In this document: positions 1 through 64,000 of the stretch, piece after piece
How positions within the stretch are numbered: the stretch's first letter is position 1
Layout: each line of letters starts with the position of its first letter
DNA from: Halobacteriales archaeon QS_4_69_31
GTDB lineage: Archaea; Halobacteriota; Halobacteria; Halobacteriales; Haloarculaceae
Length of the DNA: 64,000 nucleotides
Direction of reading: 5' to 3'
NCBI GenBank assembly: GCA_003021655.1
Contig: PXRP01000026.1
Location: 62,001-126,000 of the forward strand
Made by a program: the position numbers and the translations under genes
Notes under the pieces: generated by a model
What the model was told of the DNA's origin: nothing
The model's database searches: none
The model's input: only the letters and a program-made list of their open reading frames with translations

Positions 1-204
1 ACTGCTCGAAGCCTGCAGACAGTCCTGACCGGTCCCGGGGTGGGACTGGAATCCGTTTTGCCGTCGACAGACGCCGAGTAGTCGCTGCCGTCGGCAACCG
101 CGAGAGCGGGTCGCCCGGGCGGCGAACTCGCCCCCGTGTCTGTCGAGCGGGGGGCCGTCCAGACACCCGGCGGGGCCTGGTCGGCGGCCGACTCCCGGAC
201 GCGG

Positions 205-390
205 TCAGACCTCGTAGGTCTCGACGGTGACTGTCGCCGTTTCGGTCTCGCCGGGGGCGAGCGTCTCGTAGGTCCCGCGGTCGATGTCCGCGCCTTTCCC
301 CGCGAGGACCTCCACGTGGGGCGTGTCGTTTTCCAGAAAGACCACGTCGAGTCCTTTGCGCGTGTATTCGTCCGTGACCGAACAACTCAT
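205..390 (-). CDS. small conserved-looking hypothetical protein (61 aa)
   Basis: A 61-residue acidic protein begins MSCSVTDEYTRKG and ends ETATVTVETYEV. It has alternating beta-strand-like segments and no signal peptide, membrane segment or cysteine pair that would suggest a function. The ATG at 388-390 is the only good start. It stands apart from ilvD, which ends at 550 on the same strand with 159 bases between them. I do not recognise a family. The acidic composition and codon-position bias fit a real haloarchaeal gene better than the opposing 136-residue reading frame, but it is short enough that chance cannot be excluded. Confidence 0.5.
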   Translation of the reverse strand: MSCSVTDEYTRKGLDVVFLENDTPHVEVLAGKGADIDRGTYETLAPGETETATVTVETYEV

Positions 391-549
391 AGCCTACGAC
401 ACTCGTGGTCCATCTCACATCCGACCGCCGTTCGCGTACGCCGCCGTGCCGTCCTGAAAAGCTGGACCGAAACCGACGCGCCGCGAGCGGCGCGGCCCCG
501 ATTCCCAGTGGCGCCGGGGCTCGTGACGGCGCCGTTGGCGGCGTGACCG

Positions 550-2295
550 CTACTCCCAGGTCGCCCCGGGGTTGGTCACTGCGCCGTTGGCGGCCGAGCC
601 GAAGTCACGGCAGTACTTGCCGAGTACGCCGTCGGTGTAGTTCGGTTCGGGGTCGTGGTCTTCGAGGCGCCGTTCGATCTCCCCGTCCGAGAGGTCCACG
701 GAGAGCTCGAGGTCGTCGATGTCGATGGTGACGGTGTCGCCGTCTTCGAGCGCGGCGATAGGGCCGCCGACGAACGCCTCGGGGGCGACGTGGCCGATAG
801 AGAAGCCCCGCGTCGCGCCCGAGAAGCGCCCGTCGGTAAAGAGCGCGACGTCCTCGGCGTGGCCGTGGCCGGCCACCGCGGAGGTAACGCCGAACATCTC
901 GCGCATGCCGGGACCGCCCTGTGGCCCCTCGTTTCGGATACAGAGGACGTCGCCCGCCTCGATGTGGCCCTCCTGGACGTACTTCATGGCCTCTTCCTCC
1001 TTCTCGAAGACCCGGACCGGCCCCTCGTGGCTGAGGTGGTCCTCGCCGGAGATCTTGATGACCGCGCCGTCGGGCGCGAGATTGCCCGTGAGCACGCGGA
1101 TCGCGCCACGCTCGTGGATCGGGTCGTCGACCGGTTCGAGGAAGTCGACGTCGAGGTCCTCGATGGCCGGCGGGTCCAGCGCTTCGAGGGCCTCGCCGAT
1201 GGTGTTGCCGGTGACGGTCAGCGCGTCGTCGTGGAGCAGGTCGGCGTCCGAGAGGGCGTTCAGTACGACCGGGACGCCGCCGACCTGCTGGAGGTCGTTC
1301 ATCACGCGCTCGCCGCCGGGCTGGAGGTCGGCTATCTTCGGGGTACGGGCGCTGATCTCGTTGAAGTCCTCGGTGTCGAGTTCGACCCCGGCCTCGGCGG
1401 CCATCGCGAGCAGGTGGAGGACGGCGTTGGTCGAGCCGCCGATGGCGACCTGGAGCGCGATGGCGTTCTCGAAGGACTCGCGGGTGAGGAAATCCGAGGG
1501 CCGACGCCGCTGTTCGACCACGTCGACGGCGAGTTCGCCCGTCTCGCCGGCTACCTCGTAGCGCGCCTCGTCCTCGGCGGGCGGGCCGGCGCTGCCTAGC
1601 GGCGCGAAGCCGATCGCCTCCGAGATCGAGGCCATGGTGTTGGCGGTGAACATGCCGCCACAGGACCCGGCGCCGGGACAGGCGTGGCGTTCGAGGTCGT
1701 CGAGTTCGTCCTCGCTCATCTCGCCGTCGGCGACCATGCCGACGCCCTCGAAGACGTTCTGGATGGTGACCTCGCGGCCGTCGTGTTCGCCGGGCATGAT
1801 CGACCCGCCGTAGAGGAACACCGAGGGCAGGTCCGTCCGGATCGCGGCCATCATCATGCCGGGCATGTTCTTGTCACAGCCGCCGATGGTGACGAGGCCG
1901 TCCATACGCTCGCCGAACGACACCAGTTCGACCGAGTCGGCGATGACCTCCCGGGAGATGAGCGACGCCTTCATCCCCTCGGTCCCCATCGAGATGGCGT
2001 CGGAGATGGTGATCGTCCCGAACTCGATGGGCATCCCGCCGCCCTCGTCGACCGCGTCGTAGGCCTCCGCGGCCACGTCGTCCAGGTGGACGTTACACGG
2101 CGTGATGTCCGCGGCGGGGTTGGCGACGCCGACCATCGGCGACTCCAGGTCCTCGTCGTCGTAGCCCATCGCCCTGAACATCGCCCGGTGCGGGGCCCGT
2201 TCGTGGCCCTTCGTGACCTCCGCGCTCGGCAGGTCGTCCGGCTTGCTGCCCGCTACGGGGTCGCGCTCGCGTCTCGGCTGGTCTTGCTGGCTCAT
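550..2295 (-). CDS. ilvD: dihydroxy-acid dehydratase
   Basis: Dehydrates 2,3-dihydroxy-isovalerate and 2,3-dihydroxy-3-methylvalerate to the 2-keto acids in valine and isoleucine synthesis; cytoplasmic Fe-S enzyme. The 581-residue product has the expected family length. It carries [13 protein letters not shown] and [16 protein letters not shown], which hold the iron-sulfur cysteines, and the C-terminal [10 protein letters not shown] motif. I place the start at [12 protein letters not shown] (ATG 2293-2295). The reading frame stays open upstream, but a TATA-like CATAAAG on the minus strand about 30 bases before this ATG (around 2319-2331) fits leaderless transcription here. It is a single gene with no ilvBN or ilvC neighbour in the window. 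The family assignment is secure. Confidence 0.97.
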
Positions 2296-2474
2296 ACTCC
2301 CGAGTGGTCGCCTGCGCGCTTTATGGTTTTCCACCGAGGGTGTGGGTCGTCCAGAGACGAAACCGCCGCGGGAGACGGTTCGAACAGGTGAAACCCTCCG
2401 CCCGGCCGTGGCTCTTTGTGCGTTCGGTCCCTGCCGGGTCACAGTGACCCGCACGCGCGGTGTGGTACCGTCAG

Positions 2475-2690
2475 CTACCCACGAGTAAACTCGTGGGCTT
2501 GTCGGTGGACTCCCGCACTTCGCGCTCCCACACGAAAGCCCCACGCTCCTTCCTTTCTAAGAAGGGGGCCCGTCCATCCGAGGACTTCTGCCCCTGATGG
2601 ACGTGTGTTGCCGTTCTTCCCGAACTCAAATCAAGCTTACGCGCTTCCTCCCACCGCTAAAGCGGGTGGGCTTCCGCGCTGTGACAACTG
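2475..2690 (-). mobile_element. relic of an IS200/IS605-type (TnpB/IS1341) element, possible omega-RNA scaffold
   Basis: This lies inside the 632-base gap between ilvD and cbiE. Two hairpins share a TAAA loop on the plus strand: 2478-2497 (8-bp perfect stem CCCACGAG/CTCGTGGG) and 2650-2670 (CCCACCGC/GCGGGTGGG, one bulge). Each is followed by GGGCTT. A third inverted repeat, CGTCCATC/GATGGACG, sits at 2571-2578 and 2596-2603. Read on the minus strand, a short open frame ends in KPTSLLVGS and TAG just inside the lower hairpin, as expected for the 3' end of tnpB. Hairpins of this TTTA-loop style mark the right ends of IS200/IS605 elements and form the 3' part of TnpB guide RNAs. No catalytic tnpB remains. 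I see nothing else in 2296-2474 or 2691-2927. Confidence 0.5.
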
Positions 2691-2927
2691 TGAGACGGAG
2701 CACGCCGTACGTGCTCACGGGCCTGGGCCTGGTCGGCGGGCTGGTCGCCCGACGGACCGTCCGGACGCGCCCGGCGGGAGTCCGGAACAGTCAACTCCAC
2801 GTGCACCCTCGTCCCGGGAGATGGACCGACACAGTCGACCGAGACGGGAGCCGCGACCGGGAACAGCCGGGACCGTCCCGACCCCCGGTCGCGGGTCGCG
2901 GCCGACCGAACGGGTGGTGACCGACCG

Positions 2928-3773
2928 GTGACCGGGGACGACGCGGGGCCCGCCGAGGACCCCGCGGCGGTCGCGGCGGCGAACCCGGAACCGAACTGGG
3001 AGGGGCCGGCGCCGGTCCACGCGGTCGGTATCGGGCCGGGGAACCCCGACTACCTCACACGCCGCGCCGAGCAGACTATCGCGGGGGCGGACGCCATCGT
3101 CGGCTTCGAGACGGTCGTCGGGTACGTCGACGACCTGACCGACGCCGACGCGCTGGCCTGCGGGTACGACGACCAGACGGAGACGCTCGCGGCCTTCGCC
3201 GACCGGGTCGCGGCCGGCGCCGACGGGGTCGCGGTGTTGATGGGCGACCCCAGTTACTCCGGCTACGCGTTCCTCGGGCGGGTCGAGGCGGCCCTCGACC
3301 GCCCGGTCCGGGTCCTCCCCGGGGTCTCCTCGCTCCAGGTCGCCGCGGGCCGCGCACGGACCCCGATGGAGGCGTCGACGTTCGTCACCCTGCACAGGCG
3401 CGGCCCCCTCGGGGCCGACCGCGAGCGCCTCCGCCGGGACGCCGGCGACCGCCACCTGCTCGTGCTCCCCCGGCCCTACGACTGGATGCCCGGCGACGTC
3501 GCCGCGGACCTGCGCGAGGCCGGCGCGCCCGCTGACCTGCCCGCGCTGGTCTACGAGCGACTGACCCACGACGACGAGACGGTCACCCGCACGACGCTGG
3601 GCGAACTGGCGACCCACGCCGGCGGGAACGGGCCCGAGGAGACGCCGTTCGACGACCTCTCGGTGCTGGTGGTCCGGGCCGAGCACCCCCTCGGGGCCGG
3701 CCGGGACGACGTGACAGCCCCGGGGGACCGGACGGGCGCCCGGACCGGCGGGGGCTCCGGGGAGGGAGGATGA
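2928..3773 (+). CDS. cbiE: cobalt-precorrin-7 C5-methyltransferase (CbiE-like)
   Basis: SAM-dependent methylation in the corrin ring pathway to cobalamin; cytoplasmic. The tetrapyrrole methylase fold is visible as VHAVGIGPGNPDYLT (about residues 30-44), AIVGFETVVGYV, the LMGDPSYSGYAFL glycine loop and LPGVSSLQVAAGRA. At 281 residues it is longer than a minimal CbiE because of a Pro/Ala-rich leader of about 28 residues and a Gly-rich tail. The GTG at 2928 is the likely start. Its last four bases overlap the ATG of cobB, so the two are translationally coupled. CobJ (C17 methylase) was considered, but the FETVVGYV segment and the pairing with cobB favour CbiE. Confidence 0.8.
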   Translation: MTGDDAGPAEDPAAVAAANPEPNWEGPAPVHAVGIGPGNPDYLTRRAEQTIAGADAIVGFETVVGYVDDLTDADALACGYDDQTETLAAFADRVAAGADGVAVLMGDPSYSGYAFLGRVEAALDRPVRVLPGVSSLQVAAGRARTPMEASTFVTLHRRGPLGADRERLRRDAGDRHLLVLPRPYDWMPGDVAADLREAGAPADLPALVYERLTHDDETVTRTTLGELATHAGGNGPEETPFDDLSVLVVRAEHPLGAGRDDVTAPGDRTGARTGGGSGEGG

Positions 3774-5074
3774 AGGGGGTCGTCCTCGCCGGCACGCGCT
3801 CGGGCGTCGGCAAGACCGTCGCGACGCTGGCGACGGTCCACGCGCTCGCGGCGGCGGGCCACGCGGTCCAGCCGGCCAAGGCCGGCCCCGACTTCATCGA
3901 CCCGAGCCATCACGCCCGGGTCGCCGGCCGCCCCTCCCGGACGCTCGACTGCTGGCTCCAGGGGCGGGCGGGCCTGCGCCGCAACTACCACCGCGGGACG
4001 GGTGAGGTCTGTGTCGTCGAGGGCGTGATGGGCCTGTACGACGGCGACGCCTCCAGCACCGCGATGGTCGCCGAGGCGCTCGACCTGCCGGTCGTCCTCG
4101 TCGTCGACGCGAGCGCCGGCATGGAGAGCGTCGCCGCGACGGCGCTTGGCTTTCGCGAGTACGCCGCCCGCGCCGACCGCGACGTCGACGTCGCGGGCGT
4201 GCTCGCACAGCGCGCCCACGGCGGCCGCCACGAGCGTGGCATCCGCGAGGCGCTCCCCGACGACCTGGCCTACCTCGGCCGGATCCCGCCCAGCGACGAC
4301 CTGGCGATCCCCGACCGCCACCTCGGTCTCCACATGGGCTCGGAGTCACCGCTCCCGCCAGAGGCGCTCGACGACGCCGCGGCACACGTCCGGACCGAGC
4401 GCATTTTCGACCTGGCCCGGGAACCGCCCCGCCCGCCCGACCGCGGGGAGCGCGAGGCCGCGACGGACGGGACGCCCCGCGTCGCCGTCGCGCGCGACCC
4501 GGCGTTCGCGTTCGTCTACCCGGCGACGCTCGAACGCCTCCGGGAGCGGGCGTCCGTCGAGACCTTCTCGCCGGTCGCGGGCGACCCGCTGCCCGACTGT
4601 GACGGCGTCTACCTGCCCGGCGGCTACCCGGAGCGCCACGCCGGGGCGCTGGCCGGAAGCGACGCGCTCGCCGACGTCGCGGCGGCGGCCGCCGACGGCA
4701 CGCCGGTCTTCGGCGAGTGTGGCGGCCTGATGGCACTCGCCGAGACGCTGACCACCGACGGCGAGACACACGCGATGGCGGGCGTCCTCCCCGCGGGCGT
4801 CCGCATGCACGACCGCTACCAGGCGCTGGACCACGTCGAACTCCGGGCACGCAGGGACACCCTCACCGCTCCCGCGGGCGACCGGCGTCGCGGCCACGAG
4901 TTCCACTACTCTAGCGCCGACGTCGCCGGCGACGCGCGGTTCGCGTTCGACGTCAAGCGCGGCGACGGCATCGCCGACGAGCGGGACGGCCTCGTCGAGT
5001 ACCGGACGCTGGGCACCTACTGCCACGTCCACCCCGCGAGCGGCGCGTTCGACGCGTTCGTCGACGCGCTGTGA
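3770..5074 (+). CDS. cobB: cobyrinic acid a,c-diamide synthase
   Basis: Amidates the a and c side chains of the corrin ring using glutamine and ATP (CbiA/CobB family). The 434-residue protein opens with the P-loop AGTRSGVGKT and the KAGPDFIDPSHH signature. The C-terminal class-I-like glutaminase half contains LPGGYPERHA, the nucleophile region FGECGGLMAL (Cys near residue 319) and HEFHYSS. It overlaps cbiE by four bases (ATGA). Other corrin genes are not in the window, so this pair is a detached part of the pathway or of a salvage set. The family is secure; the symbol cbiA would be equally valid. Confidence 0.93.
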   Translation: MKGVVLAGTRSGVGKTVATLATVHALAAAGHAVQPAKAGPDFIDPSHHARVAGRPSRTLDCWLQGRAGLRRNYHRGTGEVCVVEGVMGLYDGDASSTAMVAEALDLPVVLVVDASAGMESVAATALGFREYAARADRDVDVAGVLAQRAHGGRHERGIREALPDDLAYLGRIPPSDDLAIPDRHLGLHMGSESPLPPEALDDAAAHVRTERIFDLAREPPRPPDRGEREAATDGTPRVAVARDPAFAFVYPATLERLRERASVETFSPVAGDPLPDCDGVYLPGGYPERHAGALAGSDALADVAAAAADGTPVFGECGGLMALAETLTTDGETHAMAGVLPAGVRMHDRYQALDHVELRARRDTLTAPAGDRRRGHEFHYSSADVAGDARFAFDVKRGDGIADERDGLVEYRTLGTYCHVHPASGAFDAFVDAL

Positions 5075-5097
5075 CCGCCCGACACACCACAACCTCG

Positions 5098-5280
5098 GCC
5101 TCGCACGACGATGAGGACCCCGTGGAGGTCGAACGGCTCGCCGATTCGGGGGTCGACATCACGGAGTACCCCATCACGCTGGGAACGACAGAGCGTGCTA
5201 CCGAAGTCGGGATGACCACGGCGATGGGTGCACCCGATCTCGTCCGCGGGGAGAGCCAGCGGGGTAATCTCTCGGTCGCC
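5098..5280 (+). pseudogene. fragment of a PhnM-type phosphonate triphosphate diphosphatase
   Basis: A 61-residue stretch, ASHDDEDPVEVERLADSGV through MGAPDLVRGESQRGNLSVA, closely resembles the central-to-late part of PhnM amidohydrolases (alpha-D-ribose 1-methylphosphonate 5-triphosphate diphosphatase). In that family ASHDD, EFPTT and MGAPNxVRGGSHSGN are conserved. Here those read ASHDD, EYPIT and MGAPDLVRGESQRGN. There is no start, no N-terminal metal site and no downstream HxxxD region: similarity stops at NLSVA. The frame stays open beyond this but loses family character. The fragment starts only 24 bases after the cobB stop. It is a relic left by deletion, not a functional enzyme. Confidence 0.72.
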
Positions 5281-5399
5281 CTCCGAACCTGTGGACGCAT
5301 CGCCGCGACAATTTTATATAGCGCCATGGAATTTATCGAGGTGGCACGGTCGCTGGTTCCATCCGTTCCCCGTGCCGTGGCCACAGAGCGGCCGCCTTT

Positions 5400-6263
5400 T
5401 TATCGGTCGTTCGCGGAACCCTCGAAAAACCCCCGCAGGAGTTCCACGACCCGGTCGGGTCGCTCGCGGGGCGCCCAGTGGGCACAGTCTGCGAGGACGC
5501 GACAGTCGGCCTCGGGGGCCAGTTCGGCCGCCCGTTCGCTCCAGGCGGGGGGAAATACCTCGTCGTGTTCGCCGTGGAGAAACAGCGCCGGCACCGCCAG
5601 GTCAGGCAGTCGGTCGGTGTAGTCGGTCCGGTACCCCTTGCGGGTGACCTCGGCCGCCCGGAAGCCACGGAAGGCCTTGCCCACGCCGGGGCGTTTGGTT
5701 TCGGCCCAGGCCGCGTCGACGGCCTCGGGCGAGAGCGCGTCCGTGTCGCGGGCGATGCCGGCGAGGCTGGCCTTCGTGAGCGCCCGACTGCGGCTCAGAA
5801 GCGCCAGCGACAGCCTGTTCAGCACCTGCAACCGTGCGAGGAGGTACGTGAGCCGGCCGCTGGCTAGCTCGCGGCCGAGCCCGTAGCTGTCGACCAGCGC
5901 GAGGCGGTCGACGGCGCCGGGTGACCGGAGCGCGAGTCCGAGCGCGACGCCCCCGCCCATCGAGATGCCGGCGACCCCGACGCTCTCGGCCGGGAGCGCG
6001 TCGACGACGCCCGCGACGACGTCGACGTGGTGGGCCAGCGAGTACGCCGTGTCGGGTTTGTCGCTCTCGCCGTAGCCCAGCATGTCGAGCGCGACCACCC
6101 GGAACTCGCGGGCCAGCGGGTCGAGACACTCCCCCCAGGTGACGTGCGCGGCGTCGACGATGCCGCCGTGTAACAGCAGGACCGTCGGGTCCGACGGGTC
6201 GCCCGCCGCGATGTAGTGCAGGCGGTGACCCTCGACGGTGACCGTCTCGTCGGTCCGCTCCAT
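5400..6263 (-). CDS. alpha/beta-fold hydrolase
   Basis: A 287-residue single-domain hydrolase with a cap domain. The oxyanion motif LLLHGG, nucleophile elbow GISMGG (Ser near residue 95), acid region LFLHGEHDEVFP and catalytic His in DCAHWAPRERPDRV are all present in order. The start is MERTDETVTVEGHRL (ATG 6261-6263); the open frame upstream is low-complexity and unlikely to be translated. The substrate cannot be told from sequence; relatives include esterases, epoxide hydrolases and meta-cleavage hydrolases. It is divergent from the MOSC gene at 6472 across a 208-base gap. It has no signal peptide, so it is cytoplasmic. Confidence 0.88.
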   Translation of the reverse strand: MERTDETVTVEGHRLHYIAAGDPSDPTVLLLHGGIVDAAHVTWGECLDPLAREFRVVALDMLGYGESDKPDTAYSLAHHVDVVAGVVDALPAESVGVAGISMGGGVALGLALRSPGAVDRLALVDSYGLGRELASGRLTYLLARLQVLNRLSLALLSRSRALTKASLAGIARDTDALSPEAVDAAWAETKRPGVGKAFRGFRAAEVTRKGYRTDYTDRLPDLAVPALFLHGEHDEVFPPAWSERAAELAPEADCRVLADCAHWAPRERPDRVVELLRGFFEGSANDR

Positions 6264-6471
6264 ACGCCGCGGTTCGCCGGCCCCGTCAATCAACGTCGGG
6301 GTCGGCGCCTCGACCGGGGGTCGGTGTCGACGCCCCGAACCGCCCAGTCGACCAACGCCGGGGTCGACCTGTTCGACACGCGCGGGGTCGATGCCCCGGT
6401 CCGCGCGACCCGGCGGCCGGGATATCCCCGCCGACCGCAACGGACAGGTGGGCGGGGGTCGACCTCCCGGT

Positions 6472-7245
6472 ATGCCTACGCTCTCGCGGATCCAGGTCTA
6501 CCCAGTCAAGTCGCTGGACCCGCTCGCCGTCGAATCCGCGCGTCTCACCGAGGCGGGGGCGCTCGCGCTGGACCGGCGGTACGCGATGTTCGACGAGGAC
6601 GGTGTGTACGTCAACGGCAAGAACGAAGCCCGCGTCCACCGGTTGCGCTCGGCGTTCGACCCCGAGGCGAACGCGCTCTCGCTGCGCGAGCACGGGACCG
6701 ACGGGTGGCGGACTTTCGACCCCGACGCCGACCGCGGGGCGCTTGAGGACTGGCTCGCGGATTTCTTCGGCTACCCCGTGGCGGTACGCCGCGACGACGA
6801 ACAGGGATACCCCGACGACACCGCTGCGGGGGGGCCGACGCTCGTCTCGACGGGGACGCTCGCCGCGGTCGCCTCCTGGTTCGACTTCGACGCCGCGGAG
6901 GCGCGCCGGCGCTTCCGGCCGAACCTCGTCGTCGACGCCCCCGCCTTCTGGGAGGACCGCCTCTACGCCGACCGCGACTCCACGGTCGAGTTCACCGTCG
7001 GCGGCGTCGAATTCGCCGGTGTCAACCCCTGTCAGCGGTGTGTCGTCCCGTCGCGGGACCCCGAAACGGGCGCCGAAACCGAGGGGTTCCAGCGACGGTT
7101 CGTCGAGCGCCGCGAGGCCACCCTCCCCGAGTGGGTCGACCGCGACTGGTACGACCACTTCTTCCGCGTGATGGTCAACACCCGCGTCCCCGGCGCGCCC
7201 GGGACGCTCGCCGTCGGCGATAGCGTCGAGACCGACGCCGTCTGA
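6472..7245 (+). CDS. MOSC domain protein (mARC-like, N-terminal beta-barrel plus MOSC)
   Basis: A 257-residue protein beginning MPTLSRIQVYPVKSLDP. The N-terminal MOSC_N beta barrel contains the typical YPVKSL and LDRRYAMFDEDG segments. The C-terminal MOSC domain holds RRRFRPNLVVDA and the cofactor cysteine motif FAGVNPCQRCVVPSRDPETG. Proteins of this layout bind sulfurated molybdenum cofactor and reduce N-hydroxylated compounds in the eukaryotic mARC and bacterial YcbX cases; the archaeal substrate is unknown. The ATG at 6472 follows a Pro/Arg-rich, probably untranslated region. It is a single gene that converges on the regulator ending at 7608. Confidence 0.88.
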   Translation: MPTLSRIQVYPVKSLDPLAVESARLTEAGALALDRRYAMFDEDGVYVNGKNEARVHRLRSAFDPEANALSLREHGTDGWRTFDPDADRGALEDWLADFFGYPVAVRRDDEQGYPDDTAAGGPTLVSTGTLAAVASWFDFDAAEARRRFRPNLVVDAPAFWEDRLYADRDSTVEFTVGGVEFAGVNPCQRCVVPSRDPETGAETEGFQRRFVERREATLPEWVDRDWYDHFFRVMVNTRVPGAPGTLAVGDSVETDAV

Positions 7246-7607
7246 CCCCGATTTTCGATGGAAGCGGCGCTCTCGCGGCTCCTGTCCCGGTCGGACGACG
7301 CGCCCGGCCACGCCGACCGTATATCCTATGTCGCTATATCGAATCCCGTCGGCCCGCGTCTCCAGCCCCCGCGAGGGCCGCCGGTCGGGCGGGTTTCGAG
7401 AGAGTGAGGCTCCCGGCGAATCTGCGTATTCCTGGCCGGTGGCAGTGAACGCAATAGGCCGGGTGGCCCGACACGCGGGTGATGGCCGACCGCGGCGTCG
7501 ACCGCGCGACGGTCGAACTCCACTCTGGGGTCGCGGACCGCCGCCACGTCTCCGACCGCGACCACTGATCTATCGGCGGGCGACCGCCTGCTACGGGCGG
7601 TCCGGGG
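7246..7607. other. convergent intergenic region, no supported gene
   Basis: There are 362 bases between the converging MOSC and winged-helix genes. An AT-rich patch at about 7318-7345 contains two TATATC/TATATCG motifs about 12 bases apart. They could be a promoter or terminator element, but no convincing coding region lies downstream. Reading frames of 28, 79 and 95 residues here are Arg/Pro-rich and unlike haloarchaeal proteins, so I do not call them. Confidence 0.4.
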
Positions 7608-7952
7608 TCAGCTGACGGCGGCCTCGAACTCGTCGAGCGAGGCGGCGACGGCCGCGCCCCTGTCGGTGACCGCGGCGACGCCCTCGCGGTCGACGGCGAC
7701 GAGTCCGGCGTCGGCCAGGACCGGCAGGTGCCGGTGGTAGATGTCCACGGCGACCACGTCCGCGTCGGTGCAGGCGTCGTCGCGCGCGGTGGCGTTCCCC
7801 CGTGTGACTCGTCGCGCTAGCTCGGCCGTGTCGAGTCCGCCCGAGCCGTGCAGGACCCTGAGGAGCGACCGTCGGCGGCCGTCCGAGAGGGCCCGAATCA
7901 CCTCGTCCCGTGGCGGTCCCCCGTCGGAATCGTCTCGGGTTCCGGGTGTCAT
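7608..7952 (-). CDS. haloarchaeal winged-helix transcriptional regulator (DUF7344-like)
   Basis: A 114-residue protein of the short haloarchaeal winged-helix type. EVIRALSDGRRRSLLRVLHGSGGLDTAELARRV forms the first helices, VDIYHRHLPVLADAGLVAVDREG the recognition region and wing. Such proteins are predicted DNA-binding regulators; no ligand domain is present. The linker NATARDDACTDADVVA is longer than usual between helices 2 and 3. Start is the ATG at 7950-7952. No operon partner: uvrB lies on the same strand 137 bases upstream, and the target is unknown. Confidence 0.7.
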   Translation of the reverse strand: MTPGTRDDSDGGPPRDEVIRALSDGRRRSLLRVLHGSGGLDTAELARRVTRGNATARDDACTDADVVAVDIYHRHLPVLADAGLVAVDREGVAAVTDRGAAVAASLDEFEAAVS

Positions 7953-8088
7953 GGGTCCATCCGGGTGGTCGGGTTCGGCCGGTCAAACTACCTTCTATGA
8001 GACGTACGGGGTGGTATTGACGGGAACGTACTCGGGGCGGTCGGTTGGGCCGGACCCGGGACGGCCAGTGGACGCCCGGACATATAGC

Positions 8089-10149
8089 TCAGAACTCGTC
8101 GACGGGTTCGGGGACGACGCCGTCCTCGTCGTCGCCGAGGTCGTACTCCTCGCGGAGTTCGTGGATGCGGTCGCGGATGTCGGCGGCGAGTTCGAACTCC
8201 AGGTTGTCGGCGGCCTCCGCCATGCGCTCCTCCAGGCGTTCGATGGCGCGGGCGGCCTCCTCGTCGTCGTCGGGGTCCAGGCCCGCGGCCCCGCCCGTGT
8301 CGGTCTCGGCACCCGGCAGCGAGGACTCCCCGACCGCCTTGTCGATGGTCTGTGGTTCGAGGCCGTGTTCCTCGTTGTACTCCTCCTGGATGCGGCGCCG
8401 GCGGTTGGTCTCGTCGATGGCCGACTGCATCGCGTCGCTGACGTCGTCGGCGTACAGCACCACCTCGCCGTTGACGTTGCGCGCGGCCCGTCCCATCGTC
8501 TGGACGAGCGTCGTCTCCGACCGGAGAAAGCCCTCCTGGTCGGCGTCCAGTATCGCGACGAGCGACACCTCGGGGATGTCCAGCCCCTCCCGGAGGAGGT
8601 TGATGCCGACGAGGACGTCGATCTCGCCCAGGCGGAGCGACCGGACGAGTTCGTGGCGTTCGAGGGTGTCGGTCTCGTCGTGCATGTACTCGACGGCGAC
8701 GCCGGCCTCCGAGAGGTACTCCGTCAGGTCCTCGGCCATCCGCTTTGTCAGGGTGGTGACGAGCACGCGCTCGCCGCGCTCGACCCGGTCGTCGATCCGG
8801 TCGAGGAGGTCCTCGACCTGTCCCTCGGCGGGCGCGACCTCGACCGCGGGGTCGACGAGGTGGGTCGGCCGGACGATCTGTTCGACGACCTGGCCCGACT
8901 GGGCGCGCTCGTAGTCGCCCGGCGTCGCGCTCACGTACAGCGTCCGGTCGGTCTTCTCCTCGAACTCGTCGAAGGTCAGCGGGCGGTTGTCGTAGGCCGT
9001 CGGGAGCCGGAAGCCGTTCTCGACGAGCGACTCCGTGCGCGAGCGGTCGCCCTCGAACTGCCCCCTGATCTGGGGGACGGTCTGGTGGGACTCGTCGACG
9101 ACCGTCAGGAAGTCGTCGGGGAAGTAATCAAGCAGCGTGTAGGGGGGCTCGCCGGACTCCCGGTCCGAGAGGTGGACCGAGTAGTTCTCGATCCCCGAGC
9201 AGTAGCCGGTCTCGCGCATCATCTCCAGGTCGAAGGTGGTGCGTTCCTCGATGCGCTGGGCGGCGACGTGGTCGCCCTGGCGCTCGAAGTACCGGACCCG
9301 CTCGTCTTTCAGTTCCTCGACCTCCTCGATGGCCCGTTCGAGCCGCCGTTCGGGGATCGAGTAGTGTTCCGCGGGGTGGACCAGGACAGCGGGTTCGCTC
9401 GATTTCACCTCGCCCTCCAGGGGGTCGACTTTCAGCAGGCGGTCTATCTCGTCGCCCCAGAACTCCGCGCGGACGGCGTAGCGGCCGTACATCGGGTAGA
9501 TCTCGACGGTGTCGCCCCGCACCCGGAAGGTGCCCTGCGTGAAGTCGACGTCGTTGCGCTCGTAGTTCAACTCGACCAGCCGCGCCAGCAGGTCGTCCCG
9601 GCCGAGTTCGTCGCCGACTGTCAGCCGGAGGGACATGTCGACGTAGTTGCGCGGGTCGCCCAGCCCGTAGATCGCCGAGACCGAGGCGACGACGACGACG
9701 TCCTCGCGGGTCAAAAGCGACCGCGTCGCCGAGTGGCGCAGCTTGTCTATCTCGTCGTTGATCGAGGCGTCCTTGTCGATGTAGGTGTCGGTCTGCTCGA
9801 CGTAGGCCTCTGGCTGATAATAGTCGTAGTACGAAACGAAATATTCTACTGCATTATCGGGGAACAGCTCGCGGAACTCCTCGTAGAGCTGTGCCGCGAG
9901 GGTCTTGTTGTGGGCGATGACCAGCGTGGGTTGCTGGAGCCGTTCGACGACCCACGAGACGGTGTTGGTCTTGCCCGACCCCGTGACGCCCAGTAAGGTC
10001 TGTTTCTCGTAGCCCGCCTCCTCGAACCCGGCGACCAGCCGTTCGATGGCGTCGGGCTGGTCGCCCGCGGGGTCAAAGGGCGCGTCGACGCGGAACCGGC
10101 CTTCGGCGTCCGGCCTGTCGGGTGAGAGTGGTCCGCTGCTGTCGCTCAT
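8089..10149 (-). CDS. uvrB: excinuclease ABC subunit B
   Basis: Damage-verifying helicase-like subunit of nucleotide excision repair, working with UvrA and UvrC. At 686 residues it has normal UvrB length. Visible motifs are Walker [11 protein letters not shown], the beta-hairpin region [21 protein letters not shown] (motif II), [19 protein letters not shown] and a C-terminal UVR domain [23 protein letters not shown] that contacts UvrC. Start is [13 protein letters not shown] (ATG 10147-10149). The short leader and a Gly/Asp linker before the UVR domain are haloarchaeal features. uvrA and uvrC are not in the window. Confidence 0.98.
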
Positions 10150-10352
10150 TGTCGGTCCCTGGGGCTGGAGCGTCTTGAGGGGTGTGTTCCGCTCCCGGTC
10201 CAGTCCAATCCAGTCCAGTCCTGATCCCCCGGCGGCCGCGAAATCGGCGCCGGGCGTCCGAGCGGTTCCCGCCGCCACCGTCCCCGGCGCGGGAGGGAGT
10301 CCCCGCTACCACCGTCCCCTGACAGAAACTGGTCCCGGCCGCCGTCCGGCCG

Positions 10353-11600
10353 TCACCCCGCCCTGAACTGCTGGCTTTCGAGTTGGGCCGCGAGCGGCTC
10401 GGGGAGGTACTCGTCCTCGCCGGGGATGATGCGGGGCGTCAGCCAGCCGCCCTCACAGTAGTGTTTGGGGTCGTCGGGACAGGCGCCCTCGACCTCGACC
10501 GGGCCGACGACGTTGTGCAGCAGTTCGTGGACGACGACGTGGCGGCGCGTCCCGGCGTCGGTGCGGGCGGCGACCACGGAGAACGTCCCGCCCACCTCGC
10601 CGTAGCCCACCTTCTCGGACTGGAACTCGGCGAGCAGGACCTGGTGGTAGACGCCGGCGCGGGGTCCGAGCCGGGACTCGTAGTAGCTGTCTTTCAGCGC
10701 CCAGAAGTTGTCGCCGGTGAACGTCACCGACTCGTTGATCCCCCCACTGTCGACGTGGAGGGCGATCCCGGTCGTCCCGTCGGGGTTCTCGACGGGCATC
10801 TCGGCGAAAGTCGTCCGGAGTCTCTCGTAGAACCCTTCCTCGGGCGCGGCGACGCCCTCGGCGCGGTCGAGCTGGACGTACAGGTCCGCCGACAGCGGGT
10901 CACTTTCCGGGAGCGGGGCCCCCGCGGGCGTCTCGTCGCTGACCTCCCACCCGTCGCGGAGGCCGTCACCGTCGGTGTCGGGGTCGGTCGGGTCCGTCCC
11001 CGCGTCGAGTTCCTGGCCGTCAGTGAGGCTGTCGTCGTCCGTGTCGCCCCGTAGCGGGTCGGTCTCCAGGTCGAGTTCCCGCGTGTCATTGAGACCGTCC
11101 GCGTCGGCGTCGTGGTCGGCCGGACTGATCCCGAGTTCGACCGCCCGTCCGTCGCTGATACCGTCGCCGTCGGTGTCGGGGTCGGTGGGGTCCGCGTCCA
11201 GCGCGAGTTCCCGCTCGTCGTCGAGGCCGTCGCCGTCGGTGTCGGCGACGAACGGGTCGGTCCCGGTCGTGTTCTCCTCGGCGTCCGCGAGGCCGTCGCC
11301 GTCGCTGTCGGTCCCGTTCACGACGCCGGCCACGGAGGCGTTCCCGCCACCCAGCGCCGCGTCCGACGCCACCGAGCGGAGGCCGGAGCCACCGACCGGT
11401 CTGTCGTCGGTCCCACCGTCGTCGGCCGCCGATTCGAGGTCGGTGACCAGCGTCACGCCGCTGGGCTCGGCCGGCCCGGACGTGCCCGACTCGGACGGTG
11501 TGGCGGCGGAGCTATCGACGGCGGGTGCCCCGAACGCACCGGCGCCCGTAACGAGGAGGAGACACGCCACGAAGACGGCGAAACCCCGTCGCACACACAC
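10353..11600 (-). CDS. secreted protein with thrombospondin-3-type calcium repeats and a HELLH metal motif
   Basis: About 415 residues. A hydrophobic signal peptide ([20 protein letters not shown]) is followed by a Ser/Pro-rich region. Next come roughly five DxDGDGLxD repeats (about residues 95-235) of the TSP3/EF-hand-like calcium-binding kind. The C-terminal domain of about 170 residues contains [15 protein letters not shown], an HExxH-like zinc site as in metallopeptidases, and two possible disulfides around CPDDPKHYC. It is probably an extracellular metallopeptidase or inactive relative stabilised by calcium. The start is unclear: the open frame begins at TTG 11621, but GTG codons at 11600 or 11594 leave a compact signal peptide. 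Likely exported by Sec. Confidence 0.72.
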
Positions 11601-11642
11601 GAGAACGAAGCCCTGCCTCAAAGTAGTTACTCATCCGACGCT

Positions 11643-12266
11643 TCAGCAGACCGGCTTGGGATTGACGCCCAGCGACTCCAGCGTCTCGAAGTAGTCGTCG
11701 TAGTCGGCCTTGACAGCGTCGCCGGCAGCCTCGCGGGCGCGCTCCCAGTCGTCGTCCCCGCAGGCGTCGGCCAGCACCTCGCGGGCGTCGGCGAGATACG
11801 CCTCGTAGTCCTCGCCGAGGTCGCGGAACGCGTTCGCGGTCCGCGGGCTGGCCTGGCCGACGAAGTAGCCGACGACCTGGCCGGCGTTGTTGTCGGCCGC
11901 CAGCGCCCAGCCGACGAACGCGCCGAGGCAGGCGGCGGTCCCCTCGACCGTCCGGAGGTGGCGCGCGACCGCCGGCGGGTCGCCGGGTTCGTAGCCGCCC
12001 CGCTCGTCGGCGATGGTCTCGACGTGGTCGCGCTCGCTGTCGGCCGTCGCGGCGAACAGGTCGGCCGCGCCGCCGTGGGACTCGTCGGCCCCCCACGCCT
12101 CGAACGCCTCGGCGGCGTGGTGGGCGCGGTCGGCAGCCGCTCCCAGCACGGCCTCGTCCTCCAGTTCGCCCCCGGTGTCGGCGTACAGTGCCTTCGAGGA
12201 ACCAAGCCGGGAGAGCGCGGTCCTGTTGTCCTCGCGGACGGCGTCGACGAACTCCTGTGGGTCCAT
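11643..12266 (-). CDS. rubrerythrin/ferritin-like four-helix protein
   Basis: A 207-residue, strongly acidic all-alpha protein beginning MDPQEFVDAVREDNRTALSRLGSSKALYA (ATG 12264-12266). Repeated AAADRAHHAAEAFEAWGADE, SERDHVETIADE and ARHLRTVEGTAA segments give the E-x2-H spacing seen in ferritin-like/rubrerythrin di-iron proteins. I infer the fold from helix pattern and from recalled similarity to haloarchaeal proteins annotated this way. The rubredoxin-like zinc domain of true rubrerythrins is absent, so peroxidase activity is unproven. It lies 42 bases upstream of the calcium-repeat gene on the same strand and might be co-transcribed with it. Confidence 0.55.
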   Translation of the reverse strand: MDPQEFVDAVREDNRTALSRLGSSKALYADTGGELEDEAVLGAAADRAHHAAEAFEAWGADESHGGAADLFAATADSERDHVETIADERGGYEPGDPPAVARHLRTVEGTAACLGAFVGWALAADNNAGQVVGYFVGQASPRTANAFRDLGEDYEAYLADAREVLADACGDDDWERAREAAGDAVKADYDDYFETLESLGVNPKPVC

Positions 12267-12431
12267 GTCCGGACCGTTGACCGGCGGCGGCTTGTAACCA
12301 TCGTCTCTCCGGGCGAGACGGGACTCGGCGTCGACGCGCTCCCGGTCGGCGGTCACCCCGGAGTCGGGGCTCCCGTCTGTCCCGGTCGCGACACCGAGAC
12401 GTTTTCACGCTCCCCGGCGGTAGGCGGTGAT

Positions 12432-13889
12432 ATGAGCGACGAGTTCGAGGACGTGGTCGCGCGGGTCCGCGAGCGGGTGACGCCCGACTCCGAGAAGCGG
12501 GCGCGCCTCGCGGCGGCCGTCGAGACGCTCCGCGAGCGGACCGAGCGGGCCGTCGCGGACCTCCCGGTCGCGGACGCGTCGGTCGTCCACGTCGGGTCGA
12601 CGGCCCGGGACACCTGGCTCGCCGGCGACCGCGACATCGACCTGTTCGTGCGGTTCCCGCCGGACCTGAGCCGCGAGGACCTGGAGCGGTACGGCCTCGA
12701 AGTCGGCCACGCGGTGCTCCCCGAGGGGCGCGACGAGTACGCCGAACACCCCTACGTCCACGGCGAGTACGACGGGTTCGACGTGGACCTGGTGCCCTGT
12801 TACGACGTCGCCGACGCCACGGCGGTCCAGTCGGCCGTCGACCGGACGCCCTTCCACACGCGGTATCTCGCCGACCGCATCGACGACGACCTGGCCGGCG
12901 AGGTCCGCGCCACGAAGGCCTTTCTCACCGGGGTCGGCGTCTACGGGAGCGACCTGCGGACCCGTGGGTTCTCGGGCTACCTGACGGAGTTGCTCGTCGT
13001 CGAGTACGGCGGCGTCCGGGCGTTCGTGGAGGCGGCCGCCGACTGGCACCCGCCGGTCGTCCTCGACCCCGCGGACCACGCCGCCCGCTCGTTCGAGGAG
13101 CCGCTGGTCGTCGTCGATCCCACGGACCCCGAGCGCAACGTCGCCGCCGTCTGTGCGCCCGGGAGCGTCGCGCGCCTCCAGCATTACGCCCGCGACCTGC
13201 TCGCCGACCCCCGCGAGTCGCTGTTCGTCCCCGACGAGCCCGACCCACTCTCGCCCGCCGCGGTCCGCGAGCACGTCGCCGCTCGCGGGACGACGCCGGT
13301 CGCCGTCCGCTTCGACGCACCCGACGTCGTCGACGACCAGCTCTACCCGCAGCTGGAGAAGTCCCGGGCGGGGCTGGTCGACGAACTCGACCGCCGCGGG
13401 TTCGACGTCCTCCGTTCGACCGCGTTCGCTGACGGGACGGCCGTCCTGTTCGCCGAACTCGAAGTCGCCCGACGACCCGCGGTCGAACGCCACGAGGGGC
13501 CGCCTGTCCACGTCCGCGACCACGCCGAGGGGTTCTACGAGACCTACGACGCGGACGACCCCGACGGCGGGGCGGGCGAGGGAGGCGCGGCGGACGAATC
13601 CGGCGATAGAGACGGGGACGGCGAAGACGGGGCCGGCCACGAGGATGGGGCAGGCGAGCGGGTCTACGGCCCGTTCGTCGACGGCGAGCGGTACGTGGTT
13701 GAGCGCGAGCGAGCGTTCGCGACGGCAGAGGGCTTCCTGGCGAGCGACGCGTTGCTCAACGTGGCGCTGGGCGCGCGCGTCGAGGAGGCGCTGGCGGCCG
13801 ACTACGAGGTGCTCGTCGGCGACGAAGTCGCGACGCTGGCCGACGCGTTCGGGACGGAACTGGCGGCGTACTTCGACCCGTGGCCGTAG
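12432..13889 (+). CDS. cca: archaeal CCA-adding tRNA nucleotidyltransferase
   Basis: Adds or repairs the 3' CCA of tRNAs without a template (class I archaeal enzyme). Both tRNA genes in this window lack an encoded CCA, so they need this activity. The 485-residue protein carries the polymerase-beta-type site GSTARDTWLAGDRDIDLF with the DxD pair near residue 68 and a later DVDLVPCY aspartate. Central and tail domains follow (RYLADRIDDDLAGEVRATKAFLTGVGVYGS). The start is ATG 12432. Residues about 372-411 are an Asp/Gly/Glu-rich insert (13555-13665) near the end of the tail domain that the family lacks. The rest is collinear. Confidence 0.95.
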   Translation: MSDEFEDVVARVRERVTPDSEKRARLAAAVETLRERTERAVADLPVADASVVHVGSTARDTWLAGDRDIDLFVRFPPDLSREDLERYGLEVGHAVLPEGRDEYAEHPYVHGEYDGFDVDLVPCYDVADATAVQSAVDRTPFHTRYLADRIDDDLAGEVRATKAFLTGVGVYGSDLRTRGFSGYLTELLVVEYGGVRAFVEAAADWHPPVVLDPADHAARSFEEPLVVVDPTDPERNVAAVCAPGSVARLQHYARDLLADPRESLFVPDEPDPLSPAAVREHVAARGTTPVAVRFDAPDVVDDQLYPQLEKSRAGLVDELDRRGFDVLRSTAFADGTAVLFAELEVARRPAVERHEGPPVHVRDHAEGFYETYDADDPDGGAGEGGAADESGDRDGDGEDGAGHEDGAGERVYGPFVDGERYVVERERAFATAEGFLASDALLNVALGARVEEALAADYEVLVGDEVATLADAFGTELAAYFDPWP

Positions 13890-13982
13890 CCCGCAGGAGG
13901 TCACCAGGGCAGTCCCCGCGTCCCTGTATAGTCGGCGTTTCGGCGTCGTCGTCTCGGTCGTCGGCGTCTCGGCCGTCGTGAC

Positions 13983-15203
13983 TCAGTCGTCGGTGCCGAA
14001 ATCGGGCGTCTCGGCCAGGTCGAACCCGCGGTCGCGGACGTCGTCGACGACGGCGCGGGCCCCGGCCTGGACGGCCTCGTCGGCGGGCGCGGGCTGGTAG
14101 CCGTCGAACACCTCGTGGACGACCCGGACGCTGTCGCTCAGCGTGTCGAGGCCGTACCCGCCCTCCAGGACGAACGCAAGCGGCGCGTCCGCCCACTCGG
14201 CGAAGCAGGCGAGCCGCTGTGCCAGGAGGCCGTACCCCTCGGTGGAGACGCGCATCCGCGAGATCGGGTCGTGTTCGTGGGCGTCGAAGCCCGCCGAGAC
14301 CAGCACCAGGTCGGGGTCGTGGGCCGCAAAGGCCGGGAGCACGAGGTCGTCGACGGCCGCGAGGTAGCCGCTCGTGGTCGTCCCCGGCGGGAACGGGACG
14401 TTCAGGGTCGCGCCCTCACCCGGCCCCGTCCCGGTCTCGGCGCTGTCGCCCGTCCCCGGGTAGATGCCGTCCTCGTGGAGCGAGGCGAAGAAGACGTCTC
14501 CGCGGTCGAGGAAGATGTCCTGGGTGCCGTTGCCGTGGTGGACGTCCCAGTCGAGGACGGCGACGCGGTCGACGCCGCCGGGAGTGTCGCCGCCGGGGCT
14601 GTCATCGCCGCCGGGACCGTCGTCGGTCCCGGAGTCATCGCCCGCGTCACCACCCTCGGGCGTGTCAGCGGCCGCTGGCCCGTCGCGGCCGTCGGTGTCG
14701 GCGTCGGTACCGTCGCCCTGGCGGTCGCCGTCCGCCTGATGGGCGCCGTCCGTCCGGGAGTCGCCATCGAGGGCCAGCTGGGCGGCGACGGCGACGTTGT
14801 TGAGAAAGCAAAACCCCATGGCGCCGTCCTCGACGGCGTGGTGGCCGGGCGGTCGGCCGAGTGCGAAGGGGGTGTCGCGGCCGTCGGCCCCCGCGAGGGC
14901 GGCGCGGGCGGCCCAGGTCGCCAGGCCGGTGCTGGCCAGCGCGGCCTCCCAGGTCGCCTCGACGGCGACGGTGTCGGCGTCCCAGCTGCCGCCGCCGTCG
15001 GCGCAGAACTGGCGGAACGCCTCGACGTAGTCGGGGTCGTGGACGGCCGTCGCGGCCGCGACGGGGGCCGAGTCGGGGGCGGTGTAGCTGACGCCGTGAC
15101 ACCCGGCGAGTCGCTCGCGGACGGCTCGCAGGCGGTCGGGGCTCTCGGGGTGGCGCGGCCCGGGGTCGTGGTCGAGACACCGCTCCCGGTAGCCGAAGTT
15201 CAT
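13983..15203 (-). CDS. histone deacetylase family protein with an acidic insert
   Basis: Zinc-dependent deacetylase of the AcuC/HDAC superfamily, 406 residues. PPGHHAVEDGAMGFCFLNNVAVAA, LDWDVHHGNGTQDIF, VSAGFDAHEHDP and LEGGYGLD supply the catalytic His pair, Asp/His zinc ligands and Tyr. Start is MNFGYRERCLDHDPG (ATG 15201-15203), whose last bases overlap the histone stop (ATGA), so the two are translationally coupled. Residues about 147-210 (14574-14765) are a Gly/Asp/Thr-rich block inserted between LNNVAVAAQLALD and VAVLDWDVHHGNG, directly before the active site; HDAC relatives have a short loop here. The substrate may be acetylated protein, polyamine or acetoin-type compounds. Confidence 0.93.
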   Translation of the reverse strand: MNFGYRERCLDHDPGPRHPESPDRLRAVRERLAGCHGVSYTAPDSAPVAAATAVHDPDYVEAFRQFCADGGGSWDADTVAVEATWEAALASTGLATWAARAALAGADGRDTPFALGRPPGHHAVEDGAMGFCFLNNVAVAAQLALDGDSRTDGAHQADGDRQGDGTDADTDGRDGPAAADTPEGGDAGDDSGTDDGPGGDDSPGGDTPGGVDRVAVLDWDVHHGNGTQDIFLDRGDVFFASLHEDGIYPGTGDSAETGTGPGEGATLNVPFPPGTTTSGYLAAVDDLVLPAFAAHDPDLVLVSAGFDAHEHDPISRMRVSTEGYGLLAQRLACFAEWADAPLAFVLEGGYGLDTLSDSVRVVHEVFDGYQPAPADEAVQAGARAVVDDVRDRGFDLAETPDFGTDD

Positions 15204-15637
15204 CCGAAGTACTGTTGCAGTTCGAAGTACGCTTCGACGTCCTCGGCTTTGACCGTCCGCCGGTCGGCGTGGCGCGCCAGGTCGGCGGCGGCCGCGGCGA
15301 CGTCGTCGGCGAACGATTCCAGCAGGTGTGCCAGCGCGATGCGGGCGTCCATCGACACCCGGTAGTCGTCGATGTCGAGCCTGGCGATGCGGTCGACCGG
15401 CGCGATCGGCAGTTCGAGGGCGTCCTTGTCCAGGCCCTCCTCGACGCCGAAGTCCGCCGCCATCAACGTTTTCCGCCCGTCGGCGGTCGCCTGCTCGGCG
15501 GCCTCGGCCGCGAGGTCGGCCCCCCGCTCCTGGATGCGACGGGCGAGTTCTTCGGCGGCCTCGGCACTGACCCGCAGGGTCCCCGCGTTCCGCCGGATGA
15601 CCGTGTCCACCGGCGCGAACGGTAGCTCGACGCTCAT
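15200..15637 (-). CDS. hstA: archaeal doublet histone
   Basis: A 145-residue fusion of two histone folds, as in other haloarchaea. The first fold runs ELPFAPVDTVIRRNAGTLRVSAEAAEELARRI (residues about 3-68); the second is ELPIAPVDRIARLDIDDYRVSMDARIALAHLLESF to the C-terminus. The protein is acidic, unlike Methanothermus HMf histones, and its role in haloarchaea is thought to be closer to gene regulation than to bulk packaging. The start is MSVELPFAP (ATG 15635-15637), with a TATA-like CTTAAG about 28 bases upstream. The stop overlaps the deacetylase ATG by four bases, giving a histone/deacetylase operon. Confidence 0.95.
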   Translation of the reverse strand: MSVELPFAPVDTVIRRNAGTLRVSAEAAEELARRIQERGADLAAEAAEQATADGRKTLMAADFGVEEGLDKDALELPIAPVDRIARLDIDDYRVSMDARIALAHLLESFADDVAAAAADLARHADRRTVKAEDVEAYFELQQYFG

Positions 15638-15659
15638 ACTCCACAAGCCGGCCGTTCCG

Positions 15660-15670
15660 TCCTTAAGCGT
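15660..15670 (-). promoter_or_regulatory. TATA-like box of the histone/deacetylase operon
   Basis: On the minus strand the sequence reads ACGCTTAAGG, centred about 28 bases before the histone ATG. This spacing matches leaderless haloarchaeal transcription and decides the start in favour of MSVELPF over the in-frame ATG three codons upstream. Confidence 0.6.
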
Positions 15671-15695
15671 TTCCGAACCCGCCTCGACCGGCGGC

Positions 15696-17198
15696 TCAGA
15701 ACATGTCCTCGGCGTCGAGGCGGTCGTCCTCGACCGGGCCGCGGACGGTCACCTCCTGCCCGAGCGTCAGCGTCTCGTCGGTCGCGACCTCCATCGTCTC
15801 CTCGCCGTCGTCGAGAATGACCGGCTCGCCCGTCTGGACGACCGTGCCGGTGAACTCGACGACGCCCGTCGCCGCCGCGCCGCCCGTCGCCGCCGCGCCG
15901 CTGGCCCCATCGCCCTCGTCTGCGGTGTCAGCCCCGTCCGAGGCGGCGCCGGAATCGTCGGCCTCACCGGAGTCGTCGGCGCCCCCGTCGCCGGTGAACG
16001 CTCCGAGGCCGGTGTCGGCGGTGTCGCCGGACTCCCCGTTCGCGCCGCCGGTCCCGCTCGACCCGGCGGCGGGCGCGGCCGCGCCCGCCCCGGTGTTCTC
16101 GTCGAGGACGACCACCGTCGAGCGCCACCCCGCGGAGGCTTCGAGGTCGTCCTGCCAGCCGTCCTGGATCTCGGCGTCGGCGACGAACACCTCGTCGCCG
16201 GGCGCGATCTCCTTGTCGGCTTTCTCGCCCCACAGCGCGACCCGGATGTCGCCGGTGTCATCCTGGACCCGGACGTTCCGGACCTGGCCCTCGCTGCCGT
16301 CGTCGCGGTCGAAGGTCCGCTTGGGGTCGGCTGACCGCACCACGCCCGCCAGGTCGACGCGCTGGTCCATTTCGACGCCGTCTATCGGGTCCGTCTCCGG
16401 GACGAAGTCGACCTCCTCGTCGACCTCCTCGACCGCGCCCTCCTCGCCGACGTGGAGTTCGAGGTCGCCCTCGCGTTCGCGGACGTACCCCTCGACGACC
16501 TCGACGGCCGTGCCCGCGTCCAGTTCCTCGACGCGGTCGGCGCGGTCGTCCCACAGCGTCACCCGCACGCGCCCCGTCTCGTCGCCCAGGAGGAAGTTCG
16601 CGACCCGCCCCTCGGAGCCGTCGTCGCGGTCGAAGGTCCGCACCGACTCGGTCTCTAGTACGAGGCCGCTGACGCTGACGCCCGACTGCCCCATCGTCAG
16701 CGCGTCGACGGTCGTCCCCTCGCCCGGCTGGACGTCGATCTCGGCGTCGTCGGGTTCGGCCTTGTCGACCGAGACCTCCAGCCCGCTGTAACCGTCCTTC
16801 GGGCGGCCCGCCACCCGGAGGACCTGCCCCTCCTCGAGGTCGCCCTCGGCGACGGACTCGGCCTGTTCGTCCCAGAACGCGAGGCGGACGGTCCCGGTCT
16901 CGTCGGCCGCCTCGACGTTGATGACGCGGCCCTCTGCGTCCTCGCCGTCGCGGTCGAAGGTGCGCAACTCGCCGATAGAGACCACCTTCGCCAGGAACTT
17001 CACCTCCTCCATGCCGGGCTCGATGTCGGCGACGGTGTCGACCTCCCCCTCGTTGAGCTCGTGCGCGATGAGCATCGCCGCCGTCTCCTCGTCGGCCAAC
17101 CCGCCCATCTGCTCGACTTTCTCCTGGACGGCCTCGCGGAACTCCTCCTCGGAGACGTCGGCCTCGAGGTCCTCGTAGACGTCCTCGATCGCTCCCAT
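15696..17198 (-). CDS. replication protein A (multi-OB-fold single-stranded DNA-binding protein)
   Basis: Binds single-stranded DNA in replication and repair. The 500-residue protein has an N-terminal helical part (MGAIEDVYEDLEADVSEEEF). Three related OB folds follow, each marked by RTFDRDxGxEGRVxN and VRxxLWDD/FWDE strands (about residues 70-160, 170-260 and 270-365). After a Gly/Ala/Asp linker of about 75 residues comes a fourth, shorter OB-like segment with GEETMEVATDETLTLGQEVTVRG. The start at 17198 is preferred over ATG 17216 because a GCTTAAGC box at 17228-17235 lies about 33 bases upstream. It is a single gene, upstream of the histone operon on the same strand. Confidence 0.92.
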   Translation of the reverse strand: MGAIEDVYEDLEADVSEEEFREAVQEKVEQMGGLADEETAAMLIAHELNEGEVDTVADIEPGMEEVKFLAKVVSIGELRTFDRDGEDAEGRVINVEAADETGTVRLAFWDEQAESVAEGDLEEGQVLRVAGRPKDGYSGLEVSVDKAEPDDAEIDVQPGEGTTVDALTMGQSGVSVSGLVLETESVRTFDRDDGSEGRVANFLLGDETGRVRVTLWDDRADRVEELDAGTAVEVVEGYVREREGDLELHVGEEGAVEEVDEEVDFVPETDPIDGVEMDQRVDLAGVVRSADPKRTFDRDDGSEGQVRNVRVQDDTGDIRVALWGEKADKEIAPGDEVFVADAEIQDGWQDDLEASAGWRSTVVVLDENTGAGAAAPAAGSSGTGGANGESGDTADTGLGAFTGDGGADDSGEADDSGAASDGADTADEGDGASGAAATGGAAATGVVEFTGTVVQTGEPVILDDGEETMEVATDETLTLGQEVTVRGPVEDDRLDAEDMF

Positions 17199-17227
17199 TA
17201 TCCTAGACTGGGGCATGGTTGCACTGT

Positions 17228-17235
17228 GCTTAAGC
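17228..17235 (-). promoter_or_regulatory. TATA-like box of the RPA gene
   Basis: A palindromic GCTTAAGC 30-37 bases before the ATG at 17196-17198. Same motif class as in front of the histone gene; it supports a leaderless transcript starting at MGAIEDVY. A separate TATAAAT at 17361-17367 has no supported gene at the right distance. Confidence 0.5.
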
Positions 17236-17486
17236 GTTGTCGTTGGGACGCTACCCCGCTCTCGTTTCCCGGTTTCTCGACGACGGCGGCGATGGCGGCG
17301 CCCGCCGCTCTCCCGGCCGGTCCCTGCGCGGTCATAGGGCGTGCTGGTCGCCGCTCCCGGTATAAATCTACGGACGACGGTCACCGATCCACAGGCTCCG
17401 TTCGGTCGCGCCCGCCCGGGGCCGTCGGGAGTCGCCGGAAAGTCGGGAGTCGCCGGACCCGGACCGTGGGACGGCCTCGCGCCCCG

Positions 17487-18071
17487 TCAGCGTCCGGTCT
17501 CGGCGGCGGTGGTCGTCTCGCCGTCGTGGCGGTGGCGGACGGTCACCCGCGAGGGGAGGCCGCCGGCGACCGTGACGCTGGCCTCGTAGTCGATCTCGGC
17601 GATACACTGCGCGCCCATCGCGTCCTCGTCGCGGTCGGTGGCGACCGTGGTCGTCAGCGTCCCGTCCCCGTAGGTTACCGACGCGAGCTCGGCCGTGTAC
17701 GCGAGGTCGTTGGCCCAGATGGTCCCCTCGACGGTGACGGTCCCGGCCGCCTCGTCGAACGCGACCGTGGCCTCGTGGCGCTGTGCGCCACACTCGCGGC
17801 CGGTGACCGTCAGCGACTGGTCGGTGACCGCAGTCTCCGGGTCGGTGTCGGTCGCGGTGTCTGTCCCGTTCGTGCCGGTCGCGGTGTCTGTCCGGTCCTC
17901 GGTGGGCGTTCCGGCGTCGGTCTCGGCGTCTTCGGTATCATCGGGCATGGTATCGGCATCGGGTCGCGTCGTTTCCGTCGGCTCGGCGGCGGGGCCGGTT
18001 CCGTCCTCGGAGAGACATCCCGCGCTCGCGAGGCCGGCCGCCAGTCCGCACAGGAATCCCCTCCGTCTCAT
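17487..18071 (-). CDS. Tat-type lipoprotein of unknown function
   Basis: A 194-residue protein. MRRRGFLCGLAAGLASAGC is a twin-arginine-like signal with a lipobox (ASAGC, Cys 19), so the mature protein is probably lipid-anchored outside the membrane. A Thr/Asp/Pro-rich spacer to about residue 85 is followed by a small beta-rich domain (LTVTGRECGAQRHEATVAFD to the end). That domain has two cysteines (CGAQ, AQCIAE) able to form a disulfide. I do not recognise the domain. It stands alone, downstream of tRNA-Arg on the opposite strand and 288 bases upstream of RPA. Confidence 0.75.
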   Translation of the reverse strand: MRRRGFLCGLAAGLASAGCLSEDGTGPAAEPTETTRPDADTMPDDTEDAETDAGTPTEDRTDTATGTNGTDTATDTDPETAVTDQSLTVTGRECGAQRHEATVAFDEAAGTVTVEGTIWANDLAYTAELASVTYGDGTLTTTVATDRDEDAMGAQCIAEIDYEASVTVAGGLPSRVTVRHRHDGETTTAAETGR

Positions 18072-18178
18072 ACCCCGAGAGTGGCGGGCGACAGTAAAGT
18101 GCCTTGGCCAGTTTCAAACGCCCCTTTGACACAGCGGATCGTAACCCCTTTACTTGGGTCCACGCTACGGGGATACGA

Positions 18179-18251
18179 GTCCGGGTAGGGTAGTGGACTA
18201 TCCTCTTGGCTTGCGGAGCCAGGGACCGGAGTTCAAATCTCCGTCCGGACG
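18179..18251 (+). tRNA. tRNA-Arg (anticodon GCG)
   Basis: A 73-nt cloverleaf. The acceptor stem GTCCGGG/TCCGGAC closes with a G-U at the base; the anticodon stem TTGGC/GCCAG encloses loop TTGCGGA with GCG at 18213-18215; the T-arm is CGGAG-TTCAAAT-CTCCG. No CCA is encoded, and the discriminator is G. There is no intron. A TTTACTT box at 18149-18155 lies about 27 bases upstream and is the likely promoter. It reads CGC and CGU arginine codons, which are common in this GC-rich genome. Confidence 0.93.
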
Positions 18252-18317
18252 TTCACTCCGTTCACGTCCGTCCGTGCCCAGCGCTCGCGCCCGCTCGCGC
18301 TGGACTCCGTCCGGACG
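18239..18317 (+). repeat. 13-bp direct repeat of the tRNA-Arg 3' end (possible att scar)
   Basis: CTCCGTCCGGACG, the last 13 bases of the tRNA gene (18239-18251), recurs exactly at 18305-18317. The 53 bases between contain no gene. A duplicated tRNA 3' end is what integrase-mediated insertion at a tRNA leaves behind, so this could be the collapsed remains of an integrated element. No integrase is nearby, and the copy is short, so the mechanism is inference. Confidence 0.45.
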
Positions 18318-18366
18318 CTTCTCTTCAGCGCACGACCGCGAGCGACAGCGAGCGAGCAGGACCGCC

Positions 18367-19425
18367 TCACTGCCGGCGACAGGCGTCGATGAGACAGCGG
18401 AGGTAGCCGGCGCCGTAGGCCCGCGAGCGGTGGCGCCACGCGGTGTCGCCCTCGACGTGGGGCACGTGGTCGAGCAGGACGGGGCCGGTGAAGCCGACCT
18501 CCTGGAGCGCCGTCATCGCCTCAAAGGGGTCGAAGTTCCCCTCGTCGAGGAACGTCTCGGTGAACCGGGGGACGGTGCCGACCACGTCCCGGAAGTGGAC
18601 GAAGACGATGTCGTCGCCGAACTTCCGGACCACCGCGGGGACGTCCTCGCCCATCTGTGAGAAACAGCCTAAACAGAGCTTGAGGCCGTGTGCGTCGCTG
18701 GGCACCGCCGACAGCGCCCGCTCGAAGCTCTCGACGTTACGAAAGAGGCGCGGGACGCCGCCGATCTCCTCGTAGACGGGCGGGTCGGTCGGGTGTAGCG
18801 CCATCTCGACGCCGGCCTCCTCGGCGACCGGGAGCACCGCCGCGAGGAACCCCTCGTAGTTGTCCCAGCACTCGGCCTCGGTGCCGGTCCGTTCGAGTTC
18901 GCCCGGCGGCGTCCCGACCTCGCCCAGTTCGCTCTCGTCCCAGCGGGTCGCCAGGGCGCCGCCGCGGACCTCTGCGTCCGTCTCGGTCCGCATCGGGACC
19001 ACTCCCCGGGGGTTCCACTGGTAGCCCAGCGTGTCGATACCGGCCTCGCCGAGACGGCGAAGCAGCGTCTGGATGGCCTCGATTTGCTTCTCCCGGCCCT
19101 CGCGGTCGAACATGACGTCGCCGTACATCCCGTAGTGGAGCGAGTGGATCCCCGCAAAGCGGAGGTCGTGGTCGGCGAACACCTCCCTGAGTTCGACCAG
19201 GCGCTCGACCGAGGGGACCGAGTCGGGGGACAGTTCGAGGTGTCTGGCGTCCGTGGCGTCGATGTCGTCGGGGTACGCGTCGGCCTCGTACCCCGGCGAG
19301 AGGACATCGACGAAGACGTCCTCGACGCCGACCTGTGCCATGAAGCGGAATCGCTCGTCGGTCAGCCAGCGGGTCCGGAAGCCGACGCTGACCGCCTCGT
19401 CGCTCCCGCGCGTACTCTGTGACAT
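18367..19425 (-). CDS. uxuA: mannonate dehydratase
   Basis: Converts D-mannonate to 2-keto-3-deoxygluconate in hexuronate breakdown; TIM-barrel, metal-dependent. The 352-residue protein shows GIHSLHYGMYGD, ALHPTDPP, KLCLGCFSQMGEDV, FVHFRDVVGTVPRFTETFLDEG and DHVPHVEGDTAWRHRSRAYGAGYL, which are the metal- and substrate-site regions of the UxuA family in order. The start is ATG 19423-19425. It lies with an SDR gene (19546) on the same strand and faces a DapA-family gene, suggesting a sugar-acid catabolic locus. A related sugar-acid dehydratase activity cannot be excluded. Confidence 0.85.
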   Translation of the reverse strand: MSQSTRGSDEAVSVGFRTRWLTDERFRFMAQVGVEDVFVDVLSPGYEADAYPDDIDATDARHLELSPDSVPSVERLVELREVFADHDLRFAGIHSLHYGMYGDVMFDREGREKQIEAIQTLLRRLGEAGIDTLGYQWNPRGVVPMRTETDAEVRGGALATRWDESELGEVGTPPGELERTGTEAECWDNYEGFLAAVLPVAEEAGVEMALHPTDPPVYEEIGGVPRLFRNVESFERALSAVPSDAHGLKLCLGCFSQMGEDVPAVVRKFGDDIVFVHFRDVVGTVPRFTETFLDEGNFDPFEAMTALQEVGFTGPVLLDHVPHVEGDTAWRHRSRAYGAGYLRCLIDACRRQ

Positions 19426-19461
19426 AGCCCTCCGTTTCGCGCCGACCGGTTTGCCTGTTCC

Positions 19462-19522
19462 GGTGTCGACCCGTCCCGAAGTCCGGTGTCGACCCGTCCC
19501 GAAGTCCGATGTCGACCCGTCT
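19462..19522. repeat. 23-bp tandem repeat, 2.6 copies
   Basis: The unit, which begins GGTGTCGACCCGTCCCGAAG, starts at 19462, 19485 and (partial, with one change) 19508. The first two copies are identical. They lie in the 120-base gap between the SDR and mannonate dehydratase genes, inside what would be the leader of the latter. A simple tandem duplication; no known function. Confidence 0.85.
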
Positions 19523-19545
19523 GGCCGGGGACCGACGCCGACCCG

Positions 19546-20388
19546 TCACTCGCTCGGCGGGTCGTCCCACTGTTCGCCGTTGTCCTGGGGGTCGTAGCCG
19601 ATGGTCTCGCGGGCGTGCTGGACCGAGAACCACCGGCGGTCGTTGTCGCTGACGCCGTTGACAATCCCGAACGTCACGGTGTCGTCGCGCAGGCAGCACT
19701 CGACCTGGTGGGCGAAGTCGCGCCGGGAGTGCCACATCCCCTTCATGCGGGCGACCGCGCGGTCGTAGGCCTCGCTGTCGCGCTCGAACTCACCCTCGTG
19801 GACGCGCCGTTCGGCGTCGCCGTAGGGGTGGTCGTACTCGGGCATCCGCACCGAACAGATCCGGAGCGCGTAGAAGCGGCGGGGATACTCGCAGTCCTCG
19901 ACGTAGTAGCGGCCGAGGTCCTCGCCGAAGGACTTGCTCGCCCCGTAGTAGGAGTCGGGACGGACCGGGTCGGTGTGGTCCAGCAGGAGGTCGTGCCCCG
20001 GGTCGTACAGGTCCGGAGCGAACTCCTCCTCGTACATCCCCATGACGTGGTTCGTCGAGCCGAACACGACCGACTCCACCTCCGCGTCGCGGGCGGCTTC
20101 GAGGACGTTGTACGTGCCGACGACGTTCGGTTCGAGGACGTCGCGCCAGCTCCCGTCGGTGTAGGGGTGGGCGGCGAGGTGGACGACGGCGTCCTGCCCG
20201 TCGAAGGCCGGCCGGACCGCCTCGTAGTCGGCCACGTCCGCGACGTGGGTGTCGTAGCCGCCGTAGGGGTCGTCGGCCGGCCGGTCCGAGCGGTTCAGGT
20301 ACGTGAACTCGTAGGCCGGGTCGTCGTGCAGGTGGTCGACGAGCGCCGTCCCGCAGCGCCCGTAGGAACCGGTGACGAGTACGTTCAC
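19546..20388 (-). CDS. NAD-dependent SDR, uronate-dehydrogenase-like
   Basis: Extended short-chain dehydrogenase of 280 residues. The N-terminal Rossmann motif is VLVTGSYGRCGTALVDHL, the substrate-domain strand VVFGSTNHVMG and the catalytic YYGASKSFGE (Tyr-x3-Lys). RICSVRMPEYDHPYGDAE follows. The STNHVMG and SKSFGE segments recall uronate dehydrogenases, which oxidise hexuronates to aldarolactones, but UDP-sugar epimerases share the fold. The context, with mannonate dehydratase and a keto-deoxy-aldarate-type DapA homologue, supports a sugar-acid role. Start is ATG 20386-20388. Confidence 0.8.
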   Translation of the reverse strand: MNVLVTGSYGRCGTALVDHLHDDPAYEFTYLNRSDRPADDPYGGYDTHVADVADYEAVRPAFDGQDAVVHLAAHPYTDGSWRDVLEPNVVGTYNVLEAARDAEVESVVFGSTNHVMGMYEEEFAPDLYDPGHDLLLDHTDPVRPDSYYGASKSFGEDLGRYYVEDCEYPRRFYALRICSVRMPEYDHPYGDAERRVHEGEFERDSEAYDRAVARMKGMWHSRRDFAHQVECCLRDDTVTFGIVNGVSDNDRRWFSVQHARETIGYDPQDNGEQWDDPPSE

Positions 20389-20610
20389 ACCCCCAGTACC
20401 GACACCGACGACAAAAGGGTACCCGGATCCAGGTCCGGAACTCTGCCCCTGACTCGGGCCCTGTCCCGGGTCCGGATCCGGGCCTGGACTCAGTCACCTC
20501 CCGCCGCCGTCCCGGTCGCGTCCCGCGGCCGATACCGGTATCGGGGAGCGGGAGGCCAGACACGCAACCGACATCGACAACGGCCGTCGACGGGGTTCGA
20601 CGCGGCGTCG

Positions 20611-20913
20611 TCAGGACATCGTGTCGCTCAGGCGCTGGACCTCGTCGCTGTCGAACGCGCTGTAGTAGAGACGGACCTCGCAGACGACGCCGTCGAGGTA
20701 CTGGATCGACGACTCGAAATCCCGGCCCATCCGCATGTCGCCCATGTCGACCACGCGAGAGTGGCTGCCCGAGGCGACCTGCGTGCCGTCCACGTACAGG
20801 CTGTACTCGTCGCCGTCGTAGGTCCCGACCGCGACGTGTTTCTCGCCGAGCGTGTAGTCGTAGCTGCTCGCGACGTCCGCGTTCGGGTACTCGACGGCGT
20901 ACTCGGTCCGGTA
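20611..20913 (-). pseudogene. C-terminal remnant of a LamG/concanavalin-like secreted protein
   Basis: About 100 residues from YRTEYAVEYPNADV to VQRLSDTMS keep the jelly-roll signature of LamG-type domains: HVAVGTYDGDEYSLYVDGTQVASG, MRMGRDFESSIQYLDGVVCEVRLY and the closing S-x2-EVQRLSD. No start codon or signal peptide precedes it; upstream in frame the sequence becomes Arg/Ser-rich noise. It is therefore a 5'-truncated relic of a surface or carbohydrate-binding protein. The stretch 20389-20610 between it and the SDR gene holds nothing I can identify. A partial gene whose 5' part was replaced by the DapA-family gene is a reasonable reading. Confidence 0.6.
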
Positions 20914-20998
20914 CGCGCCCCGTCCGCCGTCGTCCGGCCGCCGTGACGACCCGGTTCGGAGTCGCGAGGTTTTTGCCGCGGCCCCGCGATGGCGGGGT

Positions 20999-21937
20999 AT
21001 GCCACTCCCCCGAGAGACGGTCCGCGACCGGTTGCGCGGCGTCGCAGTCGGCCTGCTGACCCCCTTCGACGAGGACGGAGCGATACGCCACGACCACCTG
21101 CGCGAGAACGCCCGCGACCTCTTCGAGCAGGGGCCGCGGACGTTCCTGGTGACGGCCAACATCAGCGAGTACCACTCGCTCTCGCAGGCCGAACGGGTCG
21201 AGGTCGCTCAGACGAGCGTCGGGGCGCTCCCCGACGAGGCCTGCGTGCTGGCGGGCGTCGGCGGCAGTACGGGCGACGCACGCGACCTCGTCGAGGGGTA
21301 CGACGGCGTCGGCGTCGACGCGATGATGGTGATGCCGCCGGACCACACCTACGTCCACGAGCAGGGGCTGCTCGACTACTACCGGGAACTGGCCGCGGTC
21401 ACCGACCGCCCGCTAGTGCCGTACGTCCGCGGGTTCGACCCCTCCGTCGACTATCTGGTCGACCTGGCGGACCTCGATCCGGTCGTCGGCGTGAAGTACG
21501 CCCTCGAAGACACGATAAAACTCGGCGCGGCCGTCGAACGGGGGGCCGACGACGTGGTGTGGGTCCACGGCCTCGCGGAACCGTTCGCGGTGGCCGCCTG
21601 GGCCGAGGGCGCCGAGGGTTTTACTGCCGGCGTCAGCAACTTCCGGCCCGAGGTCGGCCTCGCGCTGTTCGATGCACTCTCTGCCGGCGAGTGGGCCCGC
21701 GCGCGCCGCCTCCGGAACGCCTGTCTCCCTTACCAGAATCTCCGCGAGGGGACCGGCCGGGACAACACCCTCACCGGCGCGGTGAGCGTCCCCGTCGTCA
21801 AGAAGGGGCTGGAACTGGCGGGTCTCCACGGCGGGAGCGTCCGCGAGCCGATCCGGCCGCTGGACCCCGACACGGAGCGTAGCGCCGAGGAACGCTACCG
21901 CCGTCTCGACGCCGGCATCGAACGACTGGTCGGGTAG
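20999..21937 (+). CDS. DapA/NanA-superfamily aldolase or dehydratase (keto-deoxy-aldarate type)
   Basis: A 312-residue TIM barrel of the dihydrodipicolinate synthase superfamily. VAVGLLTPFDEDG opens it; PYVRGF has the conserved Tyr region and VVGVKYALED the Schiff-base Lys. Members use 4-hydroxy-tetrahydrodipicolinate synthesis, N-acetylneuraminate cleavage, KDG cleavage or 5-keto-4-deoxyglucarate dehydration. FLVTANISEYHSLSQAERVEV replaces the GTTGE motif of true DapA, pointing away from lysine synthesis. Beside mannonate dehydratase and a uronate-dehydrogenase-like SDR, KDG aldolase or ketodeoxyglucarate dehydratase is the best guess. Leaderless ATG 20999 with a T-rich box about 30 bases upstream. 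Confidence 0.82.
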   Translation: MPLPRETVRDRLRGVAVGLLTPFDEDGAIRHDHLRENARDLFEQGPRTFLVTANISEYHSLSQAERVEVAQTSVGALPDEACVLAGVGGSTGDARDLVEGYDGVGVDAMMVMPPDHTYVHEQGLLDYYRELAAVTDRPLVPYVRGFDPSVDYLVDLADLDPVVGVKYALEDTIKLGAAVERGADDVVWVHGLAEPFAVAAWAEGAEGFTAGVSNFRPEVGLALFDALSAGEWARARRLRNACLPYQNLREGTGRDNTLTGAVSVPVVKKGLELAGLHGGSVREPIRPLDPDTERSAEERYRRLDAGIERLVG

Positions 21938-22014
21938 CCGCCATTCACAGGCTCGCGCCCGGTGTCGAAACCCCGGGGGGTCATTTTCAAGACGCGCCGG
22001 CCCCCATCCCGTCC

Positions 22015-22362
22015 ATGGAGCGAGTCAGTTTCGCCGACGCGGAGTCGTACGAACCGGACGCGGGCTGGCGGCGGGTCGCTCTGGCGGGCAGCGACGACGC
22101 CAGCCTGGAGTGGTTCGAGAAACCGCCCGGCCACTCCTCGCCGACCCACGACCACGAGAACGGCCAGGTCTGTCTCGTCCTCGAAGGGGAGTTGACCGTC
22201 CACACCGAGGACGACGCCGCGACGCTGGGCCAGTACGACTCGGTGTGGCTCGACCCCTGGGAGCCCCACCGCGTCGAGAACACCGGCGACGAAACCGCCG
22301 TCGGCCTCGACGTGTTCGTCCCCGGGCGCTCGTTCGACTTCTGGACCGACCGCGAGGAGTGA
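22015..22362 (+). CDS. cupin domain protein
   Basis: A single-cupin protein of 115 residues. Motif 1 is recognisable in PPGHSSPTHDHENGQVCLVLEGELTV (His-x-His and Glu-like positions), motif 2 in LGQYDSVWLDPWEPHRVENTG. Such proteins bind a metal and act as small isomerases, dioxygenases or sensors; the substrate is not evident. The start is ATG 22015, with a TCATTTTC AT-rich box about 30 bases upstream. It follows the DapA-family gene by 77 bases in the same direction, so a role in the sugar-acid locus is possible. Confidence 0.82.
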   Translation: MERVSFADAESYEPDAGWRRVALAGSDDASLEWFEKPPGHSSPTHDHENGQVCLVLEGELTVHTEDDAATLGQYDSVWLDPWEPHRVENTGDETAVGLDVFVPGRSFDFWTDREE

Positions 22363-22418
22363 GGGCGGACGCCGACCGCCCGCGAAACGCTTTCGCCGGG
22401 TCGCCGCGATGGGCGAGT

Positions 22419-24128
22419 ATGACAGCCCCGGCAGACCTCGTGTTGACGAACGCGGTCGTCTACCCGCTGGCCGGCGAGCCGGCGGGCCCGACCGACCCCG
22501 GCGAGGGGCGACCCGACGAGACGGCCGCGGCGGTGGCCGTCCGCGACGGCCGGGTCGTCCGCGTCGGCCGCGCCGCCGAGGTGGAGTTCCTGGCCGGCGT
22601 CGAGACCGACGTCCGCGACTGTGGCGGGCGGGTCGTCCTCCCGGGGTTCGTCGACGCTCACACCCACCTCTTGATGGTCGGCCGGCGGCTGGTCAACGCC
22701 GACCTCGGCGCGGCGTCGTCGCCGGCCGACGCGGTGGACCTGCTCGCCGCCCACGCGGCGGAACCGACCGACCCGGAGACGGTCGAGCGCGCGGACGAGT
22801 GGGTCGTCGGCTTCGGCTACGACGAGAGCACCTGGACGGAGTCACGCTACCTGACTCGCGCGGACATAGACCGGGTCAGCACCGAGCGGCCGGTCGTCGC
22901 CGTCCGCGAAGACATGCACCTGGCGTCGCTGAACTCGGCGGCGCTGGAGGCCCTCCGCGGGGAGATGCCCGACGACGACGTCGACACCGAGGGCGGCGAG
23001 CCGACGGGCGTCGTCGTCGAGGACGCCCTGTCGGCCGTCTGGACGGCGGTCGAACCCGGCCGCGAGCGGGCGGCGGCGCTCGTGCGTGCCGCCCAGCGGC
23101 GGGCCAACGAGGTCGGCGTCACCGCCGTCCACGACATGGTCCGTGACTCGCCGGCCCCGCGGGTCTACCGCGACCTCGCCGCCGCCGGGGAACTGACCGT
23201 GCGCGTCCGGATACACTACTGGGCCGACCACCTCGACGCGCTGGCGGAACTCGGCCTCGCGACGAACCACGGCGACGGGCTGGTCCGGACCGGCGCGGTC
23301 AAGACCTTCACCGACGGCTCCATCGGCGGCCACACCGCCAGGCTCTCGGAAGCCTACGCCGACCTGGCCGGCGACGGCGACCTGAGCAGTGACCCGGCCG
23401 GCGACGGCGACCCGGACGGCGACGCGAACGGTGACAACGCCGGCGACAGTCACGACGGCGCCGACGCTGACGCGGACGACGCTCGCGGCCAGTGGGTCGT
23501 CGACCCGGAGCGGTTCGGGGAGATCGTCGCCCGGGCCGACGCCGACGACCGGCAGATGGCCGCCCACGCCATCGGCGACGAGGCGATCCGGGCGGTGCTC
23601 GACGCCTACGCGGCGGCCGGCGACCGCCGCCACCGGGTCGAACACGCGGAGGTCCTCACCGACGACCTGGTCCGGCGGCTCGGGGCCGAGGGGGTCGTCG
23701 TCTCCGCCCAGCCGAACTTCCTGAAGTGGGCCCGCGAGGGCGGGCTCTACGCGATGCGGCTGGGCGAGCAGCGCCGCCGGGCGTCGAACCGCTTCCGGGC
23801 GCTGGTCGCGGCGGGCGCCACACTCGCGTTCGGGAGCGACTGCATGCCCCTGGACCCGCTGTACGGTATCGAGCAGACGGTCACCGCGCCGACAGCGGCC
23901 CAGCGCCTCTCGGTGACCGCCGCGCTCCGGGCCTACACCTCGGGAGCGGCCTACGCCGGGTTCGACGAGGACCGCCTCGGGTCGGTCGAGGCCGGCAAAC
24001 GTGCCGACCTGGTCGTCCTCGACGAGTCGCCGTGGGCCGTCGACCCCGACGAGATCGGCGACATCGACGTCGCGACGACGGTCGTCGACGGGCGGGTCGT
24101 CTTCGACGCCGACGGCCAGCGGGACTGA
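22419..24128 (+). CDS. amidohydrolase (YtcJ-like, cyclic amidohydrolase superfamily)
   Basis: A 569-residue metal-dependent hydrolase. The N-terminal beta-sandwich is followed by LPGFVDAHTHLLMVGRR (metal site), TAVHDMVRD, KTFTDGSIGGHTA, MAAHAIGDEAIRAVLDAY, HRVEHAEVL and LAFGSDCMPLDPLYGI with the last metal Asp. VEAGKRADLVVLDESPW ends the domain. YtcJ relatives act on amide or exoenzyme substrates that are mostly unknown. Start is MTAPADLVLTNAVVYPLAG at 22419. Residues about 317-358 (23366-23493) are an Asp/Gly-rich low-complexity insert in the barrel that standard family members lack. Follows the cupin gene by 56 bases. Confidence 0.9.
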   Translation: MTAPADLVLTNAVVYPLAGEPAGPTDPGEGRPDETAAAVAVRDGRVVRVGRAAEVEFLAGVETDVRDCGGRVVLPGFVDAHTHLLMVGRRLVNADLGAASSPADAVDLLAAHAAEPTDPETVERADEWVVGFGYDESTWTESRYLTRADIDRVSTERPVVAVREDMHLASLNSAALEALRGEMPDDDVDTEGGEPTGVVVEDALSAVWTAVEPGRERAAALVRAAQRRANEVGVTAVHDMVRDSPAPRVYRDLAAAGELTVRVRIHYWADHLDALAELGLATNHGDGLVRTGAVKTFTDGSIGGHTARLSEAYADLAGDGDLSSDPAGDGDPDGDANGDNAGDSHDGADADADDARGQWVVDPERFGEIVARADADDRQMAAHAIGDEAIRAVLDAYAAAGDRRHRVEHAEVLTDDLVRRLGAEGVVVSAQPNFLKWAREGGLYAMRLGEQRRRASNRFRALVAAGATLAFGSDCMPLDPLYGIEQTVTAPTAAQRLSVTAALRAYTSGAAYAGFDEDRLGSVEAGKRADLVVLDESPWAVDPDEIGDIDVATTVVDGRVVFDADGQRD

Positions 24129-24262
24129 CCGCCCCCGACGGTCGACGAGAGACCGCCCGGACGGCCACCGGGACTGCCCGGCCGCGACGGGCAGGCCGGC
24201 CGACGGGGCTGAGTGAGCGTCTCCGCTGACGGGACCGGGCGAGTGCCTCCACCGACGGGATC

Positions 24263-24367
24263 GGCGGCGACGAAGACGGGGCCGGCGGCGACGAAGACGG
24301 GGCCGGCAGCGACGAAGGCGGGGCCGGCGGCGACGAAGGCGGGGCCGGCGGCGACGAAGACGGGGCC
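24263..24367. repeat. 21-bp minisatellite, five copies
   Basis: Five head-to-tail copies of GGCGGCGACGAAGACGGGGCC (copies 3 and 4 differ by one or two bases) lie in the gap between the amidohydrolase and the MATE gene. In frame they would read a GDEDGAG heptapeptide, and this frame runs without a stop from 24230 into the MATE gene, but there is no start codon in it. The composition matches the acidic inserts found inside several genes of this window. No other feature is visible in 24129-24457. Confidence 0.93.
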
Positions 24368-24457
24368 GGGCCAGCACCTCCACTGACCGTGGCAACTACC
24401 CCCGTCGTGGTGCCGCGGTCGAAAGCTAGAGGGGTCCTGGCCCGTAAGGGCTGGCAG

Positions 24458-25924
24458 ATGGCTGTCCGCGAGCGAGTGCGGGACGCTCTCTTCCTGTTCC
24501 CGGCGGCGCTGGACAGGGTGGGCGTCGCCGACCGGGAGAAGGCCGGCGAGGCGTTCGACCTGGCGATCCCGGTGATGGTGACGGGGGCGCTCCGTGTCCT
24601 GTTGCGCGTGGCGGACTTCCTGATGGTGGGGGTCGCGCTCGGCGACGCCGCCATCGCCGGCCTCGAACTGGGTTTTCAGTACTACTTCATCGGGTTCGGG
24701 CTCTCGCTGGCGGTCTCCTCGGGGACGATAAGCGTCGTCTCACGCCTGCAGGGGGCCGACGAGCCGGCCCGCGCGGACCTGGCGGTCAAGCAGTCGTTGT
24801 GGCTGGCGCTCGCCATCTCGTTGCCCCTGACCGCGGTCACGTGGGTCTACGCCGAGCCGCTGGTGGGGCTGTTGACCGACGACGCCGCGGCCATCGAGTT
24901 CGGCGCGACGTACCTCGCAATCGTGATGCTGTCGATGGCGCCGCGGTTCTGGTCGATGGTCGCCGCCCGGGCGCTGGCGGGCAGTGCCGACACGCGCACG
25001 CCGATGTACGTCCGGCTCGTGACGCTGCCGACCAACGTCGTGATCAACGCCGTCCTCATCTTCGGGCTGGGACCGGCGCCGGGACTGGGGATCCGGGGCG
25101 CGGCCATCGGCACCGCCGCCGCCAACACGCTCGCGGCCGTCGTCTTCCTCGGGTTGCTCCTGTCCGGGCGGTACGTGGTGACCCTCCGGCCCGGCGGCCC
25201 GCAGTTCGACCTCGGGCTGGTGACGGAGATCCTCCGGGTGGGCGTCCCGCTGTCGGGGATGCGGCTGCTCCAGACGTTCGGGCGGTTCCCCTTTCTGTTC
25301 ATCCTCGGGGTGCTGGGGACGCCGGCGCTTGCGGCCTACGCCATCGCCCGGCGGGTGATGTTGCTGGCGCTGATGCCGGCCTGGGGGTACGCGACGGCCG
25401 CCTCGACGCTGGTGGGCCAGTCCGTCGGCGCCGGCGACGACGCCGCCGCGACCGACTACGGCTGGCAGACGCTGCGCATCGCGCTGGCCACCCAGGTGAT
25501 CATCGCGGCGGTGATCGTCCTCGCGGCCCGCCCCATCGCGACCGCCTTCGGCACCGAACACGTCGACCTGACGGTCACGTTCATCCGGGTGTTCGGCGTC
25601 GCCGTCGGGGGCTTTTCGATTTCGCGGACGATGCGCGGGAGCCTGCGGGGCGCTGGCGACACGCGCTGGCCGCTGTACGGCACGCTACTGGGGTCGTTCG
25701 CCGTCCGCCTGCCGGTCGCCGCGCTCGCCCTGCCGGCCGGCTTTGCGGTCACGGTCCTGGGTACGACGCTCCCGGTCGGCCTCGGACTGGGTTTCCCGGC
25801 CGTCTTCGTCGCCATCGTGGCCGACTTCTACGTGAAGGCGGCGGTCAACACCGGCCGGTTCTGGTCGGGCAAGTGGCAGGCCGTCGCTCGCGCGTCAGGC
25901 GTCGGCGCGGGTGCCGACGACTGA
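24458..25924 (+). CDS. MATE family efflux transporter
   Basis: A 488-residue inner-membrane protein with about twelve hydrophobic helices arranged as two six-helix halves. FDLAIPVMVTGALRVLLRVADFLMVGVALG opens the first half, VTEILRVGVPLSGMRLLQTFGRFPF the second. MATE carriers export cationic drugs or metabolites using Na+ or H+. The start MAVRERVRDALFLFPA (ATG 24458) is chosen because upstream in-frame sequence is not protein-like. An internal GSADTRTPMYVR and RGAGDTRWPLYG pair is the repeated cytoplasmic loop typical of the family. The substrate is unknown. Confidence 0.93.
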   Translation: MAVRERVRDALFLFPAALDRVGVADREKAGEAFDLAIPVMVTGALRVLLRVADFLMVGVALGDAAIAGLELGFQYYFIGFGLSLAVSSGTISVVSRLQGADEPARADLAVKQSLWLALAISLPLTAVTWVYAEPLVGLLTDDAAAIEFGATYLAIVMLSMAPRFWSMVAARALAGSADTRTPMYVRLVTLPTNVVINAVLIFGLGPAPGLGIRGAAIGTAAANTLAAVVFLGLLLSGRYVVTLRPGGPQFDLGLVTEILRVGVPLSGMRLLQTFGRFPFLFILGVLGTPALAAYAIARRVMLLALMPAWGYATAASTLVGQSVGAGDDAAATDYGWQTLRIALATQVIIAAVIVLAARPIATAFGTEHVDLTVTFIRVFGVAVGGFSISRTMRGSLRGAGDTRWPLYGTLLGSFAVRLPVAALALPAGFAVTVLGTTLPVGLGLGFPAVFVAIVADFYVKAAVNTGRFWSGKWQAVARASGVGAGADD

Positions 25925-25931
25925 GCGTGTG

Positions 25932-27425
25932 TCAGTCCTCACCGCCGACCCGTCTGAACAGTGCGCCGGCCCCGATGGCGGCCAGGGCCGTCCCGACGCC
26001 GAACCCGGGACCGTCGCCGCTCGTGGTCCCGGTGACGGTGTCGGTGACCGTTGGGGTGGGTGTCGGCGTTGCCGTCGGCGTCGGCGCCTCGGTGGGGGTG
26101 GGCGTCGGCGTGGCCGTCGGCGTTGCTGTCGGCGTGGCCATCGGCGTTGCCGTCGGCGTCTCGGTGGGGGTCGGCGCTTCGGCGCCGCCGAGTTTGGCCA
26201 GCCAGGCGCCCGAGTCGCCCGTACTGTTCTGGCTCACGCCGGCGGCGGCGACCCCGCCGTCGCTCGTCGTGACGACGTCCCTGAAGAAGTTGGCCTGCTG
26301 TGGCCCGAGACGCGTCGCCCAGTTGGGTTCGGCCTCGTCGTCGAGTTCGACGACCCACCCCTCGGAGGACCCTCCCAGGGCGTTCTCCGCGACCTGGCCG
26401 ACGACGGTCGTCCCGTCGGTTCCCTCGGTGAGCGCGTAGAGGACCGTCGCCGGCGCGGGTTCGATGCGCCGTTCGCCCCGGCGCTCGCCGGCCGCGTCGG
26501 TCTCGAGATACCAGCCCGAGAATTTGTCGAACGTGCTCGTCGCGGTGAACCCGACCGCGGCGTAGCCGTCCCCGGTCGCCATGACGTCGAGCAGGTTGTT
26601 GAGCGCGCGCGGCTGGTCCTCCCCCTCGGGGGGTTCGGGGGTGTGGCTCCGGCGCCACTGCCGGGAGCCGTCGGGAGCCAGTTTCAGCATCGTGGCCTCG
26701 ACTCGCCTCGTCGACTCCTCGCCCTCGCTCTGTACGCGGCGGTCGCCGACCGCGAGGACGCCGCCGTCGTCGGTCGAGATGACCTGGATGAGCGAGGAGA
26801 ACGACTCCGTGAACCACGTCTGGCGGCCCTGTTGGGCCCCCTCGGCGTCGAGCCTGAGCGTCACCGACGTCGATGACTCGCCGGAGAGCCGGTAGCCACA
26901 GACGACGTACCCCTCCTCGACGGGCGTGGCGTCGCGCAGAGCCAGCGTCGCAGTCTCGTCCTCGACGTCGGGTTCGAACTGCTTCCACCACTCGACGGAG
27001 CCGTCGACGGTCGTCCTGACGACCGAGGCGGGGCTCTGTGTGGCGTTCCCGACGAGGAGAAACCCGTCGCCGTCGGTGGCCGGGGCCAGCGCCCGGAACG
27101 ACGGCTGGGTGTCGAGGTCGTCGTTGGTCACCGTCCGTTGCCACTGGCCGTCGCCGCTCTCGCCGTCGACGGCGAACAGCCACCCTTCCGTCGACTGCGC
27201 GTCGCTCCCGGTCGCGCCCAGCACGACGTACCGACCGTCGCGCTCGGCGAGCGACAGGGCCGTGTTGACCGGCTTCTCGCCGTAGGTTCGGCTGTATCGC
27301 ACAGGCAGTTCGCCCGCCGTGGGCCGCTCGCCGGAGTCGGCCTCCGCCGTTCCGGCGAGCGCGGTCCCCGACGCCAGGAGGGCGGTCGACGCGAGCAGGC
27401 GGCGTCGCGACAGGTCACGCTCCAT
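25932..27425 (-). CDS. PGF-CTERM surface protein, beta-propeller-like (paralogue A)
   Basis: 497 residues. A twin-arginine-type signal (SRRRLLASTALLASGTALAGTA) is followed by five or six repeated modules with DGGVLAVG, GDGYAAVGF and EEGYVVCGYR cores, which suggest a propeller of quinoprotein/Kelch style. A Thr/Pro/Ala-rich stalk of about 60 residues leads to TSGDGPGFGVGTALAAIGAGALFRRVGGED, a PGF-CTERM sorting signal (PGFG, hydrophobic helix, Arg-rich end). Archaeosortase ArtA processing and lipid anchoring are expected. TATA-like ATTTTGTAG lies about 30 bases before ATG 27423-27425. It is a tandem paralogue of the next gene. Confidence 0.85.
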   Translation of the reverse strand: MERDLSRRRLLASTALLASGTALAGTAEADSGERPTAGELPVRYSRTYGEKPVNTALSLAERDGRYVVLGATGSDAQSTEGWLFAVDGESGDGQWQRTVTNDDLDTQPSFRALAPATDGDGFLLVGNATQSPASVVRTTVDGSVEWWKQFEPDVEDETATLALRDATPVEEGYVVCGYRLSGESSTSVTLRLDAEGAQQGRQTWFTESFSSLIQVISTDDGGVLAVGDRRVQSEGEESTRRVEATMLKLAPDGSRQWRRSHTPEPPEGEDQPRALNNLLDVMATGDGYAAVGFTATSTFDKFSGWYLETDAAGERRGERRIEPAPATVLYALTEGTDGTTVVGQVAENALGGSSEGWVVELDDEAEPNWATRLGPQQANFFRDVVTTSDGGVAAAGVSQNSTGDSGAWLAKLGGAEAPTPTETPTATPMATPTATPTATPTPTPTEAPTPTATPTPTPTVTDTVTGTTSGDGPGFGVGTALAAIGAGALFRRVGGED

Positions 27426-27608
27426 GGGTGACCGTTGCGAGAGCGGTCACTACAAAATGTCGGTTTCCACGAATGTCTTCGGTCTCTCCCCGCCTCTCCC
27501 GGTCGCGCGGGCGAAACCGTTCGAGGAGCGCGCCGGTCCCCGCGGCCGGGGCCCTCCGACGCCCGGTCCCGGCCCCTCCGACGTGGGGGTCTGCTCGCGC
27601 CAGTCGGC

Positions 27609-29132
27609 CTACTCGTCGGACCGGAGGCGCCGCAGGAGCGCGCCGGTCCCCAGGGCGGCCAGGGCCGTCCCGACGCCGAACCCGGGGCCGTCGCCGCTCG
27701 TGGTCTCCGGGTCGTCCTCGGCCGGCGCCTCGGTCGACACTGCCGTCTCCGTGGGCGTGGCCGCGGGGGTCGGCGTCGGCGTCTCGGTCGGGGTGGGCGT
27801 GGCCGTGGGAGTCGCCGTCGGGGTCGCCGTCGGCGTCGGGGTCGAGACGGTCTCGCCACCGAGTTTGACGAGCCAGCCCGACGAGAGGACGTCGGCGGTC
27901 TCGTCCGCGGTCCTGGTCTGCCCGCCGATGGCGACCCCGCCGTCGCCCGTCGTGATGACGTCGTTGAAGCCGTTCTCGGTCTTGCGGGCCACGTCGTCTC
28001 TCATCCACGAGATCTCGCCCGCGTCGTCGGCCGCCCCGACCCACGCGGTGCTCCCCTCCTCCGAGAAGGACATGTGCGAGCCGACGAGGTAGTGCGTGCC
28101 GTCGGCGCTCGCGAGGCCGTTGACCTGGACGGTCTCGTTCAGGTCAAAACGCGTCGTCGACTGGACGGCGCCCTGGCCGTCGGTCCGTGCCAGCCAGCCG
28201 GCCGACTGGAACTCGACCCGGACGGTGCCGCCCAGGAGGTAGCCGTCGCCGGCCTCCGCGTGGACGAACGCGACCGTCTGCTGTGGGTCCCCGCCGTCGG
28301 ACTCCAGCCGGAAGCGGTTCTGCCAGGCAACCTCCCCGCTCTCGTCGAACTCGAACACCAGGGCGTACGCCGGCGGCCGCTCGCTGGGGTCGGCGTCGGT
28401 GTTCTCCTGGTAGACGCCGGACGCGACGTAGCCGCCGTCGTCCAGCGGCGAGAACGACGTGATCCCCGTCAATCCCTCGTCGAAAAAGCGGTGTCGCCAC
28501 TGCTCTGTCCCCTCGTCGTCGACCTTCAGCGCGAGGGCGTTCCCCCGCTGTGTCCCGGTCCCCGACCTGACGAGGCGGTACCCGCCCACGACGTAGCCGC
28601 CCTTGACTGACTGCACGTCGAACGGGAACAGGATGACTTCGGCCTCGTCGTCGGCGTCGTCGGTCTCCGGGGCGTACGACTCGCGCCACTCGACGTCCCC
28701 TTCGGCCGTCGTCCGGATCAGGCGGACCGGCCCCGGCCGGAACCCCGGCGCCACCATGACGAGATACCCATCGCCCGCGGGCACCAGCCCGCTGAAGGTG
28801 TATTCACCGTCCGTCTCCTCGAGTTCGATGTCCCGGCTCCACAGGCCGTCGCCGGACCGGTCGTCGACGGCGAACAGCCAGCCGGTCCGGTTCTCGCCCT
28901 CCTCGTCGCTGGTCCTGCCCAGCGCGGCGTAGGTTCCGTCGTTCTCGACGACCGCGCTGACACGCTGGTTGGCCCTCGTGTCGTAGAGCTTGTCCCACCG
29001 GACTGCCGGCGGGTCGGTCGTGGTGGAGGACTGTTCGTCTGAACGGGCACCGGCTACCGCCGGGACGGCACCGGCCGCGAGGGCCGTGCCGGTCCCGGCG
29101 AGCAGGCGGCGACGCGACAGCTGTCGCGACAT
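27609..29132 (-). CDS. PGF-CTERM surface protein, beta-propeller-like (paralogue B)
   Basis: 507 residues with the same plan as its neighbour. The signal is LSRRRLLAGTGTALAAGAVPAVAGA; the body repeats GDGYLVMVAPG, KGGYVVGGYRL, DDGGYVASGVY, GDGYLLGGTV and GDGGVAIGGQT; then a Thr/Pro stalk and TTSGDGPGFGVGTALAALGTGALLRRL. Residue-level matches to the upstream paralogue are densest in the signal, TGWLFAVD, the EW-R motif and the sorting tail. Start ATG 29130-29132 is preceded by a strong TATATAAAT promoter at 29157-29165. The 183-base gap to the paralogue has no other gene. Ligand or partner unknown. Confidence 0.85.
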   Translation of the reverse strand: MSRQLSRRRLLAGTGTALAAGAVPAVAGARSDEQSSTTTDPPAVRWDKLYDTRANQRVSAVVENDGTYAALGRTSDEEGENRTGWLFAVDDRSGDGLWSRDIELEETDGEYTFSGLVPAGDGYLVMVAPGFRPGPVRLIRTTAEGDVEWRESYAPETDDADDEAEVILFPFDVQSVKGGYVVGGYRLVRSGTGTQRGNALALKVDDEGTEQWRHRFFDEGLTGITSFSPLDDGGYVASGVYQENTDADPSERPPAYALVFEFDESGEVAWQNRFRLESDGGDPQQTVAFVHAEAGDGYLLGGTVRVEFQSAGWLARTDGQGAVQSTTRFDLNETVQVNGLASADGTHYLVGSHMSFSEEGSTAWVGAADDAGEISWMRDDVARKTENGFNDVITTGDGGVAIGGQTRTADETADVLSSGWLVKLGGETVSTPTPTATPTATPTATPTPTETPTPTPAATPTETAVSTEAPAEDDPETTSGDGPGFGVGTALAALGTGALLRRLRSDE

Positions 29133-29156
29133 GTAAGTCGGACTTTCGATCAGGCC

Positions 29157-29165
29157 TATATAAAT
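29157..29165 (-). promoter_or_regulatory. strong TATA box of PGF-CTERM paralogue B
   Basis: TATATAAAT (plus-strand reading; ATTTATATA on the transcribed side) sits 25-33 bases before the ATG. It is among the clearest promoters in the window and supports the chosen start. Confidence 0.75.
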
Positions 29166-29336
29166 CCGGCTATTCGGGCACGCGGCCGGCCGCGCTCTGC
29201 GTGTTTTCCCGGGAACGCCGGTCGAACGTCCCAGGGATGAGGGGAACGCCGGCCAAGCGTCCGGGGAACGAAGGGAGCGCCGCCCGGACGTCCGGGGAAC
29301 GGGGGGATTTAGGCCCCGCCGGCCGAACCCCCGAGT

Positions 29337-29423
29337 ATGAGCACGCCGACGAAGGTCACGGTCGGGACGATCGGCCTCGCGGTCGTACTGGCACTCGCGT
29401 ACGTCGTCGCGTTGCTGGCCTGA
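29337..29423 (+). CDS. 28-residue single-helix membrane peptide
   Basis: MSTPTKVTVGTIGLAVVLAL continues to AYVVALLA and TGA. After seven polar residues the whole peptide is one transmembrane helix. Its stop TGA overlaps the ATG of the next gene by one base (TGATG), so the two must be co-translated. Such overlap is strong evidence that a frame this small is real. Function unknown; it could anchor or regulate the downstream protein, or be a small membrane-stress peptide. Confidence 0.6.
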   Translation: MSTPTKVTVGTIGLAVVLALAYVVALLA

Positions 29424-30208
29424 TGTTCGAGGCCCGCGACCTCGCGCCCGCGCTGGCGGCCGTCCGCGACGAGCACGCGCCCGAGGCGCTCGTCCTCGAC
29501 TGTGCGCGGGACTTCGAGACGCTCCCGCCGGCACAGGCCGAGGACCTGGGCCTGCTCGTCGACTCGCTGGACCCGACCAGCTACCCGGCCGCGTGGGTGC
29601 CGGCCGACGCGCCGGCCCTCCTCGAGCGGTACGCGAGCGGGGAGTTCACCGTCGGCGCGCCCGGGGACGGCGGCGTCGCCTGGACCCGCCAGACCGACCC
29701 GCCGGTCGTCCTCGTCAAGCCCCGCCTGGAGGGGTCGCCCGCCCCGTTCGTCGACTTCCTGGTCGCCGAGGCGCTCGTCCAGGTCGGTCTCGACGTCCCC
29801 GAGCAGTTCCTCGGCTTTTTCGGGGAGCGCTACCCCGACCTGGCGGCCGCCGTTGCCGACCGCCTCGACCCGGCCGGTACCTACCAGCTCGCCGCCGCCC
29901 TCTACGAGGCGTACCTCGGTCTCTCGACCCGGGAAGTGTTCGCCGGCTGGGAGGACGACCACCCCGAACTGTTCGACGCCTGGCTCGACGCCGGCGAGCG
30001 CCTCGACCCCCGGCTGGCCGACCTCCCAAGCGAGTTGGCGACCGGCTCGGTCTCCTTCGGCGACGCCGCCGAACTGGCCTGCAGCGCTATCAAACACGGC
30101 ACCGAACCGCCGACGCCGTTCGGCGCGCTCGACACCCCCGCCTACCGCGAGTACGGCGCCGACTTCGCCGTCCAGTGGGCCGAGAAGACGTTCAACCGGA
30201 TGGACTGA
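29423..30208 (+). CDS. haloarchaeal conserved hypothetical protein (DUF7089-like)
   Basis: A 261-residue soluble protein starting MFEARDLAPALAAVRDEHAPEALVLDC. It is mixed alpha/beta, with LVDFLVAEALVQVGLDVPEQFLGFFGERY and a C-terminal AELACSAIKHGTEPPTPFGALDTPAYREYGADFAVQWAEKTFNRM of aromatic-rich helices. I know this type only as an uncharacterised haloarchaeal family and the DUF number is from memory. It is coupled to the 28-residue membrane peptide by a TGATG overlap. No catalytic motif is evident. Confidence 0.65.
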   Translation: MFEARDLAPALAAVRDEHAPEALVLDCARDFETLPPAQAEDLGLLVDSLDPTSYPAAWVPADAPALLERYASGEFTVGAPGDGGVAWTRQTDPPVVLVKPRLEGSPAPFVDFLVAEALVQVGLDVPEQFLGFFGERYPDLAAAVADRLDPAGTYQLAAALYEAYLGLSTREVFAGWEDDHPELFDAWLDAGERLDPRLADLPSELATGSVSFGDAAELACSAIKHGTEPPTPFGALDTPAYREYGADFAVQWAEKTFNRMD

Positions 30209-30478
30209 CGACCCCTGTTTCGACTGGAACCGACGGCTCCCGCCCCCTCCCGGAAGAACCGCACGAAAGCGGCCGTGTGACGCGCGCCCGACGCGGTGGA
30301 ATGAAAGTGGAATTCGCGGCCGGTAATCGAGGGAACGAACGGCTATTCGAGGTGAAACGGTGGGGTTCACTTCGAGATATCCGGGAAAGCGCGGGGTTTG
30401 AGGTGAAACGAAGGGGTTTCCGGTCTGGTGTCGAAAGGAGGGTGGCGGGTCGTCGGTCGACGCGCCATCCCTCTCGGG

Positions 30479-30685
30479 TCGCCGGCCGACGCGCCGGCCT
30501 GTCCGGTGTCAGTCGCCGATCGACACACCAGCTCTGTCCCGGGTCGTCGGCCGACGTGCCGGCACTGTCCCGGACCGCCGGCCGATTTCGTGCCGGTGTC
30601 AGTCGTCGGCCGACGTGCCGGCACTGTCCCGGACCGCCGGCCGATTTCGTGCCGGTGTCAGTCGCCGGCCGATTTCATGCCGGTG
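30479..30685. repeat. 59-bp tandem repeat array reaching into the aldo/keto reductase 3' end
   Basis: Two identical 59-base copies (30543-30601 and 30602-30660) begin GTCGTCGGCCGACGTGCC. A shortened copy at 30661-30685 and degenerate copies back to about 30479 extend the array. The shortened copy is the coding 3' end of the reductase (minus-strand GMKSAGD-stop), so the array seems to have grown outward from the gene end. In 30209-30478 I see a related shorter direct repeat around GAGGTGAAACG (about 30347 and 30400) but no gene. Confidence 0.85.
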
Positions 30686-31728
30686 CCGTCGAGGTCCTCA
30701 CCGCCGACCGAGGACCGGAGCGCGTCCATCCCGTCGTCGCGGTCGACGCCGAAGTTCTTTTGGTACAGCTCCTCGACGCGCTCGAACTCCGCCTCGGAGA
30801 GCGCCGGCGTGTCGGGTGCCGCTGCCCACTCGTCGATGTCCTCGGTCGTGCGGAATGTGGGCGTGACCGTCGCCACCTCGCCGTGGGCGAGCAGCCACTG
30901 GATGGCCGCCTGGCCCATCGTGCGGGTCTCGTCGGGGTGGTCGGCGTCCGCGCGCTCCAGGAACCGTAGCGCCTCGACTTTCTCCCAGCCGGTCTCGTAC
31001 CACTCGTCGGGGCGGTGGGCGCGGTGGTCGCCCTCGCCGAGTTCGGTCTCGGGGGTGACCTGCTCGTTGAGCAGTCCCGACGAGTGGGGCACCCGCGGGA
31101 TCAGGCTCGTGTCGGCGTCGAACTCGCGGATCGCCTCGATGGCGTGGCGGCCGGGCACCTGCTCGAAGACGTTGAAGACGAGCTGGACGGCGTCGAACCC
31201 CTCCTCGACGGCCATCGACGCCTCGGCGAGCCAGCCGATCGACGGGCCCAGCGCCCAGCCCACCGCGTCGACGCGGCCCGACTCCTGGAGTTCGTCGAGC
31301 GTCTCCAGCACGTCGGCGTCGACCTCGTCGACGTTGGCGTTGTGGAGCATCAGGAGGTCGACGTACTCCATGTCGAGGCGGTCGAGCGAGCGGTCCAGTG
31401 CCGTCTCGACCCACTCTGGGTCGACCCGCTTGGGGAGTTCGCCGTGGCCGGCCTGGGGGTTGTTGTAGAAGTCGTAGCCGACCTTCGTCGAGACGGTCAC
31501 CTCGTCGCGGCGGTCGGCCAGTGCCTCGCCGACCAGCCGTTCGGAGTCGCCGTGGCCGTAGACGTCGCCGGTATCGAAGAGGGTGACGCCGCGGTCGAGG
31601 GCGTGCTGGACCATCTCGACGGCCTGCTCGCGGCTGCGGTCGCCCCACCAGTCGGTGCCGACGACCCACGCGCCAAAGCCCACTTCCGATACCTCGACGC
31701 CCGAGGAACCGAGTTCGCGCTGTTGCAT
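30658..31728 (-). CDS. aldo/keto reductase
   Basis: A 356-residue (beta/alpha)8 NAD(P)H oxidoreductase. The catalytic tetrad is present: Asp and Tyr in LFDTGDVYGHGDSE, Lys in VSTKVGYDF and His in DLLMLHNANV. It is longer than minimal AKRs because of loops such as FYNNPQAGHGELPKRVD and a polar C-terminal tail that ends within a tandem-repeat array. The substrate is not predictable; the extended loops resemble AKR groups acting on sugars or aldehydes. Start is ATG 31726-31728. An aminotransferase lies 57 bases upstream on the same strand and may be co-transcribed. Confidence 0.92.
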   Translation of the reverse strand: MQQRELGSSGVEVSEVGFGAWVVGTDWWGDRSREQAVEMVQHALDRGVTLFDTGDVYGHGDSERLVGEALADRRDEVTVSTKVGYDFYNNPQAGHGELPKRVDPEWVETALDRSLDRLDMEYVDLLMLHNANVDEVDADVLETLDELQESGRVDAVGWALGPSIGWLAEASMAVEEGFDAVQLVFNVFEQVPGRHAIEAIREFDADTSLIPRVPHSSGLLNEQVTPETELGEGDHRAHRPDEWYETGWEKVEALRFLERADADHPDETRTMGQAAIQWLLAHGEVATVTPTFRTTEDIDEWAAAPDTPALSEAEFERVEELYQKNFGVDRDDGMDALRSSVGGEDLDGTGMKSAGD

Positions 31729-31785
31729 ATCCGCGCGTTGGGCGCGGCCGCACTTATCGGCCGCGGTCCGCGCGAGCGAGCCCGC

Positions 31786-32904
31786 TCAGCCGAAAAAGTC
31801 CACGAGACGGTCGGCCGCCTCGTCGACGCGCGCGGTCACCAGCGCGAACCGGAGCCACTCGGCGCGCGCCTCGCCGAAGGCCTCGCCGGGCATCGCCGCG
31901 ACGCCGGCCTCGTCGACGAGGCGCTCAACGTTGTCCATCGTCCCCGGGAAGTCGGCGAACCGGGCCAGCACGTAGAAGGCGCCCCCGGGTCGCGTGTAGT
32001 CGGCCCCCGCGGTCGCCAGTGCGTCGGTGAACGTCTCGATGCGCCGGCGGACCCGCTCGCGGTTGCGCTCGTAGTAGTCGGGCGGCGTCTCCCGGAGCGC
32101 GTGCAGGACCGCCGACTGGGCGGGGCGGCTCCCGGTGACGTTGGTGAGCATGTGCCGGGTGCGCGCGGCCGGGAGCAACTCCCCCAGCGGGCCCTCCTCG
32201 GGCGGGAAGACGGCGTACCCGACCCGCAGACCGGTGACCGCCATCGACTTCGAGACGGCGTTGGTGACGACGACGTGGTCCGACTCCCGGGCGAGCGCGC
32301 TCTCGAAGGTCCCCGTGTAGTCGAAGTGGTCGTACACCTCGTCACAGACGAGGACGGCATCGCGGGCCTCGGCGACCGCGACCAGCTCCGCGATAGTCTC
32401 GGGGGGGTAGACCGCGCCGGTCGGGTTGTTCGGCGTGTTCACGACGATGGCCGCGGTCTCTTCGCTTGCGGCCGCCCGGACGGCTTCGGGGTCGAGGTGG
32501 CCGTCAGCGTCGACCGGGACGTACTGCGTGGGCGCGTCGAGCATGTTCGCGCGGCCGGCGTAGTAGGGGTAGACCGGGTCCGTGAGGACGACCTGGGAGC
32601 CGCTCGCCCGTTCGACGGCGCCGGTCATCGCGAGGTAGTTGGCCTCGCCGGCCCCGTTGGTGACGAGCACGCGCGAGCGGTCGACGCCGCGGCGCTCGGC
32701 GGTCTCGTCGCGCAGCGGCGTCAGCCCGACGCTGGGCCCGTACCGGAACTGGTCGGGGTCGGCGTCGGCGTACTCGTGGAGCCCCGCCCGGAGCGCGTCC
32801 GGCGGCTCCCAGTCGGGGCTCCCGCTCACCATGTCGACCACGTCGCGGTCGGCCCGCGCCGCGTACCGCATCACCCGGTAGAACTGCGGCGTCTCGTAGT
32901 CCAT
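31786..32904 (-). CDS. PLP-dependent aminotransferase, class I/II
   Basis: A 372-residue fold-type I aminotransferase starting MDYETPQFYRVMRYAA. VTNGAGEANYLA binds the phosphate, VVNTPNNPTGAVY and VCDEVYDHFDY carry the Asn and Asp/Tyr contacts, and NAVSKSMAVTGLRVGY holds the PLP lysine. RFALVTARVDEA supplies the substrate-carboxylate Arg region. Substrate could be aspartate, aromatic or alanine-type; not decidable here. A TTTAAG box lies about 25 bases upstream on the minus strand. Confidence 0.92.
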   Translation of the reverse strand: MDYETPQFYRVMRYAARADRDVVDMVSGSPDWEPPDALRAGLHEYADADPDQFRYGPSVGLTPLRDETAERRGVDRSRVLVTNGAGEANYLAMTGAVERASGSQVVLTDPVYPYYAGRANMLDAPTQYVPVDADGHLDPEAVRAAASEETAAIVVNTPNNPTGAVYPPETIAELVAVAEARDAVLVCDEVYDHFDYTGTFESALARESDHVVVTNAVSKSMAVTGLRVGYAVFPPEEGPLGELLPAARTRHMLTNVTGSRPAQSAVLHALRETPPDYYERNRERVRRRIETFTDALATAGADYTRPGGAFYVLARFADFPGTMDNVERLVDEAGVAAMPGEAFGEARAEWLRFALVTARVDEAADRLVDFFG

Positions 32905-33350
32905 TTGTCACCCGTATCGACGCGGCACGCTTAAATCGCCGGCACCGACGAGACTCCCGAACCCGAACAGGCACCGGTCACCTGCCCAGGACGCGCTCGC
33001 TGACACCCCCGTCGGCCGCTCGGGTCGTCGACCGGCGGGACACCGGGGTGTTGCTTGCCGGAGGAGTCCCCTCCGCGCCCGGGTCCATCGCACCGTTTTT
33101 CGGGCGCGCGCGACCCTTGGTTCCCACGGTGGTTGGTTTCAGGACTATCGAGGATGAATCACGGAGTCGACGTGCACCGATCGATTCGGTCCGACCCGAG
33201 TGAAAGAGGTCGTTCTGTAAGAGACGCGCCCTGTCCTGGGCGGATCGGTGAAGCGAAGAACGGGGACGGGAACCGTCGTGTGACACCCTGTGAACACCAC
33301 TCATTGCGAGTGTCCGTGGGCTTTTGGCCTCGCCCGCCGTCGGTGGGCGT
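32905..33350. other. divergent intergenic region without a recognisable gene
   Basis: There are 446 bases between the aminotransferase and the CinA-type gene. The first 40 bases hold the aminotransferase promoter. From about 33130 to 33310 base composition drops relative to the flanks and TGA/TAA codons are frequent in all frames, so it may be a decayed insertion, but I cannot name it. No hairpin terminator or RNA gene was recognised. Confidence 0.4.
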
Positions 33351-33872
33351 ATGCACGAGTTCGCGAGCGACCCGCCCGTCGAGGAGCGGGTGGGGGACCT
33401 GCTCCGGGACCGCGGGGAGACAGTCGCCGTCGCCGAGGGGTCGACCGGCGGCCTGGTCGGCGCGTTGCTGACGGGCGTCCCCGGCTCCAGCGACTACCTC
33501 GACCGCGTCCTGGTCCCCTACGACTACGACGCGCTCCGGGACCTGCTCGCGGTCCCCCGCGAGACGCTGGACGACCACGGCGCGGTCAGCGAGCCGACCG
33601 TCCGCGCGGCCGCCCGCGGGGCCCGCGACACCGCCGACGCCACCTGGGGGGTCGCCACCGCCGGCGTCGCCGGACCCGACGGCGGGTCGGCCGAGACGCC
33701 CGTCGGTACCGGCGTCGTCGGCGTCGCCTACGCCGCGCCCTGGGGGTCGGGCGACTCGACGTGTACGGTCGCGCGCTACCGGTTCGAGGGGGACCGCGCG
33801 GCCGTCCGCGAACGCCTCGCGCGCCGGGCGCTCGGCGACCTGGCCGACGCCGTCGCTGCCCGGGAAGAGTGA
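33351..33872 (+). CDS. CinA C-terminal-type nicotinamide-nucleotide amidohydrolase
   Basis: A 173-residue stand-alone CinA_C (PncC-like) domain. VAVAEGSTGGLVGALLTGVPGSSDY has the AES-TGG signature with the catalytic Ser/Thr, and GVATAGVAGPDGGSAETPVGTGVVGVA the second conserved loop. These enzymes deamidate nicotinamide mononucleotide to NaMN in pyridine-nucleotide recycling. The usual Cys of AESCTGG is Thr-region EGSTGG here, which is common in archaeal forms. Start MHEFASDPP (ATG 33351) rather than the upstream in-frame codon because the latter adds a leader without family character. Confidence 0.83.
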   Translation: MHEFASDPPVEERVGDLLRDRGETVAVAEGSTGGLVGALLTGVPGSSDYLDRVLVPYDYDALRDLLAVPRETLDDHGAVSEPTVRAAARGARDTADATWGVATAGVAGPDGGSAETPVGTGVVGVAYAAPWGSGDSTCTVARYRFEGDRAAVRERLARRALGDLADAVAAREE

Positions 33873-34085
33873 GCGCCTCTCGGGGACCGGTTCCGCTTGA
33901 GACTTCCAGGGACGGGCGGCTGCCGGTCGGCACGTGACGCCTCCAGCGGGGACCGTCCGGACGCGACGACCCGGCGTGGGACGCGACTGCGACGCGACGA
34001 CCCGCCGGGGCCCGACCGCGACGCGGGCGGCGAGAACACGAAGAGCGGGCGGTACGTTTTCGGTCCGGCCCCGCGTTCGGCCCCC

Positions 34086-35084
34086 ATGGGCACAGCAAGC
34101 ACAGTCGCTCGTGCGGTCGTGGCGTTGCTCGTCGGGGCCGTCGCGGCGGCCGCCGCCTGGTTCGTGTTCGTGCGGTATCCGACCGGTCTCTCGGAACTGC
34201 TGGGGGTCGTCCTCGTGGTCGTCGCGGCCGTCGCGGGGCTCCGGCTCGGAGGGTCGCTGGCGGGGCGGCTGGCCGCGCCGTACAACGTCGCCGAGGTCGC
34301 CGTCGAGGGGCCGATCACCCGCGACAGCGGCGGCGGGCCGCTCCCGAGCAGTCCGACCGCGGCGACTGCCGACGACATCGTCGACCAGGTCGAGCGTGCC
34401 GACGAGGATTCCGGCGTCGACGCGCTCCTGGTGAAACTGAACACGCCGGGCGGGGAGATCGTCCCGAGCGAGGACATCCGGCTTGCGGTCGAGCGGTTCG
34501 ACGGCCCGGCGGTGGGGTACGCGACGGACCTGTGTGCCAGCGGCGGCTACGACATCGCGAGTGGCTGTGACGAACTGTGGGCGCGCGAGGGGACGCTCGT
34601 CGGCTCTATCGGCGTCATCGGCTCGCGCGTGAACGTCCACGACCTGGCCGACCGCCTGGGGGTCAGTTACGAGCAGTTCACCGCCGGCGAGTACAAGGAC
34701 GCGGGTACGCCCCTGAAGCGGATCGAGGAGGACGAACGCGCCTACATCCAGGGGCTGGTCGACGACTACTACGACCAGTTCGTCGAGACGGTCGCGGAGG
34801 GGCGGGACCTCGACCCCGACGCGGTCGCGGACACCGAGGCCCGGGTCTACCTCGGCGAGCGCGCGGCCGACATCGGACTGGTCGACGAACTCGGCCCGCG
34901 CCGGGACGTCGAGGACGCACTCGAGGAGCGGTTGGGCGAACCGGTGACCGTCGAGGAGTTCCAGCCCCAGCGCGGACTGGGCGACCGCCTGCAACTGGGC
35001 GCCCGGCGGGTCGCGGCCGCGCTCGGCGCCGGCGCCGCGGCCACCCTCGACGGCGACATCGACGGGATCCGGTTCCGGCGGTAG
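34086..35084 (+). CDS. sppA: signal peptide peptidase SppA-type serine protease
   Basis: Membrane protease that clears cut signal peptides. The 332-residue protein has two N-terminal hydrophobic helices (VARAVVALLVGAVAAAAAWFVFV and LLGVVLVVVAAVAGLRL). The S49 peptidase domain follows: LLVKLNTPGGEIVPSEDIRLAV, catalytic Ser in TDLCASGGYDIASG and general-base Lys in FTAGEYKDAGTPL. It has the single-domain (half-length) form typical of archaea. Start ATG 34086. The gap 33873-34085 contains nothing I can identify. Confidence 0.9.
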   Translation: MGTASTVARAVVALLVGAVAAAAAWFVFVRYPTGLSELLGVVLVVVAAVAGLRLGGSLAGRLAAPYNVAEVAVEGPITRDSGGGPLPSSPTAATADDIVDQVERADEDSGVDALLVKLNTPGGEIVPSEDIRLAVERFDGPAVGYATDLCASGGYDIASGCDELWAREGTLVGSIGVIGSRVNVHDLADRLGVSYEQFTAGEYKDAGTPLKRIEEDERAYIQGLVDDYYDQFVETVAEGRDLDPDAVADTEARVYLGERAADIGLVDELGPRRDVEDALEERLGEPVTVEEFQPQRGLGDRLQLGARRVAAALGAGAAATLDGDIDGIRFRR

Positions 35085-35157
35085 CCCCTCGAAGGTCCGG
35101 GTCACCGACAGTGACAGCGGCGCGAGATTTTTATTGCGCCGTCGTTTGCTTCAGTAT

Positions 35158-36300
35158 GTGACAACGCTGGTCGCGTGCATCGACCGCGCGGGCGACCTCG
35201 TCGGTGGGACGGAGCCACCGGTCGTCGGTCGGGACGCCGTCGAGTCACTCGTCGTCGACGTCGGGGTCACAGACCCCGAGGACAGCCAGGTCAACTGTCT
35301 GCTCGAAGGGCTCCGGGTGGCCGCCGACCTGTCGGCCGAGGGCGAGACGGCGGAGGTGGCGGTCCTCTCGGGCGGCGGCGACGCCGTCGGGGCCGACAGA
35401 GCCATCGCCCGCCAGGTCGAGGACCTCATCGAAGAGTTCGACCCCTCGGGAGCGGTCGTCGTCGTCGACAGCGCCGAGGACGAGCGGCTGGTCCCCATCA
35501 TCGAGTCCCGTCTCACCGTCGACGCCGTCGACCGCGTGGTCGTCCGCCAGGCGCGCGACATCGAGTCCACCTACTACCTGCTCAAGCAGTTCCTCGCCGA
35601 CGAGGAACTCCGCAAGACGGTCCTCGTGCCGACGGGACTGGCGCTCATCGCCTACCCCGTCCTCTGGATGGTCGCCAGCCCCGGCGTCGCCGCCGGCGCC
35701 ATCGTCGCCGTCGTCGGCCTCTTCCTGCTGTACAAGGGGATCGGCGTCGACGCCTACCTCGCCGCGCTCCCCGGCCAGGTCCGCGAGGCGCTGTACTCCG
35801 GCCAGGTGGCCCTGGTCACGTACGTCGTCGCCGCGGGGCTGGCCATCGTCGGCGTCTTCGCCGGCGCCGCCGGCGTCTCCGCCACCGCGGCCGAGAGCCC
35901 CGCGGTCTTGGGGTTGCGCTTTGCCTTCGACAGCGTCCCCTGGCTGACCGGGGCCGCGCTCGCGGCCAGCACCGGCCGCCTGCTCGACGAACTCATCCGC
36001 CGGGAAGGGGTCCGGAGCGCCTACCTCAACCTCCCCTTTGGCGCCGTCGCCGTCGGCCTCGTTATTCGTGGCTTCTCGGCGTTCCTGCTCGAACTCACCG
36101 GCGTCTTCGAGTCGTTCACCGTCGGCTCGATGGAGGTCGGCCCCGTCGCGTTCGAGGGCGTGACCCTCGCACCCGAGACGCGGCTGACCCTCTTTATCGT
36201 CGTCGGCGTCGTCGTCAGCCTCCTCGGCGTCCGGTTTGCCTCCTACGTCAGCAGCCAGGAGATCGAAGAGGAGTTCGCCGCCAACCGCGACCGCCAGTGA
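35158..36300 (+). CDS. DUF373 family membrane protein
   Basis: A 380-residue protein with an N-terminal cytoplasmic alpha/beta domain (TTLVACIDRAGDLVG through VVVVDSAEDERLVPIIESRL, about residues 1-145) and six or seven C-terminal membrane helices. The family is widespread in archaea and uncharacterised. The GTG at 35158 is preferred: TTTTTATTG at about 35127-35136 lies 25-30 bases upstream, as for leaderless genes, and the frame upstream of it is short. C-terminal tail SSQEIEEEFAANRDRQ is polar. It follows sppA in the same direction by 73 bases with its own promoter. Confidence 0.85.
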   Translation: MTTLVACIDRAGDLVGGTEPPVVGRDAVESLVVDVGVTDPEDSQVNCLLEGLRVAADLSAEGETAEVAVLSGGGDAVGADRAIARQVEDLIEEFDPSGAVVVVDSAEDERLVPIIESRLTVDAVDRVVVRQARDIESTYYLLKQFLADEELRKTVLVPTGLALIAYPVLWMVASPGVAAGAIVAVVGLFLLYKGIGVDAYLAALPGQVREALYSGQVALVTYVVAAGLAIVGVFAGAAGVSATAAESPAVLGLRFAFDSVPWLTGAALAASTGRLLDELIRREGVRSAYLNLPFGAVAVGLVIRGFSAFLLELTGVFESFTVGSMEVGPVAFEGVTLAPETRLTLFIVVGVVVSLLGVRFASYVSSQEIEEEFAANRDRQ

Positions 36301-36351
36301 CGGGCGCCGACCACCCCGCCGGCGGCCCCTGTCGACGGCCCGCCTGTGTCT

Positions 36352-37248
36352 ATGAGTGATTCCGACGCGTGCGGGGACGCCGATGGCGGGACCGGCGCGG
36401 ACAACGGTGACGGGGACGCCGACGACGGAGACGGGGTCGGCGCGGACGATGGGGACGGCAGTGACGGGGTCGGCGGGGTCGGCACGGACGCCGATGACGG
36501 GGTCGGCGCGGACAACGGTGACAGGGTCGGCGCCGACGACGGTACGTGGGTGAGTCTCTTCTCGGGCGGCAAGGACTCCTCGTGGGCGCTGTACCGGGCG
36601 CTCGAACGCGGCCTCCCCGTCGAGCGGCTGGTCACCGTCCACCCCGAGGGCGACTCGTACATGTACCACGTCCCGGCGACGCGGCTCGCGGGACTGGCCG
36701 CCGAGAGCATCGGAATCGGGCTCGTCGAGGTCGAACCCGACGACTTCGGGGCCGACGGGACGGTCGACTCGGGCGCGCAGGGCGACAGCGAACTCGAACC
36801 ACTGGAGGCCGCGCTCGCGGACCTGGACGACCGCCCGGGCGGTCTCGCCGGCGTCACCGCCGGGGCCGTCGAGAGCGAGTACCAGACCTCCCGGATCGAG
36901 GCGATGTGCGAGCGCCTCGGCGCCGACCTGTTCGCGCCGCTGTGGCAACGCGACCCGCGCGAACTCGCCGACGCGATGCTCGACGCCGGCTTCGAGGTCC
37001 GGGTCATCCGCGTCGCCGCCGCCGGCCTCGACGAGTCCTGGCTCGGCCGGACCCTCGACGCCGACGCGCTCGCGGCCCTGGAGCGACTCAACGACGAGTA
37101 CGGCGTCCACCTCCTCGGCGAGGGCGGCGAGTTCGAGACGCTGGTGACCGACGGCCCGCACATGGACCGGCCGATCCGGCTGGCCTACGACACCGAGTGG
37201 GACGGCACACGCGGAACCATCCAGGTCGAAGACGCCTGGCTGGAGTGA
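36352..37248 (+). CDS. dph6: diphthine-ammonia ligase (Dph6-type) with acidic repetitive leader
   Basis: Final amidation step of diphthamide on elongation factor 2. The PP-loop ATPase motif WVSLFSGGKDSSWALYRAL starts near residue 66. EGDSYMYHVPATRLAGLAAESIGI, GAVESEYQTSRIEAMCERLGADLFAPLWQRD and the C-terminal EGGEFETLVTDGP match the family. Residues 1-64 are a Gly/Asp leader made of imperfect 21-24 bp DNA repeats (GADNGD, GADDGD units). Homologues begin within a few residues of the PP-loop strand. An in-frame GTG at 36346 is an alternative start. It follows the DUF373 gene by 51 bases. Confidence 0.9.
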   Translation: MSDSDACGDADGGTGADNGDGDADDGDGVGADDGDGSDGVGGVGTDADDGVGADNGDRVGADDGTWVSLFSGGKDSSWALYRALERGLPVERLVTVHPEGDSYMYHVPATRLAGLAAESIGIGLVEVEPDDFGADGTVDSGAQGDSELEPLEAALADLDDRPGGLAGVTAGAVESEYQTSRIEAMCERLGADLFAPLWQRDPRELADAMLDAGFEVRVIRVAAAGLDESWLGRTLDADALAALERLNDEYGVHLLGEGGEFETLVTDGPHMDRPIRLAYDTEWDGTRGTIQVEDAWLE

Positions 37249-37271
37249 CCGGTCGGCCGGGGCCGTCGTTG

Positions 37272-37634
37272 TCACTCCACGGTCTCGGCTCGGTCGGCCG
37301 CCCACTCGAAGACGGGTTCGAACCGTTCGGCCAGTTCCCGGCCCTCCTCGCTCAGCGAGTACTCGACGCGGGGCGGGATCTCGGCGTAGCGCTCGCGCTC
37401 GACCAGTCCCTCCTCGACGAGTTCGTCCAGCCGCGTCGACAGCGTGGACGTGCTCGCGCCGGGCAGGTGCTCTTCGATCTCCCCGAACCGGACCGTCCCG
37501 TGGGCGCCGACGATACAGACGATGTCCATCACGTACTTGCGCCCCAGCAGTTCCATCACGTCCGACAGCAGACAGTAACAGGCCGGGTCTGACAGCGAAC
37601 AGTCCATCTCCGCCATCGCTTCGGGTTCGGACAT
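37272..37634 (-). CDS. HxlR-family winged-helix regulator
   Basis: About 120 residues from MSEPEAMAEMDCSLSDPAC (ATG 37632-37634); a GTG eight codons earlier is less likely given the TATA-like TTAATAG about 27-33 bases upstream. The HxlR signature is clear: LLGRKYVMDIVCIVG, FGEIEEHLPGASTSTLSTRLDELVEEGLVER and PPRVEYSLSEEGREL. Three cysteines lie in the first 20 residues (CSLSDPACYC), possibly a redox or metal sensor, which would suit the neighbouring MerB-like gene. It is divergent from that gene, with a perfect inverted repeat between the two starts. Confidence 0.85.
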   Translation of the reverse strand: MSEPEAMAEMDCSLSDPACYCLLSDVMELLGRKYVMDIVCIVGAHGTVRFGEIEEHLPGASTSTLSTRLDELVEEGLVERERYAEIPPRVEYSLSEEGRELAERFEPVFEWAADRAETVE

Positions 37635-37644
37635 CTGCTTCGAA

Positions 37645-37684
37645 GCTTTGGACTCCACAGCTTAATAGCTTTCTCTTCCAAAGC
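37645..37684. promoter_or_regulatory. candidate operator between hxlR-type and merB-like genes
   Basis: GCTTTGGA (37645-37652) and TCCAAAGC (37677-37684) form a perfect 8-bp inverted repeat, 24 bases apart. It spans the TATA-like CTTAATAG used by the regulator and abuts the start of the divergent gene at 37693. Arm spacing of about three helical turns centre to centre fits two winged-helix dimers or a DNA loop. Binding is inference. Confidence 0.55.
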
Positions 37685-37692
37685 ATAGTCGC

Positions 37693-38325
37693 ATGTCGAC
37701 CGAGGACCCGAATTCAGACCGAATCGGACCACAGACTACCCTGTCGGAGATCGCCCTCCCGCCGGCGCTGGGCGAGCGGTTCGCGACGCTGTACGGCATC
37801 GACGACCCGCCGACCGACGGCCGGGAGTGGGTCGAGGGGATGCGGGCGGGACTCGCCGCGACCCGGGACCGTCGGCCGACCGTCGAGGACCTCTGTACGA
37901 CCCCCGACGGCGAGCACGCGTTCGTGGGCGCGGACGGGGAGATGACATACATCTGCGTGCTGGACCCGCTGGCCTACCCGTTCATCGTCGGCGAGACGGG
38001 GACGGTGCGGTCGACCACGCCCGTCCGCGAGGAGACCGTCGAGTTCCGGGTCCGCGAGGACGGGGTCGACCTCTCCCACGAGGATGCGGTCGTCTCGCTG
38101 GGGGTTTCCGACCACCTCGACGAGGGCGGGGAGCCGAACCTGGAGGCGGTCTACCGGCAGGTCTGTGGCTACATCCAGACGTTCGCAGACGCCGAGGAGT
38201 ACGAACAGTGGGCCGCGGGGGTCGACGCCGAGACGGTCGCGCTCCCGGCCCGGGAGGGCGTCGCGGTCGCCCGCGAGATAGCGGTCCACCTCTTCGACGC
38301 CGACGCCGACGTCACGGCCGCGTGA
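37693..38325 (+). CDS. MerB-like (organomercurial lyase family) protein
   Basis: A 210-residue protein. Residues about 55-130 recall the alkylmercury lyase fold: EDLCTTPDGEHAFVGADGEMTYICVLDPLAYPF, then VRSTTPVREETVEFRV and EDAVVSLGVSDHL. True MerB uses two cysteines and an Asp; here one Cys (YIC) followed by LDP is present, but the second catalytic Cys and the CP motif are not obvious. It may be a related protein rather than a functional organomercury lyase. Divergent from an HxlR regulator with a Cys-rich N-terminus and a shared operator-like palindrome. Confidence 0.55.
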   Translation: MSTEDPNSDRIGPQTTLSEIALPPALGERFATLYGIDDPPTDGREWVEGMRAGLAATRDRRPTVEDLCTTPDGEHAFVGADGEMTYICVLDPLAYPFIVGETGTVRSTTPVREETVEFRVREDGVDLSHEDAVVSLGVSDHLDEGGEPNLEAVYRQVCGYIQTFADAEEYEQWAAGVDAETVALPAREGVAVAREIAVHLFDADADVTAA

Positions 38326-38426
38326 GCCCGTCACGCACCGACGGCGGTCGCGATGGAGGTGAGCGCCAGCAGCCACACACAGTGGCCGTCGGCGCGGCGG
38401 CGGTCAGCTCGGAGCGGGTCGGGTCC

Positions 38427-39401
38427 TCACCCGCGGTGACCGTCGGCGATGTGGGTGTGGGCTCCGATCAGCGCCTCGGAGAGGTCGAGGTTCGAGAGGT
38501 GTGAGCCGGTGTCGACGATCGAGTGGCTGACCGTGCAGTCCTCGATGGTCACGCCGGGGAAGATGACCGAATCGTCGACCGTGGAGTCGACGACGGTCGC
38601 GTCCCCGAGGATGTGGACGTTCTCGCCGAGGTCGGTGTTCTCGACGGTCGCCGCGTCCGAGACCAGGCTCTCGCCGCCGAGGCGCCAGGCGACCGCCTCC
38701 AGGTAGCTCTCGGGGGTGCCGATGTCGTACCAGGCCTCGTCGAAGGTGAACGCCGAGACGGGTTCGCGGTCGACGAGCCAGCTGATGAACCAGCCGGGCT
38801 CGTCGGGGTTGTTGCCGTCAGAGAGGTACTCCTCGAAGGTGACCGCCTCGGCGGGGAACGCGTAGCAGGCGATCGAGACGAGCGTGCTCGGCGGGTCGGC
38901 GGGTTTCTCCTGAAGTTCGGTGACGCGGTCGCCGTCCAGCGAGAGGACGCCATACGACGACGCCCGCTCGGGCGACCCGACGTCGTAGGCCGCGAGCACC
39001 GGCCCCGGCGACGACTCGAAGAAGTCCACGAACTCCGCCATGTCGAAACTGATGAGGTTGTCGCCGGCGACGACGAGCAGGTCCTCGTCGGCGATCCCCT
39101 CGCGCTCGACGAGCTGGGCGAGCGCGCCGACGACGCCGAACTTCTCGCCCTCGTCGGACGTGTCCTCGATGCTCAATCGGGGCTTCCGGAAGCCGCTGTC
39201 CGCGATGTGGGCCTCGAAGCCGTCGGCGAACCGCTCGTTCGTGCTGATGTAGACGTCGTCTATCCGGTCGTCGGCCTCGAGCTGTCCCAGCACCCGGTCG
39301 ATGACGGTCGTCTCCCCGACCGGCAGCAACATTTTGGGGCGGTCCCGCGTGATGGGCCAGAGACGCGTCGCGTACCCTCCGGCGAGAACGACGGCTTGCA
39401 T
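38427..39401 (-). CDS. sugar-phosphate nucleotidyltransferase with left-handed beta-helix tail
   Basis: A 324-residue nucleotidyltransferase. MQAVVLAGGYATRLWPITRDRPKMLLPVG is the nucleotide-binding signature, VVAGDNLISFD the metal Asp region, and WYDIGTPESYLEAV closes the catalytic domain. The last 90 residues have hexapeptide-type repeats (LGENVHILGDATVVDSTVDDSVIFPGVTIEDC). Members make dTDP-, UDP- or GDP-sugars for glycosylation; the exact sugar is unclear, though archaeal AglF/GlmU-like proteins share this layout. Start ATG 39399-39401. Isolated; no glycosyltransferase neighbour. Confidence 0.9.
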   Translation of the reverse strand: MQAVVLAGGYATRLWPITRDRPKMLLPVGETTVIDRVLGQLEADDRIDDVYISTNERFADGFEAHIADSGFRKPRLSIEDTSDEGEKFGVVGALAQLVEREGIADEDLLVVAGDNLISFDMAEFVDFFESSPGPVLAAYDVGSPERASSYGVLSLDGDRVTELQEKPADPPSTLVSIACYAFPAEAVTFEEYLSDGNNPDEPGWFISWLVDREPVSAFTFDEAWYDIGTPESYLEAVAWRLGGESLVSDAATVENTDLGENVHILGDATVVDSTVDDSVIFPGVTIEDCTVSHSIVDTGSHLSNLDLSEALIGAHTHIADGHRG

Positions 39402-39440
39402 ACGTTACTCTCCCGCTGGCGGCGGTAAGTCAGTTTCCCT

Positions 39441-40310
39441 TCAGGGGGGCTCCCAGCCGGGCGTCGGGGGTGCGCCGCGGTCGTCCTCGACGGCCTCGGC
39501 GACGCCCGGGTCGGGTGCCGGGTCGCCGCGCTCGCCCGCCCGCTCGCCCCACTCTGCGAGCGCCGCCGTGACCCACGACCGCGACTCGCGAGCCCGCTCT
39601 CTCGCCCGTTCGTACCGGTCCTCGTCGACGTCGGGCGTTCCGGGGCGCGACGCGGCGGCGACGGCCAGGAACTCGACGCGGTCCGCGCGGGTCGGCGACC
39701 CCGCTGCGAGGCGGTCGACCGCGTCCGCGACCCGGTCGGGGTCGGGGTGGACGAACACGCGTGCGCCGAGGGCGGCGGGCCCGAACAGCGGGGCCGCGTC
39801 CCCGGGCGGTTCGTCGTCGACGAGGCGGTCCCCGCCGTGGGCCGCCTCGACGCGTTCGCACTCGGTCTCGACGCCCAGCGCCAGGTTCGTCCCCGGGTAG
39901 GTCGAACACGTCTCCGGATAGCGGTCGGTGTCGTGGAGGCGACACTGCAGCGTCGCCGGGTCCAGGAACGTACAGGTCGGCAGCCACCGCGGCGCCGTCC
40001 CGAACGGGGCCACGGGCTTGGGGACCTTCCGGAGCCCCACCAGGAAGGCCGGCCGGCCGTCGACCGCGGCGATGTCGACCCCGCCGACGGTGACCTGTGG
40101 ACCACTCTCGGCCCGGAACAGGCGCGGCACGAGCGCATCGCCGTACCCCGCGTCCAGGAACGCCCGCACCTCGTCGCCCGACACCGGCGCGAGGTTGTAC
40201 GTGTCGTCGAGCGGTTCGTAGGGGCCCCGCCCCTCGTGGTCGGACGGGTCGGAAGCGAGCGGCCGCCAGTCGAGACAGCAGCCCGCACACCCCTCGCAAT
40301 CGACCTCCAT
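39441..40310 (-). CDS. YkgJ-type cysteine-cluster protein
   Basis: A 289-residue protein starting MEVDCEGCAGCCLDWRPL. Two N-terminal CxxC/CC groups and later cysteines (PTCTFLDPATLQCRLHDTDRYPETCSTYPG) form the zinc- or iron-binding CxxCxxxCC cluster of YkgJ proteins. The C-terminal 100 residues are acidic and helical (RYERARERARESRSWVTAALAEWGERA) and end in a Pro-rich tail. Function unknown; relatives are linked to metal or Fe-S chemistry. The start is ATG 40308-40310. Confidence 0.8.
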   Translation of the reverse strand: MEVDCEGCAGCCLDWRPLASDPSDHEGRGPYEPLDDTYNLAPVSGDEVRAFLDAGYGDALVPRLFRAESGPQVTVGGVDIAAVDGRPAFLVGLRKVPKPVAPFGTAPRWLPTCTFLDPATLQCRLHDTDRYPETCSTYPGTNLALGVETECERVEAAHGGDRLVDDEPPGDAAPLFGPAALGARVFVHPDPDRVADAVDRLAAGSPTRADRVEFLAVAAASRPGTPDVDEDRYERARERARESRSWVTAALAEWGERAGERGDPAPDPGVAEAVEDDRGAPPTPGWEPP

Positions 40311-40452
40311 ACCTGGCGGTTGGGGGCCGGGGCGGATAGCCTCTGTCCCGAGCACCTGGAGAACCACGAGTCGGCCGGCGCGTCCCGGTCCGTCAGCGCG
40401 GGTCGGTCGGCCTGACCCAGTCAGTGTGCGAGCGCGGATCGGCCGGTCCGTC

Positions 40453-41091
40453 TCAGTCCGTGAGCGAGCGCCCGGAGAGCGCGTCGCTCGCGGCGGCGGA
40501 CCCGGTGGCCGGCGGGGTTTCCTCGAAGACCGTGCAGGTGTACAGCGCGAGGTCGAACTCGGGGTAGGTGTGGTAGGTCTCGTAGCGGTCGGTGCCGACG
40601 TCGACGGTCGTGACCGCGTCGGCGCCGAACCGGTAGGAGAGGTCGAACGACGCCCCGTCGGGAAACGCCGACAGCGGGCGGCGGTCGACGACCGTCTCAC
40701 AGCACAGCCCGCCGGACTCGAAGCGGATGCGAGCGGGGCCGTCGCCGGCGTCCTGCCCGTTGACGTCGGCGCTCGGACCGTCGTCGGGGGCACACTGTCG
40801 GTCGCCACCGGCGTGCTGTCGGTCGCCGTTCAGGCCGCCGCCCGCGTCGGCTAGCGTGGTGGTGTTCGGTCCCTCGTCGAGCGCGAGCGTCGTGACGTCG
40901 TCGCCGTCGACCGGTTCGCACGACGAGACCTCGTAGAAGTCGAAGGCGGGTGCGCTGACGAAGTGGGAACTGCCGATCACGCGGAAGGTGAACTCGACGC
41001 CGAGGAACTCCCGGGTCAGCGAGTCGAACACCCGGAGGTCGTCGGCCGGCGGGCGCCTGCTGTGGACGAACTGGAGGGTCTCTCGTTGCAT
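40453..41091 (-). CDS. DUF2617-like protein with an acidic insert
   Basis: A 212-residue protein beginning MQRETLQFVHSRRPPADDLRVFDSL. The beta-rich domain FLGVEFTFRVIGSSHFVSAPAFDFYEVSSC resumes at RIRFESGGLCCETVVDRRPLSAFP. I recall this family from operons with spermidine-synthase-like enzymes, which is what is found here: it starts two bases after the stop of the aminopropyltransferase-like gene. Residues about 71-118 (40738-40881) are a Gly/Asp/Gln-rich insert between two beta strands. Its biochemical role is unknown; the close coupling suggests that it works with the membrane enzyme. Confidence 0.65.
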   Translation of the reverse strand: MQRETLQFVHSRRPPADDLRVFDSLTREFLGVEFTFRVIGSSHFVSAPAFDFYEVSSCEPVDGDDVTTLALDEGPNTTTLADAGGGLNGDRQHAGGDRQCAPDDGPSADVNGQDAGDGPARIRFESGGLCCETVVDRRPLSAFPDGASFDLSYRFGADAVTTVDVGTDRYETYHTYPEFDLALYTCTVFEETPPATGSAAASDALSGRSLTD

Positions 41092-41093
41092 TG

Positions 41094-42983
41094 TCAGAGT
41101 TTGACGATGATGTCGTAGTTGGGGTCGAAGACGCTGTTCGGTTCGACGCCGCGGTAGTGGGGGAACGCCCGCCAGGACCACTCCCCGTAGCGGGCCGCGG
41201 TCGCGTCGAGGTGGTCGCTCCTGGCGCGGCTCAGGTCCGGCGTCGGCGTCGCGTCGTCCGAGAGGAGGTAGAAGCGCTCGCCGCGCTCGGTCTTGCCGTC
41301 GCCGTCGAGGTCGTCGTACACCGAGTACGCCAGACGGCGGTCGAAGCCCGCCTCGGTGACCGTGTTGACGTAGGCCTTGTGGTGCTGGGGGAACCAGCTC
41401 CGCGAGTAGACCCACGTCGCGACGACGCCGCGGTCGGTGAGGTGCTCGCGCAGGAGCGTGTAAAACTCCGTCGAGTACAGCGCCAGCGAGTCCTCGCTAC
41501 GGACGCCGGGGACGTCGAGCAGTATCAGGTCGTAGGTCTTGTCGCTGTGCCGGAGGTAGGTGTAGGCGTCGTTGACGGTCGTGTTCAGCCGGTCGTAGGT
41601 GTAGGCGTCGTCGTGGAACCGCTCGAAGTAGGGCCGGTCCTTGGTGGCGTTGAGGAACTCCCCGTCGATATCGACCTGGTCGACAGAGACGTTGTACGCC
41701 CGGAGGTGGTCGACGGCGACGTAGTCGCCGCCGCCGACGAGCAACACGTCGACCGAGGAGGGGTCCTCGAAGGTGCTCATTGGCACGTCGACCAGCCCCG
41801 CGTGGTAGGAGTCGGCCCAGCTGTCACACAGCTGGACCGCCTGGTCGAGCCGGAGGCACGTCTCCGTGCCCGCGTGGCCGGTGACCTCCCGCTCGTAGGT
41901 CGTCACCCGCTGGTACGGCGTCCGGTCGAAGTCGGTGACAGTCACCTCGGCCCGGCCGGGGAGGTACTCGCTCTCGATGCGGTCGCCCATGTAGGCGCCG
42001 GTCACCGCCCGGTCGACGGCTCCGGCGTTGGCGACCAAGCCCCCGTAGGTTCCCGTCAGTACCAGCCCCGCGAGCACGACCGCCCGCCAGCCGGCCAGTG
42101 ACCTCGACCCCGACGCCGGGGCCGCCCGCTCGCCCCACGCCAGCCACGCCGCGAACGCCAGCGCCGCCAGCGCGTTCAGGAGGCCGAGCACGACCACCGC
42201 GACCACTAGCCCGTAGCTGGGGTACAGCACTAGCGCGTAGCCGACCGTGCCGGCGAGGCTCCCGAGGTAGTCGACGCCGAGCACCTCCGAGATTGACTCG
42301 CCGTCGGACCCGCCGTCTGTCGCGGCTGGCTCGGCCACGTCGAACCCCGCCGCCAGCAGCCGGCGGACGACCCTCCGGGGGTAGAGCCGCCCCAGCGTCG
42401 CGAACACCGTCCGCTCGCGCTGGTCGACCAGGTCGTTCAACAGCGGGATCTCGAACCCCGAGAGCAGGCCGACCACGAGGATCGGCACGTGCGCCAGCGC
42501 GAGCGTCAGGGGCGCTTTCCCCGGGAAGACCACGTCCGGGACGGAGTTCAGCGCGATGATGAACCCCGCGCCGGCCGGCCCGGCGAACGCGAGGTACACC
42601 TCCGTCCGCAGGAAGTTCGACTCCGGGTCCGCCAGGTACGTCGACAGGAACGCGCCGACGCCCATCGAGAACAGGTACAGCCCGATAGTGATCGAGTACC
42701 GCAGGACCGTCCCGCCGTAGAAGACCGTCAGGAACTCCGAGTAGACGAGTTCGTACGCGATCGAACAGAACGCGACCACGAACGTGAGCCCGAGCATGAC
42801 CCGCCGGTCGGTCAGCCCGGCCGGCCCCGACAGCGGCTTCTTCCCGTTGGCGTGCCCACCGTCCGACAGCGGCCGCTCCCCGGCGGTGTGACCACCCTCG
42901 TCCCCGGCGGGCGGGCCGTCCGCTCGTCCCGGCGGCGTGCCGGAACGCCGGTCCCCGCCCGCGTCGGTGCTGTCGGGCCCCAT
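41094..42983 (-). CDS. membrane-embedded spermidine-synthase-like aminopropyltransferase
   Basis: A 629-residue fusion. The N-terminus has a 55-residue polar leader, then seven or eight membrane helices (VMLGLTFVVAFCSIAYELVYSEFLT onward). The C-terminal half from about residue 370 is a Rossmann methyltransferase-like polyamine-synthase domain: VLLVGGGDYVAVDHLRAY, VDQVDIDGEFL and YDLILLDVPGV. Spermidine synthases transfer aminopropyl from decarboxylated SAM; membrane forms may modify an unknown substrate. No SAM decarboxylase is nearby. The gene is flanked by a lipoprotein (14-base gap upstream) and a DUF2617-like gene (2-base gap downstream), a compact operon. Confidence 0.88.
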   Translation of the reverse strand: MGPDSTDAGGDRRSGTPPGRADGPPAGDEGGHTAGERPLSDGGHANGKKPLSGPAGLTDRRVMLGLTFVVAFCSIAYELVYSEFLTVFYGGTVLRYSITIGLYLFSMGVGAFLSTYLADPESNFLRTEVYLAFAGPAGAGFIIALNSVPDVVFPGKAPLTLALAHVPILVVGLLSGFEIPLLNDLVDQRERTVFATLGRLYPRRVVRRLLAAGFDVAEPAATDGGSDGESISEVLGVDYLGSLAGTVGYALVLYPSYGLVVAVVVLGLLNALAALAFAAWLAWGERAAPASGSRSLAGWRAVVLAGLVLTGTYGGLVANAGAVDRAVTGAYMGDRIESEYLPGRAEVTVTDFDRTPYQRVTTYEREVTGHAGTETCLRLDQAVQLCDSWADSYHAGLVDVPMSTFEDPSSVDVLLVGGGDYVAVDHLRAYNVSVDQVDIDGEFLNATKDRPYFERFHDDAYTYDRLNTTVNDAYTYLRHSDKTYDLILLDVPGVRSEDSLALYSTEFYTLLREHLTDRGVVATWVYSRSWFPQHHKAYVNTVTEAGFDRRLAYSVYDDLDGDGKTERGERFYLLSDDATPTPDLSRARSDHLDATAARYGEWSWRAFPHYRGVEPNSVFDPNYDIIVKL

Positions 42984-42997
42984 CGCGTGTCAGTGAG

Positions 42998-43705
42998 TCA
43001 CACGCGCGGTTTGACGTGCCAGGCCTTGTCCATCACCCAGTTGCCTTCCTTCTCGACCTCGAAGTCGGCGGCCTGCCAGCCGAAGTTCAGGTCCCCGTCC
43101 GCGGAGACGAGTTCGGTCCCGACGCGGTACCACCCCTCGTTCGGGCTCGACCCGCTCGTGACCTCGGCGATGTCGACGGTCAGGGTCTCGCCCTCGCCGG
43201 GGTCGTCCCACGTCCGGTCCCAGGAGACGTCGTCGGGGCCGGGTCCCGGCGGGTCGTTCTCGTAGGCGTTGTCGCTCCCGAGGTACGCGAACCCCAGCGT
43301 CGCGATGGCGGCCGAGTACATCACGAGTTCGTCGCGGTGGTCGTCGCGCCAGTCGTCGGCGTAGTTGCCGCCGTGCCAGACGGCCCAGCCGTGGCGGCCC
43401 CGCGGCGCGGAACTGTAGCCGCCGGCGCCGCGCTTGCCGGCGCCCTTGGCCGCCCGCGCGACGCCGACCGGCGCGAGCGAGGCGGCCACCGCGCCCAGGT
43501 CGCTCTGTCCTTCCTCCGCGCGGGACTCGACCTCGGGGCTCGGGTGTAACTCGATCTCCATGGTCGTCCCCGAGAAGTCGACGTTCTCGAATACTTTCGC
43601 CTTCCGCGGCGGCGGCGCGTTGTCGCCTCCGAAGCCGAGACAGCCAGCTACCGCGATTCCCGTTGCCAGGCCCACACTCCCGCGAACGAAGCTTCGACGT
43701 TTCAT
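42998..43705 (-). CDS. Tat lipoprotein of the spermidine-synthase-like operon
   Basis: A 235-residue protein beginning MKRRSFVRGSVGLATGIAVAGC, a twin-arginine signal plus lipobox (AVAGC). The body has a Gly/Ala/Arg patch (ARAAKGAGKRGAGGYSSAPRGRHGWAVWHGGNY) and DDHRDELVMYSAAIATLGFAYLGSDNAY. ATG 43712-43714 is an alternative start three codons earlier. It is the first gene of the operon with the membrane aminopropyltransferase and the DUF2617-like gene. I suspect kinship with DUF4247-type partners in bacterial neighbourhoods of the same enzymes, but cannot prove it. Likely outside the membrane. Confidence 0.75.
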   Translation of the reverse strand: MKRRSFVRGSVGLATGIAVAGCLGFGGDNAPPPRKAKVFENVDFSGTTMEIELHPSPEVESRAEEGQSDLGAVAASLAPVGVARAAKGAGKRGAGGYSSAPRGRHGWAVWHGGNYADDWRDDHRDELVMYSAAIATLGFAYLGSDNAYENDPPGPGPDDVSWDRTWDDPGEGETLTVDIAEVTSGSSPNEGWYRVGTELVSADGDLNFGWQAADFEVEKEGNWVMDKAWHVKPRV

Positions 43706-43832
43706 GTCACTCATCAGTCTGCTCCCGAGTAAAGTATCTTCGGGTCTGTTTTGCACGTTCGGTCACGACAGCCCCCGGTCGCGGGGGGTCGGACCCCGAA
43801 CGCGGCGACGACGGCCGCCAGAGACTTCAGGG

Positions 43833-44831
43833 ATGGGTCGAAACATGGGTGCCACAGGGGATCTCAGCATGACCGGGAACTGGGACGCGCCGACCGAAGA
43901 GTACTCGGGCGACGTCCGACTCGCCGGCAGCCACGAGACGCCGGTCGGCCTGCGCGGGGCCGGGGACGTCTTCGTGGGCGCCGACGGGGTCGACGGGACG
44001 CTCAGGATCCACGACGCCGAATACGTCTTCACGGACGTGGCCGCCAACGGCGAGGCCGACGACGAGTCGGTCGCGTCGGTCGTGACCGGTTCGCTCGAGG
44101 ACGGTTACGTCGAGGACGCCGACGGCGACGTGGCGGTCGCCGACGTCGAGGACGTCTTCGTCGAGTACGGCGGGGCCGACGCCCTCGACGCGACGGGCGC
44201 CGAGCAGGTCTTCTACGACGACACCGCGGCACCGACTGGGTCGCCTGACGACTACGAGGTGACAGTGACGGGCTGGAACCACTCGCGCGAGGCGCGGGAC
44301 CCCCGCGACGGCGTCTCGGTCCGCGGCGCGAAAAACGAGGTGTCCGTCTCGGGCGCGAGACACGACCTGACTGTCTACGTGACCGGCTGGGAGAACGAGG
44401 TCCGCATCGAGGGTCGGGACATGGACGTGACCGTCTACTTCGTCGGCCGGGACAACCGCGTCAGCGTCGGCCCGTACGTCTCGGTCACGACCGGCGCCGA
44501 GAGCGGCTTCGACAACGTCGTCGAGTCGGACCCGCTCCCGCCCGAGGCGGTCATCCAGACGAGCAAGGACGAGGCGTTCAGCGACGCCTTCGTCGGCCGC
44601 CACAGGGTCACCTGGCAGGAACCCGCCGCCGACAAGGAGTGGTGCCCCAACTGCGGCGAGAGCGCCGACGCCATCATCGAGCGCCGCCAGACGGACGCGT
44701 TCTTCCTGTTCAAGGTGCCGGTCCGGACCTACGACGACGGCGGCACCGCCTACGAGTGTGAGAACTGCAGCCCCCACGCCGTCGGCCGCGTCGGCCTCTC
44801 CGAGGACGAACGGAAAGACGCCCTCCGGTGA
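43833..44831 (+). CDS. haloarchaeal hypothetical protein with C-terminal zinc ribbon
   Basis: About 332 residues from ATG 43833; ATGs at 43845 and 43869 (MTGNWDAPTEEY) are alternatives. The body (about 25-250) is acidic and made of short beta strands in a repetitive ladder (VRGAKNEVSVSGARHDLTVYVTGWENEVRIEGRDMDVTVYFVGRDN), suggesting a parallel beta-helix or beta-solenoid. The end has a zinc ribbon, CPNCGESADAIIERRQ and YECENCSPHAVG, with Cys spacing CxxC...CxxC. It has no signal peptide. Divergent from the lipoprotein operon at 43705. Function unknown; perhaps a cytoplasmic scaffold. Confidence 0.65.
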   Translation: MGRNMGATGDLSMTGNWDAPTEEYSGDVRLAGSHETPVGLRGAGDVFVGADGVDGTLRIHDAEYVFTDVAANGEADDESVASVVTGSLEDGYVEDADGDVAVADVEDVFVEYGGADALDATGAEQVFYDDTAAPTGSPDDYEVTVTGWNHSREARDPRDGVSVRGAKNEVSVSGARHDLTVYVTGWENEVRIEGRDMDVTVYFVGRDNRVSVGPYVSVTTGAESGFDNVVESDPLPPEAVIQTSKDEAFSDAFVGRHRVTWQEPAADKEWCPNCGESADAIIERRQTDAFFLFKVPVRTYDDGGTAYECENCSPHAVGRVGLSEDERKDALR

Positions 44832-44952
44832 GTCGACGGGGAGTCGCGGGGACCGACCCGTGCACCGGTGTGGTCCGGTCGGCGGTCCGGGCCGATCCGC
44901 GCCCGGGCGAGTGCGGTCCGCTCTCGGGCCCGGCGGGGTTCACGGCCCGGAC

Positions 44953-45603
44953 TCAGGCCCGTGCGTCCTCGACGGCGGCGACGAACTCGGCGGCGGACTC
45001 GCGGACGCCGTCCCAGTCCTCGCGTTCGACGGCGTCGTAGTCGACCAGGGCCGACCCCGCGCCGACGGCGACAGCGCCGGCCTCGAAGTAGTCGGCGACG
45101 TTGTCGGTGTCGACGCCGCCGGTCGGCATGACCGGTACGTCGCCCAGCGGCCCCTGGAGTGCGCCGATGTGGCCGGGGCCGACCGTCGAGGCGGGGAACA
45201 TCTTGAGCAGGTCCGCGCCGGCTTCCATGGCCGCGGCGGCCTCCGTGGGGGTCATCACGCCCGGCACGGCGAGGACCTGCTCGCGGTTGCAGACGTCGAT
45301 GACGTCGGTGTCGAGGTTCGGCGCGAGGACGAACTCGGCGCCGGCCTCGATGACGTTTCTGGCGGCCGCGGCATCCATGACCGTGCCCGCGCCGACGATG
45401 GCGTCGGTGCCGTCGAGCGCGCGGTCGACGGCCGCGATCATCTCGCTACACCGCTTGGCGTCGGCCGTCACTTCCAGCGCCCGCACGCCGCCGGCGTGGA
45501 CCGCTTCGGCCACGGGCACGATGTCGTCCTCGTCGATACCGCGGAGGACGGCCGTGACGCCGCTGTCGACGATGCCCTGCTGGACGTCGTGTTTGTCCAT
45601 CAT
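44953..45603 (-). CDS. KDPG/KHG aldolase
   Basis: Splits 2-keto-3-deoxy-6-phosphogluconate to pyruvate and glyceraldehyde 3-phosphate in the semi-phosphorylative Entner-Doudoroff route of haloarchaea. The 216-residue class I aldolase has TAVLRGID (phosphate Arg), ALEVTADAK, IVGAGTVMD, FVLAPNLD, PGVMTPTEAAAAMEAGADLLKMFPAS with the Schiff-base Lys, and PTGGV. Start is one of two adjacent ATGs, 45603 or 45600. Next to a cupin gene on the same strand. It links chemically to the mannonate dehydratase locus through KDG. Confidence 0.92.
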   Translation of the reverse strand: MMDKHDVQQGIVDSGVTAVLRGIDEDDIVPVAEAVHAGGVRALEVTADAKRCSEMIAAVDRALDGTDAIVGAGTVMDAAAARNVIEAGAEFVLAPNLDTDVIDVCNREQVLAVPGVMTPTEAAAAMEAGADLLKMFPASTVGPGHIGALQGPLGDVPVMPTGGVDTDNVADYFEAGAVAVGAGSALVDYDAVEREDWDGVRESAAEFVAAVEDARA

Positions 45604-45735
45604 GACTGTCCGTCCGGCGGGCAGGGGCAAAAGGGTACCAGTCTCGGGGTCGCGTCGCCGGGCCGGCGCTGCCGTGACCCCCCTGACGGGTCCGGACGGG
45701 TGGTGTGGTCCGGGCCCTGCTCGGGCGCGTCCGCG

Positions 45736-46116
45736 TCAGTCGGCCGTCCCGTCCGGGTAGGGACGTGCGATGTCGGACTTGGGCGCGCCGGTCCCGAGCA
45801 CCCGCACGCGCCCGTCGGCGCCGGCGGGGTTGTACGCGCGGTGGGGGCTCTCGGGTTCGGCGACGAACACCTCGCCGGCCTCGACGACGAACTCCTCGTC
45901 GGGCGTCTCGACGCGGAGGCGGCCCGAGACGACGTAGAAGGCCTCCTCGCGGCGCTCGTGGTAGTGGTAGGTCCGGGACAGTTGCTCGCCGGGGGCCATC
46001 TCGTAGGTGGCCAGGTGGAGGGCGGCCAGTTCCGCGGCGTCCGAGAGCCCGCGGCGGTCACAGGGGTAGTCCGGCGTCGGGTCGAGCGCGTCGGGGTCGA
46101 GGTGGTGGTAGGCCAT
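45736..46116 (-). CDS. cupin domain protein
   Basis: A 126-residue cupin. TYEMAPGEQLSRTYHYHERREEAFYVVSGRLRVE is motif 1 (His-x-His, Glu), FVVEAGEVFVAEPESPHRAYNPAG motif 2 (His). The metal-binding pattern is fuller than in the cupin at 22015. The start is ATG 46114-46116. It is 133 bases upstream of the KDPG aldolase on the same strand; a sugar-isomerase or sensor role is possible but unproven. Confidence 0.82.
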   Translation of the reverse strand: MAYHHLDPDALDPTPDYPCDRRGLSDAAELAALHLATYEMAPGEQLSRTYHYHERREEAFYVVSGRLRVETPDEEFVVEAGEVFVAEPESPHRAYNPAGADGRVRVLGTGAPKSDIARPYPDGTAD

Positions 46117-46146
46117 ACCGTCGCCACGCCCGGGCCGGAGATAAAG

Positions 46147-46330
46147 TCACGCGAAGGGGTTTTCCGGGGCCGCGAGACGCGTGATACCCGGGACCGCGTC
46201 GAAGTCGTCGTCGAAACTGTGGAGATGTCGTGCCCCGCCCGCGCCTGCAGGTAATTCAGTACTTCTGAGATGACGTCGTCGGGGCGGCGCGCGGTCGGCA
46301 GGTCCCCCGTGTCGACGATGACAGTAGCGG
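46147..46330 (-). pseudogene. vapC (PIN-domain toxin) relic with two internal deletions
   Basis: Three islands of a haloarchaeal VapC survive in order on the minus strand. VIVDTGDLP is the first acidic strand of the PIN site; DDVISEVLNYLQARAG is the central helix with its conserved Glu-x2-Asn; HLHSFDDDFDAVPGITRLAAPENPFA is the C-terminus with the last acidic cluster. The sequence between islands is missing and the last island is in a different frame. No ATG precedes VIVDTG, and no vapB antitoxin is visible. The complete gene would be about 140 residues. Confidence 0.7.
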
Positions 46331-46366
46331 GACAAACCGCCCAAACAAACACCACCGATTTCCCGG

Positions 46367-47275
46367 TCACCCGACGACCTGGAGGATGACCGCGATGGTC
46401 ACCAGCGAGGCGACGGTGGTGGTAAAGACGTTGACCGAGGCGAAGCGGGCGTCGCCGCCGAGTTCGCTCGCGTAGACGTACGTCGAGACGGCGCTGGGCA
46501 TCCCGAACAGCAGGACCGTCGCGGCGAAGGCGGCCCGCGAGACGGCCAGGACGGAGAACACGGCCCAGGCGACGGCGGGCATCAGCCCGACCTTCAGCGC
46601 GACGACCGACCCCGTCGCGCCCGCGTCCAGGTCCGCCAGGTCGACCCGCAGCGACGCGCCGACGCCCAGCAACGCGACCGGGAGCGCGAGCGCGCCGAGG
46701 ACGCCGAGCGCGCCGTCAACGGCCGCCGGTACCGCGAGGTCGACCGCCGCTGCGGCGAGGCCGGCCGCCAGCGCCAGCAACACCGGGTTCCGCGCGAGCG
46801 CGGCCAGTTCGACCCGGACGGAGGCGTCGGCTTCGTTGATCCCGACCAGTGCGACGACGGTCAGCGGGACCTGCAGGAGGAGGCTGATCCCGAGGACGAC
46901 GCTGGCGACGGCGGTGGCCGCCTCCCCGAGCGTCGCCGCGACCAGGGGGACGCCGAGAAACCCCAGGTTCGAGTGGTACGACTGGACGATTGCGACGCTC
47001 CGGCGGGCGCGAGTGGGGTGGCGGCGGTGGACCGCCCAGGCGACGCCGGCCATCGTCGCGAACACCGCCGTGACGCCGACGACGAGCGCCGGCGAGACCA
47101 GCGTCCCGGCCCGCTGGTCGTAGGTCGCCCCGAAGACCAGCGCCGGCAGCGCGACGTAGAACGCCAGCGCGGTCAGCCACCGGGTGCGGCGCTCGTCGAG
47201 CAGGCCGACCTGCCGGGCGCCGACGCCGACCGCCAGCAGGCCCAGCAGCGACCCCAGCCGCCAGAGCAGCGACAT
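46367..47275 (-). CDS. AEC-family (auxin efflux carrier type) transporter
   Basis: A 302-residue membrane protein of ten predicted helices in two five-helix halves, starting MSLLWRLGSLLGLLAVGVGARQVGLL. FYVALPALVFGATY and YHSNLGFLGVPLVAATLG are typical first-half motifs with the Asn-Pro/Gly break. LGVGASLRVDL and MPSAVSTYVYASELGGD lie in the second half. AEC proteins move organic acids or similar solutes; substrate unknown. Start ATG 47273-47275. The 281-base gap to srp54 contains that gene's promoter (CTTTACCG about 30 bases before 47557) and no other supported gene. Confidence 0.88.
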   Translation of the reverse strand: MSLLWRLGSLLGLLAVGVGARQVGLLDERRTRWLTALAFYVALPALVFGATYDQRAGTLVSPALVVGVTAVFATMAGVAWAVHRRHPTRARRSVAIVQSYHSNLGFLGVPLVAATLGEAATAVASVVLGISLLLQVPLTVVALVGINEADASVRVELAALARNPVLLALAAGLAAAAVDLAVPAAVDGALGVLGALALPVALLGVGASLRVDLADLDAGATGSVVALKVGLMPAVAWAVFSVLAVSRAAFAATVLLFGMPSAVSTYVYASELGGDARFASVNVFTTTVASLVTIAVILQVVG

Positions 47276-47556
47276 ACCCGACTCCAGCCGATGGCGGCGT
47301 TTGAGCGTTCGGGTTTCGACCGACCGGCCGACGCTCGGCCGGCGGACGCCGGTCAGCGCTGTCCCCTGGCCGGTCTGGAGATCAGTGTCGCTGGGCCCGC
47401 AACACCTGTGGTAAACAGAAAGTTGATAACTCACCTCACGAATCAGCCGTGTGGGGACTGGTTGTGGCATGACTACCAGCCCCCGTTTCTCACCCCGGAA
47501 GCCACGACTCCGCGACAACAAGGCTTTACCGGCGCGGTAGCGTAGCCGGGGCCACC

Positions 47557-48948
47557 ATGGTACTCGACGACCTCGGGAGTTCTCTGCGGAACACGCTGAA
47601 CGACCTCCGGGGGAAATCGCGCATCTCGGAGGAAGACGTCGAGGACGTCGTCAAGGACATCCAGCGGTCGCTGTTGCAGGCCGACGTCGACGTCGACCTC
47701 GTGATGGAACTGACGGACAACATCAAGACCCGCGCACTGGAGGAGGAACCGCCCGCGGGGACGACCGCCCACGACTGGGTGTTGCGCGTCGTCTACGACG
47801 AACTCGTGGACCTGGTCGGCGAGTCGACGGACCTGCCCCTCGAGTCACAGACGGTCCTGCTCGCCGGGCTCTACGGGTCGGGCAAGACCACCACCGCCGC
47901 CAAGATGGCGTGGTGGTTCTCGAAGAAGGGGCTCCGGCCCGCGGTCATCCAGACCGACACCGACCGGCCGGGGGCCTACGACCAGGCCAAGGAGATGGCC
48001 GAACGGGCCGAGGTCGACTTCTACGGCGACCCCGACGCCAACGACCCGGTCGAGATCGCCCGCGATGGCCTGGCGGCGACCGAGGACGCCGACGTGCGCA
48101 TCGTCGACACCGCGGGCCGGGACGCCCTGAACGAGGAACTCATCGACCAGATCGAGGAGATCGAGTCCGCGGCCGCGCCCGACCGGAACCTCCTCGTTTT
48201 GGACGCGGCGATGGGCCAGTCCGCCAAAGACCAGGCCCAGGAGTTCGAGGAGTCCATCGGCGTCGACGGCGTCGTCGTCACGAAACTCGACGGGACGGCC
48301 AAGGGTGGCGGCGCGCTGGCCGCGGTCAACGAGACCGGCTCGTCGATCGCCTTCCTCGGGACCGGCGAGACTGTCCAGGACATCGAGCGCTTCGAGCCCT
48401 CGGGGTTCATTTCGCGGCTGCTCGGGATGGGCGACCTCGAGCAGCTGACCGAGCGCGTCGAGCGCGCGATGGCCGAGACCGAGGAGGAAGACGAGGAGTG
48501 GGAGCCCGAGGACATGATGAAGGGGGACTTCACCCTGAAGGACATGCGCAAGCAGATGCAGACGATGAACAAGATGGGGCCGCTCGACCAGGTGATGGAC
48601 ATGATCCCCGGGATGGGCGGCGGGCTGATGGACCAGTTGCCCGACGACGCGATGGACGTCACCAAGGAACGCCTGCGGGACTTCGAGGTCATCATGGACT
48701 CGATGACTGACGAGGAACTGGAGAACCCCCGCGTCGTCGGCAAGTCCCGCGTCGAGCGCATCGCCCGCGGGTCGGGCAGACCCGAGGAGCGCGTCCGCGA
48801 ACTGCTCGAACAGTACAACGCGATGAACCGCATGCTCCAGCAGTTCCAGGGCATGGGCGACGGCGACATGGAGCGGATGATGAAGAAGATGCAGGAAGGG
48901 GGCGGCGGCATGGGCGGCATGGGCGGGATGGGACCGTTCGGCGACTGA
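47557..48948 (+). CDS. srp54: signal recognition particle protein SRP54
   Basis: GTPase that binds signal sequences and 7S RNA and targets ribosomes to the membrane. The 463-residue protein has the N domain ([23 protein letters not shown]), G domain with [40 protein letters not shown], and a Met-rich M domain ending in [51 protein letters not shown] is the RNA-binding part. Start ATG 47557 with a CTTTACC promoter box upstream. ftsY is not adjacent. Secure. Confidence 0.98.
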
Positions 48949-49073
48949 CGCCGCTATCCCCACGGGACGCCCTGTGGTGCGTTTAACTCGCTGTACCGGG
49001 GTGGCTGGCCGCCGACAGCGTCGAGCGGCGGCTCGAACGGTGTTACGTCGTCCTGCTCGCCGGACGGCTGGGG

Positions 49074-49427
49074 TTGCGGCCCGGCGAGATACTCCACTGT
49101 CACGAGGGGTGGGTCGACTGGGGCCGGGGCGGACTCGAAGTGCCGGCCCTGGAGCCGTGTGTCTGCCAGGACTACCGCGAGCGCCTCGAAAAAGCCCGGT
49201 CGCTATCGATCCCCGACCGCGAGAAGGAGGTGCTCGTCGCGCTGTGCCCGGCCGGGGACCGCGTCGACCTCACCGACGTGTTTACCCGCGACACCGCGGT
49301 CCTCGAAGAGACCGTCGCCTCCCTGGAGTCGAAGGAACTGGTCACCGCCGACACCCTCTCGGAGACCGAACTGACCGCCAAGGGCCGTCTCGTCGTCAGC
49401 GACCGACTTGACGAGGTCAACGACTGA
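49074..49427 (+). CDS. hypothetical protein: integrase-like segment joined to winged-helix-like tail
   Basis: The frame is open from 48987 to 49427, but its first usable start is TTG 49074. The front part, GLRPGEILHCHEGWVDWGRGGLEVPALEPCVC, recalls the catalytic-Arg region of haloarchaeal tyrosine recombinases (GLRxGE, W-x-DW). The rest, LTDVFTRDTAVLEETVASLESKELVTADTLSETELTAKGRLVV, looks like a winged helix. Upstream in frame, WLAADSVERRLERCYVVLLAGRL also fits the recombinase, so this may be a truncated gene whose start was lost. It is probably a remnant or an uncharacterised small family; no catalytic Tyr is present. Confidence 0.4.
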   Translation: MRPGEILHCHEGWVDWGRGGLEVPALEPCVCQDYRERLEKARSLSIPDREKEVLVALCPAGDRVDLTDVFTRDTAVLEETVASLESKELVTADTLSETELTAKGRLVVSDRLDEVND

Positions 49428-49475
49428 CCGCTTCTCGGGTCCCTCCCGCTCTGTGTGGCCGCACTTACTTTCCGC

Positions 49476-49610
49476 CTAGTCCCACTCGGTGTAGCCGCAC
49501 TTCCCGCAGTGGCGGCGGTCGCCGTGGTCGGCGAGGAAGGAGTCGCCACAGCGCGGGCACTGCTCGCGGTCGGTGGTGCCGTCCTCGTCGTAGAACTCGT
49601 GGCGGGGCAT
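49476..49610 (-). CDS. rps27ae: 30S ribosomal protein S27ae
   Basis: A 44-residue protein, [17 protein letters not shown] and then [27 protein letters not shown]. The C-x2-C ... C-x2-C zinc ribbon is the hallmark of archaeal S27ae (ubiquitin-free form). The start ATG at 49608-49610 directly abuts the stop of rps24e (49611), so the two are co-transcribed and probably co-translated, as in most archaea. Confidence 0.95.
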
Positions 49611-49916
49611 CTACGCTTCCTCGCCTTCCTCGCCGTCGGCGGTGATCTTGTTGCGTTCGAGCATGTGGTCCTGCTCGACGTCCTGTGCGTAGTCGGGGCT
49701 GTCGTAGACTTTCGCGTAGCCGATAGTCGTCCGCATGCCGAACTTGGTGTCGAGTTCGTGGACGACGACCTCCTCGGCGTCCTTGTTGAGCATCGCCGCG
49801 AGCGAGTCCCGCACCGAGAGCCGCGAGGGCGTTGCCTCCTCGTGTGTCACCTCGAACCGCACGTCCGTCCGGTGGAGCATGGGGTTCTCGTCCTCCTCGA
49901 TGATGTCGATATCCAT
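49611..49916 (-). CDS. rps24e: 30S ribosomal protein S24e
   Basis: A 101-residue protein beginning MDIDIIEEDENPMLHRTDVRFEVTH. RLSVRDSLAAMLNKDAEEVVVHELDTKFGMRTTIGYAKVYDS is the S24e fold with the conserved T-x-F-G-x-x-x-T loop. The acidic tail ADGEEGEEA is haloarchaeal. It is followed without a gap by rps27ae. The gene upstream on this strand is an RFC subunit, so the usual archaeal spt4/rpoE neighbours are not here. Confidence 0.96.
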   Translation of the reverse strand: MDIDIIEEDENPMLHRTDVRFEVTHEEATPSRLSVRDSLAAMLNKDAEEVVVHELDTKFGMRTTIGYAKVYDSPDYAQDVEQDHMLERNKITADGEEGEEA

Positions 49917-50052
49917 GGTTCGTTGGCTCTAACTCCCTCCGAGGCGCGTAAAAGGATTTCGAAGCCCCCGGAGGAACCGGCCGGCGCCACGGTTCGGACG
50001 CTCTCTACCAGGCACGGCGGACCGCCGAGGACTGGCCTGCGTCGGCGCGCAG

Positions 50053-51111
50053 TCAGGCGGTCCCGGTGTCGAACTCGCCGAGTTCGGCCAGCAGGTGTGC
50101 GACGTGGAGGCGGTCGTTGGTCCCCTCGTGGAGGTCGAGGTCGACCTCGCCGGCCAGGCGGTGGAGGCGCGCGAGGTCGGTCCCGGAGTACCGCGAGCGC
50201 GCGACCGTCAGCACGTCATCGAGGACCTCGCCGCCGCTGTGACCCTCGTCGACGAGCAACTCGTCGAGCGTCGAGCGGGCGTCGGTGAACTCGCCGGCCT
50301 CGGCGGCGGTTATCATCTCGCCGACGCGCTCGTCGGTGCCCAGCGACCCGAGCACCTCGTAGGCGGTCTGCATGGTGATCTCGCCCTCCTGTTCGGCGGT
50401 GGTCTGGGCGCCCAGCACCGCCGCCCGGAGGTCCCCGTCCGCGTACCCGGCGACGTACTCGATGCCCTCGTCGTCGTGGGCGACGCCCTCGGCGTCGACG
50501 ATCGATTCGAGGACGGCGACGGTCTCCTCGTGGGTCGGCGCGCGCACCGGGACGGGGAAACACCGCGAGCGGACCGGCGGGATCAGCGCCGAGGGCTGGC
50601 GCGTCGCGATGACGAACTGCGTGGCCTCGTAGTACTGTTCCATCACGCGCCGGAGCGCCTGCTGGAAGTCCCCGCGGACGCCCTCGGCGTTGTCCAGCAG
50701 AACCGTCTTATGACTCCCCGAGACGGGCGCGTAGCTCGCCGACTCCTTGAGGACGTGGTTGATGAGGTCGGCCTTCGAGGACTCGCGCCGCCGCTTCGCG
50801 TCGATGAACCGCTCGAACCGCGGGTCCGCGGCGAGCTCTTTCTTCGTCATGTCGAAGAAGTCCGCCACGTTGATCTCGACCAGGTCGGCGTCGGGAGTGG
50901 CGTGGAGTTCGTCGGCCAGCGCCCGGACAGCGGCGGTCTTGCCGGCGCCGGGCGGCCCGTGGACCAGCAGGTTCATCGGCTCCTCGACGACGCTCTGTAA
51001 CTGCTCGCGCACCGACTGCTGGGGGAGGTCCGCCAGCGACGGCGCGTGGCGTTCCGTCCACAGCGGCCCTTCGAGGGTCCCGCCCGGCCCGTCCGCGGAG
51101 TCGTCGGCCAT
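50053..51111 (-). CDS. rfcC: replication factor C small subunit (clamp-loader ATPase)
   Basis: A 352-residue AAA+ clamp-loader subunit that helps place PCNA on DNA. LWTERHAPSLADLPQQ opens the RFC box; Walker A is VHGPPGAGKTAAVRAL, Walker B-like TVLLDNAEGVRGDFQQALRRVME, and the SRC sensor appears as VRSRCFPVPV. Walker B reads DNAE instead of DEAD/DEAH, as expected for the divergent second small subunit of haloarchaea. Start MADDSADGPGG (ATG 51109-51111). Gap 51112-51327 contains no recognised feature. Confidence 0.9.
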   Translation of the reverse strand: MADDSADGPGGTLEGPLWTERHAPSLADLPQQSVREQLQSVVEEPMNLLVHGPPGAGKTAAVRALADELHATPDADLVEINVADFFDMTKKELAADPRFERFIDAKRRRESSKADLINHVLKESASYAPVSGSHKTVLLDNAEGVRGDFQQALRRVMEQYYEATQFVIATRQPSALIPPVRSRCFPVPVRAPTHEETVAVLESIVDAEGVAHDDEGIEYVAGYADGDLRAAVLGAQTTAEQEGEITMQTAYEVLGSLGTDERVGEMITAAEAGEFTDARSTLDELLVDEGHSGGEVLDDVLTVARSRYSGTDLARLHRLAGEVDLDLHEGTNDRLHVAHLLAELGEFDTGTA

Positions 51112-51327
51112 CGTGTTCGGTCGTCGATTGGCGACCGGGCGGTAAGTATCCATCTGTCCGATGCGAGGCCGACCGAAGGGAGGCCTCGAAGGAAGCGAGC
51201 GGGTGGCCGCTCCGGAGAGCACTTGCCGCCGGCGGGCAACGTCCCGGCGACGATCGACGGGAACCCTGAACCGGTCACACCGGGCTGGCAGCGGCCGTTG
51301 CATCTGACCTGCGGCCGGCGGGCGGTC

Positions 51328-51407
51328 ATACTGCCGGCTGTAAGTCTGTAAAGAATTTCGCAACCCCGGAATGGCGAATATCTTCACGAAGTTACAGCCG
51401 GCAGTAT
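51328..51407. repeat. 80-bp palindromic element, copy 1
   Basis: Terminal arms ATACTGCCGGCTGTAA (51328-51343) and its exact reverse complement (51392-51407) enclose a second, partly mismatched stem TTCGC...GCGAA, so the element folds into one long hairpin. A second copy 74-75 of 80 bases identical lies at 54182-54261. The right edge supplies the first base of the minus-strand stop codon of the transducer gene (TGA at 51407-51409). It could be a terminator, a mobile palindrome (REP/MITE-like) or both. Confidence 0.93.
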
Positions 51408-53980
51408 CAGGACTGGGAGTTCCAGTCGAACAGCTCGGCTTCGACCTCGTTGTTGACCTTGCGGACCTGGGCTTCGACGTCGCCGTCGGCGGTCATGTCG
51501 GCCCGGCCGTGCTCGATGAGAGACCGGACCTCGGGGAACGGGCCCATCTGTGCGCCGTTGGTCGCGGGCGTGTCGGAAGACTCCTGGAACTGGTTGAACG
51601 CCGTGGCGTAGTGGGGGTTCTCGGCGAACCAGTCGTCACGTTCGAGCACGTCGACCGCGCCCTCACAGACCGGGAAGTAGCCGGTCTCGCGGTGCCAGCG
51701 GGCCTGCTGTTCGGGTTCGAGCAGCCACGTCAGGAACTCGCCGACCGCCGACTCGACGGCGGGGTCGAGGCCGTCCCCGACCCAGAGGGAGGCCCCGCCG
51801 ACGAGGACGCCGTTCCTGTCGTCCAGGACGGGGAGGTAGCCGGTCGCAAGGTCGAAGTCGGCGCCGGACTCGATGCCGCCCAGCGACGACGTCGACCCGA
51901 TGAGCATCGCCGCGCGCTCGTCGTGGAAGGCCTTTTTCGCCTTCCCGCGGGCCTTGATGCCGGTGTTGTGGTAGAGGTTGTCGGTCTCCATGCCGGTCCA
52001 CCACTCGAACAGGTCGACGCCGAACTCACTGTCGAGGTAGGCCTCGGTGGGCGTCCCGGCCCGGCCGTTCTGCTGGTCGACGAGCTCCTGGCCCGCCTCG
52101 GCGAACCACTGTTCGACGAACCACGAGTAGTTGGCAAAGGTGATCCCGTAGTTACAGACCCCCGCGTCGACGAGACGCCGGCTGGCCTCGCGCACCTCGG
52201 CGAACGTCGCGGGCGGGTCGTCCGGGTCGAGACCGGCGGCCGCGAACGCGTCGCGGTTGAGACAGAGGATCGGGTTCGAGGAGTTGAACGGCACCGACTG
52301 GAGCATCCCGTCGACGGTGTAGTAATCGGAGACGGAGTCGATGAGCGACCTGCGGGTCGCGGTCGGGAGGAGCGTCTCGGCGGGCGTGAACGCGCCGATC
52401 GTCCGGGCTTTCATGCCCCCGATCTCGTTGATCTGGGCGATGGCGGGCATCTCGTCGGTTCCGGCCGCGGCCATGACCTCGTCGAGGACGCCGTCGTAGC
52501 TCCCCATCGACGACAGCCGGAAGTGGACGCCGCCGTACTCGTCTTCGAACTCGTGTGCGAGGTCGTGTAGCAGGAGCGACTTGGCCCCGCCCATCGCGTG
52601 CCAGAAGTCGACGACGGTGTCGCTTTTCGCGACGGTGCGTTGCTGGCGCTCGCCGGTCGTGAACTGCGCGGAGGCCGTCCCGAGGCGGTCGGCCTGCTCG
52701 GAGATCGCCGCCACCTCCCGGGAGACGTCGGTGAGCGACTCGGTCTGGCTCTGGGCGGCGTCGGCCACGGTCTCGGCCTCGACGGTGGTCTCCTCGCTCA
52801 CCGCGCTGACCTCGTCGACCATCGAGACGACCGACTGGGTGGTCTGTGCCTGCTCGTCGACCGCGTCGTCGACCTCCTGGATGTTGACGTTGACCTCCTC
52901 GACCCGGTCGACGACGTCGTCCAGGTGGTCGATGGCCGTCTCGACCGCCTCGGCCGCCTCGGACACCACCGTCTGGGTCTCGTGCATGTCCTCGACGGTG
53001 GTGTCGGTCTGCTCGCGGACCTCGGCGACGGTGGATTTGATCTCGTTCGTCGCTCCCTTTGTCTCGGTCGCCAGGTTCTTGACCTCCTCGGCGACGACCG
53101 CGAACCCGCTGCCCGCCTCGCCCGCCCGCGCCGCCTCGATGTTGGCGTTCAGCGCGAGCATGTTCGTGTCGTCCGCGACCTCGGTGATGAACTCCGTGAT
53201 CTCCTCGATGTCGCCCATCAACTCGCTCAGCCGCTCGACCTGGTCGACCATCTCCGCGGTCTGTTCCTCCATCGATTCGAGGTCGTCGATGGCCTCGCTC
53301 GCCGCCTCCTGGGCGGCGTCCCCGCGGACGACCGACTCGTCGGTCGTCTGGGCCACCTCGGTCGCCGAGGCCGCTACCTCCTGGATCGTCGCGGAGATCG
53401 ACCGCATCTCGTCGCCGACCCTGTCGAGGTGCCCGTTTTGCTCGCTGGCCCCCTCGGCGATCTCGCCGACGGACTCGCTGACCCGCTCGCTCTCGTCCTC
53501 GACGGATTCGATCTCGTCGGTCACCTCGCTCGTCGACTCGTCGACCGCCGTGCTGAACTCGTCGACCTGCTTGAGGGTCGCGTTCCACTCGTCGAGCATC
53601 CGATTGTAACAGGAGACGAACTCGACGACCGCGTCGACGTCGGAGTTGACGTCCGCCCGCCGGGTCAGGTCCCCCGCCGCGTTGGCCTCGACGACCCCCT
53701 GGAGTTCGGCCAGCGACCCCTCCAGGTCGTACAGCCGGTGTTTCTGGTCGGCGACTGTCTCCTCTAACCCTCCGACTCGCTCCCTGGCGCGGTCCCGCTC
53801 GTTTTGCACTTCTCTGAACCTGGCCCGGAGCTCCGACTCCGGCAGGTCCGCCAGGTCCGACTCCGACGCCTCCGCCGGGTCCCCGAGAGACCCCGCGGGT
53901 TCGGCCCCGCTCGTTCCGCCATCCGCGGCCAGATCGCGGCTCGATTTGTGTCTATCGTCTGTCCGATCCCTCATCATCAT
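51407..53980 (-). CDS. soluble methyl-accepting transducer fused to a UgpB-like solute-binding domain
   Basis: An 857-residue protein with no signal peptide and no membrane helix. Order: acidic leader and coiled coil (1-95), HAMP-like segment [29 protein letters not shown] (about 98-130), long helical signalling domain (140-440) with hairpin tip [45 protein letters not shown]. From about 452 comes a complete family-1 solute-binding domain: [59 protein letters not shown] and [10 protein letters not shown], closest to UgpB. The binding domain is normally secreted; here it must be cytoplasmic. Start is one of three tandem ATGs. Probably feeds CheA with an internal metabolite signal. Confidence 0.9.
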
Positions 53981-54181
53981 CCGGTATCGACTCTACAGCT
54001 ACTAATAGGCTAGACCGCAATTATCACTCCTGACATGCCGGGCCGCCCCTGTCAGTCCGGACGTACTGACTGCTGCCCGCCCCGGTGCGCCGGACGCGGC
54101 GTTCGATCCGGGGGATGGACGCGGCCGTCCGTCCCGACGCACTGGCCGCGGCCGTTCGGTCCGGGGGACGGCCTGTTCGTC

Positions 54182-54261
54182 ATACTGCCGGCTGTAAGTC
54201 TGTAAAGAAGTTCGCCACCTCGGGGTGGCGAATATCTTCACGAAGTTACAGCCGACAGTAT
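54182..54261. repeat. 80-bp palindromic element, copy 2
   Basis: Arms ATACTGCCGGCTGTAA (54182-54197) and TTACAGCCGACAGTAT (54246-54261, one change). The inner stem TTCGCCACC-TCGG-GGTGGCGAA is perfect here, unlike copy 1. The right edge again provides the first base of a minus-strand TGA stop (54261-54263), that of the HTH_10 regulator. Between it and the transducer start (53981-54181) I see only a short GTCAGT/ACTGAC inverted repeat and no gene. Confidence 0.93.
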
Positions 54262-57200
54262 CAGTCCCGGCCGCCGGCGTGGGGGTCGAACAGTTCCTCG
54301 AAGACTTTGCGCTGTGCGGCCCGGAGGTGCTGGTGGAAGGTGGGCCGGGAGATGTCCATCGACTCCGCGAGGTCGTCGCCGTCGGCCTCGCGGGGCCACT
54401 CGAAAAAGCCCCCGAGGTGGGCGGTCCGGACGGCGGTCTCCTGGCGGTCGGTGAACCGGTCGAAGACGGACTCGCGGAACGCCTGGCGGGTGTCGACCGG
54501 CCGCTCGTGTTCGTGGTAGCCCACGAGTTCGGTCCCCTCGTAGCGGTCGGCCACGAGGTCGAACACCTCGCGGGCCTCGGCCTCGTAGGGGAGTTCGAGC
54601 GTGTAGCGGACGACGCCCTCCTCGGCGGTGACCGCCTGCGTGACGGCGCCGTGGTCGGCCAGCAATTCGACGGGCGAGTCGGTCACCGTCGCCTCGAACA
54701 GCACCTCGCCGTCGTGGTCGGTGATGACCGTCGCCGCCGTGACCTGGTCGTCGCCGTCGAGGAACGCCCGGACGGTGTCGGCGTCGGTACCCGTCGCCGT
54801 GATGTACAGCCGGAGGCTCCCGTCGGCCTCGTGGACCGAGCCGGTGAGTTCGACGGTCGCGCCGGTCGCCGCCGAGAGGCGCCCGAACAGCAGGTCGTCG
54901 TCACGGACCGTACACTCCAGTTCGACGACGCGGTCGGCCGCGAGGATGCGCCCGCTCTCGATGGCGTTGATGGCGTTGGCGACCGCCCGGCCCAGCGCCC
55001 CGAGGACGACCTGTTCGCGCTCGGCGACCGCGTCGGATTCGCCCGCGTACACCATCAGGACGCCGTAGCTGGCGTCCCTGTAGACCAGCGGGACGGCGAC
55101 GACCGACCCCAGTCCCGCGTCGGCGGCCGCCGCGTGGACCGCCCCCGGCACCTCCCCGGGGTCGGTCACCACGCACAGTTGCTCCTCGTCGAGCGCGCGC
55201 ACGGCGGGGTCGCCGTCCTCGCGGGCCCGGACCCGGTCGACCGCGTGGTCAGCGACCGCGTCGGCGAGGGCGGGGACCTCACCCGCCCAGGCGGTCACGT
55301 CGAGGCGCTCGGCGGCCACGTCCGGGCGGGCGATCCACGCGAACTCGTAGGGGTCGGTGGCGACGAGCTGGTCGACGACCCCGCGTTCGAGTTCCTCGCG
55401 GGTCCCGCTCTGGACCAGCACCTCGACGGTGTTCTCGATGAGGCCGTTGATCCGGTCGACGAGCGTGTCGACGCGCTCGCGCGTCTCGCGGGTCTCCTGT
55501 TCGCGCTTGGCGCGGTTGGCCGCCGCCGCGCCCGTCGTCGCCAGCAACTCGATGGCGCGCCGGTCGACGTCGGAGAAGGCGTCGGGCTCGGTCGCGCCGA
55601 TGCTGATCGTCCCGTGGACGCCCATCGGCAGGTGGATCGCCGACTCGATGACGGCCCGCTCGCGGCCGTCGTCGAGCGCCGCCGTGTCCGCGACGACGAC
55701 GGGCTCGCCGTCGATGAACGCCTCGCCGGGGCCGCCCTCGTCGATCCCGTAGGTCGGGACGGTCCCGACGCGCTCCTCGACCGCGTCGGTCCAGCCGGCC
55801 GGGACGAGCTGTTCGTCCTCGCGGTCGAACAGGCGGACGACGCTCAACTCGAAGCCCAGCACCTCCTCGATGGCGCGGGCGACCAGCCCGGCGACCTCCT
55901 CGCGGTCGCGCGCCTGCATGAACGACCGCGAGGACTCGACCAGCTCCGAGAGCATCTCGCGGTGGGCCTGCTGTTCGGTGACGTCCCGGACGACGCCGAC
56001 GACGCCCCGCACCTCCCCGCCGGGGCCGTCCAGCCGCGTCATGCTGTCCTCGCAGGGGACCGGCCGGCCCCGCCGGCGCTGGACCCGCGACTCGACCGCG
56101 CGCTCGCTGGCCGCCCCCGAGAACAGCGCCTCCAGGGCCGCCGCCGTCTCCTCGTCGTCCCTGACGAACGAGAGGTGTTCGCCCAGCAACGTCTCGGCGT
56201 CGTAGCCGGTCAGCTCCGCCATCGCCGGGTTGACGTACTGGAACCGCCCCCCGGTGTCGACCTCGTAGACGCCGTCCTCGACCGAACTGACGATAGTCTC
56301 TAAGCGTTCGAGTTCCTCCTCGCGGTCGCGGCGCTCCAGTTCGTAGCTCACCCACTCGACGAGCAACTCGATGAACGTCGTCTCGCTGTCGGTGAACGGC
56401 CGGTCGCGCCCCTCGGTGTCGGCGAAACAGAGCGTCCCGTACCGCCGGTCGCCGACGCGTAACGTCCCGCCGAGGTAACACTCCAGCCCGAACTCCTCGT
56501 GGGCGGGGTCGTCGGCCCACCCCTGGTCGCTCGCGCGCTCGACCGCGAGCACGCCGTCGGCCTCGATGGTCCGCCGACAGTAGGTCATCGACAGCGGCAC
56601 CGTCGTCCCCTCGGTGAGCGCCCCGGCCGCGTCGTCGGCCGCGACGACGGTCTGTTTGTCGCCGTCGATCCGCGTCAGGTACGCCGCCGGCAGGTCCAGG
56701 CGCTCCCGGCCCACCGCGAGCGCGCGCCCCAGCTTCTCGTCGAAGCTCAGCGTCCGGTCGGAGGCCAGCCGCTGGAGCGCGCGCAACGCCCGCTCGTTGT
56801 GCTCGCGCTCGTCGCTGGCCCGCCGCTCGGCGGTGACGTCCTGCGCGATGCCGACGACGCCCGCCACCTCGCCGTCGGGTCTGAACGGGTACATCGTCGT
56901 CCGGACGACCTGCCGGTCGTCCCCGCTGCCGACGACGCGCTCGACCGTCCGCGAGGACCCCGTCTCCATGACCACCCGGTCGTCGCTCCGGACCGCCGCT
57001 GCGACCTCCGGGTCGAACACCTCCTCGTCGGTCTTCCCGACGACCCGCTCGCGGTCGACGCCGAACAGCGCCGCCGCCGCGTCGTTGACGTACTCGTAGC
57101 CCCCGTCGCTTCCCTTCAGGAAAACCGGCTCGTCGAGGTGGTCGACGACCGTCCCGAACGAGTACTCGACCGCCCGGCCGTCGCCCGTGACCGACTGCCC

Positions 57201-57392
57201 GCCGTCCCCGACCGGCCGTCCGCCGTCCGTGACCGGCCGTCCGCCGTCCGTGACCGGTCGTCTGTCCCCCGGGACCCGGCGGTGGTCCCGCGGGCTGTCG
57301 CCCTCGTCGCCGGACGTGACGGTTCGTTCGCGCACGTGTCGCCCCCGCGGGTGGCCGCCCTCCCCCGGGGCGACCGACCGTCTCCCTTCCAT
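54261..57392 (-). CDS. Bat-type multidomain regulator (PAS-GAF-PAS-GAF-GAF-HTH_10)
   Basis: A 1043-residue cytoplasmic sensor-regulator. Residues about 80-195 are a PAS domain (VVDHLDEPVFLKGSDGGYEYVN), 200-365 GAF, 370-490 PAS (VSSVEDGVYEVDTGGRFQYVN), 495-655 and 680-830 GAF. A BOAT-like region follows, then the bacterio-opsin-activator HTH_10, LTDRQ-type FTDRQETAVRTAHLGGFFEWPREADGDDLAESMDISRPTFHQHLRAAQRKVF. Start ATG 57390-57392 is set by a TTTAAG box about 28 bases upstream. The leader contains a 21-bp repeat (RPVTDGG units, about 57210-57265). No kinase or receiver: ligand or redox sensing is linked directly to transcription. Confidence 0.9.
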   Translation of the reverse strand: MEGRRSVAPGEGGHPRGRHVRERTVTSGDEGDSPRDHRRVPGDRRPVTDGGRPVTDGGRPVGDGGQSVTGDGRAVEYSFGTVVDHLDEPVFLKGSDGGYEYVNDAAAALFGVDRERVVGKTDEEVFDPEVAAAVRSDDRVVMETGSSRTVERVVGSGDDRQVVRTTMYPFRPDGEVAGVVGIAQDVTAERRASDEREHNERALRALQRLASDRTLSFDEKLGRALAVGRERLDLPAAYLTRIDGDKQTVVAADDAAGALTEGTTVPLSMTYCRRTIEADGVLAVERASDQGWADDPAHEEFGLECYLGGTLRVGDRRYGTLCFADTEGRDRPFTDSETTFIELLVEWVSYELERRDREEELERLETIVSSVEDGVYEVDTGGRFQYVNPAMAELTGYDAETLLGEHLSFVRDDEETAAALEALFSGAASERAVESRVQRRRGRPVPCEDSMTRLDGPGGEVRGVVGVVRDVTEQQAHREMLSELVESSRSFMQARDREEVAGLVARAIEEVLGFELSVVRLFDREDEQLVPAGWTDAVEERVGTVPTYGIDEGGPGEAFIDGEPVVVADTAALDDGRERAVIESAIHLPMGVHGTISIGATEPDAFSDVDRRAIELLATTGAAAANRAKREQETRETRERVDTLVDRINGLIENTVEVLVQSGTREELERGVVDQLVATDPYEFAWIARPDVAAERLDVTAWAGEVPALADAVADHAVDRVRAREDGDPAVRALDEEQLCVVTDPGEVPGAVHAAAADAGLGSVVAVPLVYRDASYGVLMVYAGESDAVAEREQVVLGALGRAVANAINAIESGRILAADRVVELECTVRDDDLLFGRLSAATGATVELTGSVHEADGSLRLYITATGTDADTVRAFLDGDDQVTAATVITDHDGEVLFEATVTDSPVELLADHGAVTQAVTAEEGVVRYTLELPYEAEAREVFDLVADRYEGTELVGYHEHERPVDTRQAFRESVFDRFTDRQETAVRTAHLGGFFEWPREADGDDLAESMDISRPTFHQHLRAAQRKVFEELFDPHAGGRD

Positions 57393-57506
57393 TGGACCGG
57401 CGTTGCGGCCGGAGGGGCTTAAACCCAACACCAGGCGTCCGCCCGACACCCCGTCGCCGGGGTACGGACCCGCCTACTGATGTGTCCGGGCGACGTGACA
57501 GCCAGT

Positions 57507-57902
57507 ATGGACGACCGGCGGGGGGCCGACCCACTCGGGACCGAGTCGCGGCGAACCGACGCACAGGACGGAGACGCGCGGAGAACAGGCGCGACAGAAT
57601 CCAGGGGACGGAACGGGGACTCGGGGGGGTCGGGTCTCAGTCGGCGCGCGGCGCTGGGGCGGCTCGGCGCCCTCGGCGGGCTGGCGGTGGCCGGCTGTTC
57701 GACGCCCGTCTCGGCCGTCCGCGCTGGCCGGTGGAAGATCCACCGCTTCTACGAGGGCCGCCGGGAACTGTACGACCTCCGGACCGACGTCGGCGAGAGC
57801 GACAACCGCGCCGCCGACCGCCCGGCGGTCCGCGACCGCTTGTCCGACCGCCGCTCCTCGTGGATCGAGGAGACCGGCGCGCAACTCCCGGAACCGAACT
57901 GA
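57507..57902 (+). pseudogene. sulfatase relic: Tat signal joined to the enzyme's last 60 residues
   Basis: A 131-residue frame. MDDRRGADP to GLSRRAALGRLGALGGLAVAGC is a polar leader plus Tat/lipobox-like signal. Directly after come AVRAGRWKIHRFYEGRRELYDLRTDVGESDNRA and WIEETGAQLPEPN, the closing segment of arylsulfatase/choline-sulfatase proteins (xWKxIRFYEDxxxELYDLxxDxGExxN, GAxLPxPN). The roughly 400-residue catalytic centre, including the C/S-x-P-x-R site, is absent. An in-frame internal deletion is the simplest reading. It could still be translated, but not as an active sulfatase. Confidence 0.68.
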
Positions 57903-57975
57903 GGGGACTCCCCTCGACCGGTATCACGTCATGGGGGCCGGAACGCCCATGTCGGCGGGCGTGCTACAGGATGGC

Positions 57976-58332
57976 ATGGCCGAGACGGACACGGAGGGAA
58001 CGGACGCCGACGCGGCGGTCGCGACGCGAGTCCTGCTCTCGTTCCCGGCGGACATCGGGTGGCACGGGCGCAACAGGCTGGAGGCCGACTACTACAGGGG
58101 GTGGCTCCGGAAGACCCACGACCGCGCGAGCGAGGGCGACGAGTGGGACGAGTTCACCGACGTCGGCTGCTGTGGCAGCCGGATGGACCTGCCGCTCCGG
58201 GTCGAGGCCGTCGAGGGCGGCGCCCGTATCGGCCCCGAGACGACCATCGAGTACACCGAACGCGAGGCCTGTGGCGTGAATCCCGGCTGGTCGGTCCAGT
58301 ACGACGAACCCGAGCCCGTGGACAGGGGCTGA
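57976..58332 (+). CDS. haloarchaeal hypothetical protein with CC motif
   Basis: A 118-residue acidic protein from MAETDTEGTDADAAVATRVLLSFPADIGWHGRNRLEADYYRGWL; earlier in-frame starts at 57931 and 57949 are possible. FTDVGCCGSRMDLPLRVEAVEGGARIGPETTIEYTEREACGVNPGW has three cysteines and alternating beta strands. The pattern looks like a small conserved haloarchaeal family, but I know no function. It follows the sulfatase relic in the same direction. No signal or membrane segment. Confidence 0.6.
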   Translation: MAETDTEGTDADAAVATRVLLSFPADIGWHGRNRLEADYYRGWLRKTHDRASEGDEWDEFTDVGCCGSRMDLPLRVEAVEGGARIGPETTIEYTEREACGVNPGWSVQYDEPEPVDRG

Positions 58333-58363
58333 CCCCGCAGACCGCCGGACGCCGGGAATACCA

Positions 58364-58676
58364 TCAGGGCTCGCCGGCCTCGCGGTCGACGGTGACGCCG
58401 CGCGCGGCCAGCGCGGCCAGGGCGTGCGGGACGTCGCAGTCGCCGACCACGTCGAAGACGGTGAGCGACTCGTCGAACGGCGCGGTTCGGCTCCTCGCCC
58501 GCTCGTAGAAGCGAGCGGGCCCGGTCGCGGTGGGCATCGGCGTCGGCCCGGGACTCGACGTCGGCCAGGGGCCCGTCGCCGCCCCTGAGTCGCGACTCCG
58601 CGCGACTGAGAACGTACCGCGACAGCTGGTCCTCGACGTCGTAATACCCGTCGACTGCGCCGTCGAACCCGTCCAT
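58364..58676 (-). pseudogene. frameshifted small haloarchaeal gene
   Basis: The N-terminal half, MDGFDGAVDGYYDVEDQLSRYVLSRAESRLRGG to ADAHRDRAR, begins at ATG 58674-58676. The C-terminal half continues in another frame as ARFYERARSRTAPFDESLTVFDVVGDCDVPHALAALAARGVTVDREAGEP and stops at 58364. Both halves are acidic and protein-like, and the switch falls in CCCGCTCG-ctt-cta-CGAGCGGG (about 58498-58520), a perfect 8-bp inverted repeat. Alternatively, the second half is its own gene from ATG 58537. A sequencing error in the palindrome is also possible. Function unknown. Confidence 0.5.
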
Positions 58677-58826
58677 GCTACCCGGCAGGAAACCCGTCAG
58701 ACACAAAAGGATTCGTCGGCCGTCTCACGGAGCCATAGTCGGGACGAACGCCCCGCCCCCGCTGTTGGTGCCGGGGCCCGCGGCCGGTCCGAACGGCTCA
58801 AATACCGGTAGCCCCCAGAGACGACT

Positions 58827-60896
58827 GTGTCACAGCAGGTCGGGCAGGTCGACACCCTGTTCTGTCACGCCGAGGGCGAGGACGTCCGTGTCGCGGCCGT
58901 CCGGGACGGACAGCGACGGCTCCACGCGGTCCTGGAACTCAAAGAAACCGACGCGGGGCCCCGGCCCGCCCGCCTGCGCGTCAAGCAGGGGACAGACGAA
59001 CAGCCCCGTCCCCCGGACCTGTTCGTCGAACTCGCGCGGTCGGCCGCGCGGATCCGCATCTCCCAGCAGACCCCGCGGCGGATGCGCGACCGGCTCCGCG
59101 AGATGCTCGACGCCTACCAGCTCGAGGCGAAGGTCGTCCGGACCTGCCGGTTCTGTGCCGGCGAGGGCCGGTACTCCCCGATCACCTCGGAGACGGCCAT
59201 CGCGGCCGACGACGAACACATCTGTCCCGACTGCGCGAAGGCCGAACTCGACCGGGAACTGGCCTACCAGGGTGAGATGACCGGCAGCGCCCGGGACCGG
59301 CTCTACGACCTCCTGCTGGAGGTCCAGGACCTCGAACGGATCACCAACCTCCTGAAGGGCGACCTGGACCCGGACCTGACGAAGTTCGACGAGATCTCGG
59401 CCACCGTCGACGAGGTCGACCCCGTGCGCGTGGACTCGCTGACCCTCCACCCCGGGATCCAGTCCCACCTCGAATCGCGGTTCGACGAGCTGTTGCCCGT
59501 CCAGAGCCTCGCTGTCGAGCACGGCGCGACCGAGGGCCGCGACCAGCTCGTCGTCAGCGCCACCGCGACCGGCAAGACGCTCATCGGCGAGATGGCCGGC
59601 CTCGACCGCGCCCTCAACGGCAAGGGGAAGCTGCTCTTTCTCGTCCCGCTGGTCGCGCTGGCCAACCAGAAGTACGAGGCCTTCCAGGAGCGGTACGGCG
59701 ACATCGTCGACGTCTCCCTGCGCGTGGGCGCCAGCCGCATCACCGACGACGGCGACCGGTTCGACCCCGGCGCCGACGTCATCGTCGGTACCTACGAAGG
59801 CATCGACCACGCGCTCCGGACGGGCAAGGACCTCGGGAACGTCGGGACGGTCGTCATCGACGAGGTCCACACCCTCGGCGAGGACGAGCGCGGCCACCGC
59901 CTCGACGGGCTCATCTCGCGGCTGAAGTACTACTGCGAGCGCGGGACGACGGCGTCGTCCCGGAGCAAGCGGGCGGGCGGAGCCGGCGACACCCAGTGGG
60001 TCTACCTCTCGGCGACGGTCGGCAACCCCGGCCAGCTGGCCGACCAGCTCGGCGCGCAACTCATCGAGTTCGAGGAGCGGCCGGTCCCCATCGAGCGCCA
60101 CGTCACCTTCGCGGACGCCCGCGAGAAGGTCCGCATCGAGAACAAACTGGTCAGGCGGGCCTTCGACACGAAATCGTCGAAGGGCTACCGGGGCCAGACG
60201 ATCGTCTTCACCAACTCCCGGCGGCGCTGTCACGAGATCTCCCGCAAGTTAGCGTACGACTCGGCGCCGTACCACGCCGGGCTAGACCACAAGCGGCGCA
60301 AGCGCGTCGAGGGGCAATTCGCCGACCAGGAGCTGGCGGCCGTGGTGACGACGGCGGCGCTGGCCGCGGGCGTCGACTTCCCGGCCTCGCAGGTCGTGTT
60401 CGACTCGCTGGCGATGGGCATCGAGTGGCTCACCGTCCAGGAGTTCCACCAGATGCTCGGCCGCGCCGGCCGCCCGGACTACCACGACAAGGGTCGGGTG
60501 TACGTCCTCGTCGAACCCGACGGCGTCTACCATTCGAGTCAGGAGATGACCGAGGACGAGGTGGCGTTCAAACTCCTCAAGGGGGAGATGGAGCACGTCG
60601 TCACCCGCTACGACGAGGGGGCGGCCGTCGAGGAGACGCTGGCCAACGTCGTCGTCGGCGGGAAAGCCGCCAAGCGCCTCAACGAGCGGATGGTCGGCGA
60701 GGCGCCCACCAAGCACGCCCTCGGCAAACTGCTGGAGTACGGGTTCATCGACGGGCTGGAGCCGACGCCGCTGGGCCGGGCGGTGACCCGCCACTTCCTC
60801 TCGCCCGACGAGGCCTTCCTCATGCTCGACGGGGTCCGCGCGGGCCGGGACCCCTACGACATCGTCGCGGACATGGAGTTGCGCGACGAGAAGTAG
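58827..60896 (+). CDS. Ski2-like DEAD/DEAH helicase of the DUF5814 type
   Basis: A 689-residue superfamily 2 helicase. The N-terminal domain of about 200 residues includes a zinc ribbon (CRFCAGEG and CPDCAK, residues about 111-140). Helicase motifs: SATATGKTLIGEMAG (I), VIDEVHTLG (II), YLSATVGNPGQLADQL (III), VFTNSRRRCHEI (IV) and QMLGRAGRPDYHDKGRVYV (VI). The C-terminus is a Ski2-type helical region. Start is GTG 58827, with TCAAATACC about 25-30 bases upstream. Probably RNA or DNA remodelling in repair or turnover; substrate not determined. Confidence 0.9.
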   Translation: MSQQVGQVDTLFCHAEGEDVRVAAVRDGQRRLHAVLELKETDAGPRPARLRVKQGTDEQPRPPDLFVELARSAARIRISQQTPRRMRDRLREMLDAYQLEAKVVRTCRFCAGEGRYSPITSETAIAADDEHICPDCAKAELDRELAYQGEMTGSARDRLYDLLLEVQDLERITNLLKGDLDPDLTKFDEISATVDEVDPVRVDSLTLHPGIQSHLESRFDELLPVQSLAVEHGATEGRDQLVVSATATGKTLIGEMAGLDRALNGKGKLLFLVPLVALANQKYEAFQERYGDIVDVSLRVGASRITDDGDRFDPGADVIVGTYEGIDHALRTGKDLGNVGTVVIDEVHTLGEDERGHRLDGLISRLKYYCERGTTASSRSKRAGGAGDTQWVYLSATVGNPGQLADQLGAQLIEFEERPVPIERHVTFADAREKVRIENKLVRRAFDTKSSKGYRGQTIVFTNSRRRCHEISRKLAYDSAPYHAGLDHKRRKRVEGQFADQELAAVVTTAALAAGVDFPASQVVFDSLAMGIEWLTVQEFHQMLGRAGRPDYHDKGRVYVLVEPDGVYHSSQEMTEDEVAFKLLKGEMEHVVTRYDEGAAVEETLANVVVGGKAAKRLNERMVGEAPTKHALGKLLEYGFIDGLEPTPLGRAVTRHFLSPDEAFLMLDGVRAGRDPYDIVADMELRDEK

Positions 60897-60988
60897 CGCG
60901 GGCCGGACGCCCGCGTGACCTGCCCGAACGTGACGCTGACGTCCGGTCACGAAACGTTAAGGGTCGTGAACCGGAGACGTCTGGACGC

Positions 60989-61822
60989 ATGAGCGACGAT
61001 GATAGCGAAGGAACGCCCGAGCGGCCGATTTCCCGCAGACGCATCCTGCACGCGGGCACAGCAGCCTCGATCGGGCTGGCGGGCTGTCTCGGCGACGACA
61101 ATCAGACCGGCGACGCGAACGACGGGTCCGGCGGCGGTGGCGGTGGTGACGGCGGCGACGGTGGCACGAACGGTGGTAGCGGCGACCAGGCCACCGATCC
61201 CACGACGGCGACGGCGACCCCCACGGGGACGCCGACGGACTCGCCGACGCCGACCCCGGCGGGTGGATTCATCGGGGAGGGCGACCCGGAGAAGTGCAGT
61301 GGACTCACCGAGGGCGGGTACGAGCGGCGCGAGCCCGGCGAGGACCCGTTCGTCGTGACCTTCGAACACCTCGGCAGTTCGGTCCAGGGGACGGGCAACA
61401 CCGGGACAGCACTGACAGTCCGCCAGTCCATCGACGGCGAGACGTTCGACATGTTCCCATTCCAGCTCCTCGACGGGACGGAGGAACCGACAGACGCCAT
61501 GCGGGCCGAGCGCGACGGCCTGAGCGTGGTCGAGGAGTTCTCCTACCAGGGCGAGACGATCCCGGTCGTGAAGGCCGACCCCGGCGCGGACGACCCCGCC
61601 AGGGAGGCCACCCAGACCTGGCCCTACTACTTCGCCGGGGTACCCCACGAGCACAGCGCGGGCACCCGTTACTACCGGTTCGGACTGAGGGAACGGGGAC
61701 AGTACACAGAGACGTTTGGTGAGCCGGTCGTCTGCCCGGCGACCTGGGAGCTGATCGCGCTGGACATGATCCGGAGCATCGAGCCGAACCCGCAGACGAC
61801 CATCGAGGAGTACGACGACTGA
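60989..61822 (+). CDS. Tat-type lipoprotein with Gly- and Thr-rich linker
   Basis: A 277-residue protein. SRRRILHAGTAASIGLAGC is a twin-arginine signal with lipobox. A poly-Gly/Asp stretch and a Thr/Pro stalk run to about residue 93. The globular part begins GGFIGEGDPEKCSGLTEGGYERREPGEDPFVVTFEHLG and has two cysteines (EKC, VVC). It is beta-rich, ending in WELIALDMIRSIEPNPQTTIEEYDD. I do not recognise the domain; the layout is like haloarchaeal binding or chaperone lipoproteins. It follows the helicase by 92 bases. Confidence 0.75.
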   Translation: MSDDDSEGTPERPISRRRILHAGTAASIGLAGCLGDDNQTGDANDGSGGGGGGDGGDGGTNGGSGDQATDPTTATATPTGTPTDSPTPTPAGGFIGEGDPEKCSGLTEGGYERREPGEDPFVVTFEHLGSSVQGTGNTGTALTVRQSIDGETFDMFPFQLLDGTEEPTDAMRAERDGLSVVEEFSYQGETIPVVKADPGADDPAREATQTWPYYFAGVPHEHSAGTRYYRFGLRERGQYTETFGEPVVCPATWELIALDMIRSIEPNPQTTIEEYDD

Positions 61823-61861
61823 CGCGCGCTCCCGGCCGCGCCAGCGGCTGAACGGACTGGC

Positions 61862-62250
61862 CAGGAGTACCTCACACAGCTGGGCGCCATCCCCACCGTG
61901 GTCGGGACGGCCTACCTGCTGACGGTGGGGCGGTGGCTCACGCCCGCCCGCATCCCCGTGGCGCGGGACCTCACCGCGGAGTTCGAGATGGGCGAGTACC
62001 TCACCGAGGTGGTCGTCCGCGAGGACTCGCCGCTGGTCGACCGGACGATAAGGGAGGCGCTCCGCGAGACCGACTTCGACATCGACATCATCCAGGTGAT
62101 CCGCGGCGACCGCACGTTCACCGAGCCGCTCGACCCCAAGACGATACGGGCCCGGCGGCTACCGCTTCATCGACCACTTGCGCGTGGGCGCCCCGCCCCA
62201 GCTCGTGTTCACCGTCGTCACCACGGTCGGGACCGCCGTCATCTGGCCGC
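61862..62250 (+). pseudogene. SLC13-type permease relic with RCK_C segment
   Basis: Between the lipoprotein and tRNA-Pro lie pieces of a divalent-anion:Na+ symporter. GAIPTVVGTAYLLTVGRWLTPARIPVARDLTAEFEMGEYLTEVVVREDSPLVDRTIREALRETDFDIDIIQVIRGDRTF is the end of the first membrane half and the TrkA-C domain. Then, in another frame, YRFIDHLRVGAPPQLVFTVVTTVGTAVIWPL is the C-terminal helix. Most of the second membrane half is missing. No start. It is a deletion relic beside a tRNA, a common integration site. Confidence 0.75.
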
Positions 62251-62337
62251 TCTCGGGTCGCGAGGCCGCAGGACGCCCCTCGCCGGGCCACCACGCAACG
62301 AAACCCTTTCGTCGGTCGCCGGGGAACCACGGGGTGT

Positions 62338-62408
62338 GGGGCCGTGGGGTAGCGGTATCCTTCGGGCCTTGGGTGCCCGCCACCCCGGTTCGAATCCGGG
62401 CGGCCCCA
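62338..62408 (+). tRNA. tRNA-Pro (anticodon UGG)
   Basis: A 71-nt cloverleaf: acceptor GGGGCCG/CGGCCCC, anticodon stem CGGGC/GCCCG with loop CTTGGGT and TGG at 62370-62372, T-arm CCCGG-TTCGAAT-CCGGG, discriminator A. No CCA and no intron. A CCCTTTCG patch about 30 bases upstream may be the promoter. An SLC13 relic ends 87 bases upstream. I looked downstream for a repeated tRNA 3' end, as with tRNA-Arg, and found none. Confidence 0.95.
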
Positions 62409-62527
62409 GTCGCTGTCGAACGCCTCCGAGCGACGGCGATGCCGTATGCGAGGCGTCGAACCCGGTGGCCACAGCGGGCCGGACGGAGCGTACGCTATTT
62501 CCCGCTGGAGGGCCTATCGGGAGTCGA

Positions 62528-62947
62528 ATGAGCGACGCAGACGCGGACGAGCGAGAGGAGCTCCCCGAGACAGACGAGGAGTGGCGCGAGCGCCTCACCG
62601 ACGAGGAGTACCGGATCCTGCGCGAGCGGGGGACCGAACCCAAGTTCAGCGGTGAGTACCTCGACGTCGACGACGAGGGCGACTTCCGGTGTGCGGGCTG
62701 TGGGACGGTGCTGTTCTCGACCGACGAGCAGTTCGACTCGGGCCACGGCTGGCCGAGTTTCGTCGACGTCGTCGAGGAGGGCACCGTCGAGACGCGCCTG
62801 GACACCAGCCACGGGATGCGCCGGACGGAGGTCGTCTGTGCGACCTGCGGCGGCCACCTCGGCCACGTCTTCGACGACGGGCCCGAGCCGACGGGCAAAC
62901 GCTACTGCATCAACTCCGCCGCGCTCGACTTCGAGCCCGACCAGTAG
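62528..62947 (+). CDS. msrB: peptide methionine-(R)-S-oxide reductase MsrB
   Basis: Repairs oxidised methionine (R-form). 139 residues from MSDADADEREELPETDEEWRERL (ATG 62528). It carries FRCAGCGTVLFSTDEQFDSGHGWPSF, the zinc cysteine pairs CAGC and CATC, LGHVFDDGPEPTGKRYCINSAALDF with the catalytic Cys (KRYCINS), and the conserved HGWPSF and GMRRTEV. The leader is acidic. Single gene, in the same direction as the membrane gene that follows by 30 bases. msrA is not in the window. Confidence 0.97.
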   Translation: MSDADADEREELPETDEEWRERLTDEEYRILRERGTEPKFSGEYLDVDDEGDFRCAGCGTVLFSTDEQFDSGHGWPSFVDVVEEGTVETRLDTSHGMRRTEVVCATCGGHLGHVFDDGPEPTGKRYCINSAALDFEPDQ

Positions 62948-62977
62948 TGCGCGGCGGTCGTCATCGAGGAGGACTTC

Positions 62978-63547
62978 GTGGCCTTCCCCTGGCGGGCCGG
63001 TTTCGTCCGCGGGCCGGTGGCGTTCGGGGTGACGGGCCTGCTGGTGTTGCTGGTCGCGTCGCCGGGCGGGCTCGGGACGGGCCCGCTCGTCGACCCGCTC
63101 TCGCTGGTCGGCCTGGTCGTCTACAACGCGCACAACGTCCCGGCGGCGACGGGGCTCGTCCCGGGCGCGGTCACGCCGGTCGCCGAGGCGGTCGTCGGGG
63201 TCCCGGTGGTCGTGCTAGTCGCGGCGGGCTGGGAGTTCGCCGTCACCCACTGGGACGAGGCGGCGACGGACTCGCCGGTCGGGGTGACGCGGTTCGGGCT
63301 GGCGCTCGCGGTCGGCTACGTCGCTGCGATGCTCCTGGGGACGGTCCTCGTGACGGTCCAGATGGCGAGCCCGCTCCAGTCCGGGACGCTGTTTACCGTC
63401 CCGCCCGACCGGTACCTGACGGCCGTGTTCGGTTTCGTCTACCCCGCAGTTCTGGGGTCGGTCGGGGCCGGTATCGTCTACGTCCAGCTGGCCGGGACGA
63501 GCACGGCCGACAGCGAGGACGCGACCGAACAGGAACCGGACGCCTGA
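62978..63547 (+). CDS. integral membrane protein of unknown function
   Basis: A 189-residue protein from GTG 62978 (MAFPWRAGFVRGP) with four or five hydrophobic helices: VAFGVTGLLVLLVASPG, SLVGLVVYNAHNV, AVVGVPVVVLVAAGWEF, RFGLALAVGYVAAMLLGTVLVTV and VFGFVYPAVLGSVGAGIVYVQL. The tail TSTADSEDATEQEPDA is acidic and cytoplasmic. The frame stays open for about ten codons upstream to the msrB stop, but no start exists there, so the N-terminus could be truncated. No known family was recognised. Confidence 0.7.
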   Translation: MAFPWRAGFVRGPVAFGVTGLLVLLVASPGGLGTGPLVDPLSLVGLVVYNAHNVPAATGLVPGAVTPVAEAVVGVPVVVLVAAGWEFAVTHWDEAATDSPVGVTRFGLALAVGYVAAMLLGTVLVTVQMASPLQSGTLFTVPPDRYLTAVFGFVYPAVLGSVGAGIVYVQLAGTSTADSEDATEQEPDA

Positions 63548-63565
63548 GCGTCGCGGCTCGCCGCT

Positions 63566-63805
63566 TCAGGCCAGGGTCGCGTCGACGTATTCGAGTATCC
63601 GTTCGGACTCGGCCATCGTGACGCCGTGCTCGTCGTCGACGAGCACCGGAACGCCACGCTGGCCGGAGACGCGCTTGACCTCGTTGCGCTCGGAGTGCAT
63701 CGCCTCGACCCACTCGGTGTCGTAGTCGACGCCGAGTTCGTCCAGACGGTCGGCGACTTTCTCGCAGTACGGACAGCCGTCGAGCTGGTACAGTGTGATC
63801 GCCAT
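63566..63805 (-). CDS. glutaredoxin-like thioredoxin-fold protein
   Basis: A 79-residue protein, MAITLYQLDGCPYCEKVADRLDELGVDYDTEWVEAMHSERNEV. It has the CPYC redox site and the cis-Pro loop RGVPVLVDDEHGVTMAESERILEYVD, as in glutaredoxins and N-terminal GST domains. Reduces disulfides with a low-molecular-weight thiol (gamma-glutamylcysteine in haloarchaea). Start ATG 63803-63805; the open frame upstream belongs to a decayed PAS gene. Confidence 0.9.
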   Translation of the reverse strand: MAITLYQLDGCPYCEKVADRLDELGVDYDTEWVEAMHSERNEVKRVSGQRGVPVLVDDEHGVTMAESERILEYVDATLA

Positions 63806-63849
63806 ACACGCCGTTAGAGAGCCCCGGACAAGTCGGTTGTGGCCGCGGG

Positions 63850-64000
63850 CTAGGCCGGGTCGACCGTGACGCACTCGACCTCGAACCGGGCACCCGGGGG
63901 TCTCGTCGTCGGCTCCGTCACAGACCTGCAGGTAGTTGTCGCCGACCGTGTCGAGGTCCGGTAAGCCGGCCCGGGTGCCGAACTCGTCCCAGGTCCGGTT
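63850..64000 (-). pseudogene. PAS-domain sensor remnant at the window edge
   Basis: The minus strand reads NRTWDEFGTRAGLPDLDTVGDNYLQVCDGADDETP, matching the PAS type common in haloarchaeal sensor kinases (VNxAWxEFAxxNG...VGxNYLxVC). It then shifts frame to RPPGARFEVECVTVDPA and stops at 63850-63852. In intact proteins more PAS sequence and a kinase or HTH domain follow. This is a truncated, frameshifted tail, unless the unseen 5' part changes the picture. Confidence 0.55.

Follow-up and report, generated by a model that had tools for sequence, protein, structure and literature searches.

A mobile 78-bp palindrome of haloarchaea duplicates a TNA target and lies in excess on stop codons

The window analysed here, a 64,000-nt stretch of contig PXRP01000026.1 from Halobacteriales archaeon QS_4_69_31, holds two minus-strand genes that each end at the border of a short palindrome (Table 1). 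One encodes a transducer in which an MCPsignal domain is fused to a C-terminal SBP_bac_8 domain, and the other a PAS/GAF/BAT/HTH_10 regulator. A preliminary description of this DNA had reported two copies of an 80-bp palindrome with 16-base arms and an inner stem, differing at six positions. Both copies, their differences (6 of 78 positions) and the inner stem were confirmed, and the arms are near-perfect over 15-16 bases. The palindromes lie where that description placed them, but their borders need adjusting: the element proper is 78 bp long, with the outer A and T belonging to a TCA triplet. This TCA occurs on both sides of each copy as a 3-bp target-site duplication (TSD) that had been missed earlier, and the complement of the right-hand triplet is the TGA of the transducer gene at copy 1 and of the regulator gene at copy 2, in line with the report that both genes end at an element border.

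Table 1. Coordinates of the two palindromic elements, their target-site duplications and the genes that they adjoin in the window
Feature	Position	Strand	Remarks
Left TSD (TCA) of copy 1	51326-51328	.	TNA duplications in 171/206 copies
Copy 1, 78-bp palindromic element	51329-51406	+	arms TACTGCCGGCTGTAA / TTACAGCCGGCAGTA
Right TSD of copy 1, TGA stop codon of transducer gene	51407-51409	-	
Transducer, 857 aa, MCPsignal fused to C-terminal SBP_bac_8 domain	51407-53980	-	
Left TSD (TCA) of copy 2	54180-54182	.	
Copy 2, 78-bp element	54183-54260	+	one arm mismatch
Right TSD of copy 2, TGA stop codon of BAT/HTH_10 regulator	54261-54263	-	
PAS/GAF/BAT/HTH_10 regulator, 1043 aa from chosen start	54261-57392	-	longest ORF begins at 57449

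Four arm matches were observed in the window against 0.09 expected, and identity between the two copies ends at their GTC/CAG flanks. Both copies folded much more stably than their dinucleotide shuffles did (z -8.5 to -10.5, with 0 of 200 shuffles as good), giving a hairpin predicted to be very stable on either strand. The transducer gene and both palindromes sit between an RFC-like gene (50053-51111) and the HTH_10 gene (window 50053-57392), and in two related loci inspected by eye (L297, L298) a gene whose start resembles that of the RFC-like gene directly follows the HTH_10 gene. Relatives of the C-terminal part of the transducer were found in nine of 38 other genomes searched. Elsewhere the window contains a perfect 59-bp tandem duplication (30543-30660) and five direct repeats with a 66-bp period (10941-11328).

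The genome that the window comes from has four element copies in total, all of them exactly on called stop codons of unrelated genes. The affected genes had been described as signalling genes, which does not hold for the remaining two copies, located on the stops of a hydrolase-like gene and of a replication factor C small-subunit-like (rfcS-like) gene, names that were read from the translated sequences. The rfcS-like gene, whose stop codon carries the copy at C42:28604-28683, is probably essential. Of the two copies in a sister genome (G392), one lies on a called stop codon but with unequal flanks TGA/TAA, and the other a few bases past a stop. In HTH_10 relatives that lack the element, the C-terminus (...KVFDELFDPHSGR and ...KVFEELFEQAGRR) falls within a few residues of the one seen here (...KVFEELFDPHAGGRD), and five transducer relatives end at query positions ~395-400, counted as aligned end plus remaining codons, compared with 397 here. 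Since element-free relatives end at about the same residue, both stop codons in the window are the genes' own ends.

The element is spread mainly in one haloarchaeal family. An exact arm was present in 47 of 392 genomes evenly sampled from the order, mostly within the same family and with up to 40 on one strand in one genome, and two exact arms occurred together in 93 stretches when named genomes were scanned. Carriers include Halomicrobium katesii, Haloarcula rara, H. amylolytica, Halapricum hydrolyticum, Halostagnicola and several MAGs. Two loci of strain SHR40 (L115 31-158 and L120 1291-1418) hold variants of 128 bp, lengthened by an additional loop segment and flanked by TNA duplications. 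IMG/VR contained 34 stretches with one exact arm each and none with both, phage records gave no match, and Rfam returned sub-threshold matches only, the best being the mir-627 hairpin at 32.9 bits against 86. Neither the arm sequence nor, in work on haloarchaeal MITEs, palindromes and stop-codon insertion, a description of the element was found in the literature searched, which took in a minority of subscription journals.

Flanking sequences define how the element enters its sites. Identical 3-bp flanks were found for 96 of 104 distinct copies with exact arms, 95 of these being TNA (TGA 37, TCA 36, TAA 13 and TTA 9), and flank identity stopped at 3 bp, never extending to four bases. In a broader set of 206 distinct haloarchaeal copies, for which a total of six arm mismatches was tolerated, 171 had identical TNA on both sides and 35 did not. 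Just outside the triplet a C before and a G after were preferred, giving C|TNA|G, in GC-rich surroundings. Identical TNA flanks with identity ending at 3 bp represent a target-site duplication at C|TNA|G.

An empty site supports the same conclusion. In the LC1Hm plasmid pLC1Hm, an ABC substrate-binding protein gene has a copy on its stop codon (12941-13018), and the same locus on Halomicrobium mukohataei pHmuk01 (L291) is without the element, the annotated coding sequence ending there at a single TGA. The empty site reads ...CAC-TGA-GCGTACTC... and the occupied one ...TTC-TGA-[78 bp]-TGA-GCGTACTC.... Contrary to the earlier suggestion that the palindrome brings its own stop codon, the stop is therefore the target's own, duplicated, as both the empty site and the ends of the element-free relatives attest. 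The 78-bp element (family A) is also nested in seven cases within a sister family (family B, arms TACGGTCGGTTGTAA), four of the seven sharing one TAA in the B arm as their site. The proposal of a mobile palindrome was borne out by the dispersal of the copies, the 3-bp TNA duplications of their targets, the empty site and the nesting. A third sister family (arms TACTGGTGGCTGTAA, mostly ~78 bp; L102 698-775, L174, L175, L239 and L094) showed identical TNA flanks in four of seven candidates, and a family-B copy at L131 4001-4160 holds another palindromic insert, beginning TACTGGTCGACAG, that possibly belongs to a fourth.

Copies were placed relative to genes after removing the element from the sequence and retaining one TSD. 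The codon-based gene caller used for this was trained per genome or group of loci, and on 90 kb of pLC1Hm it found 65 of the 66 annotated stops. The 161 copies placed (206 minus the 35 whose flanks were not identical TNA and 10 lying too close to the edge of a locus) comprised 59 positioned exactly at a stop codon, 95 in other intergenic positions and 7 within called genes; by comparison, 12838 of 18637 control TNA sites were genic. Random placement relative to genes had been named beforehand as evidence against a link with stop codons, and placement proved clearly non-random. That the palindrome inserts into 3' ends, as first proposed, is accordingly true as a bias and not as a rule.

Among non-genic copies, the share on stops was 59 of 154 (38%) against 13.4% expected (p=9e-15) from a target model learned from intergenic insertions only, or 8.3% unweighted. 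Merging orthologous insertions left 157 independent sites, with 56 of 150 on stops, and two cruder gene callers, later replaced by the per-genome models, had given 24 of 86 and 27 of 84 non-genic copies on stops. Density per 100 weighted TNA sites was 7.3 at stops, 3.9 at 1-15 nt downstream, 2.1 at 16-40 nt and 1.5 at 41-100 nt. A logistic fit of element insertions that included flanks, local GC and distances gave an odds ratio of 3.99 for stops (95% 2.54-6.18), 0.95 (0.53-1.55) for 16-100 nt downstream, and 0.81 (0.48-1.2) within 60 bp upstream of starts, where no clear depletion of copies was seen. After correction for flanks and GC, copies therefore lie on stop codons about four times oftener than on other non-genic TNA sites.

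Five of ten copies on the annotated plasmid pLC1Hm lie exactly on an annotated stop, as judged by eye with one of the ten in a stretch without listed genes. Family B had a stop share of 13 of 31, against 10.9% expected from an unweighted control, once the 18 of 51 copies without identical TNA flanks were left out. One glycoside hydrolase stop codon is occupied by family A in LC1Hm and by the same 79-bp family-B-like element in two relatives (G172 and G103), and the C-termini agree. Judged by arm mismatches, stop-located copies were no more diverged than other copies, and their orientation relative to the gene was unbiased (19 vs 15 scorable, with 25 of 59 not scorable).

Selection on the hairpin was addressed with an alignment (A1) of 25 out of 30 diverse copies, five being left out. 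The outer 15 bp were nearly invariant, element positions 16-22 and 27-28 were mostly mispaired, and the inner stem had two-sided changes at 11 of 13 pairs. None of 500 shuffles reached its covariation score, which dropped to roughly one third or less on sliding, a comparison that favours the structure because it was derived from these same sequences. These compensatory changes suggest that the hairpin, as DNA or RNA, is under selection, or else that one arm has been re-copied from the other. No T-run follows the hairpin, the gene-strand sequence there being TGACCGCC and TGACGAAC.

A search for a parent element yielded no autonomous transposon sharing these ends in the genome portions covered. 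Apart from composites and 113-160-bp forms, 1.53 Mb of loci contained no longer element with these arms, and there was none in the portion of G109 that was covered. PF01609 genes do occur in these genomes; among 30 loci examined, from more than 100 matches, none combined fitting ends with a TNA duplication except for an unrelated IS inside a copy, and the loci had other ends and, where visible, mostly longer duplications. The exception, a 1491-bp element at L269 with perfect arms around a PF01609 gene, was rejected as an unrelated IS of ~1403 bp inserted in the hairpin, with 10-bp duplications inside a palindrome copy (L269 1071-2473, in G109). PF13586 and PF13359 gave nothing above cut-off in six copy-rich genomes. 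PF01797 was without a match in G059, a genome in which the pLC1Hm stretch is 100% identical and close copies are numerous, and had at least one match in each of the other six of the seven genomes searched. G059 has seven PF01609 matches and so offers the smallest set of candidate enzymes. Lone arms at L010, L027 and L034 were read as truncated or decayed copies and discarded as candidate parents, as was the one at L038, which has no recognisable second arm; inspection by eye found no transposase among called genes within 1.5 kb at these four loci.

The explanation that accounts best for these results, and which we hold with considerable confidence, is a non-autonomous MITE-like element that inserts at TNA, is moved by a transposase acting in trans, and prefers stop codons, survives better on them, or both. 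The 78-bp element inserts at TNA, preferably C|TNA|G, and duplicates three bases. Any TNA reads as TGA or TAA on one of the two strands, which makes a stop codon an ideal target, and because the duplication leaves one intact in-frame stop, insertion there regenerates the stop and leaves the host protein unchanged. Mobilisation would depend on a putative cut-and-paste (DDE-type) transposase with IS1031/PIF-Harbinger-like target choice, and the excess on stops may reflect site preference at gene ends, better survival there, or a mixture of the two. The hairpin itself, whether DNA or RNA, probably matters to the element, since its inner stem is kept by compensatory changes.

The stop-codon excess could also be purely passive, the product of a TNA target and of selection against genic and regulatory insertions that leaves stops as the only fully neutral sites. 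This is plausible, although we lean against it: genic insertions are indeed nearly absent and stop-located copies no more diverged than others, yet sites 16-100 nt downstream should be about equally neutral and show densities of only 1.5-2.1 and no raised odds ratio, depletion upstream of starts is not clear, and different families occupy the same stop in relatives. The opposite reading, in which tiny archaeal mobile palindromes, including at least one sister family, actively seek stop codons with machinery that recognises gene ends, seems to us rather unlikely. The cue recognised could then be sequence context, the structure of DNA or RNA, or termination itself; this would amount to a safe-site strategy of least harm on landing, after which the element may serve as an mRNA 3' hairpin for its host.

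Retention at gene ends for an RNA hairpin, as a terminator, attenuator or mRNA 3'-end stabiliser module, would suit the stability of the fold on both strands, the compensatory changes and the excess exactly at stop codons. We consider it improbable given the missing T-run, the unbiased orientation, the 95 of 161 placed copies that lie elsewhere between genes, and the mobility evident from the empty site and target duplications; a secondary RNA effect of the hairpin may nevertheless exist. Movement of a REP-like palindrome by a Y1 (RAYT/IS200-type) transposase is more doubtful still. The element is palindromic, structured, extragenic and present in many copies, as such a palindrome would be, but IS200/IS605 enzymes are not known to make a 3-bp target duplication, and G059 is without a PF01797 match despite its many close copies. 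The preliminary description had offered, as its other option, a terminator or attenuator spread with gene duplication. That the element was copied along with genes we regard as almost inconceivable: the two window copies are 2.8 kb apart in similar positions, but the transducer and the HTH_10 regulator differ in domains, copy identity stops at the GTC/CAG flanks without homology beyond, and the other two copies end further unrelated genes. With four unrelated genes, unbiased orientation and no T-run, that option was not upheld.

We conclude that the element is a mobile palindrome with protein-preserving insertion, ordinary in kind (MITE-like) and unusual in its stop-codon preference and in having no visible parent. 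It shows how a mobile element can live at almost no cost in gene-dense genomes, the target duplication restoring the stop that was struck. The roughly four-fold excess on stops, its repetition in a sister family and the stop shared between families in relatives make it a testable question whether insertion is steered or survival alone is at work. If insertion is steered, the enzyme would deserve attention as a tool for appending sequence to gene ends with no change to the protein, and these hairpins would shape the 3' ends of mRNAs from many haloarchaeal genes.

Among known systems the element resembles MITEs: it is short and non-coding, has terminal inverted repeats (15-bp arms in 78 bp) and duplicates its target, as seen in the identical TNA flanks and the empty site. 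Like prokaryotic MITEs it occurs in many copies, mostly between genes; unlike them, its whole 78 bp form one hairpin, it is in excess exactly on stops, and a parent with matching ends was not found in the genome portions covered. In a MITE review searched by term (PMC10969869) no word begins with 'stop'. REP/BIME palindromes with RAYT are likewise extragenic and numerous, and differ in that a target duplication is present here and the Y1 transposase (PF01797) is unmatched in G059. The small mobile repeats (SMR) of Haloquadratum walsbyi are described in PMC3119063 as 80-110 bp long with inverted ends unrelated to known transposons, some having a strong target preference, and as inserting into other palindromic elements. 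SMR make no target duplication, in contrast to the 3-bp TNA duplication here, a distinction drawn from their published description.

In target choice the nearest counterparts are the bacterial IS1031 subgroup of the IS5 family, with a TNA target and a 3-bp duplication (PMC12016507), and the eukaryotic NuwaII of the PHIS superfamily, with a C|TNA|G target (PMC4482050). The terminal repeats are unlike those given in PMC12016507 (ISLrh, GAACCTGTC...), and no PF01609, PF13586 or PF13359 gene for an IS5/PHIS-type DDE transposase was linked to the ends among the loci and genomes examined. With its 3-bp TNA duplication and C|TNA|G preference, the 78-bp element nevertheless has the target characteristics that these papers ascribe to IS1031 and NuwaII.

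Follow-up and report, generated by a model that had tools for sequence, protein, structure and literature searches.

Family-1 solute-binding proteins are taken to act outside the membrane. In Halobacterium salinarum, BasT and CosT (Kokoeva, 2002) are reportedly membrane transducers that use separate, lipid-anchored binding proteins, BasB and CosB. Bacterial receptors of the TlpD type carry a C-terminal sensor, the CZB zinc domain. For archaea, the portion of a 2022 chemoreceptor survey available to us reports cytoplasmic receptors with C-terminal sensors (class V) and places SBP_bac among the sensor families (PMC9680633). A sensor placed behind the signalling domain, which the first-pass annotation of the locus studied here had considered unprecedented, is thus already on record. 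That same portion of the survey does not describe a UgpB-type receptor, its ligand or a linkage to glp genes (PMC9680633), and our literature search returned no paper on a haloarchaeal UgpB-type chemoreceptor. UgpB itself belongs to the CUT1 ABC importer UgpABCE (4AQ4 from E. coli, 9LFF/9LFJ from Phaeobacter). In Phaeobacter UgpB complexes with sn-glycerol-1-phosphate (G1P) and sn-glycerol-3-phosphate (G3P), the ligand is contacted by Tyr64, Glu88, Ser143, Ser266, Gly303, Tyr342 and Arg393, and the pocket also has two clamp tryptophans (PMC12718374). The two isomers are bound with similar affinity and without choice between them, and loss of a clamp tryptophan has been proposed to widen the pocket toward diesters in related binding proteins (PMC12718374).

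The window analysed here is a stretch of 64,000 nucleotides from Halobacteriales archaeon QS_4_69_31 (contig PXRP01000026.1, positions 62,001 to 126,000). It contains a minus-strand gene, with its ATG at 53980 and its stop codon at 51407-51409, for a protein of 857 residues. We propose, with a probability of about 0.6, that this protein is a cytoplasmic chemoreceptor through which internal glycerol phosphate, probably G3P made by GlpK, is reported to CheA. The features on which the argument draws are as follows (window positions).

51407..53980, minus strand: the whole gene, an 857-residue cytoplasmic chemoreceptor with a C-terminal UgpB-type domain (ORF, domain searches, intact orthologues)
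53678..53839, minus strand: long helix near the N-terminus, predicted to form a coiled coil, residues 48-101 (AlphaFold2 full-length model, moderate confidence)
53555..53710, minus strand: HAMP-like segment, about residues 91-142 (family alignment)
52799..53320, minus strand: MCPsignal domain, residues 221-394 (Pfam, E 5e-41)
53066..53188, minus strand: signalling hairpin tip, residues 265-305 (sequence motif and alignment)
52619..52654, minus strand: short variable linker from the MCP bundle to the binding domain, about residues 443-454 (alignment)
51410..52618, minus strand: UgpB-type solute-binding domain, residues 455-857 (profile searches, AlphaFold2 model, closest folds)
51524..52498, minus strand: seven glycerol-phosphate contact positions, Y495, E519, S568, S696, G729, Y768 and R819, with clamp positions N617 and W620 (alignment to UgpB)
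51325-51410 and 54179-54264: two 86-nt near-perfect palindromes in the same orientation, bracketing the receptor gene

The 857-residue frame had been placed at 51407-53980 in the first-pass annotation; its coordinates are right, the frame is intact and the strand is minus, the plus strand being interrupted by stops across this interval. Relatives with 73-77% identity have their start codon at a similar place. Against the three nearest relatives, dN/dS is 0.31-0.42 for the MCP half and 0.29-0.31 for the binding half, which indicates that both halves of the receptor are under purifying selection. The signalling half is a canonical methyl-accepting domain, as first claimed, with a strong MCPsignal match and a conserved tip: an 11-residue tip motif begins at residue 275, and the family alignment displays a conserved hairpin tip of 30 residues. 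By homology, the tip is the likely CheA/CheW contact region. CheW domains occur at three loci of the genome itself; at two of these the frame exceeds 600 aa, as expected of CheA. The HAMP-like segment proposed for the protein stands as plausible by alignment only; Pfam HAMP matches 4 of 14 family members and not the window protein. Residues 1-44, ahead of the N-terminal helix, are disordered in the full-length AlphaFold2 model, whose confidence is too moderate (pLDDT 72, pTM 0.51) for claims on inter-domain geometry. In all 53 proteins that could be measured, 181-186 residues separate the tip from the binding domain.

Profile searches, fold and sequence neighbours all place the C-terminal half in the UgpB lineage, which bears out the full UgpB-like domain seen earlier. 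Pfam SBP_bac_8 covers residues 474-793 (E 7e-35), and the NCBIfam UgpB model covers residues 450-824 (E 1.2e-57, below the equivalog cut-off of the model). The best solved relatives by sequence are UgpB of Phaeobacter (9lff) and of E. coli (4aq4, 6x84). Modelled alone with AlphaFold2, the binding domain reaches a high confidence (pLDDT 92.4), and its best Foldseek matches are UgpB structures (6x84/9lff/4aq4, TM 0.86-0.91). A CZB domain was not matched in the window protein, the C-terminal domain being SBP_bac_8 by Pfam.

The first-pass annotation had also put this domain inside the cell, in a protein with neither signal peptide nor membrane helix, and our checks agree. Hydropathy revealed no membrane helix in the window protein (no 19-mer above 1.03 on the Kyte-Doolittle scale), and export-motif checks found no signal peptide or lipobox. 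Only four sense codons separate the upstream stop from the ATG; therefore no upstream signal can be hidden in frame. The Tat-lipobox motif is absent from all 55 fused frames examined, while 22 of 23 stand-alone UgpB proteins from haloarchaea match it and the remaining one is similar by eye. Together, hydropathy, upstream codons and the 55-frame motif test led us to reject a missed signal peptide or membrane helix. No hydrophobic segment follows the tip in the fused frames tested, so the binding domain is predicted to be cytoplasmic throughout. In a few orthologues (L126, L039, L130, L149 and, weakly, L043), the N-terminal region includes a hydrophobic segment about 300 residues ahead of the tip, which may anchor these receptors in the membrane but would leave the binding domain facing the cytoplasm.

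Far from being the isolated oddity it was first taken for, the receptor belongs to a conserved family. Among 394 Halobacteria genomes sampled for binding-domain relatives, the fused receptor is found in about 70, from 15 genera (the genome count was taken by hand from the listing). Carriers include Haloarcula rara, Haloarcula argentinensis, Halohasta salina, Halonotius pteroides, Halobiforma nitratireducens, several Halorubrum, Haloferax larsenii and Haloferax mucosum. Fused frames are mostly about 800-1,000 aa long, with binding domains 46-77% identical to that of the window; stand-alone UgpB frames have about 450-500 aa and about 37-49% identity. Orthologues of similar length and layout, without internal stops, in this many genomes rule out a frameshift or assembly artefact, including the two separate genes considered at first. 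A quick tree of the binding domain unites all 50 fused rows in one clade (SH-aLRT 100), apart from the secreted, Tat/lipobox-bearing UgpB of Halobacteria. The tree thus points to a single origin of the fused receptor. Among the bacterial UgpB loci fetched, no MCP domain is joined to UgpB, and all 15 full-length matches from the phylum sample fall in the window's own order; a bacterial fusion was rejected on these grounds.

We mapped the ligand contacts onto the window protein via E. coli UgpB, whose contact residues are 65, 89, 144, 270, 307, 346 and 397 in UniProt numbering. These positions are self-consistent with the E. coli sequence, and their residue types match those in the Phaeobacter structure. 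The window protein retains all seven contact residues, and none of them varies across the 56 fused proteins, among which only 68 of 378 alignment columns are invariant. The two-tryptophan clamp is incomplete: W620 is kept and the other position is N617. The same Asn occurs in nearly all stand-alone haloarchaeal UgpB, and the change is therefore not specific to the fusion. In some stand-alone proteins the Glu position is occupied by Asp or Ser, and the Arg position by Ser or Gln.

Gene neighbourhoods connect the family with glycerol catabolism. In Haloarcula argentinensis, glpABC and glpK diverge, with the receptor gene between them. Across three genera (g3, g5, g9), 20 genomes have glpK 131-211 bp behind the receptor gene on the same strand, and Halohasta and its relatives show the order glpK-glpX ... 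receptor, followed by ptsI with dhaL-dhaK. GlpK is encoded within 9 kb at 15 of 40 fused loci, where chance would give roughly 1%, versus 2 of 20 stand-alone loci (Fisher test, P-value 0.03). A link to GlpK or GlpA is seen in 7 of 14 genera, with varied arrangements, and is absent in the other half of the genera examined. Counting dha and ptsI as well, glycerol linkage needs 4 changes on the binding-domain tree. Arrangements that differ between lineages argue against one hitch-hiking event. Moreover, glpK is present in 68 of 71 fused genomes versus 272 of 323 others (P-value 0.007, relatedness of the genomes being ignored).

Other proteins recur at these loci. The protein encoded after glpK (L046:11877-12956 and equivalents) is membrane-like and has no Pfam or NCBIfam match; it accompanies glpK in many genera, and 'GlpX' is used here as a label only. 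An AAA ATPase with a Cdc6-type lid adjoins glpK/glpX in several haloarchaeal genera (L046:13022-14194, assigned by Pfam; the L054, L138, L043 and L159 copies by eye) and is possibly a regulator of the glycerol cluster. Upstream of the receptor gene, an amino-acid-permease-like protein is encoded in the sister species and Halobiforma (L035, L115:11717-15771, L040:173-2518). Its L115 version carries a Usp domain. Between the permease-like gene and the receptor gene, L035 and L115 encode a TrkA-type protein.

What we infer for ligand binding, ligand identity, signal transfer and behavioural role would fit together as follows. In an ancestral haloarchaeon, a UgpB-type protein without export signal would have been fused once to the C-terminal end of a methyl-accepting hairpin. 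The two lobes of the cytoplasmic binding domain would close on glycerol phosphate, most likely G3P formed from glycerol by GlpK. Through the short linker, whose distance from the tip hardly varies, closure would reach the helix end of the hairpin in the MCP four-helix bundle and then CheA/CheW, changing CheA activity. The cell would thereby follow glycerol by the rate of its phosphorylation. Pocket conservation and gene context narrow the 'glycerophosphate-, sugar- or polyol-like' ligand first suggested to glycerol phosphate as the candidate. G3P is favoured over G1P because of the glpK linkage only, since UgpB does not discriminate between the isomers. In an archaeon G3P is chiefly an intermediate of catabolism, since archaeal lipids use the opposite isomer, G1P. 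The G3P reading is supported by the domains and tip, the absence of export signals, the single clade, the UgpB fold, the invariant contacts, the glpK/GlpA linkage, the enrichment of glpK, the CheW genes and purifying selection. Several observations count against it: the window copy does not lie in a glp cluster, glpK was not found in the window's MAG (82% complete), one clamp tryptophan is Asn, half of the examined genera have no GlpK/GlpA link, and G1P, which UgpB does not distinguish from G3P (PMC12718374), is in every archaeal cell. Internal pools would also saturate a solute-binding protein of typical affinity. As a tight binder would be saturated inside the cell, the model predicts weak affinity, to which the lost clamp tryptophan may contribute.

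The same topology could serve another ligand. With internal G1P or a glycerophosphodiester in the pocket, the receptor would report lipid synthesis or turnover and not glycerol catabolism. The similar affinity of UgpB for both isomers and the missing clamp tryptophan, whose loss could widen the pocket toward diesters as proposed for related binding proteins (PMC12718374), suit such a ligand, as do a MAG showing no glpK and a glycerophosphodiesterase gene that adjoins one stand-alone haloarchaeal UgpB (L155). However, the recurrent neighbours of the fused genes are glpK, glpABC, glpX, dhaKL and ptsI, not lipid genes, and we consider a lipid-derived ligand unlikely.

A further question is whether the family reading extends to the window gene. 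Its neighbours encode a Bat-type PAS/GAF/HTH_10 regulator and an RFC-type AAA protein, it shares no conserved neighbours with its nearest relatives, and no ABC permease or ATPase genes adjoin it. Together with Haloarcula rara (L035), G303, G388 and G321, it forms a supported clade without glp linkage. It also sits between two copies of a palindrome that are 93% identical, with inner-stem differences that preserve pairing. The palindrome core occurs 4 times in the window's MAG and in 42 of 148 genomes of the family, at up to 80 copies per genome (zero for a reversed-pattern control); from this distribution, the palindrome is a dispersed MITE-like or REP-like element. An Rfam match to a miRNA was sub-threshold and taken as chance. 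The sub-clade might thus have left the glp locus and gained another ligand or role, leaving the family reading inapplicable to the window gene. Yet the seven contact residues are unchanged in the window protein, G303, G388 and G321 keep glpK elsewhere in the genome, and selection has held both halves of the receptor; such a departure appears quite improbable. That the binding domain has lost small-molecule binding and become a structural or protein-docking module is highly improbable: the missing clamp tryptophan would suit it, but seven contacts invariant in 56 proteins from 15 genera would be unexpected for a dead pocket.

Returning to the G3P reading, we give about even odds to its widest form, in which haloarchaea captured the binding protein of an ABC transporter, kept it cytosolic and steer by the product of glycerol kinase, a metabolic-flux chemotaxis. 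If so, the receptor gene just ahead of glpK in many species would fit, and G3P would be a fairly clean readout of glycerol catabolism in an archaeon with G1P lipids. Hypersaline waters are considered to owe much of their carbon supply to glycerol from Dunaliella, so a receptor for glycerol flux would be relevant to the way haloarchaea locate food. The family would offer a case of direct metabolite-driven taxis with a candidate ligand, a known pocket and a linked enzyme, GlpK; one of its glp-linked carriers, Haloarcula argentinensis, is culturable.

Compared with known systems, the receptor shares fold, sequence and the seven contact residues with UgpB. However, it has no export signal, is joined to an MCP domain and has Asn for one clamp tryptophan, and transporter genes are missing next to those fused genes for which the neighbourhood was read; the window protein is not a component of a UgpB transporter. 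Stand-alone haloarchaeal UgpB lipoproteins are the nearest relatives of its binding domain, and most share its pocket, including the Asn, but they differ in their export motif, their tree position and, in one case examined, their transporter neighbours. BasT and CosT resemble it as haloarchaeal transducers with a solute-binding protein as sensor. In contrast to their pairing of a membrane transducer with a separate extracellular binding protein, the window receptor is a single cytoplasmic polypeptide, and it is not a BasT/CosT system. Archaeal class V receptors, as described in the available part of the survey, are likewise soluble, with the sensor behind the signalling hairpin (PMC9680633). 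In TlpD too the sensor follows the hairpin, whereas the sensor of the window protein is not a CZB, PAS or globin domain; it is a two-lobed UgpB-type domain with a glycerol-phosphate pocket.
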